Of a stretch of 64,000 bases of DNA, positions 1-64,000 are shown one piece after another (position 1 is the stretch's first letter; every line of letters begins with the position of its first letter). Location: positions 124,001 to 188,000 of the forward strand of contig JAHLLK010000001.1 of assembly GCA_020444165.1 (NCBI GenBank), given 5' to 3'. The stretch is from Deltaproteobacteria bacterium (GTDB lineage Bacteria > Desulfobacterota > Desulfarculia > Desulfarculales > Desulfarculaceae). Both the position numbers and the translations under genes were made by a program. The notes under the pieces are model-generated. The model was not told the DNA's origin. It ran no database searches and saw only the letters and a list, made by a program, of their open reading frames with translations.

Positions 1-1604
1 TCCTTGAGGCTCAAGCTTACGTCAACCCCCCCCAAGCCGGCCGGTTTGAGCGCCAACTTCAGGTTGGTCTGATTCTTCTGCACCATGCTGGCGATCTGCT
101 GGCCCACCTGGCGCACCACGTACACCGGCAGATTGGGCCGCCCGGCCGAGACCTGGCTCGCGGGGCTGTTGCTCAGGTTCAGGCTCCCCGCCTGGGACCG
201 GCCCTCCGCGCCGCTGCCCGCTTCCACCCGCCGGGGCTCGCCCGAGGCCTTCACTTCCTGGGCCGCCTCCGCCACCGCCGCACCCGTGGCCGACTTGCCG
301 GGCCCCGCCTCGGCCGCCGCCGCGGTGGCCACCGCCGCCTCGGCCCTGGGGGTCTGGGCCGCCGCCGCATTGGCGGCAGCGGCGCTCGCCGTGGCGCCGG
401 TCTGGCTCGCCGGCCGCGCGCTGGCGGTCTCGGCGCTCTTGGCCGCCTTGCCTGCCTCCCCGGTGAGCGCCGCCTCGGTCTCTTCCTTGACCACCGCCTT
501 GAACACGCCCTTGCCGGGATCGGCCAGCTTGTCCAGGGCCTCGGCCGCGGCGGCCGCCGCGGTCTTGGCCGTGGCCGGCTTGTCCGGCGTGTAGTCCATG
601 ACCTTTTCGCCTTGCTCCAGGGCCTTGTTGCCCTTGGCCAGGGCCGTTTCCACCTGCACCCGGAGCGCTCGGGCGTCGTCGTGCTCGCCGCTCGCCGTGG
701 CCTTTTGGGTGCGGACCTGCCCGGCCAATTCCTTCAACGCCGCGGCCACCTCCTGGTTCTGCCGCTCCGCCGCCACCTGCAGCATGGCCAGGAAAGTTTG
801 CGGGTTGGTGCGTCCCTGGGTGTCCGTGCCCTGGGTGAGCAGGTTGTTCACCTCTTTGGCGTTCAAACCGATCTTGCCCAGAAGTTCCCGCAAGAGGCCC
901 TTGTCCACCTCCACGGAACCGGACGCACTCTTGGCCAGGAGCTGGGGCAGCCCCTTCACCTCGAGCTGGCCGTCCTTCTCCGCCAGACCGGCCAGCCACT
1001 TGCGGATGTCCGTGTCCTGTACCCCCAGGTCCTTCAAGGCCTGGATCAACAGCGGCTCGTCCTCGACGGGCAAAAAGAAAACCGGGCCCTCCACCGGCGC
1101 GAAATCCGGCACCGCGCGGAACAGCTTGCCCAGGTTGATATTGCCGTCCTGGTCGCTGGCCCGGTCCAAGATATTGCGCGCGTCCTCCGCGCTATAGCCC
1201 GAAGCGGTCAGCACCTTCTCCAGCTTGGACCTCGCCTCGGGCGGCAGCATCAAGTCGTCCAGCGAACGGTCCGTGGCGTACAAACTCTTTTCCAGCTTGG
1301 CCAGCGGCGTGTTGGCCGGCGAAACCAGCTTCTGATCCGTGGTCACCGCCTCCACCGCCACGCTGGTCGCGTTGCTGGTCTGCTGCGTGGTGGCCACTGG
1401 CGCGTCCAGGCGCTGGGTCATGGTCGCCAGCAAGGCCTCAAACCCGCTCTCCACCGTGTCCCGGTTCAGCTTCACCGAGGACAGCTTGCCCACCAGGGCA
1501 CTCACGTCGTTACCAATGGAAAACAGATTCACAAAAGCCTCCTTGCGCCTCACTCGCCGTTGGGCCTGCTGATCTGGCCCGTTAGCAAGCAAACCTGATG
1601 CCAT
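1..1604 (-). CDS. fliK: Flagellar hook-length control protein FliK (C-terminus cut by window edge)
   Basis: The minus-strand frame is open from an ATG at 1604 to the window edge, so at least 534 residues are visible. The N-terminal two thirds is variable, with a long Ala-rich linker (about residues 330-450). The last visible residues read KLALKPAGLGGVDVSLSLK, which matches the core of the FliK C-terminal hook domain (LRLxPxxLGxVEVxL). In the FliK family, this secreted ruler/switch protein sets hook length and switches export specificity at the flagellar export gate. The ATG has GGAGG 5 nt upstream. A GTG at 1532 with AAGGAGG in front is an equally good start. Other flagellar genes presumably lie beyond the left edge. 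Confidence 0.8.
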   Translation of the reverse strand, partial: MASGLLANGPDQQAQRRVRRKEAFVNLFSIGNDVSALVGKLSSVKLNRDTVESGFEALLATMTQRLDAPVATTQQTSNATSVAVEAVTTDQKLVSPANTPLAKLEKSLYATDRSLDDLMLPPEARSKLEKVLTASGYSAEDARNILDRASDQDGNINLGKLFRAVPDFAPVEGPVFFLPVEDEPLLIQALKDLGVQDTDIRKWLAGLAEKDGQLEVKGLPQLLAKSASGSVEVDKGLLRELLGKIGLNAKEVNNLLTQGTDTQGRTNPQTFLAMLQVAAERQNQEVAAALKELAGQVRTQKATASGEHDDARALRVQVETALAKGNKALEQGEKVMDYTPDKPATAKTAAAAAAEALDKLADPGKGVFKAVVKEETEAALTGEAGKAAKSAETASARPASQTGATASAAAANAAAAQTPRAEAAVATAAAAEAGPGKSATGAAVAEAAQEVKASGEPRRVEAGSGAEGRSQAGSLNLSNSPASQVSAGRPNLPVYVVRQVGQQIASMVQKNQTNLKLALKPAGLGGVDVSLSLK

Positions 1605-2028
1605 GTTCCCCTCCGCAAAAAAATCTCCGTTCTATCAATGACCTATCTGCACCACTTTCCAGCCCTCTCTCCCCGCCAGGCAAAATCTTCAGGTCATACC
1701 TTCCCACCTCGGTACCTTTTTGCCGTCGCGCCACGGCCGGCAAAACGGATCGGGCGGGGCCATCCTCCGCTCGCCAACTGGCGCGCTCCCGGTGGGAGGC
1801 CTTATCACCGCCGATCAGCAGAGGAGTTGGCAGGCGGTTGGACCAGGGGGAAATAGGGCGGAGACGTCCCCTCTCGCCCCAGAGGTTGGAGCGATCGCTC
1901 GCAGGAGGAACAAAGTTCGGGCTATATTAAAGCGAAAAGTTTAAGTAGGCAGGCAGGGGAAGGCCAGCCGGCCTCCCGGCCCGCAGCACGCCGGGCCGGG
2001 CGCCGCAAACCGGCGCTGAGGCCGGGGC
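1605..2028. other. Intergenic region upstream of fliK
   Basis: This stretch of 424 bases lies between the fliK start and the end of the DUF1285-like gene. I see no credible gene; the frames open here give Pro/Arg-rich translations without a ribosome site. The fliK promoter should be here. I looked for a -24/-12 element and found only misspaced GG/GC pairs. A GC-rich hairpin at its right end is listed separately. Confidence 0.5.
1975..2000 (-). terminator. GC-rich hairpin after the dtd operon
   Basis: A 9-bp perfect stem (1975-1983 with 1992-2000) and an 8-nt loop lie 29 bases past the stop of the last minus-strand gene. There is no T-tract on the minus strand, so it is at best a weak or factor-dependent terminator. 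Confidence 0.3.
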
Positions 2029-2517
2029 TCAGGGCCGGTGGGGGATGGGAAAGCTCCGCTCGCCCAGGCGCAGGGCAAACCCCTCGCCGGCTTCCTCCAC
2101 CAGGTCGGTCACCTGGTAGTAGGCCGGCCGCAGAAAACGGGCGGGAAACTTCCCCCGTTTCACCCGGCAGTACAGCACCTCTTCCGCGCCCACCGCCAGG
2201 GTGGCCGGGTCCAGGTCCTCCCGGGAGCCGTCATTCAAGGTCAAAACCAGCCGGTCGCCGGCCTGGGCTGCGCTCTGCACCACGAAAAAGGTGTCCTTCA
2301 CCTCCAACTCGCAGACCTGGTGGTCCACCTTGAGGATGTAGCGCCCCTCCTCCAGATGCACGGAGCTGTAGATGGTCTGCAACACCGCGGGGTGGATGAT
2401 GGGCGCGCCGTCGTGGAACAGGCCGCCGTCCTGGTCCACCTGGATCAAACACGGCGGATACTTGCCCTCCCATCCCTCGGGCAGGAACTGGCTGAGATCG
2501 GGTTTGTCCTCGCTCAC
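2029..2517 (-). CDS. DUF1285-like protein
   Basis: The protein has 162 residues if it starts at the GTG at 2517, which has GGAGGAG just upstream. An upstream ATG at 2550 is in frame but has no ribosome site. The segment PPCLIQVDQDGGLFHDGAPI followed by IYSSVHLEEGRYIL resembles the DUF1285 fold (an IxxDGxWxxxGxPI motif, then a strand-rich domain). No enzymatic residues are recognisable and the function of the family is not established. It lies 49 bases downstream of dtd and is probably co-transcribed with it. The family assignment rests on motif resemblance only. Confidence 0.6.
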   Translation of the reverse strand: MSEDKPDLSQFLPEGWEGKYPPCLIQVDQDGGLFHDGAPIIHPAVLQTIYSSVHLEEGRYILKVDHQVCELEVKDTFFVVQSAAQAGDRLVLTLNDGSREDLDPATLAVGAEEVLYCRVKRGKFPARFLRPAYYQVTDLVEEAGEGFALRLGERSFPIPHRP

Positions 2518-2566
2518 GCTCTCCTCCTTGCGCCAGGTGCCGTCCCCCACCCGGCCCGCTGGCGCC

Positions 2567-3016
2567 TCAAAAAGATTTCTCCGTGTCCAAGAGCAGGGTC
2601 ACCGGGCCCGCGTTGACCAGATGCACCTCCATCATGGCCCCGAACTCCCCCGTGGCCACGAAGAGGCCCCGGTCCCTGAGCTCAGCGGCCACCTGGAGAT
2701 ACAGGGCCTCGGCTGTCTCCCCGCCCGCCGCCCGGCTGTAGGAGGGTCGCTTGCCCTTGCGGCAATCACCCCACAGGGTGAACTGGCTCACCACCAGCAC
2801 CGCGCCCCCGGTCTGTTGCACGTCCAGGTTGAGCTTGCCCTCCGCGTCCGGGAAGATGCGGAGCCCGGCGATCTTCTCGGCCAACCAGGAGGCGTCCGCG
2901 GGGCCGTCCTCGCGGCCCACCCCCACCAAGACCAGGAGCCCCGGCCCGATGGCCCCCACCAGCCGGTCCGCCACCTCCACCCGGGCCTCGCTCACCCGCT
3001 GCAGCACCGCGCGCAT
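2567..3016 (-). CDS. dtd: D-aminoacyl-tRNA deacylase
   Basis: The 149 residues are the usual length for DTD. Both family signatures are present: [16 protein letters not shown] around residues 78-93 and NAGPVT near 134-139, which carries the cis-Gly-Pro pair that selects D-aminoacyl groups. DTD hydrolyses D-amino acids, and glycine mischarged on tRNA-Ala, from tRNAs in the cytoplasm. It is first of a two-gene minus-strand unit with the DUF1285-like gene, and is divergent from prmA across 260 bases. Confidence 0.93.
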
Positions 3017-3193
3017 GTTTTATGGTTATCCCATATGGCCGCTGAGGCCAGCCCAATAGCCCCCGCCGAAGCCGGCGCCCAGATTCGCCACTCCCCGGCC
3101 CGGGGCCCGCGCCGCGGGGGATTCCGGGGCCACGCGGCTCGGGGCGACGTCACTCAAGAATTGTTGCAACTTCGTGGCGTTCAAGGTGGCCTA

Positions 3194-3222
3194 TTGTCCT
3201 CTCAGTTGTGATAGCCTATAGT
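3194..3222 (+). promoter_or_regulatory. Predicted sigma-70 promoter of prmA-rsmE
   Basis: A TTGTCC box at 3194-3199 and TATAGT at 3217-3222 are separated by exactly 17 bases. The predicted transcript starts about 48 bases before the prmA ATG. The -10 matches the consensus at five of six positions and the -35 at four of six. Confidence 0.5.
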
Positions 3223-3276
3223 TAATTCTGAAGATTTTAGCCCGAGTAACCCAATGTCGCAAACAGAAAGGCACCT

Positions 3277-4176
3277 ATGAACCCCGCTCACGACCCCGTC
3301 CTCTCCCCTTGGGTAGAGGTCATCATTCTCGCCCCCGAGTCCCAGGCCGAGGCCGCGGCCGATTTCCTGTTTTGTCTCACCGGTCAAGGCGTGGAGATCC
3401 GCGAGGTGACCCAGCCCGCCGGCCACCAGGAGGTGCGCGCCTACCTGGCCGCCGGAGCGGACCTGGCCAGTCAGCAGACCCTGTTGGAGCGCTATGCCGA
3501 GGGCCTGGCCTCCACCTGTGAGGAAGGGCAAGTCCTCATGCGCTTTCAGGATCTCAAGGGCCAGGACTGGTCCGAGAACTGGAAGCAGTATTTCCATCCC
3601 CGCATGATCACCCGCCGGCTCCTGGTCCGTCCCCCCTGGGAGGAAGCCCCCCTGGGCCCGGAAACCGAAGTCCTGATCGTCGATCCGGGCCAGGCCTTTG
3701 GCACCGGCCAGCACGAGTCCACCAAACTGTGCCTGGAACTGGTCGACGCCATGGCCCAGGCCGACAATCTGCCGCTCCGGGTGCTGGATGTGGGCTGCGG
3801 CACCGGCATCCTGGCCCTGGCCTGCCTCCGTTTCGGGGCCGGCTCGGCCCTGGCCCTGGACGTGGACCCCCAGGCGGTGGAAGCCACCCGGCACAACGCC
3901 GCCTTGAACGGCTTGGCCGACCGGGTGGAAGCCAGCACCTTGCCCCTGAAGGACGTGGACGAGCGCTTCGAACTCATCCTGGCCAACCTGACCGCCCTGG
4001 ACCTCATTGCCCTGGCCGGGCCTCTGGCCCGTTTGCGGAGCGCCACCGGCCGGCTCATCGTCTCGGGCCTGTTGACCGATCAGGCCGACCAGGTGCGCGC
4101 CGCCTTTGAGGCCGAGGGGCTCAAGGAAGAGGAGCGCGCCTCCCTGGTGGGCTGGGCCGCCCTGGTCCTGGGATGA
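3277..4176 (+). CDS. prmA: Ribosomal protein L11 methyltransferase
   Basis: The protein has 299 residues, normal for PrmA, with an N-terminal L11-binding domain and a C-terminal Rossmann methyltransferase. The SAM-binding motif I is VLDVGCGTGILALAC near residues 168-182, preceded by the PrmA signature DPGQAFGTGQHESTKL near 131-146. Motif IV reads ANLTALDLI rather than the common ANILA. PrmA trimethylates lysines and the N-terminus of L11. The start has AGAAAGG upstream. Its stop overlaps the rsmE start by four bases (ATGA), so the two are translationally coupled. Confidence 0.92.
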   Translation: MNPAHDPVLSPWVEVIILAPESQAEAAADFLFCLTGQGVEIREVTQPAGHQEVRAYLAAGADLASQQTLLERYAEGLASTCEEGQVLMRFQDLKGQDWSENWKQYFHPRMITRRLLVRPPWEEAPLGPETEVLIVDPGQAFGTGQHESTKLCLELVDAMAQADNLPLRVLDVGCGTGILALACLRFGAGSALALDVDPQAVEATRHNAALNGLADRVEASTLPLKDVDERFELILANLTALDLIALAGPLARLRSATGRLIVSGLLTDQADQVRAAFEAEGLKEEERASLVGWAALVLG

Positions 4177-4943
4177 GTCAGCGACGTTTTCTCTTGTCCC
4201 CTGAGGAGCTTGACCTGGGCTTGGCCGCCGGCGGGATCGAGCTGCCCCCCGCCGAAGCGGCCCATGCCAAGAACGTGCTCCGCCTCGCCCCCGGCGCGGA
4301 GGTCTTTCTCCTGGACGGCGCGGGCCGCGAGGTCCGGGCGATCCTCCGGGAAGTCACCAAACGCCGGGTGAGCTGCCAGCCCCACGAAGTCCGCGAACTC
4401 ACCCCCCTGCCCCCCACCCTGGTCCTGTGCCCCGGCCTCTTGAAGGGCCCGGGCATGGACACCCTGGCCGCCAAGCTGACCGAGCTGGCCGTGGACCAGG
4501 TCCGCCCCTTCACCAGCCAGCGCTCCGTGGTGGACCTGAAAGACCCGGCCGGCCGGCTGGAGCGCTGGAGGCGCCTGTCCGGCCAGGCGCTCAAACAGTG
4601 CAACGCCCCCCGCCGGCCCTTCTGGGCCGCGCCGCTCCCGCTGGCCGAACTGCTGGACCAGGCCCCGGCCAAGGCGGCCCGGTTGCTGCTCTATGAAAAC
4701 GAGGACGGCCGGAGCTTGGCCGCCTGCCTGTCCGCGGCGCGGCCGGCCCGCGAGGTGTGGCTCTTGGTGGGTCCTGAAGGGGGTTTCGCCCCGGAGGAAG
4801 CGGCCCTGGCCGCGGCTCGGGGCTTCACCCTCTGCGGCCTGCCCGGCCCCATTGCCCGGGCCGAGACCGCCTCCCTCACCGCGGCCGCGGTGGTGCGCTA
4901 CGGCGGCTGGGATCTGGCTGCCGAGGCTCCGTCAATCTCCTGA
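4173..4943 (+). CDS. rsmE: 16S rRNA (uracil1498-N3)-methyltransferase
   Basis: The 256-residue protein has the RsmE plan: an N-terminal PUA-like barrel and a C-terminal SPOUT knot. Knot motifs visible are LLVGPEGGFAPEEAALA (residues about 195-211) and LPGPIARAETASLTAAA near the end, which form the SAM pocket. RsmE methylates U1498 of 16S rRNA in the assembled 30S subunit. The prmA-rsmE pairing is common in bacteria and supports both calls. Confidence 0.92.
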   Translation: MSQRRFLLSPEELDLGLAAGGIELPPAEAAHAKNVLRLAPGAEVFLLDGAGREVRAILREVTKRRVSCQPHEVRELTPLPPTLVLCPGLLKGPGMDTLAAKLTELAVDQVRPFTSQRSVVDLKDPAGRLERWRRLSGQALKQCNAPRRPFWAAPLPLAELLDQAPAKAARLLLYENEDGRSLAACLSAARPAREVWLLVGPEGGFAPEEAALAAARGFTLCGLPGPIARAETASLTAAAVVRYGGWDLAAEAPSIS

Positions 4944-5139
4944 CCGGGAAATCGTAGAGTTAAACGGTGGGTCACAACCTGGCGGGAGCAACGGATACGG
5001 CAGGCTCCCATGCGGGCCAAGGCGTACCACATAACTAGCGTTTTTCGCAGTTTATGCACGCTGTAAGCAGGGATTGGAGCCGAAGCTGGTTCTTACCCTA
5101 CGCAACAAAAATCACCAAGTTTTTTTGGGGAAGGGGGGT

Positions 5140-5185
5140 GTGGGGGGGAACCCCTTTTTGTTCACAAAAAGGGGTTCCCCCCCAC
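5140..5185. terminator. Long perfect hairpin between rsmE and the sigma-54 regulator
   Basis: A perfect 21-bp stem (5140-5160 pairing with 5165-5185) closes on a 4-base loop. It lies just past the stop of the minus-strand regulator and about 200 bases past rsmE, so it can serve both convergent units. The T-run and A-run are inside the upper stem rather than after it, unlike a classical intrinsic terminator. Near-identical flanks (a G-run before it, ACATCTTCCT after it) recur at the hairpin near 32.5 kb. Confidence 0.6.
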
Positions 5186-5197
5186 ATCTTCCTTCAC

Positions 5198-6580
5198 TTA
5201 AAACGACTCGATGATGTCGCGTTGCAGGTCCACGCCCAGGCGTTTCATGCGGTTCCAGATGGTCACCCGGCTCACTCCCAAAATTTCCGCGGCTTGGGTC
5301 TGGTTGCCTTTGGCCGCCCGGAGGGCCCGGATCAGCTCCTGGCGCTGCTGGGATTTCACCGGGTCGCTGGCAAAGGGCCCGCTGCCGCCCGGGGAAGGCT
5401 CCCCGGCCGCGATGCGGGGGGGCAGGTGCCCGGGTTCGATCTGCCGCCCGGCCGAGAGCACCAGGGCGTACTCCAGGGCGTTGTGCAGCTCCCGCACGTT
5501 GCCGGGCCAGGGATAGGCCATGAGGATCTCCATGGCCAGGGGGTCCACGCCCTTCACGTGGGCGTCGCTGCCTTTCACCTGCCCGGCCAGGAAGTTGTGC
5601 ACCAACAGGGGGATGTCTTCCACCCGCTCCCTGAGGGCCGGCACGTACACCGGCATCACGTTCAGGCGGTAGTAGAGGTCTTCCCGGAAGCGCTTATCGC
5701 CCACCAGCTCGGCCAGGCTCTGGTTGCTGGTGGCCAGGATGCGGGCGTCCACCCGGATGGGGTGCTCCTCGCCCATGCGCTCGATTTCCTTGTTCTCCAA
5801 CACCCGGATGAGCTTGGCCTGGCTGCCCAAGGGCAGGTCGCCCACCTCGTCCAAGAGGATGCTGCCGCCGCTGGCCGCCTCAAAGGCCCCCACCCGGTTG
5901 CGGTCGGCTCCGGCAAAGGCGCCCTTGGCGTGGCCGAACAGCTCACTCTCCAAGAGGGTGTCGTTCAGGGCGGCGCAGTTCACCTTGACGTAGGGGCCCT
6001 CGCGCCGGGGGCCCAGCTCGTGGATGGCCAGGGCGGCCAGTTCCTTGCCCACCCCGGACTCGCCCTCGATGAGCACCGGGGCCTCGGAATGGGCCACGTT
6101 CTCCAAGAGCGCCACCAGCCGCTGCATCACCGGCGACTTGCCGAACAGGCTCCGCACCCCTTCCTCGCGGTCCAGGGCCCGCCGGAGGCTGATCACCTCC
6201 TGCTCCTTGCGGTAAAGCTCGGACACATCGGTGAGGATCTCCACCGCGCCGATGGTGCCGCCTGCGGCGTCCTTCAACACCGAGGCCTGCTTCAGCACGC
6301 TGATGCGCTCGCCCTGGCGGGTGGAAATGTAGCACTGCTTGGCCCGCACCTTGCCCATGCGGAACAGGCTGCACCAACGCTGGCCCCGGCCCTGCCGGAA
6401 GATCTCGCAGCCGGTGCAGTTCAGCAGGGTGCAGTTGTGGCCCACCAGTTCGTCCCGGCTGTAACCGGTCATTTGGACCACGGCGGGATTCACATCCACG
6501 ATGGTGCCTTGATCGTCCACCACCAAAAGCCCGTCGCGCATGGTGTCGGCCACAACTTTCCAATAGTTCGCGAGTTCCAT
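5198..6580 (-). CDS. PAS-containing sigma-54-dependent transcriptional activator
   Basis: The protein has 460 residues from the ATG at 6580; an earlier in-frame ATG at 6604 lacks a ribosome site. Order: an N-terminal PAS domain (about 5-130) with a cluster of cysteines (NCTGCEIF, RWCSLF, KQCYI) typical of a sulfate-reducer regulator type; an AAA+ domain (about 150-380) with Walker A GESGVGKE and Walker B GGSILLDEVGDL; a C-terminal Fis-type helix-turn-helix (QTQAAEILGVSRVTIWNRMK). The sigma-54 contact loop reads GAFAGA instead of GAFTGA. It is divergent from the P-type ATPase. The cysteines may bind metal or sense redox; this is inference. Confidence 0.9.
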   Translation of the reverse strand: MELANYWKVVADTMRDGLLVVDDQGTIVDVNPAVVQMTGYSRDELVGHNCTLLNCTGCEIFRQGRGQRWCSLFRMGKVRAKQCYISTRQGERISVLKQASVLKDAAGGTIGAVEILTDVSELYRKEQEVISLRRALDREEGVRSLFGKSPVMQRLVALLENVAHSEAPVLIEGESGVGKELAALAIHELGPRREGPYVKVNCAALNDTLLESELFGHAKGAFAGADRNRVGAFEAASGGSILLDEVGDLPLGSQAKLIRVLENKEIERMGEEHPIRVDARILATSNQSLAELVGDKRFREDLYYRLNVMPVYVPALRERVEDIPLLVHNFLAGQVKGSDAHVKGVDPLAMEILMAYPWPGNVRELHNALEYALVLSAGRQIEPGHLPPRIAAGEPSPGGSGPFASDPVKSQQRQELIRALRAAKGNQTQAAEILGVSRVTIWNRMKRLGVDLQRDIIESF

Positions 6581-6603
6581 TAACCCCTGCTCCGCCGTAA
6601 ACA

Positions 6604-6620
6604 TTAAAACAGTGTTAATA
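6604..6620. promoter_or_regulatory. Near-perfect 17-base palindrome at the regulator promoter
   Basis: The sequence ATTAAAACAGTGTTAAT has 8-base arms matching at seven positions. It overlaps the presumed -10 region and 5' leader of the sigma-54 regulator gene, so it is a candidate operator for autoregulation or for another repressor. There is no second copy nearby. Confidence 0.3.
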
Positions 6621-6646
6621 TGACACCTGAACGGAGAGTTAGCAAC
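6618..6646 (-). promoter_or_regulatory. Possible sigma-70 promoter of the sigma-54 regulator
   Basis: Read on the minus strand, TTGCTA (6646-6641) and CATATT (6623-6618) are 17 bases apart. Each matches the consensus at four of six positions. It lies about 38 bases before the chosen ATG. Confidence 0.3.
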
Positions 6647-6857
6647 TAAATTGCGTAACTTGCGGCGGCTGGCCGCCCCGGCCCCTCACCCACCGCCCGG
6701 CCCTTACCCAGCTCCGCTGGTGACGGGGCCGCCTCGACTTGTAGGCCGGCGAGGGGCCCTCTGGCAACCTCCTGCTTCTCCAGCGCCGCCATGGGGTAAA
6801 ATAGGGCCACTCGGCCCCCGGCGGCCCAGCGGAATGAGGAGCAAGGGAGCAACCCAC

Positions 6858-9428
6858 ATGCCCATCCTGGCGGACGATCTGAACACCGGACAATGGCGGG
6901 GGCTCTCGGCCGCCGAGGCCGCCGCCCGCCTGCAAGCCCAGGGGTGCAACGAGTTGCCTTCGGCCCAGCCGCGCAGCTTCTGGGCCATTGCCTGGGGAGT
7001 GGTGCGGGAGCCCATGCTGCTTCTCTTGCTCGGCGCGGGCGGCGTCTACCTGCTCCTGGGCGACCTGCGCGAGGCCCTGATGCTCCTGGCCTTCGTGGTG
7101 CTGGTCACCGGCATCACCCTTTACCAGGAAGGCAAGACCGAGAAGGCCCTGGCTTCCCTGCGCCGCCTGGCCAGCCCCCGGGCCCTGGTGCTGCGGGACG
7201 GGGAGCAGCAGCGCATCCCCGGCCGCGAGGTGGTGGTCGGCGATCTGATCCTCCTGGCCGAGGGGGACCGGGTGCCGGCCGACGCCACGGTGTTGGCCTG
7301 CCGCAACCTGTTCCTGGACGAATCCCTCTTGACCGGCGAGTCCGAACCGGTGGGCAAGGAGCCTTGCGCGTCGGCCGATACCCCTTTGGGGCCGGCCAGC
7401 GCGGGCAACCCCACGGCCATCTACTCCGGCAGCCTGGTGGTGGGCGGCCTGGCCCTGGCCCGGGTGGCCGCCATTGGCCTCTCCACCGAGCTGGGACGCA
7501 TCGGCCGGGCCTTGTCCGAACTGGAAACCGAGCCCACCCCCCTGCAAACCGAGACCAGCCGGCTGGTGTGGCGGCTGGCTTGGGCCGGGGCGGCCTTGTG
7601 CACCCTGGTGGTGGTGCTCTACGGCCTGACCCGGCAGGACTGGCTGCACGGCTTTCTGGCCGGCCTGACCCTGGCCATGGCCATGCTCCCCGAGGAGTTC
7701 CCCGTGGTGCTGGCCATCTTCCTGGCCCTGGGCGCCTGGCGCATTTCCCAGCACCGGGTGCTGACCCGCCGCATCCCGGCGGTGGAAACCCTGGGCTCGG
7801 CCACGGTCTTGTGCACGGACAAGACCGGCACCCTCACGGAAAACCGGATGTCCTTGGCCGCCATGCAGGCCAGCGGCGAGTCCTGCGACCTGGAATCCGG
7901 CTGTTTTGAGCATCTGCCGGAAAATTTCCACCAGCTCCTGGAATTCGGGGTGCTGGCCAGCCAAGAGGACCCGGTGGACCCCATGGAGCGGGCCATCCGG
8001 GAGGCGGGGGAAAAATGGCTGGGCGGCAGCGAACACTGGCACCAGGACTGGGAGCTGGTGCGGGAGTACCCCCTGACCCGCGAACTGCTGGCCATTTCCC
8101 ACGTCTGGCGCGGCGCGGCCAGCGGGCAGTGGGTGGTGGCGGCCAAGGGCGCTCCCGAGGCGGTGGCCGATCTCTGCCACCTGGACGCCGCGGCCACGGC
8201 CCACCTGGACGAACTGGTGCGGCAAATGGGCGCCCAGGGGCTCCGCACCCTGGGGGTGGCCGCGGCGCGGCAGGAAGCCCGCGACCTGCCCGACGGGCAA
8301 CATGACTTCCAGTTCCAGTTCATGGGCCTCTTGGGGCTCCGGGATCCCCTCCGGGCCTCGGCCCCCCAGGCCATTGCCGAGTGCTACCGGGCCGGGATAC
8401 GGGTCATCATGATCACCGGCGATCACCCCACCACGGCCCGCTGCATCGCGGCCCAGGCCGGCCTCCGGGACGCGGAGCGGGTGATCACCGGGGCGGAGAT
8501 GGCCGCCTGGGACCAGGCCGAGCTGGAGCGGCGCCTCGACGGGGTCAACGTGTTCGCCCGGGTGGCCCCGGAAGAGAAGCTGCGGCTGGTGCAGGCCCTC
8601 AAGGCCCAGGGCCAGGTGGTGGCCATGACCGGCGACGGGGTGAACGACGCCCCGGCGCTCAAAGCCGCGCACATCGGGGTGGCCATGGGGGCGCGGGGCA
8701 CCGACGTGGCCCGGGAGGCGGCGGACCTGGTGCTGTTGGATGATGACTTCGCCTCCATCGTGGCCGCGGTGCGCCTGGGCCGGCGCATCTTCGACAATCT
8801 CAAAAAGGCCATGGCCTATGTGCTGGCCGTGCACGTGCCCATTGCCGGCTTGTCCCTGGCCCCGGTGCTTCTCGGCTGGCCCCTGATTCTCCTGCCGGTG
8901 CACATCGTGTTCCTGGAGATGATCATCGACCCCTCGTGCACCTTGGTTTTCGAAGCCGAACCGGGCAACCCCGGGCTCATGGAGCGGCCGCCGCGGGACC
9001 CGGCCGAGCCCCTGTTCAACTGGCGGATCATCCTGCTGAGCCTCCTGCAGGGGGTGTCGGTCTTGACCGTGCTCCTGGTGGTCTATCTGGTCACCAGTTA
9101 CCGGGGGCAGGGCCCGGACGAAGCCCGGGCCCTCACCTTCACCAGCCTGGTGGTGGCCAACCTCGGCTTGATCCTCACCAACCGTTCCTGGTCCCTGTCC
9201 ATCCTGGGCTCGCTCCGGCGGCCCAACCCGGCCCTGTGGTGGGTATTGGGAGGGGCGGCCGGGGTGCTGGGCCTGGTCCTTTTCCTGCCGGGGCTCCGCA
9301 ACTTGTTCCATTTCTGCTTGCTGCACTGGCCCGACCTCTTGATCTGCCTGGCCGCCGGCTTCTTGGGCATCGCCTGGTTCGAGGTGTTCAAGTTTTTCCG
9401 GCGGCGCCGGCCCGCCGCCCGGAGTTGA
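6858..9428 (+). CDS. P-type cation-transporting ATPase (class II-like, probable Ca2+/cation pump)
   Basis: The protein has 856 residues from the ATG at 6858 (GGGAG upstream; an in-frame ATG at 6834 is an alternative). Motifs in order: actuator LTGESEPVGK; membrane PEEFP in TM4; phosphorylation site DKTGTLTEN; nucleotide domain KGAPEAV; TGDHPTTA; hinge MTGDGVNDAPALK; then a six-helix C-terminal membrane bundle. It lacks N-terminal heavy-metal domains and a CPC motif, which argues against a Cu/Zn exporter. PEEFP in place of PEGLP is seen in a bacterial branch of uncertain ion specificity. It is divergent from the sigma-54 regulator, which may control it. Confidence 0.9.
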   Translation: MPILADDLNTGQWRGLSAAEAAARLQAQGCNELPSAQPRSFWAIAWGVVREPMLLLLLGAGGVYLLLGDLREALMLLAFVVLVTGITLYQEGKTEKALASLRRLASPRALVLRDGEQQRIPGREVVVGDLILLAEGDRVPADATVLACRNLFLDESLLTGESEPVGKEPCASADTPLGPASAGNPTAIYSGSLVVGGLALARVAAIGLSTELGRIGRALSELETEPTPLQTETSRLVWRLAWAGAALCTLVVVLYGLTRQDWLHGFLAGLTLAMAMLPEEFPVVLAIFLALGAWRISQHRVLTRRIPAVETLGSATVLCTDKTGTLTENRMSLAAMQASGESCDLESGCFEHLPENFHQLLEFGVLASQEDPVDPMERAIREAGEKWLGGSEHWHQDWELVREYPLTRELLAISHVWRGAASGQWVVAAKGAPEAVADLCHLDAAATAHLDELVRQMGAQGLRTLGVAAARQEARDLPDGQHDFQFQFMGLLGLRDPLRASAPQAIAECYRAGIRVIMITGDHPTTARCIAAQAGLRDAERVITGAEMAAWDQAELERRLDGVNVFARVAPEEKLRLVQALKAQGQVVAMTGDGVNDAPALKAAHIGVAMGARGTDVAREAADLVLLDDDFASIVAAVRLGRRIFDNLKKAMAYVLAVHVPIAGLSLAPVLLGWPLILLPVHIVFLEMIIDPSCTLVFEAEPGNPGLMERPPRDPAEPLFNWRIILLSLLQGVSVLTVLLVVYLVTSYRGQGPDEARALTFTSLVVANLGLILTNRSWSLSILGSLRRPNPALWWVLGGAAGVLGLVLFLPGLRNLFHFCLLHWPDLLICLAAGFLGIAWFEVFKFFRRRRPAARS

Positions 9429-9448
9429 CCCGGCCGCAGAAAAACGAA

Positions 9449-9480
9449 AGGCGGCCGCCCCCCGCGGGAGACGGCCGCCC
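9449..9480. terminator. Hairpin between convergent P-type ATPase and oadB genes
   Basis: The arms GGCGGCCG and CGGCCGCC form an 8-bp GC stem in the 74-base gap between the two convergent stops. There is no T-tract, so it is only a possible bidirectional stop signal. Confidence 0.35.
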
Positions 9481-9502
9481 CAAGGCTTGCCTCAAGAGAA
9501 TC

Positions 9503-10696
9503 CTAGAAGTTGATGAACAACCCCAGGAAGTAACCGCCGGCCACGGCCGAACCGATGACCCCGGCCACGTTGGGCCCCATGGCGTGCATGAGGAGGAAGT
9601 TCTTCTTGTTGGCCTGCTGGCCCATGTGGTGCACGATGCGGGCGCTCATGGGCACGGCCGACACGCCGGCCGCTCCCAGCATGGGGTTGAAGGGCTCCTT
9701 GGTGAGCTTGCTCATGAGCTTGCCCAGGATCACCCCGCCGCCGGTGCCCACGCAGAAGGCGGCCAGACCCAGGAACAGCACCAAGAGGGTGCGCGGGTCC
9801 ATCACCTTTTCCGCCGGCATGGACGCGCCGATGCCCAGCATCAAGAGAATGGTGATGATGTTGATCAGCTCGTTCTGGGCCGTGTGGTTGAGCCGTTCCA
9901 CCACCCCGGACTCCCGGAACAGGTTGCCCAACAGGAGGAAGCCCACCAGCGGCGCGCTCTTGGGGATCAACAGGATGATCACCAGCATGGCCATGATGGG
10001 GAACAGGATGCGCTCGGTGCGGCTGACCGGCCTGAGCGCCGGCTTCATGTAGGTCTTCCGCTCCTCGACGCTGGTCAAGAGCTTGATGATGGGCGGCTGG
10101 ATGATGGCCACCATGGCCATGTAGGAGTAGGCCGCGGTGGCGGTGATGCCCATGATGTTCGGGGCCAACAAGCCGGTGGTGTATATGGTGGTGGGGCCGT
10201 CCGCTCCGCCGATGATGCCGATGGAGCAGGCCTCCTTGATGGTGAAGCCCCACTCCGGGATCAGCAGCCCGATGGCCAGGGCGCCCAGGAAGCTGGTGTA
10301 GATGCCGATCTGCGCCGCCGCGCCCAGGATGAAGGCCTTGGGGTTGGCGATGAGCGGGCTGAAGTCGGTTAGCGCGCCGATGCCGAAGAAGATGAACTGC
10401 GGCAGGATGGTCCAGGTGTAAAGGCCGTACTTCAGGATGATGCCCAGCACGCCGGCCATGCCGGGGCCCATGCCCGCCTCGGGTTGAGAGGTCAAGCCGG
10501 TTAGCGGCAGGTTGGCCAGAATCATGCCCGCCCCGATGGGCAGAAGCTCATAGGGCTCCCATTCCTTGGCAATGGCCAGGAAGATGAAGCCCAGGCCCAC
10601 CAGGATCATGATGATGTGCGGCAAGTCCAGGTTGCCGAACCCCATCTGCACACCCAGAATCTTGAGAACGCCCTGATGGTATTCGTAAAAGTTCAT
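9503..10696 (-). CDS. oadB: Sodium ion-translocating decarboxylase beta subunit (OadB family)
   Basis: The 397-residue polytopic membrane protein carries the OadB/GcdB/MmdB signatures GIGALTDFSPLIANPK (about residues 105-120) and GGADGPTTIY, whose Asp is the Na+-coupling residue in the family, plus MSARIVHHMGQ near the C-terminus. The beta subunit decarboxylates carboxybiotin and pumps Na+ out. The small gamma gene overlaps its start (ATGA). No carboxyltransferase alpha or biotin-carrier gene is adjacent, so the substrate (oxaloacetate, methylmalonyl-CoA or glutaconyl-CoA) cannot be told from context. Confidence 0.93.
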   Translation of the reverse strand: MNFYEYHQGVLKILGVQMGFGNLDLPHIIMILVGLGFIFLAIAKEWEPYELLPIGAGMILANLPLTGLTSQPEAGMGPGMAGVLGIILKYGLYTWTILPQFIFFGIGALTDFSPLIANPKAFILGAAAQIGIYTSFLGALAIGLLIPEWGFTIKEACSIGIIGGADGPTTIYTTGLLAPNIMGITATAAYSYMAMVAIIQPPIIKLLTSVEERKTYMKPALRPVSRTERILFPIMAMLVIILLIPKSAPLVGFLLLGNLFRESGVVERLNHTAQNELINIITILLMLGIGASMPAEKVMDPRTLLVLFLGLAAFCVGTGGGVILGKLMSKLTKEPFNPMLGAAGVSAVPMSARIVHHMGQQANKKNFLLMHAMGPNVAGVIGSAVAGGYFLGLFINF

Positions 10697-10869
10697 GCCT
10701 TCGCCTCCTTGGCGGCCTCTTCCAAACGCTCCTTTTTACGCTTTTCAAAGCCTTGGACGATCTTGCCCATATAGTGGGTGAAGATTGCCAGGAGGGACAT
10801 GATGAGGAAGACCACAAGGAGCCCGCCCCAGACTATGCTCCAGGCTTGACCCCAATCAACCGGTTGCAT
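10693..10869 (-). CDS. oadG: OadG-family small gamma subunit
   Basis: This 58-residue protein starts at the ATG at 10869 with GGGAGG 5 nt upstream and overlaps the oadB start by four bases. One hydrophobic helix (about residues 11-31) is followed by a charged Lys/Glu-rich tail, the layout of gamma subunits that anchor and assemble the decarboxylase. Without a known paralogue nearby it is identified by size, topology and its position in front of oadB. Confidence 0.8.
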   Translation of the reverse strand: MQPVDWGQAWSIVWGGLLVVFLIMSLLAIFTHYMGKIVQGFEKRKKERLEEAAKEAKA

Positions 10870-10893
10870 TTGTACCTCCCCTAGGGTGAGATC

Positions 10894-11194
10894 GATGTCC
10901 GGTGCTTCCCGCGCCGGGCATCTTGAAGTCTTGGCAAAACCGTATCTGCCAAGTACTGAAAATCACTCGCCTATCCGGCGGGTGATTTGGCGGGCCCTCT
11001 CTTCCCGGAGTCCCCGGCAAGTTAGCTTGTCGGGAGCGGTTCGCCCGGGGCTCCCCGGCCAATTGGCCTGGGGGGAACCTTGGCCCGCCAGCGGCCTATG
11101 GTGAACACTCAACAGCGTGAAAATATACTTAACTGATGGCTAATAAACTTTTTATCAGCTTGCTTGCCGTTATCCCGCCCCGCGGCGGGGCCTC
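10894..11194 (+). repeat. Modular palindromic repeat family 2, copy B
   Basis: This copy lies in the 495-base spacer upstream of oadG. In order it has an imperfect hairpin GATGTCCGGTGC...GCCGGGCATC, a TTGGCAAAA segment, a stem AATCACTCGCC/GGCGGGTGATT followed by TTGGCGGGCC, two more GC hairpins, and an AT-rich ~90-base tail ending in GGGGCCTC. The same modules in the same order recur at 14910-15166, 32360-32503 (shortened) and 44572-44858 (inverted). It contains no open frame. The remaining bases up to 11364 show nothing I recognise. Confidence 0.6.
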
Positions 11195-11364
11195 ATGGTG
11201 AACCGGCCGCCGGACGCCTTGGCCCGCGGCCGCGATCAATTCCTAGCCCTGACCGTGGTGATTCTATGAATCGCCCTCGGGATTGTCAATAGCCAAGCTG
11301 TATTGTAGCTACAAAGTGAAACCACCAGGCCATACTGCCCCTTCCGGGGGCGTTTGGCAAGGGT

Positions 11365-12504
11365 TTACCTAGTGAAATCGGCGATGGTTTCCAGATAGAT
11401 CCGGGCCGCGGTTTCCACCTGGGCCCAGGGCACCCATTCTTCCGGGGCATGGGCCTCCTGCAGGCGGCCGGGGCCCAGGAGGACCGGCTTGATCCCCGCG
11501 GCCCACAGGAGGTTGGCGTCGGAGTGGCTGCGGAAGGCCGCCGGTTGCCAGGACATTTCCAAGCGGTGGAAAGCCCCCTCCAGGGCCTCCACCAGCCTTC
11601 CCTTGGCCGGCAGTTCGTAACCGTGGTGGATGGTGGTGAACAACAGATCCAGGTCCAACTGGGGAGTCGCGGCCTGGCGCACGGCCGCCAGCTCCTCCAG
11701 CTCGGTCGTGAGCAGACCCAGGGCGGTGTCCGGCGGCAGGTGGCAGTCAATCCAGGCCTCGCACATCTCCGGCACCACAAAGCCCTCGGGCGAACTCAGG
11801 ATGTCGCGGATGTTGGCCACCACCTCGGGATGGGTCTGGTGCAGGAAGCCGGTGACCTCCAACAGGAGCCGCAGCACCGCCTCCACCGGGTTGTCACCGG
11901 GCCGGGCCAGGGAGGCGTGGCGCCGGATGCCCCGGGCCCGCACCTGGGACTCCAGGTAGCCGTAGTGGGTAAGGCAGACCATCAGGTCGGTGGGCTCGCC
12001 GATGATGGCCCAGGGGGCGTGATACTCCTCCACCAGCCGTCGCGCGCCGTCGCCTTCCTCCTCCTCGCCCACCACCAGGGCCAGGCCCACCGGCGGCAGG
12101 GGAGGGCCGGCTGCCCACATCGCCAGGCAGGCCTCCACCAGGGCCGCGCAACCGCCCTTCATGTCCGCCGCGCCCAGGCCGTAAACCAGGGCGTCCCGCT
12201 CCACATAGCCGTAGTTCTCCAGGTCGTAGGCGGGCACCGTGTCCAGATGGCCCACCAACAGGAGCTCCAGGTCGCCGTGGTCCGGCAGCACCAGGAGGTT
12301 GGCCCGGTTCTCGTCCACCTCCTGCAAGGTGCAGGCCACTCCGGCCCGCCGGAACACCCCGGCCAGGTAGTCCACCGCCGCCTCTTCCTTGCCATAGGGG
12401 CTGTAGATATCCAACAGCCGCCGGAGAATCCGGTGGAGGCGACGGTGGTCGATGGCGCGGCTCGGTTCAGGCACGGCGGCGGCTTTCCCCCTTGACCCCG
12501 GCAT
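11365..12504 (-). CDS. M20-family metallopeptidase / deacylase (ArgE/DapE type)
   Basis: The protein has 379 residues, typical of M20 enzymes. Metal ligands and catalytic residues are in place: GHLDTVP (His and the assisting Asp), GAADMKGG (bridging Asp), GEEEEGD (catalytic and ligand Glu), GEPTD, and a final His in the AHAPEEW segment. A dimerisation domain sits between about residues 180 and 290. Members hydrolyse N-acyl amino acids or dipeptides; the substrate is not evident here. The ATG at 12504 overlaps the GNAT gene by 38 bases. A GTG at 12474 would reduce this to a short overlap and may be the real start. Confidence 0.87.
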   Translation of the reverse strand: MPGSRGKAAAVPEPSRAIDHRRLHRILRRLLDIYSPYGKEEAAVDYLAGVFRRAGVACTLQEVDENRANLLVLPDHGDLELLLVGHLDTVPAYDLENYGYVERDALVYGLGAADMKGGCAALVEACLAMWAAGPPLPPVGLALVVGEEEEGDGARRLVEEYHAPWAIIGEPTDLMVCLTHYGYLESQVRARGIRRHASLARPGDNPVEAVLRLLLEVTGFLHQTHPEVVANIRDILSSPEGFVVPEMCEAWIDCHLPPDTALGLLTTELEELAAVRQAATPQLDLDLLFTTIHHGYELPAKGRLVEALEGAFHRLEMSWQPAAFRSHSDANLLWAAGIKPVLLGPGRLQEAHAPEEWVPWAQVETAARIYLETIADFTR

Positions 12505-13036
12505 GGTGCCCCCCGGCCTTGGCTTCCCGGCGGTGGGTGTCCATGTTCAGGGAAAGGAACACGTGGCGCTCCGGCGAGCGGAAGCCCATGCGCCGGAAAA
12601 AGGCCAGGGCCGGATGGTTGTCCGCCTGGGTGTCCACCAGGATGATGCGGGCCCCGGTCTCTTCCATGATGTCCAGGAAGCGGGCGAAAAGTTTTTGGGC
12701 CACGCCGGCCCGCTGAAAATCCGGGTGCACGCCCAGCCACACCAGGTAGCCGTACTTCCAGGCGGAGCGGCGTTTTTCGATGGTGGTGCCCAAAAGAAAG
12801 CCGGCCAGGCGGCCTTCCTGCTCAGCCACCAGGCAGTTCTCCGGGTCGGACTGGAACAGGCCCACCACCTCGTACTCGTCCCAAGTGCGGTAGAGGTTGG
12901 GGTAATCCTGGGGGGTGAAGAGCTGCTCGCCCAAATGAAAGATCTGGGCCAGATCGTCTATTTGCATCTCCCGCACCAACAGGGCCGGGCGCCGGCCTTT
13001 TTTGCCGTTGGGCGAGGAACCTTGCTCAGAGGACAT
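12467..13036 (-). CDS. GNAT-family N-acetyltransferase
   Basis: The 189-residue protein begins at the ATG at 13036, with AGGAGG at good spacing. The acetyl-CoA loop is visible as VHPDFQRAGVAQKLF (about residues 110-124), preceded by a strand reading YLVWLGV and followed by NHPALAFFRRMGF, the usual motif B region. The substrate is unknown. It is sandwiched between lepA and the M20 peptidase, with overlap into the latter, so a joint role in modifying and unmodifying an amino group is possible but not shown. Confidence 0.83.
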   Translation of the reverse strand: MSSEQGSSPNGKKGRRPALLVREMQIDDLAQIFHLGEQLFTPQDYPNLYRTWDEYEVVGLFQSDPENCLVAEQEGRLAGFLLGTTIEKRRSAWKYGYLVWLGVHPDFQRAGVAQKLFARFLDIMEETGARIILVDTQADNHPALAFFRRMGFRSPERHVFLSLNMDTHRREAKAGGHHAGVKGESRRRA

Positions 13037-13071
13037 GTTCGCCGGCCTCCTGCCGGCCAAATTCCAATGGT

Positions 13072-14883
13072 TTAGGAATCGGTGTCGGTTTGCAATACGG
13101 CCAGGAAGGCCTTCTGGGGGATGGGGACATTGCCCACCGTCTTCATGCGCTTCTTGCCTTCCTTCTGCTTTTCCAAGAGCTTGCGCTTGCGGGACACGTC
13201 ACCGCCGTAGCACTTGGACGTGACGTCCTTGCGGAAGGCGTTGATGGTGGCGCGGGCGATGATGGTGCCGCCGATGGCTCCCTGCACGGCGATCTTGAAC
13301 TGCTGGCGGGGGATGGAATCCTTCAGGCGGTTCACGGCGTGGAGCGCCCGGGCCCGGGCGAACTCGCGGTGCACCAGCATGGACAGGGCGTCCACCTTCT
13401 CGCCGTTGACCAGGATGTCCAGCTTCACCAGATCTCCCTTGCGGTAGCCGATGAGCTCGTAGTCAAACGAACCGTAGCCCTGGGTCACGGTCTTCAACTT
13501 GTCGTAGAAATCGTAGATCACCTCGGCCAGGGGCAGCTCGATGGTCAGCTCCACCCGGCCCGTGGAGGGGTAGGTGAGCCGGTTGTTCTCGCCGCGCCGC
13601 TCCAGGCACAGGGGCACCACCACCCCGATGTAGCGCTCGGGCATCAGGATGGAGGCCTTGACAAAGGGCTCCTCGCAAAAATCGATGCTGGCCGGGTCGG
13701 GGTAGAGGGCCGGGTTCTCGATCTCCTGGGTCTCGCCGTTGGTGGTGTGGATGATGTAGCGCACGCTGGGCGCGGTGAGGATGAGGGACAGGCCGAACTC
13801 GCGCTCCAGGCGCTCCTGCACCACTTCCAGGTGCAACAGCCCCAAAAAGCCGCAGCGGAACCCGGTGCCCAGGGCCTGGGAGTAGTCCTTCTGATAGGTC
13901 AGGCTGGCGTCGTTCAGCTTCAGCTTGTCCAGGGCGTCGGCCAGCTCGGGGTAGTCGTCGGTGGCCATGGGGTAGATGGAGGAAAACACCACCGGTTTGG
14001 CCTCGCGGAAGCCGGGCAGCGGCGTCGCGGCCGGATCCTCGACATGGGTCACCGTGTCGCCCACCCGGGTGTCGGCCACGGTCTTGATGCCGGCCATGAG
14101 ATACCCCACCTGGCCGGCCACCAGGCTCTTGACCGCGCTGCGTTTGCCGCCCTTGAACTGACCCACCTCGGTGACCTCGTAGGTCACGCCGCTGTGCATG
14201 AACTTGATCTTGTGCCCGGCGGCCAATTGCCCTTCCATGATCCGGAGGAACACCACGGTGCCCCGGTAGGGGTCGTATTGGGCGTCGAAGATGAGGGCCT
14301 GCAAGGGGGCGGCGGCGTCCCCTTTCGGCGGGGGCAGCATGGTCACCACCGCCTCCAGCACCGCCGCGATGTTGGTGCCCTCCTTGGCGCTGATCGCGAT
14401 GGCCGCGTCGCCGTCCAGGCCCAGGTCTTCGGTGATCTGCAGGCGGGTGGCTTCCACGTCGGCGGAAAGCAGGTCGATCTTGTTGATCACCGGCACCACT
14501 TCCAGGTTGTGCTCCATGGCCTGGTACAGGTTGGCCAGGGTCTGGGCCTCCACGCCCTGGGAGGCGTCCACCACCAGGAGCACGCCCTCGCAGGAAGCCA
14601 GGGCCCGGCTCACCTCGTAGGAAAAGTCCACGTGGCCCGGGGTGTCGATGAGATTCAGCTCGTAGGTCTTGCCGTCGGCCGCGGTGTAGGGCAGGGTGAT
14701 GGCCTGGCTTTTGATGGTGATGCCCCGCTCGCGCTCCAAATAGAGGTTGTCCAGGAACTGGTTTTGGAAATCGCGGTCGGCCACCCCGCCGCAGGCCTGG
14801 ATCAGCCGGTCGGCCAGGGTGGACTTGCCGTGGTCGATGTGGGCGATGATGCTGAAGTTCCTGGTATGTTCGCGATCAGCCAC
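13072..14883 (-). CDS. lepA: Elongation factor 4 (LepA)
   Basis: The protein has 603 residues, standard for LepA. It starts with GTG preceded by AGGAGG. G-motifs visible are AHIDHGKSTLADRL (G1), DTPGHVDF (G3) and NKIDLLSAD (G4). The LepA-specific C-terminal domain ends with YGGDVSRKRKLLEKQKEGKK, diagnostic against EF-G. LepA is a ribosomal GTPase implicated in translation under ionic or temperature stress and in 30S biogenesis. A copy of repeat family 2 lies directly upstream. Confidence 0.96.
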   Translation of the reverse strand: MADREHTRNFSIIAHIDHGKSTLADRLIQACGGVADRDFQNQFLDNLYLERERGITIKSQAITLPYTAADGKTYELNLIDTPGHVDFSYEVSRALASCEGVLLVVDASQGVEAQTLANLYQAMEHNLEVVPVINKIDLLSADVEATRLQITEDLGLDGDAAIAISAKEGTNIAAVLEAVVTMLPPPKGDAAAPLQALIFDAQYDPYRGTVVFLRIMEGQLAAGHKIKFMHSGVTYEVTEVGQFKGGKRSAVKSLVAGQVGYLMAGIKTVADTRVGDTVTHVEDPAATPLPGFREAKPVVFSSIYPMATDDYPELADALDKLKLNDASLTYQKDYSQALGTGFRCGFLGLLHLEVVQERLEREFGLSLILTAPSVRYIIHTTNGETQEIENPALYPDPASIDFCEEPFVKASILMPERYIGVVVPLCLERRGENNRLTYPSTGRVELTIELPLAEVIYDFYDKLKTVTQGYGSFDYELIGYRKGDLVKLDILVNGEKVDALSMLVHREFARARALHAVNRLKDSIPRQQFKIAVQGAIGGTIIARATINAFRKDVTSKCYGGDVSRKRKLLEKQKEGKKRMKTVGNVPIPQKAFLAVLQTDTDS

Positions 14884-14909
14884 GCGGGGTTCCTCCTAAT
14901 GGGTATGTC

Positions 14910-15166
14910 GCACGCTGCATCCTGCACCGTGCTCCTGGGAGTATGGGCAAAAGGGCGATTTCACCTCAGCAAGCAAAGCCTGCTGGAGCCCCGGATTCTG
15001 CCAATACTCACAAATCACGCGCCAATTTGGTTCGTGATTTGGCGGGCCATTTTTGGGGTTGATCCCTGGCTCGCTTGAGGCCTTGTGTATTTGACTAAAG
15101 CATGGTGTGACTAGTTAATTATTTATAATCACTCTGCTTTGTGGCATATTGCCGTGCGGCGGCCTC
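14910..15166 (+). repeat. Modular palindromic repeat family 2, copy A
   Basis: This copy begins 27 bases upstream of the lepA start. Modules: GCACGCTGCATCCTGCACCG, then GGGCAAAAGG with CAGCAAGC/GCCTGCTGG arms, then ACTCACAAATCACGC and TTCGTGATTTGGCGGGCCA, then GCTCGCTTGAGGCC and an AT-rich tail closed by GGCGGCCTC. It aligns with the reverse complement of copy D over essentially its whole length. No gene fits in this 548-base spacer; the rest (15167-15431) is GC-rich with nothing recognised. Confidence 0.62.
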
Positions 15167-15431
15167 ACTCCGGCTTCCGGACTCGGGCGGCGTGCGGGGA
15201 TTTTACCAGTAGAAAAGGCGGTCTACCGGCGTCTCTTGGCCCGGGCCGTAATTAACTCTACCTGCTGGGAGGATAACCTGGAGCCCAGGTTTCGTCAATC
15301 CAGCCCCCGGGCCAGGCGCGCGGCGCGCGGCGCGGGGCCGGGCTGGTGGTGGAGGGTAGGCGGCCAAGGGGCGGCGCGGCCGGGGATGCGGGGGAGCGGG
15401 CGCCCCGCCCCGGGGGCCGCCCTTCCCCGGA

Positions 15432-16109
15432 CTATTGGCTGAAGCTGATGTCGCCGTACCAGGCCTCGGCCTCTCCTCCGGTCTGGTCGGTGTCGGTCAT
15501 CACCGCGACTCCCCGCACGGGGGGCGGCTCCTCCTGAAACAGGCGGCGGTAGTCCTCGGGCACGTTGCGAGCCTCGGTGACCCAGCGTCCCACCAGGGCG
15601 GGGCCGCTTTCCACGGCCAGGGTCTTCACATTGTCCGGGGCAAAGGGGTTGCCCGTGAATTCGCCTTTGGGCAGCCGGTTGGCCCAGACATAACAAATGG
15701 AGGTGCGGTTCCAGGGGAAAAAGGCGTCGAAGATCACGTAGACCCGGGCCGGGAAGTCGTCGCCCTCCTTGGTCCAGGCGTTGCCTTTTTCCAGGATGTT
15801 CCTGACCTTCCAAGACCAATTGAGCACCGGGGTCACTTTCAAATCCACGCTGACCTCCCGGTAGAGCCCCCCGGCGGTGCCGTCGCTCTGGGCGAACAGC
15901 ACCTTGCCGTGGGGTCCCCGCACCAGGTCATAGCGGGTCTGGCCCTGGAACTCCTGGGTCTTCCAGCCCGCCAGGTCTCCGGCGCTGAAATTGCCCACCC
16001 GCTCCTCCTGGCCGGCCGCGGCGGCGCGGGGAGCCGCGCCCCCCAGGGCCAGCGTCCCCAGGAGCAAGATCACGCCCAGCGGGCCACGGAAGGGGGCCAG
16101 GGCCCTCAT
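15432..16109 (-). CDS. Secreted DUF3047 protein
   Basis: The protein has 225 residues from the ATG at 16109 (CAGGAG upstream). A signal peptide (about 1-28) ends with a hydrophobic stretch and an AAA cleavage region. The mature part matches the DUF3047 pattern, including LNWSWKVRNILEKGNAWTKE, DFPARVYVIFD, YVWANRLPKGEF and GVAVMTDTDQTGG near the C-terminus. The family is a periplasmic beta-sandwich-like domain of unknown function, common in Gram-negative bacteria. The reading frame continues far upstream, but that part covers repeat copy 1 and is unlikely to be translated. Confidence 0.82.
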   Translation of the reverse strand: MRALAPFRGPLGVILLLGTLALGGAAPRAAAAGQEERVGNFSAGDLAGWKTQEFQGQTRYDLVRGPHGKVLFAQSDGTAGGLYREVSVDLKVTPVLNWSWKVRNILEKGNAWTKEGDDFPARVYVIFDAFFPWNRTSICYVWANRLPKGEFTGNPFAPDNVKTLAVESGPALVGRWVTEARNVPEDYRRLFQEEPPPVRGVAVMTDTDQTGGEAEAWYGDISFSQ

Positions 16110-16334
16110 GATCCCCGATTCTCCTGCCGAATCCCCTGGCCGGTGGCGGCGCAACGGACATCCAGGCCGTGCCAAGGCCCGCCGGGCAGGGAAGCCTGCC
16201 GGAGCGCATGCCAACCGGGACAGCCGCGGCAGATGTAACCGGTGGGCGAAAGGCAGGGCGGTTCCTGGGACGGACGGTCGGTAGAACGGGATGAAACTGG
16301 GGAGGACATGACTGGAGACTCCCATAAGGGTTGA

Positions 16335-16591
16335 CCCGGAAATTTCCTGAAGCCCGGGTGTCCGGCTGCGCCAGATGCCCGCCGGCCGCACCCGCGACTT
16401 CGCGCCAACCGCGACGTAGCCCTGGCTACGCCTCTCGGTTGTCGCTCGTTCGTCGCCTTGCCGGCCGCCAGCGGGCTCTGCCGGTCCAGGTGACAAAACG
16501 CGACCTGGAAAACCGGAAGGCATCAAGGCAAAAACTGTCTCAAATCAGATCGTTGTCGATCCAAGCACCCGGCCCCTACGGAATATCCGGG
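16335..16591 (+). repeat. Terminal-inverted-repeat element, copy 1
   Basis: The element is bounded by CCCGGAAATTTCC and its near inverse GGAATATCCGGG, 257 bases apart. Inside are conserved blocks GTCCGGCTGCGCCAGATGCC, an apex hairpin GACGTAG-CCCTGG-CTACG, GCCTTGCCGGCCGCC and GGTGACAAAACG. It is related over its length to copies at 27164-27417 (inverted) and 60256-60572. No open frame is conserved among copies, so this is a non-coding, MITE-like or structured-RNA element. Confidence 0.65.
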
Positions 16592-16596
16592 TTCAA

Positions 16597-16620
16597 CCGA
16601 CGTCAAACTATTGACGTCGG
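16597..16620. repeat. Perfect 10-bp hairpin next to element copy 1
   Basis: CCGACGTCAA and TTGACGTCGG flank the loop ACTA. It begins 6 bases beyond the element end. It could be an operator-like palindrome or part of the element's extended structure. Confidence 0.4.
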
Positions 16621-16920
16621 GCGAGGCGTCTCAGGAAATTATATCAAAATTTCGGCCGAAGCAAGAGTTTGCCAACCTGGGAATCGGGGACTAAAGCCCG
16701 CGGAAACCCGGGCCGCAGCGGGGGGGAGGGTTGCTTCCGGCCCGCAGGCGGCTGCTCAGGAACGCGCAAGGCCCCATTCCGGCGGAAAATCTGCCCGCGC
16801 CCGCGCCAATCCCCCGACGCGGCTTCCGCGGCCGGCGGGCGGGCGGGGTCAAAACTCCGGCGGAGCGGAGCCGCCCCGCCGGCGTCAGCTTGTCACCGGG
16901 AAGAGAGCCCGGCGCGGGGC

Positions 16921-17979
16921 TCAGAGCCCGCCGCCGCCCTGGAGGTAGGCCAGGGCCTGGTCGGCCCGCAGCATGCCCCAGCCGGTAGTGGCGTCCACCC
17001 CCGCTTCCCCCAGGTCCTCGGCCGTGCCGCAGAGCACGTTCCGCAGCCAGTCCACCCGGGCCGGGCCCTTGTCCGGCAGGTTCAGGCCCAGGTCCTTGGC
17101 CTCGGACAGCACCAGGGCGGCCACCCCGCTGACCATGGGCGCGGCAAAGGAGGTGCCGTCCACCGGATAATAGCCGTTGGGGTCGTAGGGATTGTAGGTC
17201 TGGGCGATGTCCACCCCCGGGGCCATGAGGCCGAACTGGCCGTCCTCCAGGGGGAAGTTGGAAAAGTCCGCCTTGTTCTTGTTCTGGTCCACGGCGCCCA
17301 CGGACAGGGTGGAGGAAAAGTAGGCTGGGTCACAGGCAAACGGCAGGTCGGAGTTGCCGGCGGACGCCACCACCAGGACACCGTGATCGTAAGCGTACTG
17401 GCAGGCTTCCGCGAGGCCGGGGTATTCGGAGTAAGTGCCCCAGGAGGCGTTTATCACATCGGCGCCCTCATCCACCGCATAGCGGATGGCCTGGAGAGGG
17501 GCGTTATAGGCATATGGCGTGACCACGGAGCCCAGCATCTTCTCCATCATCAAGGTAGTGTTGAAGGCTATCCCCGCGGCGCCATAGTCGTTGTTGGTCC
17601 GTTGCCCGATAATTCCGGCAGTGACATTACCATGAGCGACATAGGTGGAGGAATATTCGTAATAAGGGAAGGTGTCCCAATAATAGAAATCCAGACTGTG
17701 GTCTGTATCCAAGTTAGCTAAATCGTGATAATAATAGGTGGCGGTCCTTTTGGCGTAATCACGCTTCACTGAGCAGGCTATCCCATTGTCCAGCACCGCC
17801 ACCGTGACATCCTGGCGGCCGCCCATCTGCAAGTCCCAGGCTGCTTCCATGCCGATGGCCTTGAGGCCCCATTGCTGGGGATAGAGCGGATCGTTGGGTT
17901 GGAAAGCCGGGGCCAACCCGGCCAGGGCCAGGCCCAGAAAAGACACCAAGGCCAAAAGCAAGGCCAACTTGCGCAGCAT
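16921..17979 (-). CDS. Secreted subtilisin-like serine protease (S8)
   Basis: The protein has 352 residues from the ATG at 17979. A signal peptide (1-25) is followed at once by NDPLYPQQWGL, the usual N-terminal strand of mature subtilases, so there is no I9-type propeptide. Catalytic residues: Asp in VAVLDNGIA (family DTGI/DSGI), His in VAHGNVTAGIIG (family HGTHVAGI), Asn in ASAGNSDLP and Ser in GTSFAAPMVSG. The His motif is HGNVTAG, one residue pattern away from normal. A Tyr-rich surface segment lies between the Asp and the His. It is probably extracellular or periplasmic; the target is unknown. Confidence 0.85.
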   Translation of the reverse strand: MLRKLALLLALVSFLGLALAGLAPAFQPNDPLYPQQWGLKAIGMEAAWDLQMGGRQDVTVAVLDNGIACSVKRDYAKRTATYYYHDLANLDTDHSLDFYYWDTFPYYEYSSTYVAHGNVTAGIIGQRTNNDYGAAGIAFNTTLMMEKMLGSVVTPYAYNAPLQAIRYAVDEGADVINASWGTYSEYPGLAEACQYAYDHGVLVVASAGNSDLPFACDPAYFSSTLSVGAVDQNKNKADFSNFPLEDGQFGLMAPGVDIAQTYNPYDPNGYYPVDGTSFAAPMVSGVAALVLSEAKDLGLNLPDKGPARVDWLRNVLCGTAEDLGEAGVDATTGWGMLRADQALAYLQGGGGL

Positions 17980-18207
17980 TTTTCCCCCCGTGGAAAATCG
18001 AATGAACGCTGAACGGCCGTGAACCCTCTGGCACGGCCGGACGCCGGGCGCAGTCCCTCGCCTCGGGCGGCGTATTTGGCCCTCGGTCAACGAAACCGCA
18101 GCACTTATTTGGCAGGCCCCCCGAAAAGAACTACGCAGCATGCGTACAGTATAGAGAATAAACCAGGACCGGAGTCCCGGTCAAGCTGTTACAGCCTGCT
18201 GACCGCC

Positions 18208-18249
18208 AAAAAGCCCGGCCCCGCCCGGGTAATAGCTCCCGGGCGGGGC
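18208..18249 (-). terminator. Intrinsic terminator of fadD
   Basis: On the minus strand, a perfect 12-bp GC stem (18218-18229 with 18238-18249) with an 8-base loop is followed by a short spacer and TTTTT (18212-18208). It lies about 20 bases past the fadD stop. This is the clearest classical terminator in the window. Confidence 0.75.
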
Positions 18250-18267
18250 AAGGTCGAAAAATACTGG

Positions 18268-20007
18268 TTATTTTTTGCCGATTTCCTCGGCCCGAAGCAC
18301 CCGCCGGAGCACCTTGCCCACGGCCGACACCGGCAACTGGTCGCGGAACTCCACCTCCCGGGGCCGCTTGTACCCGGTCAGGTTCTCGCGGCAGAACTCC
18401 AGGATCTCTTCCTCCGTGGCCTCGGCCCCGGCTTTGAGCTGCACAAAGGCCTTGACCTTCTCGCCGGAGCGGGGGTCGGGCACCCCGATCACCGCCGCCG
18501 CCTGCACCTTGGGATGGGTGTAGAGCACCTCCTCGATCTCCCGGGGATAGGCGTTGAACCCGCCCACCAGGATGAGGTCCTTTTTGCGGTCGGTGATGGT
18601 CAGGAACCCGTCTTCGTCCAGATGGCCGATGTCGCCGGTGAGGAAGTAACGTTGGCCGTCGATCTCGCGGAACACCTCGGCGTCGGCGTCGGGGCGGTTC
18701 CAGTAGCCCACCATGACCTGGGGACCCGAGCCGGCGATCTCGCCGTCCTCGCCCAGGGGCAGGGTGGTGGTGCCGGTGTCCAGATCCACGATGGCGATGT
18801 CGGTGTCCGGCAGGGGCAGACCCACGGTGCCCACCTTGCGGGTCTCGGGATCGGTGGGGTTCACGGTCAACACCGGGCTGGTTTCGGACAGGCCGTAGCC
18901 CTCGAAGATTATCGAGCCGGTCTTTTCCTCGAATTGCCGGAGCACCTCCACCGGCAACGGCGCGCCGCCCGAGCCGCAGGCGCGGATGGAGGTCAGGTCG
19001 AAGTTGCCCACCAGGGGATGGTGGATCATGGCCGTGAAGATGGTGGGCACGGCGATGACCGCGGTGCATTTGTAGTTCTGGATGGCCTCCAACACCGGGG
19101 TGAAGGGCGGTTTGCCGGCCCGGGGATCGGGGATGCACACCAGCCGGCTGCCGGTGCGCACCGAATTGAGCAGGCACAGGGTGAGCCCGAAGCTGTGGTA
19201 CCAGGGCAACACCCCCAGGAAGGTCTCGGCGCCGCCCGGCCGGTAGCGTTGATAGGGCCCGCCCGGCTTATCGGGAGGAAGTTGCACCCAGATCTCGGTG
19301 GCCTGGGAGTTGTAAACCAGGCTGCGGTGCAACAACGCCGCGCCCTTGGGCACCCCGGTGGTGCCGCCGGTGTAGATGATCAGCGCCAGGTCCTGGTTGG
19401 GATCGATGCTCACCGCCGGGGGCTGGGGCGGGGTGCTTTTCAGCACCTGGTCATAGCTCAGATGCCCGGCCTGGTGGGAGTCCGCTTTGGGGATCTTGCC
19501 CAAGAGCCCGCCCAAGAAGCCCTTCAAGGGGGGCAGCCAGGCCTTCAGGTTCGCGTAGACCAGGGTTTCCACGCCAGTGCCGGCGATGGCCTCGCAGGCA
19601 GTGGCGTAAAACTGCGGGTGGTCCATGACGAACAGGGCCTTGGCCCCGCTGTCCAAAAGCTGCTTGTGCAGCTCCCGGGCGGTGTACAGGGGGTTGCAGG
19701 TCACCGCCACCGCCCCGGCGCGGAGGATGCCGAAAAAGATCACCGGAAACTGGGGGAGGTTGGGCAGGAACATGGCCACGCGGTCGCCCTTTTCGATGCC
19801 CCGGGAGGCCAGGAAGCCGGCGGTGCGTTGGGCCGCGTCCCAACTCTGGGTAAAGGTGCGCGTGGCGCCCTCGAAGATGGTGAAGGTGGCATCCGGATAG
19901 AGGCGGGCGGCGTCCTCCAAAAGCGCGTACACGGGTTTGTCGAAACCACTGATCTCATAGGGCACGCCTTGCGGCCACCGGTCTCCTTGCCAAGGCTTCC
20001 TCTCCAT
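18268..20007 (-). CDS. fadD: Long-chain fatty acid--CoA ligase
   Basis: The protein has 579 residues from the ATG at 20007, preceded by GGGGAGGAG. It is an ANL-superfamily adenylating enzyme: P-loop YTGGTTGVPKGA (about 215-226), LPWYHSFG, EGYGLSETSPV (A5), YFLTGDIGHLDEDGFLTITD (A7/A8 region) and the catalytic lysine in PVSAVGKVLRR near the C-terminus. It activates fatty acids to acyl-AMP and then acyl-CoA at the inner membrane for beta-oxidation or lipid use. It is monocistronic, with its own terminator. Confidence 0.9.
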   Translation of the reverse strand: MERKPWQGDRWPQGVPYEISGFDKPVYALLEDAARLYPDATFTIFEGATRTFTQSWDAAQRTAGFLASRGIEKGDRVAMFLPNLPQFPVIFFGILRAGAVAVTCNPLYTARELHKQLLDSGAKALFVMDHPQFYATACEAIAGTGVETLVYANLKAWLPPLKGFLGGLLGKIPKADSHQAGHLSYDQVLKSTPPQPPAVSIDPNQDLALIIYTGGTTGVPKGAALLHRSLVYNSQATEIWVQLPPDKPGGPYQRYRPGGAETFLGVLPWYHSFGLTLCLLNSVRTGSRLVCIPDPRAGKPPFTPVLEAIQNYKCTAVIAVPTIFTAMIHHPLVGNFDLTSIRACGSGGAPLPVEVLRQFEEKTGSIIFEGYGLSETSPVLTVNPTDPETRKVGTVGLPLPDTDIAIVDLDTGTTTLPLGEDGEIAGSGPQVMVGYWNRPDADAEVFREIDGQRYFLTGDIGHLDEDGFLTITDRKKDLILVGGFNAYPREIEEVLYTHPKVQAAAVIGVPDPRSGEKVKAFVQLKAGAEATEEEILEFCRENLTGYKRPREVEFRDQLPVSAVGKVLRRVLRAEEIGKK

Positions 20008-20342
20008 CTGCTCCTCCCCTCTGGTTCTGCGACACGCAAAATGGTTGTGTTGGCACCCCGCTGGGGGGTGGGCGTCCCCTGGTCGGACGCCCTGAATTTT
20101 TATAACATACGGGGGGTGGCCAAAGGGAGATAGCACATGGGTTTGCCTGCCGTTTTAACCGCCATCATTCAGCAGCGCTGACGACGGCAGGGCCGGGCCC
20201 CAGGGGTGGCCGGGATCGGGAGGCGGCAAAGGGCTCCAGGGCGCATGGGGCGGGCGTCGGGCAGGCCCCCTGGGGCGGGCCCAGGCAAGTCCCCAGGGCC
20301 GGCCGGCGGAGCGGCCCCGGAGCGGGCAGGGGGAGGCGGCGC
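20008..20342. other. Spacer between the sugar-enzyme fusion and fadD
   Basis: This 335-base stretch is extremely GC-rich at its left half (20200-20342), with no supported gene. On the right, GGGCGTCC and GGACGCCC form an 8-bp hairpin near 20067-20090, next to an AT-rich patch (ATTTTTATAACATA) where the fadD promoter probably lies. Confidence 0.4.
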
Positions 20343-21929
20343 TCAGGCGGGCCGCAGGCGGTCGTTTTCCAAAAGGTAGTCCCGGCCGCAGGCCGCGCAA
20401 TGGGCCTGGCCCGCTTGCAGGCTGAGGCGCTCCCCGCACTGGCACATCCAGCCCAGGGGATGGGCCGGGTTGCCGGCCACCAGGGCGTAGTCCGGCACGT
20501 CGTGGGTCACCACCGCGCCGGCGGCCACAAAGGCGTGGCGGCCGATGGTGTGGCCGCACACGATGGTGCAGTTGGCCCCCAGGGTGGCGCCTTCCCGCAC
20601 CAGGGTGGGGCGGTATTCGTTTTTCCGGCTGATGGAGGCCCGGGGATTCACCACGTTGGTGAAGACCATGGAGGGGCCGCAGAACACGTGGTCCTCCAGG
20701 GTCACCCCTTCGAACACGCTTACGTTGTTCTGGATCTTCACCCCGCGGCCCACCACGGCCCGGGGGCCCACCACCACGTTCTGGCCCAGGGAGCAGCCTT
20801 CGCCGATACGGCTGCCGGTGATGACGTGGGCAAAATGCCAGATGCGGGTGCCTTGGCCGATGGAGGCCCCCTCGTCGATAAGGGCCGTGGGGTGGGCGGT
20901 GTAACCCGCGGCCTGGGTGCGGCCGAACTCGTCCACGCCGGGATGGGCCACCCCGCCGCTGTCCAGGGATTTCTGGCAGGCGTCCAAGACGGCCAGCACG
21001 GCCAAGCCCTCCCGGCCGTCGGTCAGGGGGGTGGCCCCGCTGGCCACGCAGTCCAGGAAATGGGCGCACTCGGCGGCCAAGGGCTCGCCCGCTTCCACCG
21101 CCACCTTCACGGGCTCCACCTTCTCGGCCACCGGGTGGCGGTGCTTCCAGGCGATCTTGTGGGGATAGAACAGGAGCTTGTCCGCGGGCAGGGTGTCGTC
21201 GAACACGGCCATGCCCGCCTCGCCCACCACCACCAGCTTCTGCTCCTTGAAGGGGTGCAGCCAGTTCACGAAGATGTGGGCCTTGACCCCGGAAGGGAAG
21301 CTCAGGTTGGACACGGTGACGTCGGCGATGGCGCTCTGCAAAAAAGTCCCGCCGTGGCTGGCCACCTGGTTCGGCATCTCCCCGGTCAGGGCCAGGATCA
21401 CCGAGATGTCATGGGGCGCAAACGACCAGACGATGTTCTCTTCCTGGCGCACCCGGCCCAGGTTCAGCCGGTTGGAATATATATAGTTGAGCCGCCCCAG
21501 CTCCCCCTCGTCCACCATGGCCTTCAGGCGGATCACCGCGGGGTGGTAGTGCAGGATGTGCCCCACCATCAAGACCAGGCCGGCGCCCTCCGCCCGGCGC
21601 ACCAGCTCGCTCCCCTCGTCCAGGTCCAGGCACAGGGGCTTTTCCACGAACACGTGCTTGCCTTTGGCCAGGGCCCGGGCCACCAATTCGGCGTGGGTGG
21701 GGGCGGGGGTGCTGATCACCACCGCGGCGAGATCGGGGTCGGAAAGCACCGCCTCGGCTTCCGGCCAGAGGGCCACCCCGGGGTAGGCCCGCCCCACGGC
21801 CTCGCGGCGCTCCGGGTCCGGCTCCACCACGGCGGCCAGGGCCCCCAGGGCGGAAAAGTTGCGCACCAGGTTCTTGCCCCAGGCGCCGGCGCCGATAACG
21901 GCTACGCGGGGGGCGCTTCGTTCAGGCAT
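20343..21929 (-). CDS. Fused Gfo/Idh/MocA dehydrogenase and left-handed beta-helix acetyltransferase
   Basis: This 528-residue protein has two enzyme halves. Residues about 1-315 are a Gfo/Idh/MocA oxidoreductase: VAVIGAGAWGKNLVRNF dinucleotide fold, EKPLCLDLDEG, and GHILHYHPAV. Residues about 330-500 are hexapeptide repeats of a left-handed beta-helix acyltransferase (IGQGTRIWHFAHV, VVVGPRAVVGRGVKIQNN, FVAAGAVVTHDVPDYALVAG). A C-terminal zinc ribbon has CQCG and CAACG. Separate homologues WbpB/WlbA and WbpD/WlbB act on UDP-GlcNAcA to make 2,3-diacetamido sugars of surface polysaccharides, so the fusion would join two such steps. The substrate is inferred. Confidence 0.85.
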   Translation of the reverse strand: MPERSAPRVAVIGAGAWGKNLVRNFSALGALAAVVEPDPERREAVGRAYPGVALWPEAEAVLSDPDLAAVVISTPAPTHAELVARALAKGKHVFVEKPLCLDLDEGSELVRRAEGAGLVLMVGHILHYHPAVIRLKAMVDEGELGRLNYIYSNRLNLGRVRQEENIVWSFAPHDISVILALTGEMPNQVASHGGTFLQSAIADVTVSNLSFPSGVKAHIFVNWLHPFKEQKLVVVGEAGMAVFDDTLPADKLLFYPHKIAWKHRHPVAEKVEPVKVAVEAGEPLAAECAHFLDCVASGATPLTDGREGLAVLAVLDACQKSLDSGGVAHPGVDEFGRTQAAGYTAHPTALIDEGASIGQGTRIWHFAHVITGSRIGEGCSLGQNVVVGPRAVVGRGVKIQNNVSVFEGVTLEDHVFCGPSMVFTNVVNPRASISRKNEYRPTLVREGATLGANCTIVCGHTIGRHAFVAAGAVVTHDVPDYALVAGNPAHPLGWMCQCGERLSLQAGQAHCAACGRDYLLENDRLRPA

Positions 21930-21984
21930 GGGTTCCTTTCCAGGCGGTCCGGGCTGGTTTGCGGCCCCGACAGCCAGCCTGCTC

Positions 21985-22845
21985 TCAGTGCAGCCGGGGG
22001 TCCAGCGAGTCCCGGATGCCCTCGCCCAGGAGGTTGTAGCCCAGCACCGTGATCAGGATGGCCAGGCCCGGGAAGAAGGAGAGCCACCAGGCGATCTCGA
22101 TGTTGTCCTTGCCCTGGGAAAGGATGTTGCCCCAACTTGGGTCCGGCGGCTGCACCCCCAGGCCCAGGAAGGAGAGCCCGCTCTCGGTGAGGATGGCCCC
22201 GGCCACCCCCAGGGTGGCGGCCACCAAGACCGGGGCCAGGGCGTTGGGGAGGATGTGGCGGAAGATGATCCGCAGATCGCCGGCCCCCAGGCTGCGGGCC
22301 GCCACCACGTACTCGCGCTCCTTCAAGGTCAGAAATTCCGCCCGCACCAAACGGGCCACCCCCATCCAGCCGGTGAGCCCGATCACCGCCATGATATTGG
22401 TGATATCCGGGTCCAAGAGGGCGATGACCGCCAAAATGAGGAAGAAGGTGGGGAAGCACAGCATCATGTCGGTGAAGCGCATGATCACCGCGTCCACCCG
22501 GCCGCCGTAAAACCCGGCCAGGGAGCCCAAAAAGGCCCCGATCAGGGTGGCCAGCCCGGCCGCCACCAGGCCCACCTGCAGGCTCACCCGGCTGCCGTAG
22601 ACCATGCGGCTGAACACGTCGCGGCCCAGATCGTCGGTGCCGAACAGATGGGTCAGGCTGGGGGGCATGAGGATGTTGGCCACGTCAATGGCGTCCGGGT
22701 CCAGGGGGGCCAGCCAGGGAGCCAGGGCGGCCACCACCAACAGGGAAAGCACCACGGCTAAGCCGGCCAGGGCCAGGCGGTTGGTCTTCAGCCGGGTCAT
22801 GAACTCGCCGTAGAGGCCCAGGTCGCCGGGGGATTGGCTGGTCAT
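21985..22845 (-). CDS. Peptide/nickel-type ABC transporter permease (DppC/OppC family)
   Basis: This 286-residue inner-membrane protein has the DppC plan: an N-terminal OppC_N helix (about 25-50), [19 protein letters not shown], then five further helices. The EAA loop that docks on the ATPase reads [20 protein letters not shown] (about 165-184), and [17 protein letters not shown] follows. Its start overlaps the upstream permease by four bases. No ATPase genes follow; a sugar-modifying fusion gene comes next. Confidence 0.9.
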
Positions 22846-23819
22846 CGCGAGTTCCTCACCCGGGGATCGGCCAAGGCGTAGCCCACGTCGGCCAAGAGGT
22901 TGCCCACCAGGGTCAACACCGCGCCGATGACCAGGCCGCCCATGACCAGGGGGTAGTCCCGGGCCATGACCGCGTCGTAGAACAGTTTGCCCATGCCGGG
23001 GATGGCGAAGATGGACTCGAAGATCACCGAGCCGCCGATGAGCCCCGGCACCGACAGCCCCAACAGGGTGATCAAGGGCATCATGGCGTTACGTAGCGCG
23101 TGATGGTAGATCACCGCGCCTTCGCCCAGGCCCTTGGCCCGCGCGGTGGTGATGTAGTCCTGGCGGATAACCTCCAGCATGTTGCCCCGCATATAGCGGC
23201 TCATGCCGGCCAGGCCGGCAAAGGCCGAGAGGATCACCGGCAGGCAGAGGTGCCGGGCATAATCCCAAATCTGGCCCAGGGGGGAGAGCTGGTCGTGGTC
23301 CAGGCTGGCGATCCCCGAGATGGGCAGCCAACCCAGGTGCACCCCAAAGACGATCATGCACAACAAGGCCAACCAGAAGGTGGGCGTGGCAAAGCCCACG
23401 AACACGAACACCGTGGTGGCCTGGTCAAAGGGCGAGCCCCGGTGGGTGGCGCTGTAGACCCCGATGGGCACGGCCACCCCCAGGACCAACAGGAGGCTCA
23501 GCACGTTGATGGTGATGGTGATGGGCAGGCGCTCCACGATCTTGTCCAGCACCGGCCGGCCGTCCGGCGAGAAGCTGGTGCCAAAATCCAGGCGGGCCAG
23601 GCGGGTGAGCCAATTCCAGTACTGCACGGGCACCGGCTTGTCCAGGCCGTACAGCTTGATCATGCGCTCCTTGGCGATGGCGCTGATCTTGGGGTTCAAA
23701 TCAGTGGCCAGGTCGGTGGGGGTGCCGGGAGCCAGATGCATGACCAGAAAGCTGATCAGGGTGATGCCGATCAGCAAGGGCACCATCATCAACAGGCGTT
23801 TGGCCAGATAGCTCAGCAT
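22842..23819 (-). CDS. Peptide/nickel-type ABC transporter permease (DppB/OppB family)
   Basis: The 325-residue inner-membrane protein opens with [20 protein letters not shown], a typical DppB start, and has six predicted helices. The EAA loop is [18 protein letters not shown], followed by [17 protein letters not shown] and the conserved [20 protein letters not shown] near the C-terminus. It pairs with the DppC-like subunit, overlapping by ATGA, to form the transmembrane channel for di- or oligopeptides or related solutes delivered by the binding protein 97 bases upstream. Confidence 0.9.
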
Positions 23820-23916
23820 ATCTCCGTGATTTCCCCGGGAAGGGGGACCAGGGGCCGCCTTCCCGCCGACATGGCCGGGGCGGGCCTCGGCCTGGTTCCC
23901 CGTTTGGCACGGGGGG

Positions 23917-25530
23917 TCAGGGTTGCCTCCGGGACTTTTGCAGGTTCAAGGGCACCCACCAGCGGATGAAGTTGTAGCTGATGCCGGCCGGTTCCTCCTT
24001 GATGCCCCGGAAACGGGCGGCCACGATGGGCAGGGCGTCGGCATAGTACAGGAAGGTGTAGGGCTGGTCCTCGGCCAGGATCTCCTGGCAGCGGTCGTAG
24101 ATGGCCTTGCGTTTGCCCGGGTCCAGGGTGCGTTGCCCCGCGAGCAGGAGCTTGTCCAGTTCGGCGTTTTTGTAGCTGGTGTGGTTCAGCTTGCCCCCGC
24201 CGATGTTGTCGCTGTGCCAAACGTCGTAGAGGTCCGGGTCCGGGGGGATGGTCCAGGCCAGGAGGATGGCCTCGAAGCGGCCCGGCCGGATGAAGTCCTT
24301 GATGAAGGCGGCCCACTCCAGGGTGCGCAGCTTCACCTCGATGCCGATCTCCCGGAGGCGGCGCTGGATGATGACCCCGGCGTTGGCCCGGTAGGAGTTG
24401 CCCTGGTTGGTCTGGATCTCGAAGCGGAAGGGCTGGCCGTCCTTGTCCAAAAGCCCGTCGCCGTTGCTGTCGGTCCAGCCGGCCTGGGCCAACAGCTCCT
24501 TGGCCTTGGCCGGATCATAGGGATAACGCTTGACCTTGGGGTTGTACCACTGGCTGGTGGGGAGATAGGGCCCCGTGGCCGGCTGGCCCAGGCCCAGGAG
24601 CACTCCCTTGACGATCTCGTCCTTGTTGATGGCGTAGGTCAGGGCCTGCCGGACCCGCTTGTCTTGGAAGCGAGGGTCCTTCATATTGTAGCCCAGGTAG
24701 GTGTAAGAGGCGGAAAGGTACTTGAATTTCTGGAAGTTTTCCTTAAACTGCCTGGTCTCGGTCTGGCGGCTGTATTGCAAGGCCGTCAGCCCCATCATGT
24801 CCAGGCCGCCGGAGCGCAGCTCCAGGAACATGGTGGCCATGTCCGGAATGATGCGGGTGGTCACCCGGTCCAGATAGGCCCGGCCCTCGAAGTAGTCGGG
24901 ATAATACTCCAAGGTCAGGCGCTGGCCGGTCTTCCACTCCACCAGGCGGTAGGGCCCTGTCCCCACCGGGTTGCGGTTCAAGGGCGAGGTGGCCGTGTCG
25001 TGGCCCTTCAGGAGATGGGCCGGGAGCTGCGAGAGGCCCCAGGAAGCCAGACCCGGGGCGTAAGGCTCCTTGTAGTGCACCACAAAGGTGTAAGGATCAG
25101 GGGTCTCGGCCTTGGCCACCTTCATGAAGTCGCCGGAGTAGGGGGTGGGGGTCTTGGGGTCCACCATGAACTGGTAGCTGAACAGCGCGTCGGCCGAGGT
25201 GTAGGGCTTGCCGTCCTGCCATTTCACCCCCTTGCGGAGATGGAAGGTCATGGTGAGCCCGTCGGGGCTGACCTCCCAGGACTCGGCCAGGTCGCCGGTG
25301 AGCTTGATGTCCTTGTCGTACTTCAACAAGCCGTTGTAGATCTGATTCTGGATCTCGCTGGAGGCTGAGTCCGTGGTGATCATGGGGATCATGCTGGTGG
25401 CGTCGCCGATGGAGCCCAGCACGATCTGGCCACCGGGGGTGGGCGTATCCGCCCCGGCCAGGGCCGGCGCCGTCAGCAGAAAAACGGCCAGGGCCCAACA
25501 CCCGGCCAGCCAAGCACCACGTTTCTGCAA
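23917..25530 (-). CDS. Periplasmic solute-binding protein, family 5 (peptide type)
   Basis: The protein has about 537 residues from a TTG at 25530 with GGGGAGG upstream; a GTG at 25545 in frame lacks a ribosome site. A signal peptide (about 1-27) is followed by [20 protein letters not shown]_bac_5 features include [40 protein letters not shown] and [19 protein letters not shown] in the first half. It captures peptides or similar ligands for the two permeases. Ligand specificity cannot be read from sequence. It is first gene of the transporter unit. Confidence 0.9.
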
Positions 25531-25619
25531 GTTCCGCCTCCCCACCCGGGGCGCCCGGGTCTAAAGCATTTATTCCCCGCCAGTTTAGCTTTCCCCGTGC
25601 CACCAAGCAAGGGCTATAC

Positions 25620-25990
25620 CTCCGGCGGCGTGCCGCCGCTGCCAATGCGAGTCGGGCAGGGTTGTCCTCCGCACGTTACCTCGCACGCTCCCGAAGTTGG
25701 GCCGCGTGCCGCCGCTGCCAATGCGTGTCGGCGGCGTGCCGCCGCTGTCAATGCGTGTCGGGCGGGGTCGCCCTTCGCACGGCATCGCGCGCGCTCACAA
25801 AGTTGGACGGCGTGCCGCCGCTGCCAAGGCGGATCGGGCGAGGCTGTCATTCAGGCCTAGGTCGCACGCTCCCGGAGCAGGCTCGCCCCTTGCACAAAAC
25901 CTATCGGGCGGCGTGCCACCGCTGGCAATGCGGGGCGGGTGGGGTTATCCTCCCAACCAAGCTCGCGCGCCCCCTCGGAGGGTTTGACCC
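25620..25990. repeat. Degenerate tandem repeat array
   Basis: Five units share the core GGCGTGCCGCCGCTGCCAAT, beginning near 25626, 25704, 25733, 25809 and 25910. Full units of about 75-100 bases continue with GCG.GTCGGGCGGGGT, a CCT.CGCACG block and CGCTCCC.AAGTTGG; the second unit is cut short at 30 bases. Variation among units is high, so this is an old array. It occupies most of the 624-base spacer between the transporter operon and the nitroreductase gene. No conserved frame spans it. Confidence 0.65.
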
Positions 25991-26033
25991 GCAAACCCAA
26001 ATCCCCAGGCGGGCGGCCCATAGCAATAAACGC

Positions 26034-26061
26034 CTGACCATCCGCCGGCTTGGGCTACAAT
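26034..26061 (+). promoter_or_regulatory. Predicted promoter of the nitroreductase gene
   Basis: CTGACC at 26034-26039 and TACAAT at 26056-26061 are 16 bases apart. The -10 matches at five of six positions. A very similar TGGGCTACAAT segment precedes the Rieske-like gene at 44926-44936. Confidence 0.4.
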
Positions 26062-26154
26062 GAAAATGGCGCGGCAGTCGGTAATGGCCGGAACGCGGGG
26101 GAAGCGCGCCCATGCCCCGGCCCGGCCGAGTTCATGCCAGACGGGGAGGAAGGT

Positions 26155-26667
26155 TTGGAAGCCCAGGAAGTCTTACAGCTGATCCAGAGCCGCCGCAGTG
26201 TGCGGCATTTCAGCGATGCTCCGGTGGACGGGGACCAGGTGGACGCCATCCTGGAAGCCGGTCGCTGGGCCCCCAGCGGGTTGAATAACCAGGCTTGGCG
26301 CTTTGCGGTTATCGGCGATGCCTCGGTGCGGGCCGAGATCGCCGCTCTTACCCGCTACGGATCGGTCATCACCAACGCGCCGGTGATCATCGCGGTGTTC
26401 GTGCACCGGCCTTCCATGTATCACGAGGTCAAGGATTACCAGGCCATCGGGGCCTGCCTGCAAAACATGCTGCTCATGACGCAAGCCCTGGGGCTGGGCG
26501 CGGTGTGGCTGGGGGAAATCCTCAAGAACGCCGAGGCGGTGCGCCAGGTGCTGGGGCTCTCCCAGGACCTGGAGCTGATGGCCGTGGTTGCTCTGGGCCA
26601 CCCCAAGAAGGAAGGGGGCAAGGGCGAGCGCAAGGAGCTGACGGATCTGGTGCTGGTGCGGCGCTGA
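26155..26667 (+). CDS. Nitroreductase-family protein
   Basis: The protein has 170 residues from a TTG at 26155 with GGAGGAAG in front; an ATG at 26134 would add seven residues but has no ribosome site. It opens with the family signature IQSRRSVRHFSDAPV, which binds FMN phosphate. WAPSGLNNQAWRFAVIGD and GLGAVWLGEI complete the FMN fold, with a final GHPKKE region. Such enzymes are FMN-dependent NAD(P)H oxidoreductases acting as dimers; the physiological substrate is unknown. It is 31 bases upstream of a lipoprotein gene and may be co-transcribed with it. Confidence 0.88.
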   Translation: MEAQEVLQLIQSRRSVRHFSDAPVDGDQVDAILEAGRWAPSGLNNQAWRFAVIGDASVRAEIAALTRYGSVITNAPVIIAVFVHRPSMYHEVKDYQAIGACLQNMLLMTQALGLGAVWLGEILKNAEAVRQVLGLSQDLELMAVVALGHPKKEGGKGERKELTDLVLVRR

Positions 26668-26698
26668 GGCGCCGCGCGGACCGGGGGAAAGGGAAAAG

Positions 26699-27163
26699 AT
26701 GCTGCGTATGAACCGGGGGAAATCTTGGCGGATCGGTGGTCTCATCTTGGCGTTGGGGTTCATGTTGGCCCTGGGCTGCGAAACCATGAGTCCCGCCCCA
26801 GTCGAGCCTCCCACTCCCGCCGGGGCCAAGGAAAAGCCGGCCCAGGTGGTGGAGCTGGGCCGCTCCTATGACTTCGACGACATCCGGGTCCCCACCATGC
26901 TGGATCTGAAACAGGACAAGTCCTTTGTCTTCCGGGTGGGCGATTTCAAGGCCGGGGTCCTGTCCTTCTCGGGCCGGGTGGAGGTGCAGAGCCTGATCAA
27001 TTATTTCGCGGACAGCATGGGCAAGGACGGCTGGACCCTGAAGGGCTCCTTCAAGTACCCCACCGTGGCCTTGTTCTTCGCCAAGAAGGACCGCACCGCG
27101 GTGATCCGCATCACCGAGGGCACCTTCTACACCGACGTGGAGATCTGGGTCGCGCCGGTTTAA
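26699..27163 (+). CDS. Predicted lipoprotein, uncharacterised
   Basis: The 154-residue protein has an N-terminal hydrophobic segment ending in MLALGC, a plausible though atypical lipobox with Cys27. A Pro-rich linker (about 30-48) leads to a compact domain containing FDDIRVPTMLDL, SFVFRVGDFKAG and DGWTLKGSFKYPTVALFFAK. I recognise the type from related anaerobes but know no function. The likely location is the periplasmic face of the inner or outer membrane. Its stop codon lies within the left terminal repeat of element copy 2. Confidence 0.7.
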   Translation: MLRMNRGKSWRIGGLILALGFMLALGCETMSPAPVEPPTPAGAKEKPAQVVELGRSYDFDDIRVPTMLDLKQDKSFVFRVGDFKAGVLSFSGRVEVQSLINYFADSMGKDGWTLKGSFKYPTVALFFAKKDRTAVIRITEGTFYTDVEIWVAPV

Positions 27164-27419
27164 CCCGGATATTTCCCGGGGGGCGGGTGGCTCAGCCCGC
27201 GGCCAGGCGATATGGATAGGTTTTTGATTGAAGTTGCCCGCATGATCAGGTCACGTTTTGTCCCCGGACCGGCACCGCCAGATGGCGCCCGGCAAGGCGG
27301 CGGACGAGCGCAAATCGCAGGTGTAGCCATAGCTATGTCGAGGCGGGAGCGAAGTCAGCCACACAGCCGGGGGGCATCTGGCGCAGCCGGACGCCCGGTC
27401 TTCAGGAAATATCCGGGTT
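27162..27419 (-). repeat. Terminal-inverted-repeat element, copy 2
   Basis: The ends are a perfect 15-base inverted repeat: AACCCGGATATTTCC at 27162-27176, and GGAAATATCCGGGTT at 27405-27419. The pairing extends one more base on each side. The interior is the reverse complement of the copy 1 and copy 3 pattern (GACAAAACGTGACC, CATCTGGCGCAGCCGGACGC). It fills the gap between the lipoprotein and coaBC exactly: the left end overlaps the lipoprotein stop codon and the right end stops about 5 bases before the coaBC ATG. No gene lies inside. Confidence 0.72.
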
Positions 27420-27423
27420 AGCT

Positions 27424-28641
27424 ATGGACCAAAAAAATACACCATACCAAGTGCTCTTGGGGGTGACCGGCGGCATCGCGGCCTACAAGGCCTGCGAGCT
27501 GGCCAGCGCCCTGGTCAAGGAGGGGGTGCAGGTGCGGGTGGTGATGACCCGCAACGCCACCCGCTTCGTGGGGCCGCTCACTTTTGCCGCCCTCACCGGC
27601 CAAGCCCCGGTGTTGGACGACGACCTGTTCGACCCCGGCCGCGAGGCGGCCATCAGCCACATCGACCTGGCCCGCTGGGCCCAGGTGGTGGTGGTGGCCC
27701 CGGCCACGGCCAACCTCCTGGCCAAGGCCGCCGGCGGCCTGGCCGACGATCTCTTGTCCACCGTGCTCCTGGCCACCCGGGCCCCCCTCATCCTGGCCCC
27801 GGCCATGAACCCGGCCATGTGGGCCCACCCGGCCACCCAGGAGAACGCGGCCCGGCTCACCGTCCGGGGCGCCCGCCTGGTGGGGCCGGCCGCCGGCCGC
27901 ACCGCCTGCGGAGAGGAGGGCCCCGGCCGCTTGGCCGAGCCGGCCGAGATCGCCGAAGTGGTGTGGCAGGAGCTCACGCCCCACGACCTGAGCGGGGTGC
28001 GGATCTTGGTGAGCGCCGGACCCACCCGCGAGCATCTGGACCCGGTGCGCTACATTTCCAACCCCTCCAGCGGGCGCATGGGCATCGAACTGGCCCGGGC
28101 CGCCCGCCAGCGGGGGGCCCTGACCACCCTGGTCCTGGGCCCCACCCATCTGCCGGCCCCGGCCGGAGTGGACACGGTGCGGGTCACCAGCGCGGCCCAG
28201 ATGGCCGAGGCGATCCTGGGCCGGGCGGAGCAGGCCCAGGTGGTGATCAAGGCCGCGGCGGTGAGCGATTTCCGGCCCGCGGTCTGCGCGGACCAGAAAG
28301 TGAAAAAGCGGGGCCAGGGCGAGGAAAACTGCTGTCTGGTGGCCACCACGGACATCCTGGCCAGCCTGGGCCGGACCAAGGGCGAACGCATTCTGGTGGG
28401 CTTTGCGGCCGAGACCGAGGAAGTGCTGGCCCATGCCCAGGCCAAGCTGACCGCCAAGAACCTGGACCTGTTGGTGGCCAACGACGTGACCGCCCCGGAC
28501 GCCGGCTTTGGGGTGGAAACCAACCGGGTGCATCTCCTGCACGCCGGCGGCCGGGTGGAGTCCCTGCCGGTGATGAGCAAGGCCCGGGTGGCCCACGCCA
28601 TCCTCGACCGGGTGGTGGACCTCCTGGTGGCCAAGAGATGA
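27424..28641 (+). CDS. coaBC: Bifunctional phosphopantothenoylcysteine decarboxylase / synthase
   Basis: The 405-residue protein has the CoaC half (1-185) with GVTGGIAAYKACEL, the catalytic His in ISHIDLARWA, LAPAMNPAMW and the proton-donor Cys in TACGEEGPGRL, and the CoaB half (190-400) with SAGPTREHLDPVRYISN, SSGRMG, AAAVSDFRP and a Lys-rich synthetase loop. It makes 4'-phosphopantetheine from phosphopantothenate, cysteine and CTP in CoA synthesis. The usual ribosome site is missing: the ATG follows immediately on the terminal repeat of element copy 2. The next gene begins 4 bases after its stop. Confidence 0.95.
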   Translation: MDQKNTPYQVLLGVTGGIAAYKACELASALVKEGVQVRVVMTRNATRFVGPLTFAALTGQAPVLDDDLFDPGREAAISHIDLARWAQVVVVAPATANLLAKAAGGLADDLLSTVLLATRAPLILAPAMNPAMWAHPATQENAARLTVRGARLVGPAAGRTACGEEGPGRLAEPAEIAEVVWQELTPHDLSGVRILVSAGPTREHLDPVRYISNPSSGRMGIELARAARQRGALTTLVLGPTHLPAPAGVDTVRVTSAAQMAEAILGRAEQAQVVIKAAAVSDFRPAVCADQKVKKRGQGEENCCLVATTDILASLGRTKGERILVGFAAETEEVLAHAQAKLTAKNLDLLVANDVTAPDAGFGVETNRVHLLHAGGRVESLPVMSKARVAHAILDRVVDLLVAKR

Positions 28642-28645
28642 GCTG

Positions 28646-29422
28646 GTGAGCCGGCCCTCCTGGCAGGAATTCCGGGAGTACCTCTTGTGCCGGGGGCGGC
28701 TGGGCTTGGCCCGGGTTTCCGGCAGCCCCGCCGACCTGGAGCGCCTGGCGGCCAAGTTGTTCCCCACCGCCCCGCCGGGCCCGTCCCCGGCCGCGGCCCC
28801 GCCTGGGGCCGGTCCGGACCAGGGCCCCTGGCCCGCGCCCTTGCCCCCCGCGGTGGGAACCCTTGAGCAAATACGCGCCTTCATGGGAGAATGTACTAGG
28901 TGCCCCCTGGCCCGGGGCCGGAGTCGCCTGGTTTTCGGCGAAGGCCCAGAGCCGGCGCGGCTCATGCTCATCGGCGAGGCGCCCGGGGCGGCGGAAGACC
29001 GCCAGGGACGGCCCTTCGTGGGGCCGGCCGGCCAGCTCCTGGCCCGCATGCTGGCCGCGGTGGGGATTTCCCGGGAGGAAGTCTTCATCACCAACCTGGT
29101 GAAGTGCCGCCCGCCGGAGAACCGGGACCCGGAACCGGGCGAGCGGGCCGCCTGCCGCCCCTTTTTGGAGGCCCAGGTGCGGGCCGTGGCCCCGGAGTTG
29201 ATCCTGGGCCTGGGCCGCCTGGCCGCCCAGGCCCTGTGGGACCGCCCGGACCCGGTGAGCCAGCTCCGGGGACAGCGGGGTGAGGTGGGGGGCGTGCCGC
29301 TCCTCACCACCTTCCACCCCGCCTATCTCCTGCGTTCGCCCGGGCACAAGGCCCTGGCCTACCAGGATTTGAAGGCGGCGGCCCGTTGCCTGGCCCGGGA
29401 CCCCGCGCCGGCAGGCCCCTGA
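28646..29422 (+). CDS. Family-4 uracil-DNA glycosylase
   Basis: The protein has 258 residues from a GTG at 28646. A Pro/Ala-rich linker (about 45-70) precedes the conserved domain. Visible motifs: CTRCPLARGR (two Fe-S cysteines), GEAPGAAEDRQGRPFVGPAG (active-site motif 1), NLVKCRPPENRDP with a further Cys, and TFHPAYLLR (motif 2). Family-4 enzymes carry a [4Fe-4S] cluster and remove uracil from DNA. It is probably translated together with coaBC, a common arrangement in this group. Confidence 0.9.
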   Translation: MSRPSWQEFREYLLCRGRLGLARVSGSPADLERLAAKLFPTAPPGPSPAAAPPGAGPDQGPWPAPLPPAVGTLEQIRAFMGECTRCPLARGRSRLVFGEGPEPARLMLIGEAPGAAEDRQGRPFVGPAGQLLARMLAAVGISREEVFITNLVKCRPPENRDPEPGERAACRPFLEAQVRAVAPELILGLGRLAAQALWDRPDPVSQLRGQRGEVGGVPLLTTFHPAYLLRSPGHKALAYQDLKAAARCLARDPAPAGP

Positions 29423-29468
29423 GCCTCCGGCCCGGCCCCTCGTTCACCCCGCGGCAAGGGAGAGTTCC

Positions 29469-30866
29469 ATGACCATGGCAAGGCGATGGCGGAGCCTGGG
29501 GCTGGCGGCGCTCCTCTCTTGGCTGCTCCTTTGCGGCGGCCGTGACGGGGCTCTGGCCGCCACCCCGGCCGCCCCGACCGCCACCCCGCCCCCCCACCCC
29601 CCCGCGGCCGCTCCGGCCGGGCGGGAATCCTCCAGCGGCCCGGTGTGGGTGGTGGAACTGGCCGACACCATCAATCCGGGCACGGCCCTGTACCTGGTCT
29701 CGTCCTTGGAGCGGGCCCGGGCGGCCGACGCCGCCCTGGTGGTCATCACCCTGGACACCCCGGGCGGCCTGGTGGACTCCATGCGCCAGATGGTGCAGGC
29801 TGTTCTGGCCTCGCCCCTGCCGGTTGTCGTGTACGTGGCGCCTTCCGGGGCCCGGGCCACCTCGGCCGGGGCTTTCCTGGTGTTGGCCTCGCCCTTGGCG
29901 GCCATGGCTCCGGCCACCCACCTGGGCGCGGCCCATCCCGTGGGCGCGGGCGGCGAGGACATCAAGGGCACCATGGGCGAAAAGGTGGTGAGCGACCTGA
30001 CCGCCTACGCGGTGAGCCTGGCCAAGAAGCGGGGCCGCAACCCGGAACTGGCCCGGGCCATGGTGGAGAAGTCCACCAGCTATGACGCGGGCGAGGCCCT
30101 GAAGTTGGGCCTGGTGCAGATCCTGGCCCCGGACCTGGGCACCCTGTTGAAGGACCTGGAGGGACGCAAGGTGGAAACGGCTCAGGGCCCGGTGACCGTG
30201 CACGTGGCCGGCCGGCCCCTGCGCTATGACCACCCGGGCCTCCGGGAGCGGCTGCTGGCCGTGTTGGCCAACCCCAACCTGGCTTACATCCTGATGATGA
30301 TCGGCCTGGCCGGGCTGTACTTCGAGCTGAGCAATCCCGGAGCCATCTTCCCCGGGGTGGTGGGGGCGGTCAGCCTCATCCTGGCCTTTTTCGCGTTGAG
30401 CACCTTGCCGGTGAGTTACGCGGGCCTGGCCCTGATCCTCCTGGCCGTGGTGCTGTTCTTTGCCGAGATAAAGGTGGTCAGTCACGGGCTGTTGTCCCTG
30501 GGCGGGGCGGTGTCCCTGATCCTGGGCTCGTTGATGCTGTTCAACTCCAGCGACGAGTTGGTGGCCGTGTCCCTGGCCGTGTTGGTGCCCACGGTGATCA
30601 CCATAATCTGTTTTTTCGCCGGGGTGGCCTATTTGGCCGGGCGCGCCCAGTTGGCCCAGTCCCGGACTGGAGTGGAGGGCCTGTTCGGCCTGGAGGGGGT
30701 GGCTCTGGGCGAAGGCAGGGTGAAGGTGCAGGGCGAGATTTGGCGGGCGGAAAGCAGTGAGCCCCTGACCAAGGGGCAACGGGTGGTGGTCAAGGCCCTG
30801 CGGGACCTGACCCTGGTGGTGGCCCCGGCCCCGGACCGGCCGGGCACAACCCATAAGGAGGGATGA
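29469..30866 (+). CDS. NfeD-type membrane serine protease
   Basis: The 465-residue protein has a signal peptide (1-31), a Pro/Ala linker, a ClpP-class serine protease domain (about 58-245), then four or five transmembrane helices (about 270-400) and a C-terminal OB-fold NfeD domain. The nucleophile is the Ser in PSGARATSAGAF and the partner Lys is in MGEKVVSDLTAY, as in archaeal 1510-N protease. GGLVDSMRQMVQ is the substrate-groove segment. These proteases cleave the hydrophobic tail of stomatin-type proteins, and the slipin gene follows directly. Confidence 0.92.
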   Translation: MTMARRWRSLGLAALLSWLLLCGGRDGALAATPAAPTATPPPHPPAAAPAGRESSSGPVWVVELADTINPGTALYLVSSLERARAADAALVVITLDTPGGLVDSMRQMVQAVLASPLPVVVYVAPSGARATSAGAFLVLASPLAAMAPATHLGAAHPVGAGGEDIKGTMGEKVVSDLTAYAVSLAKKRGRNPELARAMVEKSTSYDAGEALKLGLVQILAPDLGTLLKDLEGRKVETAQGPVTVHVAGRPLRYDHPGLRERLLAVLANPNLAYILMMIGLAGLYFELSNPGAIFPGVVGAVSLILAFFALSTLPVSYAGLALILLAVVLFFAEIKVVSHGLLSLGGAVSLILGSLMLFNSSDELVAVSLAVLVPTVITIICFFAGVAYLAGRAQLAQSRTGVEGLFGLEGVALGEGRVKVQGEIWRAESSEPLTKGQRVVVKALRDLTLVVAPAPDRPGTTHKEG

Positions 30867-30872
30867 GCGGTC

Positions 30873-31667
30873 ATGGATACCTTGTTCAATGTTATCGAGG
30901 GCCTGGTGGGGGGACTGCTTCCCATCATCATTTTGGTGGTGCTGTTCCTGTTCGCCGCCCTCAAGGTGCTCAAGGAGTATGAACGCGGCGTGATCTTCCG
31001 CCTGGGCCGGGTCATCAAAGCCAAAGGCCCGGGGCTCATCATCCTGATCCCCCTTATCGACCGCATGACCCGGGTGAGCCTCAGGACCGTGACCATGGAC
31101 GTGGCCCCCCAGGACGTCATCACCCGGGACAACGTGTCCGTAGCCGTGAACGCGGTGCTTTATTTCAGGGTGATGGATCCGGTGAACGCCATCGTGCAGG
31201 TGGAGGACTATCTCTTCGCCACCAGCCAGTTGGCCCAGACCACCCTCAGGAGCGTGTGCGGCCAGGTGGAGATGGACGAGCTGTTGTCCGAGCGGGACAA
31301 GATCAACTCTCAGTTGCAACAAATCCTGGACGAGCACACCGACGCCTGGGGCATCAAGGTCTCCACCGTGGAGGTGAAGCACATCGACCTGCCCACCGAG
31401 ATGCAGCGGGCCATGGCCCGCCAGGCCGAGGCGGAGCGGGAGCGGCGGGCCAAGATCATCAACGCCGAGGGCGAGCTGCAGGCCTCGCACACCCTGGCCG
31501 AAGCGGCCGAGATCATGGGCAAGCACCCGGCCGCCCTGCAGCTGCGGTATCTGCAAACCCTCCGGGAAGTGGCTGCGGAGAACAACTCCACCACCCTGTT
31601 CCCCATGCCCATCGACCTGTTGACTCCGTTTATAAACAAGGTTGCCAAACAGGCCGCCAGCGAGTAA
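30873..31667 (+). CDS. Slipin (stomatin/SPFH-domain membrane protein)
   Basis: The 264-residue protein has one N-terminal helix (about 12-32), then an SPFH/band-7 domain beginning [20 protein letters not shown], with [14 protein letters not shown] and [20 protein letters not shown] coiled-coil (about 185-215, rich in Ala/Glu/Arg) ends in a hydrophobic tail, [14 protein letters not shown]. Slipins form membrane microdomain scaffolds. The NfeD-slipin operon is a conserved pair, here separated by 6 bases. Confidence 0.93.
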
Positions 31668-31736
31668 ACTCCGAAACTCGTCGCACCGTAACGGACAACC
31701 GTTTAATCATATTCAGACGCGCGGAAGAAGAAGAGA

Positions 31737-32066
31737 ATGGCCGAAAAACAGGAAAAAGCCAAACCGCTGGACAAAATGACCGCCAAGGAGCTCCGGGAGA
31801 TGGCCTTGGGTATCGAGGGCATCTTGGGCGTGCACAGCATGAACAAGGGCGAGCTTCTCGAAGCCATCAAGGAAGCCAAGGGCATCGTGGATGAGGGCAC
31901 CAAGAAGGATGTGGGCAACATCCGCGAGATCAAGCTGCAGATCAAGAATCTGCGCGAGAAGCGGGAAGAGGCCCGGGGAGCCGGCTCCATGGAAAAGGTC
32001 GACATCCTGCGCCGCCGCATCGGCCGCCTGAAGAAAAAGACCCGCCGCCTGGCCGCCGGCGAGTAG
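31737..32066 (+). CDS. Small Rho_N-domain-like protein
   Basis: The 109-residue, Lys-rich protein has a SAP/Rho_N-like helical module (about residues 10-50: LDKMTAKELREMALGI, then MNKGELLEAIKEAKG), the fold at the N-terminus of transcription factor Rho. It continues as a basic coiled coil (about 60-105) ending RRRIGRLKKKTRRLAAGE. It lacks the Rho ATPase. A nucleic-acid-binding role is plausible from fold and charge only. It stands alone after the slipin gene, 69 bases downstream. Confidence 0.75.
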   Translation: MAEKQEKAKPLDKMTAKELREMALGIEGILGVHSMNKGELLEAIKEAKGIVDEGTKKDVGNIREIKLQIKNLREKREEARGAGSMEKVDILRRRIGRLKKKTRRLAAGE

Positions 32067-32359
32067 CCGGAACTCCCCCTCCGCGGGCGGGGTCCGCCCC
32101 GCCGCGAGCCAGCCCACGGCCTTGCTCCCCGGATGCCCTTGGGGCCCGGAGGCGCAAGGCCGTGCTGCGTCCTGACCCGGCCCCGGGCCGACGCGGGGAG
32201 GGAGGGCCCCGCCCCCGCCTGGTTCCGCCCCTGCCTCTATCTTCTTATTGGCTTCTTACCAGGAGCTGGTCAGAGTGTTGGCCCAATTGTTGTCCTAGCC
32301 AAGCCATCACATCCGCCCGCATGTCCTGATTATGGATGGCCGTTCCATAACCTGAGGGG
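32067..32359. other. Spacer left of repeat copy C
   Basis: This stretch separates the convergent Rho_N-like and hisD genes. It is GC-rich at first and mixed after 32235. I see no gene and no clear intrinsic terminator for the plus-strand operon. Confidence 0.4.
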
Positions 32360-32503
32360 GATGCACGGTGCTTCCTGCACCGTGCATCTTTGGCGGGCCA
32401 TCCATGGCCCGCGCGAGGCCGGCTGCACACAACGAATCGACAAAATGTTGCGTAAATGGATGTATATACATCTAAAATATCGCAAATGCCGTGCACCGGC
32501 CTC
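32360..32503 (+). repeat. Modular palindromic repeat family 2, copy C (shortened)
   Basis: It begins with a perfect 12-bp hairpin (GATGCACGGTGC at 32360-32371, GCACCGTGCATC at 32377-32388). It then has TTTGGCGGGCCATCCATGGCC and the GAGGCCGG...CCGGCCTC pair (32415 to 32503) enclosing an AT-rich loop with a TGTATATACA palindrome. The TTGGCAAAAG and AATCAC modules of copies A, B and D are absent, so this is an internal deletion form. Confidence 0.6.
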
Positions 32504-32544
32504 AACCTAGTTAAAAATACGAAGTTTTTTGGGGGGAGGGGGGT

Positions 32545-32590
32545 GTGGGGGGAGGGGACCTTTTTTTCAAAAAAGGTCCCCTCCCCCCAC
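32545..32590. terminator. Long perfect hairpin after hisD
   Basis: A 22-bp stem (32545-32566 with 32569-32590) closes on two bases and lies 14 bases past the hisD stop. As at 5140-5185, the T/A runs are at the top of the stem. Shared flanks include AAGTTTTTTGGGG and a GGGGGTGTGGGGGG run on the left and CCCCCCACATCTTCCT on the right. It probably ends hisD transcription. Confidence 0.6.
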
Positions 32591-32604
32591 ATCTTCCTCT
32601 TCCG

Positions 32605-33906
32605 CTAAAAATCCTCTTCGGAAAAGCGCGCCTTCACCGCCTGGGCGTGGATGGGCAGGCCCTCGGCCTCGGCCAGGGTCACCACCGTGTCCGCCAGGCC
32701 GGCCAGGCCCTCCTGGGTCAGGTACTGGAAGGTGGGCTTTTTGATGAACTGGTCCACCGATAGTCCGCTGAACATCCGGGCCCCCATGGCCGTGGGCAGC
32801 ACGTGGTTGGTGCCCGAGGCATAGTCCCCCACCGGCACCGGAGCCCAGGGCCCCAGGAAGATGGAGCCGGCGTTGTTGATGCTTTGCAGGGTCACGAACG
32901 GCTCGGCGGTGACGATCTCCAGGTGCTCCGGGGCGTAGCGGTTCACGAACTCCAGGGCCTCGACCATGTCGGCCGCCACCAGCACCGCACAGTAGCGCCC
33001 GGCCCGGGCCAAAATCTCCCGGCGGGGCAGGGAGGGCCACAGGCGGTCGATCTCCCGGCACACCGCCTCGGCCAGGTCCAGATCGTCGGTGACCACCACC
33101 GCGGCCGAGTCGGGGTCGTGCTCCACCTGGGAGAGGAAGTCGTACGCCAACAACCGGGGGTTGGCGGTGTGGTCGGCCAGGATCAGGGCCTCGGACGGCC
33201 CTGCCGGGGAGTCGATGTCCACCCGGCCGTACACCAGCATCTTGGCCTGGGTCACGTACTTGTTGCCCGGACCCACGATCTTGTCCACCTTGGGCACCGT
33301 GGCCGTGCCGAAAGCCAGGGAGCCGATGGCCCAGGGGCCGCCCAGCTTGTAGATCTCGCTCACCCCGGCGATGTCCGCCGCCACCAGGGTGTAGGGGTTG
33401 GCCACCAATCCCTGGTCCGGGGGGGTGCAGACCACCACCCGGGACACCCCGGCCACCACCGCGGGCAAGACGGTCATCAGCGCGGTGGAGGGATAGGCGG
33501 CCCGCATGCCGGGCACGTAGCAGCCCACCCGCTCCAGGGGGGTGTGCTTGCGGCCGGCGTAAATGCCCGGGGCCACTTCCATCTGCCACTGGGGGCGCTC
33601 CAACTGGGCGGCGTGGAAGGTGCGGATGTTGGCCGCCGCCTTTTGCAGGTGCTTCACCACCTGGGCCGGCACCAAGTCATAGGCCGCGATGATCTCGGCC
33701 GGGGTCACCAGAAAATCTCCCGCCTGGAGATCTGGTTTCAACTCGGCGTGCCCCTCCAGGTTCACCACATCGCCCCGCGCTTTCAGGTCTTCCAGGATGC
33801 CCTTGACCCGTTCGTAGACGGTGGACACATCCTCGAGCGAGCGTTCCAAGAGGCGTTTCTTGCGTTCCGGGGCCAGGGCGGCCAGGGTTTCGGGCTGCAG
33901 GTTCAT
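32605..33906 (-). CDS. hisD: Histidinol dehydrogenase
   Basis: The 433-residue protein is standard length. Family signatures: GCYVPGMRAAYPSTALMTV, VDKIVGPGNKYV, DSPAGPSEALILAD and the zinc/catalytic block SQVEHDPDS; NHVLPT and HAQAVKAR supply the remaining ligands. HisD carries out the last two oxidations of histidine synthesis, histidinol to histidine, with two NAD+ in the cytoplasm. No other his gene is nearby, so hisD is separated from the rest of the pathway here. GGGAGAG precedes the ATG. Confidence 0.95.
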   Translation of the reverse strand: MNLQPETLAALAPERKKRLLERSLEDVSTVYERVKGILEDLKARGDVVNLEGHAELKPDLQAGDFLVTPAEIIAAYDLVPAQVVKHLQKAAANIRTFHAAQLERPQWQMEVAPGIYAGRKHTPLERVGCYVPGMRAAYPSTALMTVLPAVVAGVSRVVVCTPPDQGLVANPYTLVAADIAGVSEIYKLGGPWAIGSLAFGTATVPKVDKIVGPGNKYVTQAKMLVYGRVDIDSPAGPSEALILADHTANPRLLAYDFLSQVEHDPDSAAVVVTDDLDLAEAVCREIDRLWPSLPRREILARAGRYCAVLVAADMVEALEFVNRYAPEHLEIVTAEPFVTLQSINNAGSIFLGPWAPVPVGDYASGTNHVLPTAMGARMFSGLSVDQFIKKPTFQYLTQEGLAGLADTVVTLAEAEGLPIHAQAVKARFSEEDF

Positions 33907-34310
33907 GGGCTTCTCTCCCAGGGGCGGCGGGGGCCGGGGTACGGTGCCCGGCGAGGTTCTCGCTTATGGCTCGGGGCCGGGGCCGGGCCCGGGGGCCGTG
34001 CTCGGCATCCAGGCTCATATACCATCAACCCGGCCCGGGCGCATGCTGCCACGCGGTCGCGCCCGGTGGCCCGGCCCCGGCGGGGGGGTGAAAAATATTT
34101 TCGCCCGGGTGTTACCAAAGTCCGTCCCCACGCGATGATAATGGTAGGGATGGCTGTACCACGTTAGCAGGGAGACGGGCCGGGTTCAATTTAAGACTGC
34201 CCCGCCAAGAGCGTCTCATATTACTAAAGCCGTCAAGGGACGGCCCTGACCCTGCAACGTTAATATGCTTCGGCGCCCCCTAGAGGGGGATCCGGAATAG
34301 GAGGTTCGGC
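33907..34310. other. Divergent spacer between hisD and the envelope-stress cluster
   Basis: This 404-base stretch should hold promoters for hisD (leftward) and for the cluster starting at 34311. Candidate AT-rich patches are AATATTTTCGCCC near 34091 and CGTTAATATGC near 34257, but I cannot pair either with a convincing -35. A small 6-bp hairpin, CCCCCT-AG-AGGGGG, lies near 34276-34289. No gene is supported. Confidence 0.4.
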
Positions 34311-35261
34311 ATGCATACCGGACACCCGCGCCTGGCCGGCCGACTGGGCCTTGTGTTCCTGGCTTTGGCCGTGGCCCTGCCCTTGACCGGGCCCACCCCG
34401 GCCCGGGCACAAGTTCAGAAGATCGGACCGAACACCAACCCCGTGCGCATGGAGGGGGGCAACCGCGGCGGCGGGAACCGCGGCGGTGATTACCGAGGCG
34501 GCAACCCCGGCGGCAACCGCGGCGGTGATTACCGGGGCGGCAACCCCGGCGGCAACCGTGGCGGCGATTACCGGGGCGGCAACCCCGGCGGCAACCGCGG
34601 CAACTGGAACCAACCCCGCCCCGGGGGCGGCAACCGCGGCAACTATAACCAGCCGCGTCCTGGCGGCGGTCACTATGACGGCCGCAATTACCAGAAGAAT
34701 TTCTACTACGGCCACAGGGACGGCCGGTACCATTACCGCGGCTCGCGCGAGGTCTACATCGACCGCCTGCCTCCCTATCACCGGCATTATGACTGGCGCG
34801 GCAGCCGCTACTATTACTATGGCGGGCACTTCTACCGGCCCCGGGGCACTGGTTTCTTCCTGGTGGCCCCGCCCATCGGCCTGATCATCGGCACCCTGCC
34901 TTGGGGCTACTCCACCGTGTTCATCGGAGGGGTGACCTACTACTCCTATATGGGCGTGTACTACCGCCCGGCCCCGATGGGCTATGTGGTGGTGACCCCG
35001 CCTGCGGTGGTGGAGGCTCCGCCCCCCGAGACCCTCGGCGTGCCCGAGCCCGGCACCGTGGTGGTGGTGGTGTCCAACGGCCTCAACGTGCGCCAGGGCC
35101 CCAGCTATCAGCATGCGGTGATCGCGGTGGCCAACCAGGGCGACCAGTTGGTGGTGCAGGCTTCGGCCCCGGGCTGGCTGTACGTGCAGTTGCCCGACGG
35201 GATTTTGGGCTGGGTGGACCAGCGCTACACCGCGCCGCTGGCTCCGCCGGCCAATGGATGA
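34311..35261 (+). CDS. Secreted Gly/Asn/Arg-repeat protein with DUF6515-like and SH3 domains
   Basis: The 316-residue protein has a signal peptide (about 1-33) ending in ARA. Residues 58-122 are five 13-residue repeats: three of GGDYRGGNPGGNR and two of GN(W/Y)NQPRPGGG. A Tyr/His/Arg-rich stretch follows (about 123-180), then a hydrophobic segment GFFLVAPPIGLIIGTLPWGY and GGVTYYSYMGVYYRPAPMGY, like the DUF6515 domain. A bacterial SH3 domain (about 245-310) begins VVVVVSNGLNVRQGPSYQHA. It is probably periplasmic or outer-membrane associated. Its stop overlaps the sigma factor start (ATGA), tying it to the regulator. Confidence 0.8.
   Translation: MHTGHPRLAGRLGLVFLALAVALPLTGPTPARAQVQKIGPNTNPVRMEGGNRGGGNRGGDYRGGNPGGNRGGDYRGGNPGGNRGGDYRGGNPGGNRGNWNQPRPGGGNRGNYNQPRPGGGHYDGRNYQKNFYYGHRDGRYHYRGSREVYIDRLPPYHRHYDWRGSRYYYYGGHFYRPRGTGFFLVAPPIGLIIGTLPWGYSTVFIGGVTYYSYMGVYYRPAPMGYVVVTPPAVVEAPPPETLGVPEPGTVVVVVSNGLNVRQGPSYQHAVIAVANQGDQLVVQASAPGWLYVQLPDGILGWVDQRYTAPLAPPANG
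34482..34676 (+). repeat. Five tandem 39-bp repeats inside the SH3 protein gene
   Basis: Units begin at 34482, 34521, 34560, 34599 and 34638. The first three are nearly identical at DNA level (GGCGGTGATTACCG, then GGCGGCAACCCCGGC); the last two are a divergent subtype. All keep the 13-codon period, so copy-number change would stay in frame. Confidence 0.85.
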
Positions 35262-35920
35262 GCCGGCGCGCGGTTCGGGCAGGGGAGGCGGCCTCATCCG
35301 AGGCTGAGGCCGCCGTCTCCGCTGCCGGCCCCCGGGACGAGGAGCTGATCGCCCTGGTTCTGGCGGGTGAGAGCGAGGCCTTTGCCCTCTTGCTGGCGCG
35401 CTACCAGGATCTGGTGACCCGGATCGTGGCCGGCAAGGCGCCCCGGGACCAGGCTCCGGAGTTGGTGCACGAGGTTTTTGTCCGTTGTTTCGAGAGCCTG
35501 GGCAGCTTCCGGCCGGAAAAGCCCTTTGGGCACTGGTTGGCCACCTTGGCGGTGCGCACCTGCTACGACTTTTGGCGCGCCCGGGGCCGGCGCAAAGAGA
35601 CCGTGCAGAGCGCCTTGAGCGAGGCCCAACTGGCCCAGGTGGAGAGCGTGGCCGCCGGCGGCCCGGCGGCGGCCAACGAGGCCCTGGAGCGTTTCGAGAC
35701 CTGGGAGCTGTTGGACTGGGCCCTGGGCCATCTTTCCCCGGGCGACCGCATGGCCCTGACCCTGGTGCACCTGGAAGGCTACTCCGTGGCCGAGGCTGCC
35801 CAGCTGTTGGGCTGGACCACCCCCATGGTCAAGGTCCGCTCCTCGCGGGCGCGGCGCAAACTTCGTCAACTGATCGGCCGGATCTTGCCGGCCGGGGAGG
35901 ATTCCGGTGACCAAACCTGA
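35258..35920 (+). CDS. ECF-type RNA polymerase sigma factor
   Basis: The protein has 220 residues from the ATG at 35258. Region 2 (about 30-95): EAFALLLARYQDLVTRIV, APELVHEVFVRCFESLGSFR and FGHWLATLAVRTCYDFWRAR. Region 4 (about 145-205): LSPGDRMALTLVHLEGYSVA, then EAAQLLGWTTPMVKVRSSRA as the helix-turn-helix. It lacks regions 1 and 3, as expected for ECF sigmas. Its 5' end overlaps the SH3 protein stop and its 3' end overlaps the next gene by 14 bases, the usual sigma/anti-sigma arrangement. Confidence 0.92.
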   Translation: MSRRAVRAGEAASSEAEAAVSAAGPRDEELIALVLAGESEAFALLLARYQDLVTRIVAGKAPRDQAPELVHEVFVRCFESLGSFRPEKPFGHWLATLAVRTCYDFWRARGRRKETVQSALSEAQLAQVESVAAGGPAAANEALERFETWELLDWALGHLSPGDRMALTLVHLEGYSVAEAAQLLGWTTPMVKVRSSRARRKLRQLIGRILPAGEDSGDQT

Positions 35921-36248
35921 TCCTCGGCGCGTAACCCGGGTGGAGCAATGGCTCGTGGCCTCCCACCAGGAGCGGCCGCCCCTGGCCCTGCCGCCGGGTT
36001 GGCGGGAAAACCTGCTCCGGGACATCCGGCTGGCCCTGGCGGACCAGGGAGCGCCCAGCCACCGCGAGCGGCTGTTGGCCTCCTTTACCGATGACCTCAT
36101 GCGCCTGGCCGGGGCCGGCGCCCTGGCCAGCCTGGCCGCCTTGACCTTTGCCTTGTTCTACGGCCGGGATCTGGCCATGCAGGCGGCCAACCTGGCCGTG
36201 GATTTCCCCTGGGCCGTGTTGCCCTTGGAACGTCTTTTGGGGAGCTGA
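35907..36248 (+). CDS. One-TM protein, probable anti-sigma factor
   Basis: The 113-residue protein starts at GTG 35907 with GGGGAGGATT upstream, inside the end of the sigma gene. An N-terminal cytoplasmic segment of about 65 residues (basic, with VEQWLVASHQERPPLALP) precedes one transmembrane helix (about 67-87: LAGAGALASLAALTFALFYG) and a short outer tail. It has no HxxxCxxC zinc motif. By position, overlap and topology it resembles small membrane anti-sigmas such as CnrY, but sequence similarity is not evident. The last base of its stop is shared with the following reading frame. Confidence 0.6.
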   Translation: MTKPDPRRVTRVEQWLVASHQERPPLALPPGWRENLLRDIRLALADQGAPSHRERLLASFTDDLMRLAGAGALASLAALTFALFYGRDLAMQAANLAVDFPWAVLPLERLLGS

Positions 36249-36298
36249 TGGCAGTCCCCGCCGGGCCTCGGCCGGCCCAGGGGACCAGGAGGAGGGGC

Positions 36299-36727
36299 AT
36301 GAACAAACGCCGTTTATGGCTGGGAGTGCTGGCGGTTTTCGCCTGCGGGCTGGTGTTGGGCTGGGTGGCCGGCACCAGCTACGAGAAATATGAGTCGGCC
36401 CGGCGCTTCCAGCTCATCCGCAGCACGGGCGGGCTCTACCTGGCCCAGATGGCCATGAAAAGGCTGAGCGCCAAACTGGAGCTGACCCCGGAGCAGGCAG
36501 GCCGTATCGCGCCCATCGTGGAAGAGGCCTTCCGGGAGATGCACCAGCTCAGAGCCAAGCTGCACCCCCAGTTCGAGAGCATCATGCGGGAGGTGACGGC
36601 CCGCATGAAAACCGAACTGACCCCGGAGCAGACGGCCGTGCTGGTCCAGGAGGGTGATTGGCGCATGCTCTTGCCCCACTCGCGCAAGAAGGGTTCCGCC
36701 CCCACGCCCACGCCGCCCGGAGGCTGA
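36299..36727 (+). CDS. Membrane-anchored LTxxQ protein (Spy/CpxP/CnrX-like sensor candidate)
   Basis: The protein has 142 residues from the ATG at 36299, with AGGAGGAG at good spacing. One N-terminal helix (about 6-27) anchors a helical periplasmic domain with two LTPEQ motifs (residues 62-66 and 107-111), the repeat that defines the Spy/CpxP family and occurs in the metal sensor CnrX. A Pro/Thr tail ends the protein. After a sigma and an anti-sigma-like gene, the likely job is sensing envelope stress or a ligand and controlling sigma release. There are no His/Cys metal clusters, so a metal signal is not supported. Confidence 0.7.
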   Translation: MNKRRLWLGVLAVFACGLVLGWVAGTSYEKYESARRFQLIRSTGGLYLAQMAMKRLSAKLELTPEQAGRIAPIVEEAFREMHQLRAKLHPQFESIMREVTARMKTELTPEQTAVLVQEGDWRMLLPHSRKKGSAPTPTPPGG

Positions 36728-36833
36728 GTCGCCTGAGACAAGACTCTGTTATACCAGACTATTAATGGTGGGCCTCCCCTCCCGTCCCCCGGGGAGAGCG
36801 GGCCGGGTCCGCCGCCAAAGGGAGTTGGTAAGG

Positions 36834-38219
36834 ATGAAACGGAGCTTGGCCACATCCCTGATTTGGGCCCTGGTGGCCCTGGCCGGGCCGGGGGCCGCGG
36901 CCTGGGCCGGGCCGACTCTCCCGCCGCCGCCCCGCTTCACCCTGGAGCAGTTGGTGGACCTGGCCCTGGAACGGAGCCCCAGCCTGGGGGTGGAAAGGGG
37001 CAGGGTGGAGGCTTCAGCGGCCCAGGTCACCCAGGCCCGGGCCGGGTACCTGCCGCAACTGAACGCCAGGCTGGGCTATGACCGGGTGTATTCCAACCGC
37101 CAGAGCACCTTTTACCGCACCACCACGAGCCTCACCTCCGGGAGCAGCGGCGGAGCCCAGGACGATTACCAGAGCAGCGTCTCCCTGACCCAGAACCTCT
37201 ACGACTTCGGGCGCACCAGCGGCCGCCTGGCGCAGAGCCGCCACAATCTGGAAATCAGCCGCAAGGGCCTGGTGGCCACCGCCGCGGACCTGGTGCGCGA
37301 CGTGAAGGCCGGCTACTTCGAGGTGTTGAAGCAGGAGGAGCTGGTGCAGGTGGAGGAGGAGAACCTGACCTCCCAGGAAAAGCACCTGGAGCAGGCCGAG
37401 GCCCTGTTCCGCCAGGGGTTGCGGCCCAAGATCGACGTAACCAAGGGTCAGTCCGAGGTGTCCAAGGCCCGGCTCACCCTGTTGCAGACCCGCTACGATC
37501 TCCGGCGGGCCCGGGTGGACCTGGAGCGCCTCTTGGGCGGACCGCCCGCCCCGGGCGGCTACACCCTGGCCCCGGCCGGGCCCAGCCCGTCCTTGCCCGA
37601 CCAAGTGGAACCTCTCGTCGCCCGGGCCCTGATTCTCCGGCCCGAGGTGGCCCAGCAAAGGGCCCAGATCGCGGCCAGCCTGGCCGGGCTGCGGGCGGCC
37701 CAGGGAGGGCACTGGCCCAACCTGAACGCGGTGGGCAATTATGGCTACGAAGGCAGCGAGTTTCCCTTGAGCGAGGGCTGGACCGCCGGGGTGGTGCTCT
37801 CCTGGGACTTCTTCACCGGGCTCCGCACCACCGGCGAGGTGGACCAGGCCAAGGCCGTGATCAACCAGGCCGCCTCCTCCCTGCAGCTTCAAGACCTGGT
37901 GGTCACCGAGGAGGTGACCAAGGCCTACCTGGCCCTGCACGAGGCTGACCAGGCCATCGTCACGGCCCGGGTCGGCCTGGCCCAGGCCCAGGAAAACCTG
38001 AACCAGGCCCAGGGCCGCTACCAGGCCGGGGTGGGAGACTCCTTGGAGTTCAACGACGCCCAGGTCCTCTACACCCAGGCCAAGAGCGCCTTGGTGCAAG
38101 CCAGTTACATCTTGTTGCAAGCCTGGGCCGAGCTGGAGCGCTCGGTGGGCGAAACCGCGCGGGCCATGACCGCGGAGTTCACCGCCCAAGCCGGCTCCAC
38201 CACCATGGGGAGTAAATGA
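36834..38219 (+). CDS. TolC-family outer-membrane factor
   Basis: The protein has 461 residues from the ATG at 36834. A signal peptide (about 1-25) precedes two outer-membrane efflux repeats (about 40-230 and 260-445). Motifs: FTLEQLVDLALERSPSL, GYLPQLNARLGYDR, LTQNLYDFGRTSGRLAQSRH and, in the second half, LSWDFFTGLRTTGEVDQAKA. It forms the outer-membrane channel-tunnel of the exporter whose other parts follow. The gap of 106 bases before it could hold its own promoter. Its stop overlaps the adaptor start (ATGA). Confidence 0.92.
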   Translation: MKRSLATSLIWALVALAGPGAAAWAGPTLPPPPRFTLEQLVDLALERSPSLGVERGRVEASAAQVTQARAGYLPQLNARLGYDRVYSNRQSTFYRTTTSLTSGSSGGAQDDYQSSVSLTQNLYDFGRTSGRLAQSRHNLEISRKGLVATAADLVRDVKAGYFEVLKQEELVQVEEENLTSQEKHLEQAEALFRQGLRPKIDVTKGQSEVSKARLTLLQTRYDLRRARVDLERLLGGPPAPGGYTLAPAGPSPSLPDQVEPLVARALILRPEVAQQRAQIAASLAGLRAAQGGHWPNLNAVGNYGYEGSEFPLSEGWTAGVVLSWDFFTGLRTTGEVDQAKAVINQAASSLQLQDLVVTEEVTKAYLALHEADQAIVTARVGLAQAQENLNQAQGRYQAGVGDSLEFNDAQVLYTQAKSALVQASYILLQAWAELERSVGETARAMTAEFTAQAGSTTMGSK

Positions 38220-39805
38220 TCATGCGGAAATATCTCATCTGGGGCGGACCCCTCTTGGTGGTGCTCTTGGTGTGGCTGGGCTGGTCGCAGTTCTTCGGGG
38301 GGAACAAGGCCGAGGCCAAGTTCCAACTGGCCAAGCTGGAGAAACGCGATCTGGTCAAGAGCGTCTCGGCCACCGGCACCCTGTCCGCGGTGATCACCGT
38401 GGAGGTGGGATCCCAGGTCTCCGGTCAGATCGCGGAGCTTTTGGCGGATTTCAACTCGCCGGTAAAAAAGGACCAGATCATCGCCAAGATCGATCAGGCC
38501 TCCTACCGGGCCCTGGTGCAGGAATCCCAGGCCGATCTCTCCCTGGCCCAGGCGCAATTGTTGACCAAGAAGGCCACGGTGGAAAAGACCCGGGCCGAGT
38601 TGGCCAGCGCCCGCTCCAAGGTGACGGCGGCCCAGGCCCAGACCACCGAGGCCCGGGCCACCATGGACAACGCCAAGCGCGAGGTGGACCGCCGCAAGAG
38701 CCTGGTGGCCAAGGACTTCATCTCCAAGGCCGACTATGACACGGCGGTCACCACCTATGACCGGGCCAAGGCGGCCATGGCCCAGTTTGCGGCCCAGGTC
38801 CAGGCGGCCCAGGCCGCGGTGGCCTCGGCCCAGGCCGGCTTGGCCATCGCCGAGGCCCAGGTGCGGGAGGCCGAGGCCCAGGTGGAACTCAAGCAGGCCA
38901 CTCTGGACAAGCGCAGCGTGGACCTGGAGCACACCATCATCCGCTCCCCGGTGGAGGGGGTGGTCATCGACCGGAGCGTGGACACCGGCCAGACCGTGGC
39001 GGCCAGCCTGCAGGCCCCCATCCTGTTCAAGATCGCCCAGGACCTGAAGAAGATGCAGGTCTCCACCAGTGTGGACGAGGCGGACATCGGCAGCCTGCGG
39101 GAGGGCCAGACCGCGGATTTCACGGTGGACGCCTACGGCTCCCGCAAGTTCGTGGGCTCGGTCACCCAGATTCGCAAGGCCGGCCAGAGTGTGCAGAACG
39201 TGGTGACCTACACGGTGATCATCTCGGCCGACAACCCGGACCTGGCTCTGATGCCCGGCATGACCGCCAACGTGGACATCGTGGTGGCCAGGAAGATGGG
39301 GGTGCTGTCCGCGCCCAACGCCGCGCTCCGCTTCCGGCCCCAGGCCGGCGAGGGAAGCGGCGGGGGGGCCGCGGGGGCTCCCGGCGGCGGCCCCGGCGGG
39401 GCCAACCTGCGGGAGCGGCTGACGCGGCTGGCCGACGCCCTCAAAATGACCCCCGACCAGCGGGCCCGCCTGGAGGCAGGCGCCCAGCAGCTCCGGGAGA
39501 AGATCTTCGGGCGGCAGCAAAACGGGGCGGTGCCTTTCCGCACCGGCGAGTTGGCCGACCAGATGCGCCAACAGCTGCACAACCTCATCGTGAGCCTCCT
39601 GACCCCGGAGCAACGGGACCGCTACGAAATCCTGGCCCGGGGCCGCGAGCTGTCCCAGGAAAAGCCGGGCGAGCTGTGGCGTCTGGGGCCGGACGGCCGG
39701 CCCGAAGCCCTGAAGGTGCGGGTGGGGGTCACCGACGGCAGCTTTTCCGAGGTGCGGGGCCAGGGCCTGGAGCCGGGCCAGGAAGTCATCGTGGGCTTGC
39801 AATAG
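38216..39805 (+). CDS. MacA-type periplasmic adaptor with an LTxxQ-like insert
   Basis: The protein has 529 residues. An N-terminal anchor helix (about 8-24) precedes the biotinyl-lipoyl barrel half (SATGTLSAVITVEVGSQVSG), a long alpha-hairpin (about 95-235, Ala/Gln-rich), the other barrel half HTIIRSPVEGVVIDRSVDTG, and a beta-barrel domain to about 360. At 376-396 a Gly/Ala linker begins an extra helical segment (about 397-470) with MTPDQ and LTPEQ, spaced as in Spy/CpxP proteins. The membrane-proximal strands resume at about 487 (PEALKVRVGVTDGSFSEVRG). Usual MacA proteins are about 370-400 residues, so the insert accounts for the excess. Confidence 0.9.
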   Translation: MIMRKYLIWGGPLLVVLLVWLGWSQFFGGNKAEAKFQLAKLEKRDLVKSVSATGTLSAVITVEVGSQVSGQIAELLADFNSPVKKDQIIAKIDQASYRALVQESQADLSLAQAQLLTKKATVEKTRAELASARSKVTAAQAQTTEARATMDNAKREVDRRKSLVAKDFISKADYDTAVTTYDRAKAAMAQFAAQVQAAQAAVASAQAGLAIAEAQVREAEAQVELKQATLDKRSVDLEHTIIRSPVEGVVIDRSVDTGQTVAASLQAPILFKIAQDLKKMQVSTSVDEADIGSLREGQTADFTVDAYGSRKFVGSVTQIRKAGQSVQNVVTYTVIISADNPDLALMPGMTANVDIVVARKMGVLSAPNAALRFRPQAGEGSGGGAAGAPGGGPGGANLRERLTRLADALKMTPDQRARLEAGAQQLREKIFGRQQNGAVPFRTGELADQMRQQLHNLIVSLLTPEQRDRYEILARGRELSQEKPGELWRLGPDGRPEALKVRVGVTDGSFSEVRGQGLEPGQEVIVGLQ

Positions 39806-39872
39806 CAGGCGGTTCTCCAACCTCCCGGCAGAACGCGTCCCCTTGCCCAGAGTCCACCCAAGGAGCCCAGAG

Positions 39873-40667
39873 TTGGCAGCAGAACCATCCCCAGAACCCC
39901 GGCCGGCCGTGGTGACCGCGGACCAGCCGCTTATCCAAACCCAGGACCTGGCCCGCGAATATTTGGTGGGCTCGGAAGTGGTGCGGGCCTTGCGAGGCGT
40001 CTCGGTGACCATCCAGCCCGGCGAGTTCGTGGCGGTCATGGGCCCCTCGGGTTCGGGCAAGTCCACCTTCATGAATCTTCTGGGCTGCCTGGACACCCCC
40101 ACCGCGGGCAAATACCTCTTGGAGGGACGCGAGGTGTCCAGCCTGTCCCCGGCCGAGCGGGCCCGGGTCAGGAACCGGCGCATCGGCTTCGTGTTCCAGA
40201 GCTTCAACCTGCTGCCCCGCACCAGCGCCCGGGAGAACATTGTGCTGCCCCTCAGGTACGCAGGGGTGCCGGCCAAGGAGCGCCTGGCCCGGGCCGCCCG
40301 GCTGTTGGAGCTGGTGGGCCTGGCCGAGCGCGGCGGCCACCACCCCTCCCAGCTCTCCGGCGGGCAGCAGCAGCGGGTGGCCATCGGCCGGGCCATGGCC
40401 AATGACCCGGCCCTGATCCTGGCCGATGAGCCCACCGGCGCCTTGGACACCAGGACCGGCATCGAGATCATGGCCCTGTTCCAGGACTTGAACCAGCGGG
40501 GCATCACCGTGGTGGTGGTGACCCACGAGCCGGAGATCGCCGGCTTTGCCCAGCGGCTCTTGAAGTTCCGCGACGGGGCCATGGTCAGCGACCGGCCGAT
40601 GGACAACCCCCGCCGGGCCCGGGAGATTCTTGGCCAGTTGCCGCCGCCCGGGGAGGACGAGGCATGA
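39873..40667 (+). CDS. MacB-type ABC transporter ATPase
   Basis: The protein has 264 residues from a TTG at 39873 with AAGGAG upstream. Motifs: Walker A GPSGSGKST, Q-loop FVFQSFNLLPR, signature LSGGQQQRVAIGRA, Walker B LILADEPTGALD and switch His in VTHEPE. This is the LolD/MacB subfamily of mechanotransmission ABC ATPases. In E. coli MacB the ATPase and membrane parts are one chain; here they are two genes overlapping by four bases. It powers export of a substrate from the periplasm through the TolC-like channel. Confidence 0.94.
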   Translation: MAAEPSPEPRPAVVTADQPLIQTQDLAREYLVGSEVVRALRGVSVTIQPGEFVAVMGPSGSGKSTFMNLLGCLDTPTAGKYLLEGREVSSLSPAERARVRNRRIGFVFQSFNLLPRTSARENIVLPLRYAGVPAKERLARAARLLELVGLAERGGHHPSQLSGGQQQRVAIGRAMANDPALILADEPTGALDTRTGIEIMALFQDLNQRGITVVVVTHEPEIAGFAQRLLKFRDGAMVSDRPMDNPRRAREILGQLPPPGEDEA

Positions 40668-41896
40668 AACCCTTGGACGCCTTGTCGGACGCCCTGCATT
40701 CCCTCAAGAGCAACATCCTCCGCAGCATCCTCACCACCCTGGGCATCATCATCGGGGTTTCGGCGGTGATCATCATGGTGGCGGTGGGCAACGGGGCCAA
40801 GGCCCGGGTGCAGCAGCTCATCCAGAGCCTGGGCTCCAACGTGATGATGGTGCGGCCGGGCAGCAGCGTGGGCGGTGGAGTGCACGGCGGCGAGGGCTCC
40901 CTGCCTACCCTGACCGAGGATGACGCCGCGGCCCTGGCCCGGGAAGTGCCGGGGGTGGCCGAGGCCGCGCCGTTTGTGCGCGGCGGGGTGCAGGCCATCG
41001 CCGGCAACCAGAACTGGGCCACCGCGGCGTATGGGGTGAACCCGGACTACCTGGTGGCCCGGGAGTGGCCCATCACCGTGGGGCGGGGCTTCGAACCCGG
41101 CGAGGTCAAGGGCGCGGCCAAGGTGGCCCTGTTGGGCTCCACCGTGGTCAAAAGCCTCTTCCAGAACGAGAACCCCCTGGGGCAGATCATCCGGGTGCAG
41201 AAGGTGCCGTTTCAGGTCATCGGCGTGCTGGGCTCCAAGGGGCAGACCCCCTTTGGCACGGACCAGGACGACGTGATCATGATTCCCCTGTCCACGGCCA
41301 AGCGCCGGGTCCTGGGGGGCCGGGAGCTGGGTGGTCACATCGTGGACGGCATCATGCTGAAAGCCCGCAGCGCCGCCGAGGTCACGGCCGTGGAGACCCA
41401 GGCCAAGGAGCTTCTCCGGCAGCGCCACAACCTGCGCCCCAGCGAGGACGACGATTTCCGCCTGCGGAACCTGGCCGAGATGCTGAACACCCAGGCCAGC
41501 TCCTCCCAGGCCATGGGCCTGTTGCTCATGGCCGTGGCCTCGGTGAGCCTGGTGGTGGGCGGCATCGGCATCATGAACATCATGCTGGTCTCGGTGACCG
41601 AGCGCACCAGGGAGATCGGCCTCCGCATGGCCGTGGGGGCCGAGGGCCGCGACATCCTGGCCCAGTTCCTCATGGAGTCGGTGGTGCTCTCCCTCATCGG
41701 CGGCCTCATCGGGGCCATCCTGGGGGTAGGCGGCGCCTTGATCATCGCCCAGGTGTCCCAGTGGCCGGCCATCATCGATCCGGCCTCGGTGCTGATGTCC
41801 TTTCTGTTTTCCGCCGCGGTGGGCATCTTCTTTGGCTTTTACCCGGCCCGCAAGGCCTCCCGCCTGGATCCCATCGCGGCGCTGCGTTACGAGTAG
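40664..41896 (+). CDS. MacB-type ABC transporter permease
   Basis: The 410-residue protein has the FtsX/MacB topology: one N-terminal helix (about 20-42, NILRSILTTLGIIIGVSAVI), a large periplasmic domain (about 45-270), then three helices including LLMAVASVSLVVGGIGIMNI and a cytoplasmic coupling segment SVTERTREIGLRMAVGAEGR. The C-terminal EPAxALRYE-like ending is RLDPIAALRYE. With the ATPase it forms a MacB dimer that docks on the adaptor. The substrate (peptide, lipoprotein, siderophore or drug) is unknown. Confidence 0.93.
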   Translation: MKPLDALSDALHSLKSNILRSILTTLGIIIGVSAVIIMVAVGNGAKARVQQLIQSLGSNVMMVRPGSSVGGGVHGGEGSLPTLTEDDAAALAREVPGVAEAAPFVRGGVQAIAGNQNWATAAYGVNPDYLVAREWPITVGRGFEPGEVKGAAKVALLGSTVVKSLFQNENPLGQIIRVQKVPFQVIGVLGSKGQTPFGTDQDDVIMIPLSTAKRRVLGGRELGGHIVDGIMLKARSAAEVTAVETQAKELLRQRHNLRPSEDDDFRLRNLAEMLNTQASSSQAMGLLLMAVASVSLVVGGIGIMNIMLVSVTERTREIGLRMAVGAEGRDILAQFLMESVVLSLIGGLIGAILGVGGALIIAQVSQWPAIIDPASVLMSFLFSAAVGIFFGFYPARKASRLDPIAALRYE

Positions 41897-42305
41897 GCCT
41901 GCCGCGCAGGCTGGCGGACCAGGGCCGTCGGGTCTTGGTGCGCGGCCGGTGGGGCTTGCGCTCCGCGCCGGAGCGCGGTACAAAAGGACCGGCGCCTTTT
42001 CTCCTATAGGCTGGTTGGCCGGGAGGAAAGGGCCCTATACCTCAAGGAGGATTTTTTGTCGGAGCGGGTGATCCCCGGGACGGTGGAAGGCTGATTTAAG
42101 CCCAGGTGGGTCGGCGCGAGGTCACCGACCCCCGCCCAGCGGCCTTTGGCCGGGCGCGGCCTCTGGGCGGCGCCGGCTGAGCCTTCCCCTCCCGTACAAG
42201 GTGAGTTGGCTGACTTCCGGGGCTTTGGGCCCGGAGGCCGGTCCGCGTGCGGCCTGACGGCCGGCGTGGGCGACGCGTTTTACCGCCTGTTTGAGGGATC
42301 ATCCG
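41897..42305. other. Spacer between the exporter operon and rsgA
   Basis: A 7-bp hairpin, GCGCTCC-GCGCC-GGAGCGC, lies near 41958-41976 and may end the exporter transcript. Near 42044 there is a strong AAGGAGG followed by TTG and only 13 codons before a stop (42056-42094). That mini-frame has no recognisable content. Nothing else is supported. Confidence 0.35.
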
Positions 42306-43376
42306 ATGCGAGAGATGTCTGTAAGCCTGCCCGATCTGGGCTGGAACCAGTTTTATCAAGCCCAACTCAGTCTGGAAGAAATGGAGACCGGCCAGCCGGC
42401 CCGGGTGCTGGCCGCCCACCGCGGCGAGGTGGCGGTGTGGCACGAGGCCGGCACCGCCCAGGTGCCCCTGCCTGGGGTGTGGCGGGACCGCCCGCCCGAG
42501 GAGCTGCCCACGGCCGGGGACTGGCTCCTCTTGGACCGGGACACCGGCCGGCCCCTGCGGCTCCTGGACCGCCAGAGCCTGATCCTGCGCCGGGCCGCCG
42601 GGCCCCTGGCCGTGCGGCAGCCCCTGGCCGCCAACCTGGACACCCTGTTCGTGGTGTCCTCCTGCGTCCGGGATTACAACCCCTCCCGCCTGGAGCGTTA
42701 CATGGCCCTGGCCCTGGAGGCTGGGGTGTGGCCGGTGGTGGTGCTCACCAAGGCCGACCTGGTGGCGGACCCCGCGGCCTACGCGGCCGGCGCCCGGCGG
42801 CTCAGGCCCGATCTGGTGGTGGAGGTGCTGGACGCCCGCGAGCCCGGGGCCACGGCACCGCTCCTGGCCTGGTGCGGCAGGGGGCGGACCGTGGCCCTGG
42901 TGGGCTCCTCCGGGGTGGGGAAATCCACCCTGTTGAACAGCCTCGTGGGTGGCGAAATGGTGGAAGCCACCGGCCGGGTGCGGCGGGGCGACGGCAAGGG
43001 CCGCCACACCACCACGGCCCGCACCCTGCACCTCCTGCCGGGCGGCGGCCTGCTCCTGGACACCCCGGGGCTGCGGGAGCTGTCCCTGGACGAATGCGCC
43101 GAAGGGGTGGCCGAGGTCTTTCCGGAGATCACGGCCTGGGCCCGGGATTGCCGTTTCCGGGATTGCAGCCACACCGATGAGCCGGGCTGCGCGGTGCTGG
43201 CCGCCCTGGAGCGGGGAGAACTGGACTCCCGCCGCCTCGGCAACTACCGCAAGCTGTTGGCCGAGCAGCGGCGCAACGCCGAGACCCTGGTCGAGCGCCA
43301 CCAGCGGGACCGGGGTTTCGGCAAGATGGTCCGCGAGGTCTCGGCCCTGAAGAAGCGCACCCGGCACGGCCACTGA
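42306..43376 (+). CDS. rsgA: Small ribosomal subunit biogenesis GTPase RsgA
   Basis: The protein has 356 residues from the ATG at 42306 (GAGGGAT upstream). An N-terminal OB fold (about 35-95) is followed by the circularly permuted GTPase: G4 VLTKADLV, then G1 VGSSGVGKSTLLNSLVG, RRGDGKGRHTTTART (switch) and LLDTPGLREL (G3). A zinc knuckle, CRFRDCSHTDEPGC, and helices complete it. RsgA checks 30S decoding-site maturation. It stands alone. Confidence 0.95.
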   Translation: MREMSVSLPDLGWNQFYQAQLSLEEMETGQPARVLAAHRGEVAVWHEAGTAQVPLPGVWRDRPPEELPTAGDWLLLDRDTGRPLRLLDRQSLILRRAAGPLAVRQPLAANLDTLFVVSSCVRDYNPSRLERYMALALEAGVWPVVVLTKADLVADPAAYAAGARRLRPDLVVEVLDAREPGATAPLLAWCGRGRTVALVGSSGVGKSTLLNSLVGGEMVEATGRVRRGDGKGRHTTTARTLHLLPGGGLLLDTPGLRELSLDECAEGVAEVFPEITAWARDCRFRDCSHTDEPGCAVLAALERGELDSRRLGNYRKLLAEQRRNAETLVERHQRDRGFGKMVREVSALKKRTRHGH

Positions 43377-43943
43377 TCGCCAGCGGGGGAGGGGACCCGG
43401 CCGGGCCCCCTCCCCCTTCCCAAATTTCGCGGGCCGGACGCCTTTTTCACGCGCCTCTGCCCGGCCATAATCACCAAAGTTGACCGCACCAATTCTGGCT
43501 CCGGTCCGGGAAAGTCGGGGAGGGCTGCGGAAAAACCGCAGTGAAACAGAACCGAGATTCCAGGAAAGGTATTTGGCTTTAGATGTCCGATGGTTGGCCC
43601 CATCACCGCATGGCTGCGGGGGCCAGCCTGGGGACAACCGCTGGGAACAGCGGATATCCCGCCCTTTTATTCACCCGCGCTGCCCGATCGGGCTCGCCGG
43701 GCAATGGCCGGGTCCTACGTATAATAAAAAGTAATCGGACCCCACGAGGCCAAACGGTCAAAGCCAGGACTTCCTGTTCCGGCGAGCTACCCCGCCGCTT
43801 GGCCGCCCGCCCCTCCCAACCTGCCCCACGGCCTGCCGCCGACCCGGCCCCAAAGTCGGCCGGGTCGCGGCCCCCTTTACCGGCCCTGGTCCAAACCGCA
43901 GCCAGGGCCTGCGCAAAAACCGACCGGAAACGGAGGCTCAAGC
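43377..43943. other. Spacer between rsgA and the OsmC gene
   Basis: This 567-base stretch contains a small hairpin, CTGCGG-AAAAA-CCGCAG, near 43527, and a TATAAT box at 43720-43725 without a recognisable -35. The frames open here on both strands give Pro/Arg/Ala-rich translations with no domain or ribosome site, and I do not call a gene. The OsmC promoter is probably in the second half. Confidence 0.4.
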
Positions 43944-44513
43944 ATGGCTGACAGTGGAACCAGGAAGGGTGTCATCAACGGCGTGGACGTTGATGCCTTG
44001 TTCGCCACCATCGAGGCGGTAAAGGCCGATCCCGCCATCGCGGCTTTCAAATTCAATACCAAGAACCAATGGGTGATGGGCGGCCACAATCACGCCACCG
44101 TGCTGAACTTCTACGGCGCCAAAGAGGAGCATGCCCACGCCGCGGTTTTCGAGGCCGACGCCGACGAGCCGGCGGTGCTCCTGGGCACGGACAAGGGTCC
44201 CAACCCCGTGGAACACCTGTTGATCGCCGTGTCCGGCTGCGTCACCTCCGCCATCGTCTACCATTCCGCCGCCCGGGGAATCACCCTCCGGGGAGTCTCC
44301 TCCCGCCTGGAGGGCGATCTGGACCTGCGGGGCTTTTTGGGGATCTCGCCGGACGTGCCGGTGGGGTATCAGGAAATCCGCCTCTACTTCACCATCGACG
44401 CCGACCTCTCGCGCGAGGAGAAGGAAGCCCTGGTGCAGATGGGGGCCAAGTACTCGCCGGTTTTCAACACCATCAGCCACGCCACCCCGGTCAAGGCCCT
44501 GCTGGACAAGTAG
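43944..44513 (+). CDS. OsmC-family protein
   Basis: The 189-residue protein has an N-terminal extension (1-50), then the OsmC fold: NPVEHLLIAVSGCVTSAIVY with the first conserved Cys, SAARGITLRGVSSRLEGDLD and QEIRLYFTIDADLSREEKEA. At the position of the second catalytic Cys there is Ser: GAKYSPVFNTISHATPV. OsmC/Ohr peroxidases use a Cys pair against organic hydroperoxides; this branch keeps only one, so a classic Ohr peroxidase mechanism is doubtful. It precedes Rieske-like and PNPOx-like genes, suggesting a small redox-stress group. Confidence 0.85.
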   Translation: MADSGTRKGVINGVDVDALFATIEAVKADPAIAAFKFNTKNQWVMGGHNHATVLNFYGAKEEHAHAAVFEADADEPAVLLGTDKGPNPVEHLLIAVSGCVTSAIVYHSAARGITLRGVSSRLEGDLDLRGFLGISPDVPVGYQEIRLYFTIDADLSREEKEALVQMGAKYSPVFNTISHATPVKALLDK

Positions 44514-44571
44514 GTAAGCTGCCCGGGTCTGCCCACGGCCGCGCCGGGGCTTTCCCCGGAGCGGCCGGTTT

Positions 44572-44858
44572 GAGGCCGATTCATGGCAAATACAAATATA
44601 TTGTATTTAAAACAGTCTCATATGTCATATTTGGACGGTTAGTTGTGCGCCATCGGCCTCAAGCGGGCCACGCATCCACCCCAAGCAAGTTCCACTTGCT
44701 TGGGGACCCCGGGGATGGCCCGCCAAATCACGATCCTACAAGGCGGGTGATTTGTGAGTCTTGGCAAAAGCCGGGCCCCCAGCAAGCTCTGCTTGCTGGG
44801 GTGGAGTCACGCTTTTGCCAAAACTCCAAGATGCATGGTGCAGGACGCACCGTGCGTC
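44572..44858 (-). repeat. Modular palindromic repeat family 2, copy D
   Basis: This copy is inverted relative to A-C. It starts with GAGGCCGAT...ATCGGCCTC (44572-44580, 44652-44660) around an AT-rich loop with a perfect AAATACAA/TTGTATTT hairpin. Perfect 11-bp hairpins lie at 44679-44705 and 44777-44801. An 11-bp pair, TTGGCAAAAGC/GCTTTTGCCAA (44761-44771, 44811-44821), encloses the latter. GATGCATGGTGC/GCACCGTGCGTC follows at 44830-44858. It lies upstream of the Rieske-like gene and fills most of the 465-base spacer. Confidence 0.65.
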
Positions 44859-44905
44859 GCTCTCGGTATGGGGTTCACGTGGCAATCCCCTCCCTGGACC
44901 GGTTT

Positions 44906-44936
44906 TTTCACGCCCCGGCCGGCGCTGGGCTACAAT
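44906..44936 (+). promoter_or_regulatory. Possible promoter of the Rieske-like gene
   Basis: TACAAT at 44931-44936 within TGGGCTACAATG matches the -10 proposed for the nitroreductase gene. The -35 (TTTCAC at 44906-44911, 19 bases away) is weak. Confidence 0.28.
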
Positions 44937-44978
44937 GGGTGTTGTTGGCAGGGAAACCCAAGCGGGGAGAGGTGTTTT

Positions 44979-45383
44979 ATGAGTATTTGGCGAAAGATAT
45001 TGGGTATCTGTGATACCAAACCCCCGGCTGATCCCGGCTGCTGGAGCTGGGAGGGCGGCCGGGTGATAATTGACCTGGACCGGGCCGGCGAGCTGGACCA
45101 GCCGGGCGGCGGCCTGCGGCTGGAAGGCGGCGGCCTGCCCCAACGGGTCCTGGTGGTGCGGGACGAGGACGGCCGCTTTCATGCCTTCCACAATCGCTGC
45201 ACCCACGCCGGCCGGCGGCTGGACCCCCTGCCCGGGGGTGGTCAGGTACGCTGCTGCAGCGTGGGCCAGTCGGTGTTCGACGACACCGGACAGCCGCTTT
45301 CCGGCTCGGCCAAGAAAACCCTCCAGGTTTTCCCGGTGGAGCAGGACGGCCGGCGCCTCATGGTGAAACCCACGGTCGGCTAG
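44979..45383 (+). CDS. Rieske-like 2Fe-2S-fold protein with an incomplete cluster site
   Basis: The protein has 134 residues from the ATG at 44979 (GGGGAGAGG upstream). Box 1 is intact: NRCTHAGRRLDPLPGG (Cys-x-His). Box 2 should be Cys-x2-His, but reads VRCCSVGQSVFD, with two cysteines and no histidine. The rest has the Rieske fold (RVLVVRDEDGRFHAF before box 1, DDTGQPL after box 2). Cluster binding, if any, would need different ligands. It has no signal peptide or oxygenase catalytic domain, so it would be a soluble cytoplasmic protein. It follows OsmC and precedes a PNPOx-like gene. Confidence 0.75.
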   Translation: MSIWRKILGICDTKPPADPGCWSWEGGRVIIDLDRAGELDQPGGGLRLEGGGLPQRVLVVRDEDGRFHAFHNRCTHAGRRLDPLPGGGQVRCCSVGQSVFDDTGQPLSGSAKKTLQVFPVEQDGRRLMVKPTVG

Positions 45384-45468
45384 CCGCCCGAGGCAACCCC
45401 CTGGGCGCGCTCCCAGGGATCATCGGCGGGGCCCTCCCTGGGCCCGCCTGGCAAGCAAAGGAGAAGCC

Positions 45469-45891
45469 ATGGCCGATCTGAAGACGAAAATCCTGGCCAA
45501 ATTCACCGGCCCCACCCTCTCGGTGGTGGCCACGCTCACCCCGGACGGCAAGCCCTGGGCCCGTTACATCATGTGCACCATGGACGACAACCTGGTGCTG
45601 CGCTTCGCCACATTCACCCAGTCGCGCAAGGTGGCCCAGATAAATCAGAATCCCGAGGTGCACGTCACCGCCGGGGTGACCGACTTGGCTTCGGCCAAAT
45701 CCTATGTGCAAATCGCGGGCAAGGCCGTGATCAAGGACGACTCCGCCTCCAAAGAGGCCATGTGGTACGACGAACTGAAGGCCTATTTCTCCGGCCCCGA
45801 CGATCCCAACTACTGCGTAGGCGAGATCGTGCCCTACCACATCGAGTTCCAATCCATGGACGCCATGGAGCCCGAAGTCTGGGAGGCCTGA
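45469..45891 (+). CDS. Pyridoxamine 5'-phosphate oxidase-like flavin-binding protein
   Basis: The 140-residue protein has the split-barrel FMN fold of general stress protein 26 and PNPOx-like proteins: an opening helix, LSVVATLTPDGKPWARYIMC, LRFATFTQSRKVAQINQNPE and VGEIVPYHIEFQSMDAMEPE at the end. Residues specific to true PdxH are not evident, so pyridoxal phosphate synthesis is unlikely. A flavin- or F420-linked redox or stress role is more likely. A ribosome site, AAGGAG, precedes the ATG. Confidence 0.83.
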   Translation: MADLKTKILAKFTGPTLSVVATLTPDGKPWARYIMCTMDDNLVLRFATFTQSRKVAQINQNPEVHVTAGVTDLASAKSYVQIAGKAVIKDDSASKEAMWYDELKAYFSGPDDPNYCVGEIVPYHIEFQSMDAMEPEVWEA

Positions 45892-46274
45892 GGCCCGGCC
45901 CTGGTCTGCCCGAGGGGAGGGCCGGCGAGCCGGCTCTCTCCCCAGCTTGCTGACCAAGGCCGTCCCGGCCTTGGTCAGTTGCCAGGGGGCGCGAATTGCG
46001 GCGATTTTGCCAAATCACCGCCCTTCGGCGGGCCATCCCTGGCCCGCCCTCCCCACTCTTTCCGCCCCCTCCCGCGACCTGGTTTTTCTCCCCCCAAGGG
46101 CAAATATTGCTGCCGTGCCTGGCCCGGAGGCAGATTATTCCCCTAGACGCCGTGATTGGCCGGGACCAAGGTGTCGCCAAATCAGGTGGTTAGGCTCCCC
46201 GAATAACGGCACCCATTTTGCATGTCTTCCTGGTGGACAACAAGACTTCATCCTTCATGCACAGGAGGAAAGGC
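45892..46274. other. Spacer with a repeat remnant
   Basis: It has a perfect 12-bp hairpin, TGACCAAGGCCG/CGGCCTTGGTCA, at 45951-45977, which may end the OsmC-to-PNPOx unit. A remnant of repeat family 2 follows near 46007-46046 (TTTTGCCAAATCACCGCC, then GGCGGGCCATCCCTGGCCC). No gene is supported. Confidence 0.45.
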
Positions 46275-47576
46275 ATGCAGGTCTATCAAGGACAGGGGTA
46301 CTACCTCGTGCCCATTGCCCCGAATAACGGGACCGGAACCACGGCGCCCGATCTCGAAACCACCAACAAATTCCTGGAGCAGCTTTACGCCGCCCTGAAC
46401 AGCATCCAGGCCCAAAACGGCATCCTGGGTGACGAGTCGCAGGAGTTGGAGGCGGACACCACTCCCACCTACACCTACAGCCCGGCCCTGGTGGAAACCG
46501 ACCCGGTTTACGAGAGCACCGCCACCGAGGAGACCACGATTCCCGGGGAGACCACGGCCACCGGGGAAACCACGGCCACCGAGGAGACCGCGGCCACCGA
46601 GGAGACTACGGCGACCGGGGAGACTACGGCGACCACCGGCGCCACTTCCACCACCCTGGACGCCGAGACCATGGGCACCCTCATGGTTACCCTGACCAGC
46701 CTGCTCACCGAGCTGGTATCTCTGTTGGAGATGCTGATGCCCATGAGCGGCGAAGAGAGCGGGGAGGAAGCCGTGGAAGAGGTGGCTTCGTCCCACGGTG
46801 AGGCGGAGTCCACCCACTATGCCGAGGCGGAATCCACCCACTACGTGGAGGAGGAGACCGCGGCTGAAGAGACGGTGGTGGTGGCCGAGGAAGAAACCAC
46901 CCCGGTGGTGGCTGAGGAGGATACCCCGCCGGAAGAAGAGGTGGTGGGCAGCAAGGAAACCCTGGTTCCCGAGACCGCCACTCCGGCCGAGGACATCAAG
47001 GCACCCCACACCGTGGAGACCGATGCGGTGGACGACCCGGCCAAGTCTTTGGCCTCCTATCTGGACGGCCTGCGCGGTTCCTATGACGCGGCCGCCCACC
47101 CGGGTTACGACTCCTTTGACCAGTGGAAGAGCGCGGCCCTGCAAAGCCGGGCGAACATGGAAAACGTGCTCATGTCCACCTTGCAGGACGGAGCCAAGGG
47201 CACCGACGCCAGCCTGGAGCAGCTCCGTTCCTCCTACACCGCGGAAAGCTTCCCGCAGTACGCCAGCTTTGACGAGTGGAAGACCGCGGCGGCGGAGAAG
47301 GTGGGGCGGGTGCAGGCCCTGGGCGGCGAAGTGGCCGGGGCTCCGGCCAAGAGCCTGGTGCTGGAAGCCGAGATGGACACCTACCGCACCACCACGGCGA
47401 CCAAGGAGCCGGACGAGGCTACGGTGCAGGAGACCGAGGCGGCCCTGGGCGCCCTGAAGCAGGGCCAGGAATACGTGGCCTCCCTGGTGGGCGAGGGCGC
47501 CAAGGCCCCGGCCGCCAAGTACCCCGCCACGGCGGGTACGGACGGCGCGGCCAAGGCGGCTCAGGTCTACGCATAG
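46275..47576 (+). CDS. Acidic Thr/Glu-rich repeat protein of unknown function
   Basis: The protein has 433 residues from the ATG at 46275 (AGGAGGAAAGG upstream). Order: a short N-terminal domain (1-60) with MQVYQGQGYYLVPIAPNNG; a Thr/Glu low-complexity tract (about 80-125, repeats of TATEET/TATGET); a hydrophobic heptad-like helix (about 133-157, LMVTLTSLLTELVSLLEMLM); a second Glu-rich tract (about 160-235); and two related 33-residue units (about 258-290 and 313-345) with LRGSYDAAAHPGYDSFDQWK and LRSSYTAESFPQYASFDEWK. There is no signal peptide. I do not recognise a family. A strong terminator follows. Confidence 0.75.
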   Translation: MQVYQGQGYYLVPIAPNNGTGTTAPDLETTNKFLEQLYAALNSIQAQNGILGDESQELEADTTPTYTYSPALVETDPVYESTATEETTIPGETTATGETTATEETAATEETTATGETTATTGATSTTLDAETMGTLMVTLTSLLTELVSLLEMLMPMSGEESGEEAVEEVASSHGEAESTHYAEAESTHYVEEETAAEETVVVAEEETTPVVAEEDTPPEEEVVGSKETLVPETATPAEDIKAPHTVETDAVDDPAKSLASYLDGLRGSYDAAAHPGYDSFDQWKSAALQSRANMENVLMSTLQDGAKGTDASLEQLRSSYTAESFPQYASFDEWKTAAAEKVGRVQALGGEVAGAPAKSLVLEAEMDTYRTTTATKEPDEATVQETEAALGALKQGQEYVASLVGEGAKAPAAKYPATAGTDGAAKAAQVYA

Positions 47577-47677
47577 GCCGGGAGGAGCTGTCCCCCGGTC
47601 ATTTCCTCCTGGCCCGGCAGACGTCGGAGCCAGCCGGGGGCCAGGACCACGCGGGTGGGACGAGAGACCTGAATGGC

Positions 47678-47714
47678 GCAGGCGGCGGAGTTGCTCCGCC
47701 GCCTGCTTCTTTTT
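47678..47714 (+). terminator. Intrinsic terminator after the acidic protein gene
   Basis: A perfect 12-bp stem, GCAGGCGGCGGA/TCCGCCGCCTGC, with a 5-base loop is followed directly by TTCTTTTT. It lies about 100 bases past the stop, between convergent genes. Confidence 0.8.
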
Positions 47715-47733
47715 GGTCGGTGCCTCGCGGGAG

Positions 47734-48738
47734 CTAGTGCTCGGCGTAGCCCCCGCCGGCCTTGCCCCGGAACACCCGGTAGAGAAAAAGGTTGTAGGCC
47801 GCCATCACCGGCAGGAAGATGGCCACACCCACCAGCATGACTTGCAGGGTGATGATTGGCGAAGCCGTGGCCGCCACGGTGAGGTCCGGGGGAGCCACGT
47901 AGGGGAACATGCTGCCCGCCAGGCCCAGGCTGAGGAAAAGCCCGCCCAGCCGGCTCCATAGCCCCAGGCCCCCGGCCTCTGGCCGGGCCAGTTGGCGCGC
48001 CGTCACGCCCAGGAACACCAGCCCCAAGAGGAGGGGCAAGAGGCTGTAGAGGAAACCAGGCCAGGCCAGCCAGTTGGCGGTGAGGAAGGGATAGCGCCCG
48101 CGGAGCCAGAGGAACAGGCCCAGGGCGGCCAGCACCGCCGCGAGCAGGGAGAGGAGGGCCCAGCGCCGGTTGGCCAGCGCCAGAGGCCCCTCGGCCTTGT
48201 CCACCAGGTGACAAGCTCCCAGAAACACGCACAAAAGCACCACGGCCCCGGCGATGGCCAGCCCCAGGGGCGAGAGCCAGCGCCAGCCCACCGAGGCAAA
48301 GGCGGCCGGCGAGAGCCCGTTCAGCCAGCCGCCCAGGACAAACCCCAGGGCCAAGGCGGTGAGCAGGCTGCCCAGCCCGAAAGCCAGCGCGGTCACGGGC
48401 TGATGAACCACGGACTCATGGAACTCGAGGCCCACTCCCCGGGCCATCAGCCCGAACAACAAGAGCGCCACCGGCAGATACAGGGCCGACAGGGCCAAGC
48501 TGTACACCCCGGGAAAGGCCCCGAACAGCATGCCCCCGGCCACCACCAGCCAGGTGAGGTTGGCGTGCCACACCGGGGCCACGCTGGCCATGAGGGTCTT
48601 CTTGGCCGCCTCCTCCGGGGTGAACAGGGAGATTATCCCCACCCCCAGGTCAAAGCCGTCCATGACCAGGGCCAGAGCCAGGAAAAGGCCCACCAGGAAG
48701 AACCACAAGTTGCCCAGATTGGCGTTCAGGATATCCAT
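47734..48738 (-). CDS. cydB: Cytochrome bd oxidase subunit II
   Basis: The 334-residue, eight-helix membrane protein opens with NLWFFLVGLFLALALVMDGF and DLGVGIISLF, the CydB signature, followed by SVAPVWHANLTWLVVAGGML. It is shorter than E. coli CydB (379) but within the family range. It forms the heterodimeric quinol:O2 oxidoreductase with CydA, one base upstream. In an anaerobe this oxidase is typically used for oxygen removal. Confidence 0.94.
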   Translation of the reverse strand: MDILNANLGNLWFFLVGLFLALALVMDGFDLGVGIISLFTPEEAAKKTLMASVAPVWHANLTWLVVAGGMLFGAFPGVYSLALSALYLPVALLLFGLMARGVGLEFHESVVHQPVTALAFGLGSLLTALALGFVLGGWLNGLSPAAFASVGWRWLSPLGLAIAGAVVLLCVFLGACHLVDKAEGPLALANRRWALLSLLAAVLAALGLFLWLRGRYPFLTANWLAWPGFLYSLLPLLLGLVFLGVTARQLARPEAGGLGLWSRLGGLFLSLGLAGSMFPYVAPPDLTVAATASPIITLQVMLVGVAIFLPVMAAYNLFLYRVFRGKAGGGYAEH

Positions 48739-48739
48739 G

Positions 48740-50146
48740 TCAGGCCGCCTTTGGCTGGGCCGCCGCCTGGCTGGCCCGCTTGGGGGACTCCGGCGTCAGG
48801 TCCGGTCCCTTTTGAAGGATGCGCCGCGCCGCGACCAGGAAGGCCACCAGCAAGAGGGTGTAAACCGTGGCATAGGCCGCCAGCGTCAGGCCCACCTCGC
48901 TGGCGGGCAGGGCCGAGGCCACCTCCTTGGTGCGCACCTGGTTGTAGATGATCCAGGGCTGCCGCCCCACCTCCCGGGTCACCCAGCCGGTGAGCACCGC
49001 CACATAGGCCGCCGGGCCGGCCGCCAGCCAACTCGCCAGGAGCCATTTGCGCTGGGTCAACCCCGTGGGGGTGAGGCCTCCCTTCTTCCAGACCCAGGCG
49101 GTCAGGAGCATCAGGAGGATCAAGGCGGAGCCGATGGCGAACATGATGCGGAAGCTGTAAAACACGATCCACACCGGCGCCTGGTCGTCGAGGGGGAACT
49201 CGGTCAGGCCCCGCACGCTGCCGGTCAGGGAGCGGGTGACGATCAGGCTGAGGCCGTAGGGGATCTCCAGGGACCAGACGTTGTCCTGCTTGGCTTGGTC
49301 GGGCCAGGCCAACAGCTTCCAGGCGGCGGGTTGCCCCGGCGGGTTGGTGTGCCAATGGGCCTCCACCGCGGCCAGCTTGGCCGGCTGATACTTGGCCACG
49401 GACAGGCCGGAGGAATCGCCCAGCACGAACTGCAAAGGGGCCAGGGCCACCGCGGCCACCAGGGCCAGCTTGAAGGTCCGGAGGAAGAACTCCGCGTGGC
49501 GGTTCCGCCAGATATACCAGGCGCTGACGGCCCCCACCGCAAAGGCGGTGGTCTCCAGGCAGGCCACCCACATGTGGCTGACGCCCCAGAAGGCGTCGGG
49601 GTTGAAGATGGCGGCCAGGTAGTCGGTGACCACGAAGCGGCCGTTTTCAAAGTGGCCGCCGGCCGGGGTCTGCATCCAGGAGTTGGCCACCATGATCCAG
49701 AAGGCCGACAAGGAGGCCCCCAGGGCCACCATGGCGGTGCTGAACAGGTGCAGGCCCTTGGGCACCCGCTTCCAGCCTAGGAGCATCACGCCCAAAAAGC
49801 CCGCCTCCAGCATGAAGGCCATGGCTCCTTCAAAGCCCAGCACGTTGCCGAAGAAGCCGTTGGTCTGGTCGGCGAAAGGCCCCCAGTTGGTCCCGAATTG
49901 GAACTCCAGGGGCAAGCCGCTGGCCACGCCCACCGCGAAATTCAGGAGAAACAGCTTGCTCCAAAACCGGGCGTGCTGATAGTAGGCTTGCTCCCCGGTT
50001 TTCAGCCACATAGCCTCCAGCACCACCAGCATGATACTGAGCCCGATGGAGGCCAGGGGCCAGAGGATGTGGAAAGCGGTGGTGAGGGCGAACTGCAAAC
50101 GGGAAAGCGTGACCGGGTCGCTCAGGTTCTGCCATAGTTCCGACAT
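48740..50146 (-). CDS. cydA: Cytochrome bd oxidase subunit I
   Basis: The protein has 468 residues from the ATG at 50146; the frame continues upstream but has no better start. The heme b595 ligand His is in LSRLQFALTTAFHILWPLAS, a second ligand His in WGVSHMWVACLE, and the quinol-site motif is GRQPW within TREVGRQPWIIYNQVR. At 468 residues it is of the short Q-loop type, shorter than the 522 of E. coli CydA. It reduces O2 with quinol electrons across the inner membrane. Genes for the CydDC assembly transporter are not in the window. Confidence 0.94.
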   Translation of the reverse strand: MSELWQNLSDPVTLSRLQFALTTAFHILWPLASIGLSIMLVVLEAMWLKTGEQAYYQHARFWSKLFLLNFAVGVASGLPLEFQFGTNWGPFADQTNGFFGNVLGFEGAMAFMLEAGFLGVMLLGWKRVPKGLHLFSTAMVALGASLSAFWIMVANSWMQTPAGGHFENGRFVVTDYLAAIFNPDAFWGVSHMWVACLETTAFAVGAVSAWYIWRNRHAEFFLRTFKLALVAAVALAPLQFVLGDSSGLSVAKYQPAKLAAVEAHWHTNPPGQPAAWKLLAWPDQAKQDNVWSLEIPYGLSLIVTRSLTGSVRGLTEFPLDDQAPVWIVFYSFRIMFAIGSALILLMLLTAWVWKKGGLTPTGLTQRKWLLASWLAAGPAAYVAVLTGWVTREVGRQPWIIYNQVRTKEVASALPASEVGLTLAAYATVYTLLLVAFLVAARRILQKGPDLTPESPKRASQAAAQPKAA

Positions 50147-50229
50147 TTGGTCTCCAAGCTGGGACTGGAGGGACACGGAGGGGCAAATCCCGGCTGCGCC
50201 GGGGCCAGGGACCCCCTCTATAACTAAAA

Positions 50230-50259
50230 AGTATAAACGTATTGCGGTGGCGGGGACAA
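50230..50259 (-). promoter_or_regulatory. Predicted promoter of cydAB
   Basis: On the minus strand, TTGTCC (50259-50254) and TATACT (50235-50230) are 18 bases apart, about 84 bases before the cydA ATG. The -10 matches at five of six positions and the -35 at four. The rest of the 488-base divergent spacer (50147-50634) is GC-rich with no supported gene. Confidence 0.42.
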
Positions 50260-50634
50260 ACAACCATCCTGGCCGAGGAAAAAGGCGAACTGCCCGAACG
50301 GCTTGACTTAGCTGCGCGAGAACGGAAGAATGCACTTGCAGGGTTTGGGAAAACAGCCTGCCCGGCGCGCCACCACCCCACCCCGCCCCAGCCTCTCCCG
50401 GCGGAGAGATCCCGGGTGCGGGCGCCCCAAAGGGCGCTGACAAAAACGCAATTACAGGTTTGGCCAGACAGACAGAGGCCAGCCTTGGTTTGCTTGAGGC
50501 CCCCACGGCCTATTCCCCAGCCTGGGCGGGCGGTCAGCGCCGGAGCAGCCGTCCCGGTCAGGGAACGTCCCCCCAGGCGGCCCTGCCGCGTGGTAACCAG
50601 CCTCCCCGCCGCGAGGAGGGGCGGCCAGACAAGG

Positions 50635-51375
50635 ATGTGCAAGGTTTTGCCGGAACCCACCAAAACGATCTCGGCCCAGGATCTGGCCGCGGCCGACGGC
50701 AAGGAAGGCCGGCCGGCCTACATCTGCCACCAGGGCCGGGTGTTTGACGTAACCCCCAGCCGCATGTGGAAAAACGGCGATCATATGCGCCGTCACCACG
50801 CCGGGGAGGACCTGAGCAAGGATTTTCAGGACGCGCCCCACGGCCAGGAGGTTTTCGAGCGCTACCCCCAGGTGGGGGTGCTGGAGGGCTGGCAGGCGCC
50901 GGCGCCGGCGGAAGGCGAGGCGGAGTTGCCCTGGCTGGTGCAGAAGATTCCCTTCCTGAAGCGCCATCCCCATCCCATGACCGTGCACTTTCCCCTTGCG
51001 TTCTCGATCACCTCGCCCTTGTTCGCCCTCTTGTACCTGCTCTTCGGCTGGTCGGGTTTCGACGACACCCTGTTGGTCTGCCTGGGGGTCAACGTGGTGG
51101 TGGTCCCGGTGGTCATCGTCACCGGTCTGTTTACCTGGTGGTTCAACTATCAGGGCCGGGCCATCGCCCCGGTGGTGGTCAAGCTCATCCTCTCCCCGGT
51201 GTTGTGGGGCCTCAGCCTGGGCGCGTTCCTGTGGCGGCTGTTGGCGCCGGAGCTTTTGAGCGGCCCGGCCGGACCTTCCTGGGTTTATCTGGCCCTGGTG
51301 GCGGGGATGTTGCCCGTGGCCGGGGTCATCGGCTGGTTCGGGGCCACCCTGACCTTCCCCCTGCACGGAGAATGA
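50635..51375 (+). CDS. Cytochrome b5-like heme domain fused to a DUF2231 membrane domain
   Basis: The protein has 246 residues from the ATG at 50635. Residues 1-90 form a cytochrome b5/steroid-binding fold with two candidate heme ligands: His in MRRHHAGEDL and His in DAPHGQEVF. Residues about 105-245 form four membrane helices beginning HPHPMTVHFPLAFSITSPLF, the DUF2231 signature with its conserved His-Pro/His pattern, then WWFNYQGRAIAPV. It probably transfers electrons between a b-type heme and the membrane. It is divergent from cydAB, which hints at a respiratory or oxygen-related role; this is inference. Confidence 0.8.
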   Translation: MCKVLPEPTKTISAQDLAAADGKEGRPAYICHQGRVFDVTPSRMWKNGDHMRRHHAGEDLSKDFQDAPHGQEVFERYPQVGVLEGWQAPAPAEGEAELPWLVQKIPFLKRHPHPMTVHFPLAFSITSPLFALLYLLFGWSGFDDTLLVCLGVNVVVVPVVIVTGLFTWWFNYQGRAIAPVVVKLILSPVLWGLSLGAFLWRLLAPELLSGPAGPSWVYLALVAGMLPVAGVIGWFGATLTFPLHGE

Positions 51376-51566
51376 TCCGGGGTCACGGGACGTTGACGGT
51401 TGCTTATCCCGGAAGGGGAGAGTACCCTTGCGAAAACCGCCGACCCGCGGAACAAAGGCGGTGAGCCGCGGCGGCAACCCCGGGCAGGCCCCGGTGGAGC
51501 AGCCGGCGGCGCGGAGCACCAACTCCGGGTCGGCGTGGCGGAGACAACCGAAGTGGTGGTAGGCAC

Positions 51567-54089
<2,523 letters not shown>

Positions 54090-54231
54090 CCGCTTCGCGC
54101 CTCGCCGTCCCCCGGGTCGGCGTGAATTCCCCCTGGGCCCGCGCAGCCCCGGCAGTTCAACGCCAGCGACCCCCCTAAGCAGGAGGCGGGACATCTCCCT
54201 GCTCCCCTGCTTTTCGCTCTTGCCGGCCGGC

Positions 54232-54951
54232 TCACTTCTCTGCCGGGCCGCCCCCCTGCTGCTCGATCTCCCGTTTCATCTGATTGATGCACTTGGTGAC
54301 CGGAATCTTCTTGGGGCACACCCGGGTGCACTCGAAGTAGTTCTTGCACCCCCAGGCCCCGGTGGGGCGGTCCAACTGGGCCAGCCGGGCGGCCTGGTCC
54401 TGGTCCCGGGAGTCCATGATGCGGCGGAAGGCCTGCACCAGGGGCGCGGGGCCGATATAGTCCGGGTCCTCGTCCAGGGCCGGGCAGGCCCCGGAGCAGC
54501 AGCCGCAGAGGATGCAGCTGATGACCTGGGCCAATTTCTGGTGCTCCTCCGGGCTTTGGTGTCGCTCGTCCTCGGGCGGAGCGTCGTGATTCACCAAAAA
54601 GGGCCGGATTTCCCGCACCAGCGTGAAGAAGGGCTCCAGGTCCACCACCAGGTCCTTGAGCAACCGGAAATGGGGCAGGGGCTCCACCGTGACTTCCCCC
54701 TCCGCGGCGAACTGGCCGGCCAGGGTCTGGCAGGCCAGGGCGGCGCGGCCGTTGAGCTGCATGGCGCAGGAGCCGCACACCCCGTGGGCGCAGGAAAGGC
54801 GGAAAGACAGGGTGCCGTCCTGCTCCCATTTGATGCGGTTCAGGCAATCCAACAACCGGTCGCCCGGCTGGCAGGTCAGTTGGTACTCCTGCCAGTGGGG
54901 AGCCTGGTCGTGGTCCGGGTGGAAGCGGGCGATCTTGAACTTGAGTTCCAT
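54232..54951 (-). CDS. sdhB: Succinate dehydrogenase / fumarate reductase iron-sulfur subunit
   Basis: The 239-residue protein has all three cluster sites: [2Fe-2S] SCAHGVCGSCAMQLNGRAAL plus a following Cys; [4Fe-4S] CILCGCCSGAC (about 147-157); and the [3Fe-4S] region CKNYFECTRVCPKKI. It relays electrons between the flavoprotein and quinones. It is encoded one base downstream of the flavoprotein stop. Direction (succinate oxidation or fumarate reduction) cannot be set from sequence, although the TCA-cycle neighbours favour SDH. Confidence 0.93.
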   Translation of the reverse strand: MELKFKIARFHPDHDQAPHWQEYQLTCQPGDRLLDCLNRIKWEQDGTLSFRLSCAHGVCGSCAMQLNGRAALACQTLAGQFAAEGEVTVEPLPHFRLLKDLVVDLEPFFTLVREIRPFLVNHDAPPEDERHQSPEEHQKLAQVISCILCGCCSGACPALDEDPDYIGPAPLVQAFRRIMDSRDQDQAARLAQLDRPTGAWGCKNYFECTRVCPKKIPVTKCINQMKREIEQQGGGPAEK

Positions 54952-54952
54952 G

Positions 54953-56674
54953 TCAATACGTCCTGGGCTTGGGCTGGAAACGGGTGATGGTCACCGGCTT
55001 GTGGCTGAGCTTCAGCTTGCCCTCCTCGCGCCGCACCAGGGTGTGCCGCAGCCAGTTGGCGTCGTCGCGCTCCGGATAGTCCTCCCGGAAATGGGCTCCC
55101 CGGCTCTCGGTGCGGGCCAGGGCCGCCGCCACGGTGGCCTGGCCCAGGAGCAACAGGGATTGCAGCTCCAGGGCTTCGGTGAGATCGGAGTTGAAGCTCC
55201 GGCCGTGGTCGTCGATGACCGCCCCGGGGTAGCGTTCCTCCAGTTCCTTGACCTTGGCCAGGGCTTGGCCGAGGCCGTCGGCGTCCCGGAACACGGAGCA
55301 CAGCCCCGTCAGGGTCTCCTGCAGCTCGCGGCGGAGCGGCGCGATGCGCTCGCCCGAGCGGGGCTTCTTGAAGTGGTCCAGGCGCTGCAACACGGGCCAC
55401 GCGTCGTCCCGGGAGAGCCGGCCCGGGGCCAGGTCCCCGGCTTCCCGGACCAGGGCCAGGCCGGTGCGGCGGCCGAACACCACCAGATCCATGAGGGAGT
55501 TGCAGCCCAGGCGGTTGGCCCCGTGCACGGACACGCAGGCGCACTCTCCGGCGGCGTAGAGGCCTTCCACCGGCTGGCCGTCCTGGTCCAGCACCCGGCC
55601 TTCCAGGTCGGTGGGGATGCCGCCCATCATGTAGTGGCAGGTGGGCTGCACCGGGATCGGCGCCTCGGCCGGGTCGATGCCCAGGTAGATCTGGGCAAAA
55701 GAGGAGATCTCGGCCAGCTTGGCGGCCAGGTTTTCCCGGCCCAAGTGGGTCAGGTCCAGGTGCACGTAGTCTTCGCCATTGATGCCCCGGCCGGCGCGGC
55801 ACTCGGTGACAATGGCCCGGGAGACCACGTCCCGGGGGGCCAGGTCCTTGATGGTGGGGGCGTAGCGCTCCATGAAACGCTCCCCCTGGGAGTTCCGCAG
55901 GATGCCGCCCTCGCCCCGGGCCGCCTCGGAGATCAAGACCCCCAGCCCCATGATGCCCGTGGGGTGGAACTGCACGAACTCCATGTCCTCTAAGGGCAGC
56001 CCGGCCCGGAACACCGCCGCCGCCCCGTCGCCGGTGTTGGCAAAGCAGTTGCTGGTGGTCTTGAAGACCTTGCCCCAGCCGCCGGTGGCCAGCATCACCG
56101 CCCGGGCCTCCATGAGGTGCACCTCGCCGGTGGCCAGCTCGTAGAGCACCAGGCCCTGGACCTTGTGGTCGCGGATCACCAGCTCTTGGAGGATGAACTC
56201 GGGGTAAACCGTGATGCCCAGCTCCACGGCCCGGCCGTACAGGGTGTCCAGGATCACCCGGCCGGTGCGGTCAGCCGCGTAACAGGCCCGTTTCACCGGG
56301 GCCGCCCCGAAGTCCCGGGTGTGGCCGCCAAAGGCCCGCTGGGCGATCTTGCCCTCGGGGGTGCGGTTGAAGGGCACGCCCAGGTGCTCCAGCTCGTACA
56401 CCGCCCGGGGCGCGTCCTGGGCCAGCACCTGGGCCGCGTCCTGGTCCACCAGGTAGTCGCCGCCCTTGACCGTGTCGTACATGTGCCATTCCCACTTGTC
56501 CGGCTCCTCGTTGCCCACGGCGGCCCCGATGCCGCCTTGGGCCGCGCCGGAGTGGGAGCGGGTGGGATATACCTTGGAGATCACCGCGGTGTCCCGCCCG
56601 CCGGCCGCTTCCAGGGCCGCCCGGAGCCCGGCCAGGCCGGAACCCACGATGACTATGTCGTGTTTTTTGATCAT
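54953..56674 (-). CDS. sdhA: Succinate dehydrogenase / fumarate reductase flavoprotein subunit
   Basis: The protein has 573 residues from the ATG at 56674, with GGAAGGAAC upstream; the reading frame extends 14 codons further into a repeat and is not used. FAD motifs are [20 protein letters not shown] and [16 protein letters not shown] [10 protein letters not shown] (covalent FAD His). Active-site segments include [30 protein letters not shown] and [18 protein letters not shown]. It oxidises succinate to fumarate, or the reverse. No membrane-anchor gene (sdhC/D or frdC) is found beside it: citrate synthase lies upstream instead. Confidence 0.93.
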
Positions 56675-56693
56675 GTTCCTTCCGGGGGCCTCC

Positions 56694-56868
56694 AGCAGGC
56701 TGTTGACAAAGTCCATCCATGGCCTTTTTCAACCAAACTTGGCGAAAGCGCGCTTGCACCCCAGCAAGCGGAGTATGTTGGGGACCCGTGTTTTGCCACG
56801 TTTGGCAGATTGCTTGCTTTTTCAAAGCCGAGCCAGCAGGCTGTTTTTCAAAATCCTGCTAGGCCCGG
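56694..56868 (-). repeat. Repeat family 3, copy E, between gltA and sdhA
   Basis: It shares with 60686-60846 the order AGCAGGCTGTTGA, GTCCATCCATGGCC(T)TTTTCA, ACCAAACTTGGCGAAAGCG, TTTGGCAGATTGCTTGCTTT and GCAGGCTGTTTTTCAA, then CCTGCTAGG. It also has the CCCCAGCAAGC module of family 2. The right end overlaps the gltA stop codon, and the left end comes within 20 bases of the sdhA start. It splits what otherwise looks like one operon. Confidence 0.6.
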
Positions 56869-58037
56869 CTGGCCAGGGGTTTGAATTCGCAGCCCATGAG
56901 GCCGCAGTAATCGCCCACGTACTCGGCCTTGGGCCGGTACAGGGCCGGCTTGCCCTGGGCCTCGGCAAAGATCTCCTCGATGATGTGGGCCGACCAGCCG
57001 GCGATGCGGGACATGGCGAACACCGGGGTCATGAGGTCGGTGTGGATGCCCAGCATGTAGTAGACCGGCGCGCTGTTGAAATCCAGGTTGGGCTTCAGTT
57101 CGGTCTTGCCCCGAGCCGCCAACTCGGCCAGGGCCGCCCGTTCCACCTCGGAGGAGATGCGGAACCAGGGTTGACCGGTCTTTTGGCCCAGGCGCTCGCC
57201 GATCTTGCGGAGGTACTTGGCCCGGGGGTCGTCGGTTTTGTACACCGCGTGGCCCAGGCCCATGATGCGCTCGCCCTGCTCCAACTGGCTCTTGACCCAG
57301 CCGGCCAAGTCCTTTTCGTGCTCCAGGGTCAGGAGCATCTTCATGACCATGGCGTTGGCCCCGCCGTGCAGGGCGCCGGACAGGGCCCCGATGCCGCCGG
57401 TGACCCCGGCGTAGATATGGGCCCGGGTGGAGACCACCTCGCGGCAGGCAAAGGTGGAGGCGTTGAAGGTGTGGTCCGCCTGCAGGGTCAGGAGCACGTC
57501 CAGGTCATGGGCCGACTCCGGGTCCGGGGTCTCGCCGTGCAGCATATAGAGGAAGTTGGCCGCATGGCCCAGGGAGGGATCCGGGGCCAGGGGCTTCTTG
57601 CCGCGGCGGATACGGTCCCAGGCCGCCACGATGGTGGGGAAGCGGGCGATGAGCCCCATGGCCTTGTCCACCACCTCGTCCCGGGTCTGGCCCAGGGGCT
57701 CGGGATCGTCCATGGCCAACAGGGGGATGGCGGCCTGCAACACGTCCATGGGATGAGCGGTGCGGGGGAGCCCCGCCAGATTGTGGAGCGTGAACTCCGG
57801 CAAGGCCCGGCGGGCGGTGATGGCGGCCTCAAAGGGGGCCAACTCCTGGGCCGTGGGCAGATGGTCCTTCAAGAGCAGGTGGCAGGTTTCCATGTAGCTG
57901 CAATTGTCGGCCAACTCCTCGATGCGGTAGCCCCGGTAGATCAGCACCCCCTTGACCCCGTCGATAAAGCTCACTTTGGAATCGGCCACGGTGACTCCCC
58001 GGAGCCCCGTGTTTTTGACCCTGACTTCTTCCGCCAT
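56859..58037 (-). CDS. gltA: Citrate synthase
   Basis: The 392-residue protein is of the short (type I dimer-like) citrate synthase class. The catalytic residues are visible: His in QADHTFNASTFACR followed by GALHGGAN, the second His in MGLGHAVYKTDDPRA, and the Asp in PNLDFNSAPVYYMLGI. VYRGYRIEEL-like YRGYRIEELADN lies near the N-terminus. It condenses acetyl-CoA and oxaloacetate. A 2-methylcitrate synthase role cannot be excluded, but aconitase directly upstream and SDH downstream favour citrate. It is 54 bases after the aconitase stop. Confidence 0.93.
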   Translation of the reverse strand: MAEEVRVKNTGLRGVTVADSKVSFIDGVKGVLIYRGYRIEELADNCSYMETCHLLLKDHLPTAQELAPFEAAITARRALPEFTLHNLAGLPRTAHPMDVLQAAIPLLAMDDPEPLGQTRDEVVDKAMGLIARFPTIVAAWDRIRRGKKPLAPDPSLGHAANFLYMLHGETPDPESAHDLDVLLTLQADHTFNASTFACREVVSTRAHIYAGVTGGIGALSGALHGGANAMVMKMLLTLEHEKDLAGWVKSQLEQGERIMGLGHAVYKTDDPRAKYLRKIGERLGQKTGQPWFRISSEVERAALAELAARGKTELKPNLDFNSAPVYYMLGIHTDLMTPVFAMSRIAGWSAHIIEEIFAEAQGKPALYRPKAEYVGDYCGLMGCEFKPLASRA

Positions 58038-58091
58038 TTCGTCTCCTTGGCAAGGGGGCAGGCCCCCTGGGGTTTTTGAGTGAGGCGGCGC

Positions 58092-60014
58092 TCAACGGGC
58101 CGCGTTCAGGGCGCCGCCGGCCACCAGATGTTCCCGTTGGCGCGGCGAGACTTCCAGAATGGTCATGAGGCGCCGTCCGCCCACCTCCACCGGGATCTCG
58201 GTGGCGCCGCCGGCCACCAGCTCCCGCACCCCGGGGTAGGTCACCGGCTCCCCCAGGCGGCACAGGTCATAGTCCGCGGGGTTGGCGAAGACGAGCGGCA
58301 GGATGCCGAAGTTGCAGAGGTTGGCCTTGTGGATGCGCGCGAAGCTCTTGACGATCTTGGCCCGCACCCCCAGAAAGCGGGGGGCCAGGGCCGCGTGCTC
58401 CCGGCTGGAGCCCTGGCCGTAATTCTCGCCTCCCACCACGGTCACCCGGCCGGCCTCCCGGGCCCGGGCGGGGAATCCGGGGTCCAGGCGGGAGAACACG
58501 TACTCGCTGATGGCCGCGATGTTGGACCTGAGGGGCAGGATCTGGGCCCCGGCCGGCATGATGCCGTCGGTGGAGATGTCGTCGCCCACCACCATGCCCA
58601 CCACGGTCTCCAAGGTGTCCGGCAGGGCGTCGAAGGTGGGCAGCGGCATGATGTTGGGACCCCGGACCACCTCGGTCCCGGCCAGGGCCGGCGAGGGCGC
58701 GGCCAGGGAGCCGTCGTCCACCAGGTAGCGCTCCGGGTCCGTTACCGCGGGGTAGCTCATCTCCTCGCCCAGGTCCCGGGGATCGGTGATGACCCCCCGG
58801 AGCGCCGCGGCCGCGGCGGTCTCGGGCGAGCAGAGGTAGACCTGGTCGTCCTTGGTGCCGGAGCGGCCCGGGAAGTTGCGGGGGAAAGTCCGCAGGCTCA
58901 CCTGGCCCGTGCCCGGGGCCTGGCCCATGCCGATGCAGCCCAGGCAGCCCGGCTCGTGCACCCGGGCTCCGGCCGAGAGGAGGGCGGCCAACCCGCCGTG
59001 GGCGGCCACGTTCAACAGCACCTGCTTGGAACCGGGGTTGATGTTGAACTCGGTGCGCGGGTGGTGCTGATGCCCCTCCAGGATGCGCGCGGTGACCATG
59101 AGGTCGCGGAAGGAGGAGTTGACGCTGGAGCCCACGATGACCTGGTGCACCTCCCGGCCGGCCACCTCGGAGACGGGCTTCACGTTGCCCGGCGAGGTGG
59201 GACAGGCGATGAGGGGCACCAGGCTGGCGAGGTCGATCTCGTCCTCCTCGTCGTAGGTCGCCCCGGGGTCGGCGGCCAGCTCCCGCCACGCGCTGCCCCG
59301 GCCCTGGGCCTCCAGATAGGCCCGGGTGCGGCTGTCCGAGGGGAAGACCGAGCTGGTGGCTCCCAGCTCGGTGCCCATGTTGCCGATGGTCTCCCGGTCC
59401 GTGGCCGAAAGGCTGGCCACCCCGGGGCCGTGATACTCCACCACCTTGCCCACGCAGTTCTTCACCCCGTAGCGCCTGAGCAGCTCCAGGATCACGTCCT
59501 TGGCGCTGACCCAGGGCGCCAGCTCGCCCAACAGACGCACCCCCAAGACCTTGGGGCAGGGCAGGTGATAGGGCTGCCCGGCCATGGCCAGGGCCACGTC
59601 CAGCCCGCCGGCCCCGATGGCCAGCATGGACACGCCGGCCGCCCCGGGGGAGTGGCTGTCCGCGCCCAACAGGGTCTTGCCCGGCGCGCCCAGGCGCTCC
59701 ATGTGCACCTGATGGCTGATGCCGTTGCCGGGAGGGCTGAAATACAGGCCGTAGCGCGCCGCGGCGGTGCGCAGATACACGTGGTCGTCGGCGTTCTTGA
59801 AATCGGTCTGCAAGAGGTTGTGGTCCACGTACTGGCAGGCCACCTCCGCGGCCACGCGCTCCACGCCCAGGGCCTCGAACTCCAGCATGGCCATGGTGCC
59901 GGTGGCGTCCTGCAACAGGGTGTGGTCGATTTTGAGGCCGATCTCCTGCCCGGGGATCAGCTCCCCGGACACCAGATGGGCCGCGAGAATTTTATGGGTC
60001 AGGTTTTGGGCCAT
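58092..60014 (-). CDS. Aconitate hydratase (Aquifex-type, monomeric)
   Basis: The 640-residue protein has the aconitase three-domain core (about 1-470) and a C-terminal swivel domain (about 480-640) with YGQGSSREHAALAPRFLGV. The DSHSPGAAG segment and GRSGTKDDQVYLCSPETAAA are also conserved. Two cluster cysteines are in EPGCLGCIGMGQAPG. The segment that should be GSCTNSS reads GSSVNSS, so the usual first cluster ligand is Ser; Cys in VYLCSPE could replace it. It interconverts citrate and isocitrate. Its place before gltA in transcription order fits. Confidence 0.9.
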   Translation of the reverse strand: MAQNLTHKILAAHLVSGELIPGQEIGLKIDHTLLQDATGTMAMLEFEALGVERVAAEVACQYVDHNLLQTDFKNADDHVYLRTAAARYGLYFSPPGNGISHQVHMERLGAPGKTLLGADSHSPGAAGVSMLAIGAGGLDVALAMAGQPYHLPCPKVLGVRLLGELAPWVSAKDVILELLRRYGVKNCVGKVVEYHGPGVASLSATDRETIGNMGTELGATSSVFPSDSRTRAYLEAQGRGSAWRELAADPGATYDEEDEIDLASLVPLIACPTSPGNVKPVSEVAGREVHQVIVGSSVNSSFRDLMVTARILEGHQHHPRTEFNINPGSKQVLLNVAAHGGLAALLSAGARVHEPGCLGCIGMGQAPGTGQVSLRTFPRNFPGRSGTKDDQVYLCSPETAAAAALRGVITDPRDLGEEMSYPAVTDPERYLVDDGSLAAPSPALAGTEVVRGPNIMPLPTFDALPDTLETVVGMVVGDDISTDGIMPAGAQILPLRSNIAAISEYVFSRLDPGFPARAREAGRVTVVGGENYGQGSSREHAALAPRFLGVRAKIVKSFARIHKANLCNFGILPLVFANPADYDLCRLGEPVTYPGVRELVAGGATEIPVEVGGRRLMTILEVSPRQREHLVAGGALNAAR

Positions 60015-60124
60015 GGGGGCTGACCTTTACTTAAAAAAAGGAAGCCTGGGCTCCCAAAGTTGCTGGGGATACGCGCCCCTGGGGGAAAAAAGCGAGAAAA
60101 GGCGGGTTGCCGTGTCCTTACTAA

Positions 60125-60154
60125 ATTTGAGCACGGGGCCGGAGGGGCTGTCAA
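60125..60154 (-). promoter_or_regulatory. Predicted promoter of the aconitase-gltA unit
   Basis: On the minus strand, a consensus TTGACA (60154-60149) and TCAAAT (60130-60125) are 18 bases apart, about 110 bases before the aconitase ATG. The -35 is perfect and the -10 matches at four of six positions. Confidence 0.4.
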
Positions 60155-60206
60155 ACCCCATAGTGCCCGGGCGTGGAAAAGGAGAGGCCGGCAACCTGAC
60201 GGACTG

Positions 60207-60238
60207 GCAGGCTGTTTTTTCAACAGGCTGCCAGTAAA
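60207..60238. repeat. Hairpin near the right-hand copy of the TIR element
   Basis: CTGGCAGGCTGTT and AACAGGCTGCCAG pair at 12 of 13 positions across a T-rich loop. The core GCAGGCTGTT is shared with the ends of repeat family 3. Confidence 0.45.
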
Positions 60239-60255
60239 ATCCATGAAGTTGCCAG

Positions 60256-60572
60256 CCCGGAAATTTCATGAAGACCGGGCGTCCGGCTGCGCCAGACGCC
60301 CGCCGGCTGCGCCCACGGCCTTCGTTCCAACCGCGACGTAGCTGCACCCATATGGCTTACAAAGGCCGTCCCTGGCCCGTCCCAGGCCGTTTATCAACAT
60401 CCCGGGCTACGCCTCTCGGTTGGCGCTTGTCCGTCGCCTTGCCGGCCGCCATCTGGCTGTGCCGGTTCAGGTGACAAAACGTGCCCCGCCAAATGGGAGA
60501 ATGTTGGTTTAAAACTTGAGCCAAATCAGTCTGTTGTCGAGGTGACCACCCGGCCGCCATGAAATATCCGGG
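60256..60572 (+). repeat. Terminal-inverted-repeat element, copy 3, with internal insertion
   Basis: The ends pair over 19 bases with one mismatch (CCAGCCCGGAAATTTCATG at 60253 and its inverse ending at 60575). The interior matches copy 1 closely (GTCCGGCTGCGCCAGACGCC, GCCTTGCCGGCCGCCATCTG, GGTGACAAAACGTG). At the apex, where copy 1 has only CCCTGG between GACGTAG and CTACG, this copy has about 65 bases of other sequence. Length is 317 rather than about 255 bases. No coding frame is conserved. Confidence 0.65.
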
Positions 60573-60626
60573 CTGGGGGGTTTGGGGGAGAATCAGCGGG
60601 GTCCCCGGAAAAGCGCAGCTTTTCTG

Positions 60627-60668
60627 GGGTGCAAACCCCTTTTTGTCCACCAAAAGGGGTTTGCACCC
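60627..60668. repeat. Long hairpin of the 5.1/32.5 kb type
   Basis: A perfect 17-bp stem (60627-60643 with 60652-60668) is preceded by GGGGGGTTTGGGGGAGAA and followed by AACTCTTCCC. The arrangement of G-run, hairpin with T/A runs at the top, and CTTCC tail matches the hairpins at 5140 and 32545. It lies between repeat copy 3 and family-3 copy F, about 180 bases past korB. Confidence 0.5.
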
Positions 60669-60685
60669 AACTCTTCCCGTTTTTC

Positions 60686-60846
60686 TAGCAGTATGTTGAA
60701 AAAGTCCCTCCATGGCCTTTTCAACCAAACTTGACAAAAGCGTGGTTTTGTCAAGTTTGGCAAATTGCTTGCTTTTTCAAAGCAGCGCAATTTGGCGCGC
60801 CGTCCCTGGCGCGCCTAGCAGGCTGTTTTTCAACAGCCTGCTAGGA
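60686..60846 (-). repeat. Repeat family 3, copy F, after korB
   Basis: This is the homologue of 56694-56868. It contains an 11-bp perfect hairpin, ACTTGACAAAA/TTTTGTCAAGT (60730-60757), a GGCGCGCC pair, and a 14-bp perfect terminal hairpin, CCTAGCAGGCTGTT/AACAGCCTGCTAGG (60815-60846). It begins 3 bases after the korB stop (60850) on the minus strand. No T-tract follows, so any terminator function would be non-classical. Confidence 0.6.
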
Positions 60847-60849
60847 TTT

Positions 60850-61653
60850 TTATGCCGGCGGCCGCTCGTAGAGGATGCCCATGCTGTCCTCGTCGGTGAG
60901 CGCCAGGTTCAGAGCGGCCTGGCGGTCGTGGCGGTCGTGTTCCGGGGACACGGGCTTCACCCGGGCCTTAAGGTTCTTCCAGGTCTTGAAGCTCTTGTCG
61001 AAAGTCACGCAGGAGCTGTACATGTGGAAGATGGCAAAGCCCGGATGGTTGACCCCGGCCAGCAGTTCCTCGGCCATGCCGTCCACGTCGCCCGCGAACC
61101 CTCGGGCCACGAACCCCGCCCCATAGGCCAGGGCCAGGAGGCTGGCGTTCAGGGGCTGGTCCACCGTGCCCTGGGGCGAGGCCTTGGTGGTGAAGCCCAC
61201 CGGCGAGGAAGGCGAGGGCTGGCCCTTGGTCAAGCCGTAGATGGAGTTGTCAAACAGCACGTAGTTGATGTCGATGTCCCGCCGGGCGGCGTGGGGCAGG
61301 TGCCCGCCGCCAATGCCCAGGCCGTCGCCGTCGCCCCCCACCGCGAACACGGTGAGCTCCGGGTTGGCCAGCTTCAGGCCGGTGGCCACCGGCAGGGTGC
61401 GGCCGTGCACCGTGTGCAGGCCGTAGGTGGCCGAGAAGAAGGGGTAGCGCCCGGCGCAGCCGATGCCCGAGACCACCACCACCTGGTGCAGGGGCCGCCC
61501 CAGGCGGCGGATGCACTCGTTGATGGCGAAGTGGATGCCGAAGTACCCGCAGCCCGGGCACCAGATGGGCAGGGCGTTGGAACGGACCTGGAAGCGGGCA
61601 TCCGCCTGGACCTTGTCTATCTTTTCCGCCAGAACGCGGCCGGAGGTCTTCAT
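60850..61653 (-). CDS. korB: 2-oxoacid:ferredoxin oxidoreductase, beta subunit
   Basis: The 267-residue protein is the thiamine-pyrophosphate subunit: WCPGCGYFGIHFAINECIRR, VVVSGIGCAGRYPFF and the TPP/Mg motif GGDGDGLGIGGGHLPHAARR with DNSIYGLTKGQPSPSS. The cysteine pair in CPGCG, with Cys in SGIGCAG, is the cluster region of Kor/Vor-type beta subunits. With KorA it decarboxylates a 2-oxoacid to acyl-CoA, reducing ferredoxin. The TCA context favours 2-oxoglutarate, but pyruvate or isovalerate-type substrates remain possible. It overlaps korA by four bases. Confidence 0.9.
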   Translation of the reverse strand: MKTSGRVLAEKIDKVQADARFQVRSNALPIWCPGCGYFGIHFAINECIRRLGRPLHQVVVVSGIGCAGRYPFFSATYGLHTVHGRTLPVATGLKLANPELTVFAVGGDGDGLGIGGGHLPHAARRDIDINYVLFDNSIYGLTKGQPSPSSPVGFTTKASPQGTVDQPLNASLLALAYGAGFVARGFAGDVDGMAEELLAGVNHPGFAIFHMYSSCVTFDKSFKTWKNLKARVKPVSPEHDRHDRQAALNLALTDEDSMGILYERPPA

Positions 61654-63425
61654 TTTTCGTCCACTCCCAGGATTTCCTTGATCTTGTTCAGAATGACCGT
61701 GGGGGAGATAGGTACGCCGGTCACCAGATTCAGGCGGCTGGCCTCCTTGCGCTGCAAGTGGCCCAACAACACGGCCAACTGCCCCTCCAAGTTCAACTCC
61801 GGGATCAGCACCTGGTCTGCGCGGTGCAGGAAGCTCCGGATCACCTCGGCGTGGAAGGGGTAGAGGCTCACCACCTTCAGGGCGCCCACCGCGAGCCCCA
61901 TTTCCCGGGCCATCTCCACCGCCTCCCAGACCGAGCCCCAGGTGCTGCCCCAGCTCATCACCCCCAGGGCCAGGGGCCCGTCCGGGCCGTGCACCTCCGG
62001 CGCCGGCAGCTCGCTCAGGGCGCCCAGGAGCTTGCGGCGCCGCTTCTGGCTCATGGCCATATGGTTGTCCGGGGCGTACTCCGGGTTGCCCCGCTCGGAG
62101 TGCTCCAGGCCGGTGGCCGCGTATTCAAAGCCCTCCATGCCCGGCAGGGCCCGAGGGGAGATGCCCGACTCGGTGAGGCGGTAGCGGAGATAGCCCTTCT
62201 GGTCCTCCGGCCCGGGGCGCACCGTGCCGTCGGCCAGGTCTTCGGCCGCCACCTTGGGCGGGGCCAGGTTTTCCACCCGGTTGTTCAGGTAGAAGTCCGA
62301 CAAGACCACCACCGGGGTCTGGAACTTTTCGGCCAGGCGGAAGGACTTGGCCACCAGGTCGAAACACTCGGCCACGCTGGTGGGGGCCAGGACGATGCGC
62401 GAGGAGTCGCCGGGCCCGCCGTATACCGCGGCCAACAGGTCGGACTGCTCGGTCTTGGTGGGCAGCCCGGTGGCCGGCCCGCCCCGCTGGGCGTCCACGA
62501 TCACCGCCGGGGTCTCGCTCATGACTCCGTGGGTGATCAGCTCGGTCATCAGGGCGAAACCCGGCCCGCTGGTGGCGGTCATGGCCCGCGCCCCGCCAAA
62601 GAAGCTGCCCAGCACCGCACCGATGGCCGAGATCTCGTCCTCCATCTGCACCACCCGCCCGCCCTTTTTGGGCAGTTTCTTGGCCAGGTACTCCATGATG
62701 GGCGTGGCCGGGGTGATGGGGTAGCCGAAGTAGTTCTTGAGCCCGGCGGCCAGGGCCGCGTCGCCTACGGCCTGGTTGCCCGAAAGCAGGATCTTCTCGG
62801 GCCCCTCGGTCTGGGGCGGGGCGTCCAAGGGGTGGGGTTTGCGCTCGGCCAGCTCCCGGTTCAGATACTCATACCCGGCGTCGAAGCTCTTCTGGTTGGC
62901 GGCCAGGACCTTTTCGCCCTTGGCCGAGAACTTGCCCTCGATGACCCGGTGGAACAGGTCGGGGTCCAGGCCGTACCAGGCGGCCAGGGCCCCCAGGGCG
63001 GCCAGGTTCTTGCCCCGGGAGCTGCCCGCCGCCGCGGTGGCCAGGTCCTGGAAGGGCACGCCCAACAGCTTCATGTCCGGGGTCACGTGGGCGGCCAGGG
63101 ACTTGTCCTCGGGCAGGTGAGTGGGGGGCTGGTTGTCAAAGAACACCACCCCCGCCGGCGAGAGGAATGGCATGCGGGACAGGGACTGCTCGTCATCCAG
63201 GCTGATGAGCACGTCGGCCACGTCCTCCAGGGCCAACAGGCTGCGGTCGCTGAAGCGCGAGCGGGTCACGCAGCGCCCGAAGCCCCGGATCTCGGCGGGG
63301 TAGGAGTCAAAGGCCAGCACCGAGAAGCCGGCCAGGGACATGGCCTGGTTCAACATGCCGCCGGCCGCGATGGTGCCGTCGCCGGACATGCCGCAGATTT
63401 CGATGGTCAAGTCGACTTTCGCCAT
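61650..63425 (-). CDS. korA: 2-oxoacid:ferredoxin oxidoreductase, fused gamma-alpha subunit
   Basis: The protein has 591 residues. Residues about 1-185 are the gamma domain (EICGMSGDGTIAAGGMLNQA, then DSYPAEIRGFGR). Residues about 210-590 are the alpha domain, with AGLKNYFGYPITPATPIMEY, QMEDEISAIGAVLGSFFGGA, ATSGPGFALMTELITHGVMS and AQRGGPATGLPTKTEQSDL. YPITP is the alpha-subunit signature. It pairs with KorB. No separate ferredoxin-like delta gene is present, so an external ferredoxin is the acceptor. Confidence 0.92.
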   Translation of the reverse strand: MAKVDLTIEICGMSGDGTIAAGGMLNQAMSLAGFSVLAFDSYPAEIRGFGRCVTRSRFSDRSLLALEDVADVLISLDDEQSLSRMPFLSPAGVVFFDNQPPTHLPEDKSLAAHVTPDMKLLGVPFQDLATAAAGSSRGKNLAALGALAAWYGLDPDLFHRVIEGKFSAKGEKVLAANQKSFDAGYEYLNRELAERKPHPLDAPPQTEGPEKILLSGNQAVGDAALAAGLKNYFGYPITPATPIMEYLAKKLPKKGGRVVQMEDEISAIGAVLGSFFGGARAMTATSGPGFALMTELITHGVMSETPAVIVDAQRGGPATGLPTKTEQSDLLAAVYGGPGDSSRIVLAPTSVAECFDLVAKSFRLAEKFQTPVVVLSDFYLNNRVENLAPPKVAAEDLADGTVRPGPEDQKGYLRYRLTESGISPRALPGMEGFEYAATGLEHSERGNPEYAPDNHMAMSQKRRRKLLGALSELPAPEVHGPDGPLALGVMSWGSTWGSVWEAVEMAREMGLAVGALKVVSLYPFHAEVIRSFLHRADQVLIPELNLEGQLAVLLGHLQRKEASRLNLVTGVPISPTVILNKIKEILGVDEK

Positions 63426-63426
63426 C

Positions 63427-64000
63427 TCAGTACTCCACCCACCACGAGGTGTTGGCGCTGACCCCCTCGTCGCAGAAGATGTCCTTGGCCGGCACGTCCA
63501 CCTGGTGGCAGGCGCCGGCCAGGTTTTCCGCCGCGATCCGGCCCAAGCTAACCGCGTTGTCGTGGCCGATGGACACCCAGTAATCCCGGAGGTCGGGGTG
63601 ATAGACCTGGGCGCAGTCGCCGGCCGCGTAAACCGGGCCGGCCCCGGTAGACAGGCATTGGTCCACCAGGACGCCGCGCTCCAGGCGGAGCCCGCTGCCG
63701 GCCAGGAAGCCCACGTCGGGCACCAGGCCGAAGAAGGCGCCCACGAGGTTTACGGTGACCTCCACCTGGTCGGTCATCACGGTGAGGCGGTTGCCGCCGG
63801 ACTGGTACACCAGTTTCAGGCGGCCGGGCACCACCTCCACTCCCCGCCCGGTCAGGGAGCGGGCCGCGTGGCCCACCATTTCCGGCCGGCAGCGGAGGGG
63901 CCAGAAGGCCTCGGGGGTGAACACGAAGAACACCTGTTTGCCCATTTTGAGCAGCGCCCGGGCAAAGGCGAAAGAGGTGAGGTCGCCACCCACCAGGAGC
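63427..64000 (-). CDS. FAD-dependent pyridine nucleotide-disulfide oxidoreductase family protein (5' end cut by window edge)
   Basis: The frame is open to the right edge, and at least 190 C-terminal residues are visible. The second nucleotide-binding fold runs through LLVGGDLTSFAFARALLKMG (edge inward), followed by a region matching the family, and FAD motif GPVYAAGDCAQVYHP. The C-terminal part IGHDNAVSLGRIAAENLAG is typical of NADH oxidase, rubredoxin reductase and CoA-disulfide reductase relatives. Its stop is one base before the korA ATG. The coupling suggests electron transfer between NAD(P)H and the ferredoxin used by KorAB, an inference from context. Confidence 0.82.
   Translation of the reverse strand, partial: LLVGGDLTSFAFARALLKMGKQVFFVFTPEAFWPLRCRPEMVGHAARSLTGRGVEVVPGRLKLVYQSGGNRLTVMTDQVEVTVNLVGAFFGLVPDVGFLAGSGLRLERGVLVDQCLSTGAGPVYAAGDCAQVYHPDLRDYWVSIGHDNAVSLGRIAAENLAGACHQVDVPAKDIFCDEGVSANTSWWVEY

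What the first reader, a model, noticed from the sequence alone, without database searches (positions are those of the whole stretch)
34311..41896. ECF sigma / anti-sigma-like / LTxxQ sensor module fused in order to a MacAB-TolC exporter
Eight consecutive plus-strand genes run SH3-repeat secreted protein, ECF sigma, one-TM protein, LTxxQ protein, TolC-like, MacA-like, MacB ATPase, MacB permease. Most overlap by a few bases. The regulatory triplet has the architecture of CnrH-CnrY-CnrX, yet the one-TM protein has no zinc anti-sigma motif and the sensor has no metal-ligand cluster. The output is a MacB-type, not RND, pump. A complete sensing-to-export unit with a surface-exposed repeat protein as first gene is not one I can match to a described system.
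Basis: partly seen in the sequence, partly recalled or inferred. Interest (0 to 1): 0.75.

Follow-up and report, generated by a model that had tools for sequence, protein, structure and literature searches.

The report
ECF envelope-stress switch driving MacAB pump
A sulfate-reducer-like bacterium carries, in one apparent operon, a sigma factor, a probable membrane anti-sigma factor and a periplasmic sensor together with the efflux pump they probably switch on; the three-gene switch itself is shared by several bacterial phyla, with its own promoter and different pumps.

Summary
The eight genes are there, in the order described. The sigma / one-TM / LTxxQ triplet is a conserved cassette: beside 80 sigma relatives from several phyla the one-TM gene follows in 78, the LTxxQ gene in 75. 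The one-TM protein is best read as a CnrY-like anti-sigma factor, the third as a Spy/CnrX-like membrane sensor without conserved metal ligands. I found the sigma's probable promoter, TGTAAC-N17-CGAC: an exact copy in 68 of 80 loci, in 66 just upstream of the sigma or its operon, and in 8 loci a second copy facing a divergent exporter. Outputs vary: RND pumps near 22 of 80, MacAB near 9. Elsewhere in these genomes copies precede a DUF6515-SH3 gene, a MacA gene and a TolC gene with MacB nearby. The window has one degenerate copy, 174 nt before its first gene, found post hoc. Triplet and exporter also occur apart in close relatives, and the window's MacAB lineage differs from Desulfocarbo's: repeated recruitment, not one inherited unit. 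The window's MacA carries an LTxxQ-like insert. Best reading: an autoregulated ECF envelope-stress/efflux switch, a new variant of the CnrYXH / SigAb-AabAB kind. No function was tested.

The parts
34110..34136 (+). candidate ECF promoter, variant TGTTACC-N16-CGAT
   Evidence: only match of YGWWACC-N16-CGAT in 64 kb, 0.10 expected; pattern chosen post hoc from this site and those of L002 and L090; against the cross-phylum consensus it has 2 mismatches and is one of 18 such sites, 23 expected
34311..35261 (+). DUF6515 + SH3_3 protein, probably exported
   Evidence: Pfam; Desulfocarbo homologue beside sigma; promoter-linked homologues L107, L127; signal peptide read by eye
34468..34669 (+). 39-nt tandem repeats coding a Gly/Asn/Arg-rich stretch of the SH3 protein
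35258..35920 (+). ECF sigma factor
   Evidence: PDB relatives sigmaE and CnrH; family
35907..36248 (+). one-TM protein, probable CnrY-like (class II) anti-sigma factor
   Evidence: follows sigma in 78 of 80 loci; AF2 two helices then TM helix; weak profile match to CnrY
36299..36727 (+). membrane-anchored LTxxQ (Spy/CnrX-like) sensor; upstream start at 36248 possible
   Evidence: family at 75 of 80 loci; profile match to CnrX-type and Spy-like families, Spy in PDB, LTXXQ in 36 of 49 rows; AF2
36834..38219 (+). TolC-like outer-membrane channel
   Evidence: OEP E 1e-64
38216..39805 (+). MacA-like periplasmic adaptor
39410..39634 (+). LTxxQ-like helical domain inserted in MacA
   Evidence: Pfam LTXXQ E 1.4e-4, 22.9 of 24.3 bits; hhalign to the sensor family P 97.5, E 5.5e-12; absent from 7 of the 9 other MacA aligned
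39843..40667 (+). MacB-type ATPase (start TTG 39843 or a GTG near 39910)
   Evidence: ABC_tran; best NCBIfam match MacB, under cut-off
40664..41896 (+). MacB-type permease (MacB_PCD + FtsX)

Best explanation
An autoregulated ECF sigma-factor circuit for envelope stress, joined in one operon to its effectors. At rest the 113-residue membrane protein holds the sigma with its two cytoplasmic helices, as CnrY holds CnrH, and the membrane-anchored LTxxQ protein caps or stabilises it from the periplasm. A periplasmic signal (most likely misfolded or damaged envelope protein, or an amphipathic toxic compound, rather than one specific metal) is bound by the Spy-like LTxxQ domain, which frees the sigma. 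The sigma then transcribes from a TGTAAC-N17-CGAC-type promoter (degenerate here, 34110-34136) the whole set: SH3/DUF6515 protein, the three regulators, and the TolC-MacA-MacB exporter that removes the offending compound. Shown: gene order, conservation of the triplet, the motif at sigma operons and at exporters in relatives. Inferred: co-transcription in the window, anti-sigma binding, the signal and the cargo.
For: Triplet at 75-78 of 80 loci. Motif: top bipartite word in 37 of 46 upstream regions, best word in one block shuffle 5; exact copy in 68 of 80 loci, 66 of them just upstream of the sigma or its operon. 24 of 32 genome-wide strict sites in 34 genomes lie at the sigma locus. Opposite-strand copy facing a divergent exporter gene in L006, L008, L011, L032, L039, L061, L074, L078. 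Off-locus copies upstream of DUF6515-SH3 (L107), MacA with MacB behind it (L110; MacB) and TolC with MacB about 5 kb on (L099). CnrY-like helices and weak CnrY match; Spy-like sensor. Four Nitrospira RND permeases score best as MdtB or MdtC. No terminator-like site on the + strand between 34349 and 41810 (5 sites found in the region, 5.0 expected).
Against: The promoter copy in the window is degenerate and was found with a post-hoc pattern. No second copy precedes TolC, and a 106-nt gap separates it from the triplet. Nearest relatives keep this MacAB lineage apart from the triplet. 49 of 80 loci show neither MacAB nor RND nearby, partly because contigs end. The backward-read pattern gives 27 chance hits in the same 34 genomes and a second control 8, so an off-locus site counts only through what lies behind it; 3 of 8 have no plausible target and 1 was not examined. 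Three of 9 MacAB-linked loci (L019, L040, L058) have no copy before the exporter. CnrY match is weak (hhalign probability 20, PDB E 1.0). No experiment.
Confidence: 0.66

Rival explanations
1. Neighbour, not target: the triplet regulates only itself and the SH3 gene, and the TolC-MacAB operon behind it is an independent unit that landed there.
For: The closest MacAB relatives (Dethiosulfatarculus 69%, G004 59%) lie away from the sigma without the motif; G013-G015 have LTxxQ-insert MacA but no sigma match; sigma found in 5 of 21 genomes of the order; 106-nt gap and no second motif copy in the window.
Against: MacB near the sigma in 5 of 34 genomes where about 0.16 is expected by hand arithmetic (the 34 were my choice, so approximate); several MacAB lineages recruited; motif copy before the exporter genes in 6 of 9 linked loci; no terminator-like site in the gap.
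Confidence: 0.2
2. A CnrYXH-type metal-resistance switch: the LTxxQ protein senses a metal and the pump exports it.
For: Same three protein types; profile match to CnrX-type sensors (P 90.7, E 1.3e-6); 13 of 49 sensors match Metal_resist at E up to 0.05; SigAb, the similar system of Acinetobacter, answers to copper (PMC12153292, passages).
Against: No invariant or nearly invariant His, Cys or Met in the 49-row sensor alignment; gene order differs; the four Nitrospira RND permeases tested score best as MdtB or MdtC and far under the CusA/CzcA cut-off; MacB is not known to me as a metal exporter (recalled).
Confidence: 0.12
3. The one-TM protein is not an anti-sigma factor but a membrane partner of the LTxxQ protein, and the sigma is controlled otherwise.
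For: No zinc motif, no Pfam family, weak CnrY similarity, no complex could be modelled.
Against: Follows the sigma in 78 of 80 loci, two-helix plus TM architecture; the similar-sized AabA inhibits SigAb in the same gene order (PMC12153292, section 10).
Confidence: 0.1

Closest known systems
SigAb-AabA-AabB, Acinetobacter baumannii (PMC12153292; passages and section 10 read)
   Same: Gene order sigma, 107-aa one-TM anti-sigma modelled like CnrY, periplasmic third protein; overlapping genes; autoregulated; few direct targets
   Different: Copper-responsive; -35 GTCAAC / -10 CGTT; no exporter or SH3 gene in the operon as described; whether AabB is an LTxxQ protein was not seen or tested
CnrYXH (Cupriavidus metallidurans) and copper-plasmid relatives in Sphingomonadaceae
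   Same: ECF sigma, small one-TM anti-sigma or hypothetical protein, LTxxQ-superfamily sensor, linked transport or resistance genes
   Different: Order Y-X-H; Ni/Co or Cu determinants; no motif copy with up to 1 mismatch in the pMOL28 stretch L089 (L096 has one exact copy inside its operon, minus strand); the two CnrH rows fall outside, on long branches
RpoE8 operon of Azospirillum brasilense (PMC12826043, passages only)
   Same: sigma, hypothetical protein, 'periplasmic heavy metal sensor'
   Different: Function not described in the passages seen; no exporter mentioned there
Bae/Cpx envelope response of E. coli (recalled, no call)
   Same: Works like: Spy plus MdtABC under one envelope-stress regulator
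   Different: Two-component systems, not an ECF sigma
MacAB-TolC
   Same: OEP, HlyD adaptor, ABC_tran, MacB_PCD+FtsX
   Different: ATPase and permease are separate genes; adaptor carries an LTxxQ-like insert
ECF16 / B. subtilis SigX promoters
   Same: (T/C)GTAAC-N17-CGAA (PMC8315932, passages) and TGTAAC / CGWC (quoted in PMC12153292, passage)
   Different: Other organisms and regulators; the motif type is shared, not diagnostic

Membership tests
CnrYXH regulatory system | ECF sigma factor | tested here: met
   CnrH is among the PDB matches
CnrYXH regulatory system | small one-TM anti-sigma with two sigma-binding helices (class II) | tested here: inconclusive
   AF2 helices 6-21 and 32-46, then 52-99 with the TM, mean pLDDT 85; hhalign to six CnrY-type proteins P 20, E 0.0011 against five control families E 0.02-0.57; PDB CnrY E 1.0, positions 10-103 of 107; fold comparison uninformative
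CnrYXH regulatory system | membrane-anchored CnrX-type sensor | tested here: met
   hhalign P 90.7, E 1.3e-6; long N-terminal helix and helical hairpin; closer to the Spy-like family (P 98)
CnrYXH regulatory system | metal-ligand set in the sensor (ligands recalled) | tested here: not met
   no invariant or nearly invariant His, Cys or Met among 49 sensors
CnrYXH regulatory system | gene order Y-X-H | tested here: not met
   order here is sigma, one-TM, sensor; compare
CnrYXH regulatory system | anti-sigma binds and inhibits the sigma | not testable with these tools
   no complex modelling offered; needs an experiment
Zinc anti-sigma (ZAS, class I) | HxxxCxxC motif | tested here: not met
   no Cys in the 113-residue protein; no Pfam family
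MacAB-TolC exporter | OEP + HlyD adaptor + ABC ATPase + MacB_PCD/FtsX permease | tested here: met
MacAB-TolC exporter | ATPase and permease in one chain as in E. coli MacB (recalled) | tested here: not met
   two ORFs; each matches one part of PRK10535, 260 and 267 bits of a 966-bit cut-off
MacAB-TolC exporter | cargo (macrolide, toxin, lipid) | not testable with these tools
   needs an assay

The most novel reading that the evidence does not exclude
A cross-phylum ECF envelope-stress system, counterpart of the Bae/Cpx responses, in which one helical LTxxQ (Spy-like) domain is used at three levels: as secreted chaperone under the sigma's promoter, as membrane sensor controlling a CnrY-like anti-sigma factor, and, in the window's lineage, built into the MacA adaptor so that sensing and export read the same ligand. 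Its regulon (Spy-like proteins, DUF6515-SH3 protein, MacAB or MdtABC-type pump) is repeatedly reassembled around the same promoter.
Probability: 0.4. Interest if true: 0.75.

Novelty: new variant of a known kind. Interest (0 to 1): 0.56.

Why it matters
It ties orphan families (an unnamed one-TM family, DUF6515, membrane LTxxQ proteins often labelled heavy-metal sensors) to one regulatory circuit with a defined promoter, so their function becomes testable with a reporter. If the reading holds, some LTxxQ 'metal sensors' are envelope-stress sensors, and one regulator repeatedly recruits unrelated exporters (MacAB, RND) in environmental bacteria.

Tried and rejected
Homologue searches with the one-TM and LTxxQ proteins alone found only themselves at E up to 0.01; family profiles were needed. 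No whole genome is held for the window, so the host's regulon was not scanned. Zinc anti-sigma and 'SH3-repeat' protein: rejected. Metal-specific RND output: not supported for the Nitrospira loci tested, whose 4 permeases (L055, L065) score best as MdtB or MdtC (just under to well under those cut-offs, over the RND_permease_2 cut-off). My first RND count, 32 of 80, was an overcount: L009's 'RND' is a histidine kinase; the recount is 22 of 80 (18 downstream, 3 divergent, 1 other). The RND labels of the tree carry that error; the MacAB labels do not. In one search the window piece was out of frame; one search replaces it. A shared site beside hisD: none of 15 window proteins but HisD matched near hisD in 4 relatives. 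VIA-align of the one-TM model compared one chain only and was uninformative; the sensor model was not searched by fold. The ECF reclassification paper (recalled) is not held, so this group may already bear an ECF number; literature searches listed no description of it that I recognised, in an open-access library only. Seven papers were opened, by passages or one section: PMC8103513, PMC7406223, PMC9045368, PMC12153292, PMC8315932, PMC12826043, PMC6917582 (95, nothing of use).
Full report
WHAT IS IN THE WINDOW. Eight plus-strand ORFs at 34311-41896 are confirmed with family support: DUF6515+SH3_3 protein, ECF sigma, a 113-aa one-TM protein without any Pfam family, a 142/159-aa LTxxQ-like protein, OEP, HlyD/MacA adaptor, MacB-type ATPase, MacB-type permease. 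The flanks are hisD (minus strand) and an rsgA-like gene (both named from the translations; no family scan). The HisD protein is 69-77% identical over its length in 15 of the 21 genomes of the order of Desulfocarbo (G024 70% partial, G022 66%, four without a match at E 1e-100), so the host probably belongs to or near that order. No other window protein tested lies near hisD in four relatives.

THE TRIPLET IS REAL AND WIDESPREAD. The sigma has 325 relatives at E up to 1e-10, the nearest 49-64% identical (120 listed). A scan of genome contigs with an alignment of 30 gave 161 relatives, of which the best 80 were kept; their titles name deltaproteobacterial or Thermodesulfobacteriota genomes, Nitrospirota, a planctomycete, Krumholzibacteriota and Lentisphaerae, many of them MAGs. 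By profile search a one-TM homologue follows the sigma in 78 of 80 and the LTxxQ homologue in 75 of 80. The one-TM misses are L007 (contig end) and L035; the LTxxQ misses are L007, L008, L019, L035 (125-934 nt left behind the sigma) and L069. A further LTxxQ-family gene starts within 1.6 kb upstream in 47 of 80 (either strand). The profiles were built from these loci, so the counts are not an independent test; the blast clusters from which they were built already held 62 and 75 loci in place (window row not counted).

THE ONE-TM PROTEIN. AlphaFold2 on 50 rows gives helices 6-21 and 32-46, a long helix 52-99 that contains the TM segment, and a short tail (mean pLDDT 85, pTM 0.35). The family profile has CnrY as its one near-full-length PDB match, but only at E 1.0, behind three shorter chance-like ones. 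hhalign gives E 0.0011 and probability 20 against six CnrY-type proteins, where five control families gave E 0.02-0.57. Two helices on the sigma's two domains is the CnrY (class II) arrangement (PMC7406223, passages). I read it as an anti-sigma factor; binding is untested.

THE SENSOR. The LTxxQ family matches the Spy-like family c60 (P 98), c5 (P 88), the CnrX-type family (P 90.7, E 1.3e-6) and not two controls. The best PDB match is Spy (E 0.0025); 36 of 49 members match Pfam LTXXQ and 13 of 49 Metal_resist at E up to 0.05. Its model is a long N-terminal helix and a helical hairpin (mean pLDDT 91). No His, Cys or Met is invariant or nearly invariant, so a metal site shared by the family is unlikely.

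THE PROMOTER. Without a prior model, TGTAA/GTAAC...CGAC at one spacing was the top bipartite word in 37 of 46 regions upstream of the operon; the best word in one block shuffle of the same regions reached 5. An exact TGTAAC-N15..18-CGAC occurs in 68 of 80 loci; in 66 it starts between 1654 nt before and 8 nt after the sigma ORF start, in L025 and L069 it lies elsewhere. Some of the 12 loci without it have little upstream sequence. 75 sites with 17 nt lie within 1.4 kb upstream of the sigma, both strands. In 11 loci a copy points the other way within 1.1 kb upstream; 8 of these face a divergent exporter gene (L006, L008, L011, L032, L039, L061, L074, L078), one a Spy-like gene (L020), two are unassigned (L010, L067). 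The strict pattern gave 32 sites in 34 genomes (141.5 Mb by my sum); 24 lie at the sigma locus. The same pattern read backwards gave 27 hits by my sum of the table, and a second control pattern 8, so position, not number, carries the evidence. Of the 8 off-locus sites one precedes a DUF6515-SH3 gene on another contig (L107), one precedes a MacA gene 288 kb away with MacB behind it (L110), two form a divergent pair of which one faces a TolC gene with MacB about 5 kb on (L099), one lies 12 kb from the sigma operon and was not examined, and three have no target I could recognise (L102-L104, no family scan). Of 13 DUF6515 matches in 39 genomes, 4 lie beside the sigma, L133 (= the L107 gene) has the exact motif upstream, L127 has it with one mismatch 102 nt upstream, and 7 have no motif upstream (L128, whose site is at the 3' end, L130, L134, L135, L137, L138, L139). 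The motif type is known: ECF16 uses (T/C)GTAAC-N17-CGAA (PMC8315932, passages) and B. subtilis SigX TGTAAC/CGWC (quoted in PMC12153292, passage).

THE PROMOTER IN THE WINDOW. The exact motif is absent. The window has this variant once in 64 kb, at 34110-34136, 174 nt before the SH3 start (expected 0.10). The pattern was chosen after seeing all three, so the significance is inflated. No copy precedes TolC; no terminator-like site is seen between the genes. Co-transcription is inferred.

OUTPUTS. A MacB permease lies near the sigma in 9 of 80 loci (8 by the rule, plus L004 at 8.7 kb). In 6 of the 9 the exporter genes have a motif copy in front; in L058 they follow the triplet in one strand run on a short contig; L040 and L019 have none before the exporter. 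In 34 genomes there are 46 MacB matches; by hand arithmetic about 0.16 would fall within 7 kb of the sigma, 5 do. I chose those 34 mostly for contig length, so treat this as approximate. RND permeases lie near in 22 of 80; the four Nitrospira permeases tested score best as MdtB or MdtC. Six Solidesulfovibrio-type loci carry a superoxide dismutase behind the triplet. In Dethiosulfatarculus the genes behind the triplet are branched-chain amino-acid enzymes. On the sigma tree MacAB linkage needs 9 changes, at least 5 forced by well-supported branches, no more clustered than shuffled labels (157 of 500 as low).

THE WINDOW'S EXPORTER. Its permease groups with Dethiosulfatarculus (69%) and G004 (59%), both unlinked to the sigma and without the motif, not with the linked Desulfocarbo gene. 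Its MacA has about 75 extra residues that match the sensor family (hhalign P 97.5, E 5.5e-12; controls 0.2 and 0.5) and Pfam LTXXQ just under cut-off. The insert is shared with L158 and L159 and, more diverged, with three genomes that lack the sigma; it is absent from the other seven MacA.

READING. The closest studied systems are SigAb-AabA-AabB (same order and a CnrY-like small anti-sigma; section 10 read) and CnrYXH. I commit to an autoregulated ECF envelope-stress and efflux switch. That Spy-like proteins plus an MdtABC-type pump mirror the Bae regulon of E. coli is recalled, not tested. The signal and cargo are inference.

Noticed in passing
window 39410-39634: MacA adaptor with an LTxxQ-like domain inserted before its C-terminal part; found also in relatives that lack the sigma.
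   Followed up: partly
L005, L009, L026, L028, L030, L041: Solidesulfovibrio-type loci carry an Fe/Mn superoxide dismutase behind the triplet (Pfam scan on L005 only; others by clustering).
   Followed up: no
L047: Nitrospira locus with four one-mismatch motif copies in two divergent pairs 3.6 kb apart, beside two response-regulator genes; -10 reads CGTC.
   Followed up: no
G030 C20:879991-880018 (UASB270): A strict promoter match 12 kb downstream of the sigma operon; target gene not examined.
   Followed up: no
L090:8980-9006: Second variant promoter just behind the sensor gene; the ORF after it has only a weak transposase zinc-ribbon match.
   Followed up: partly
order of G001, 21 genomes: The sigma is found in only 5 of 21 genomes, and not in the two with the closest HisD, G017 and G018: patchy, suggesting transfer or loss.
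   Followed up: no
L091:1720-1758: Two overlapping divergent motif matches within 40 nt upstream of the sigma operon; this contig appears to be the same as L015.
   Followed up: no
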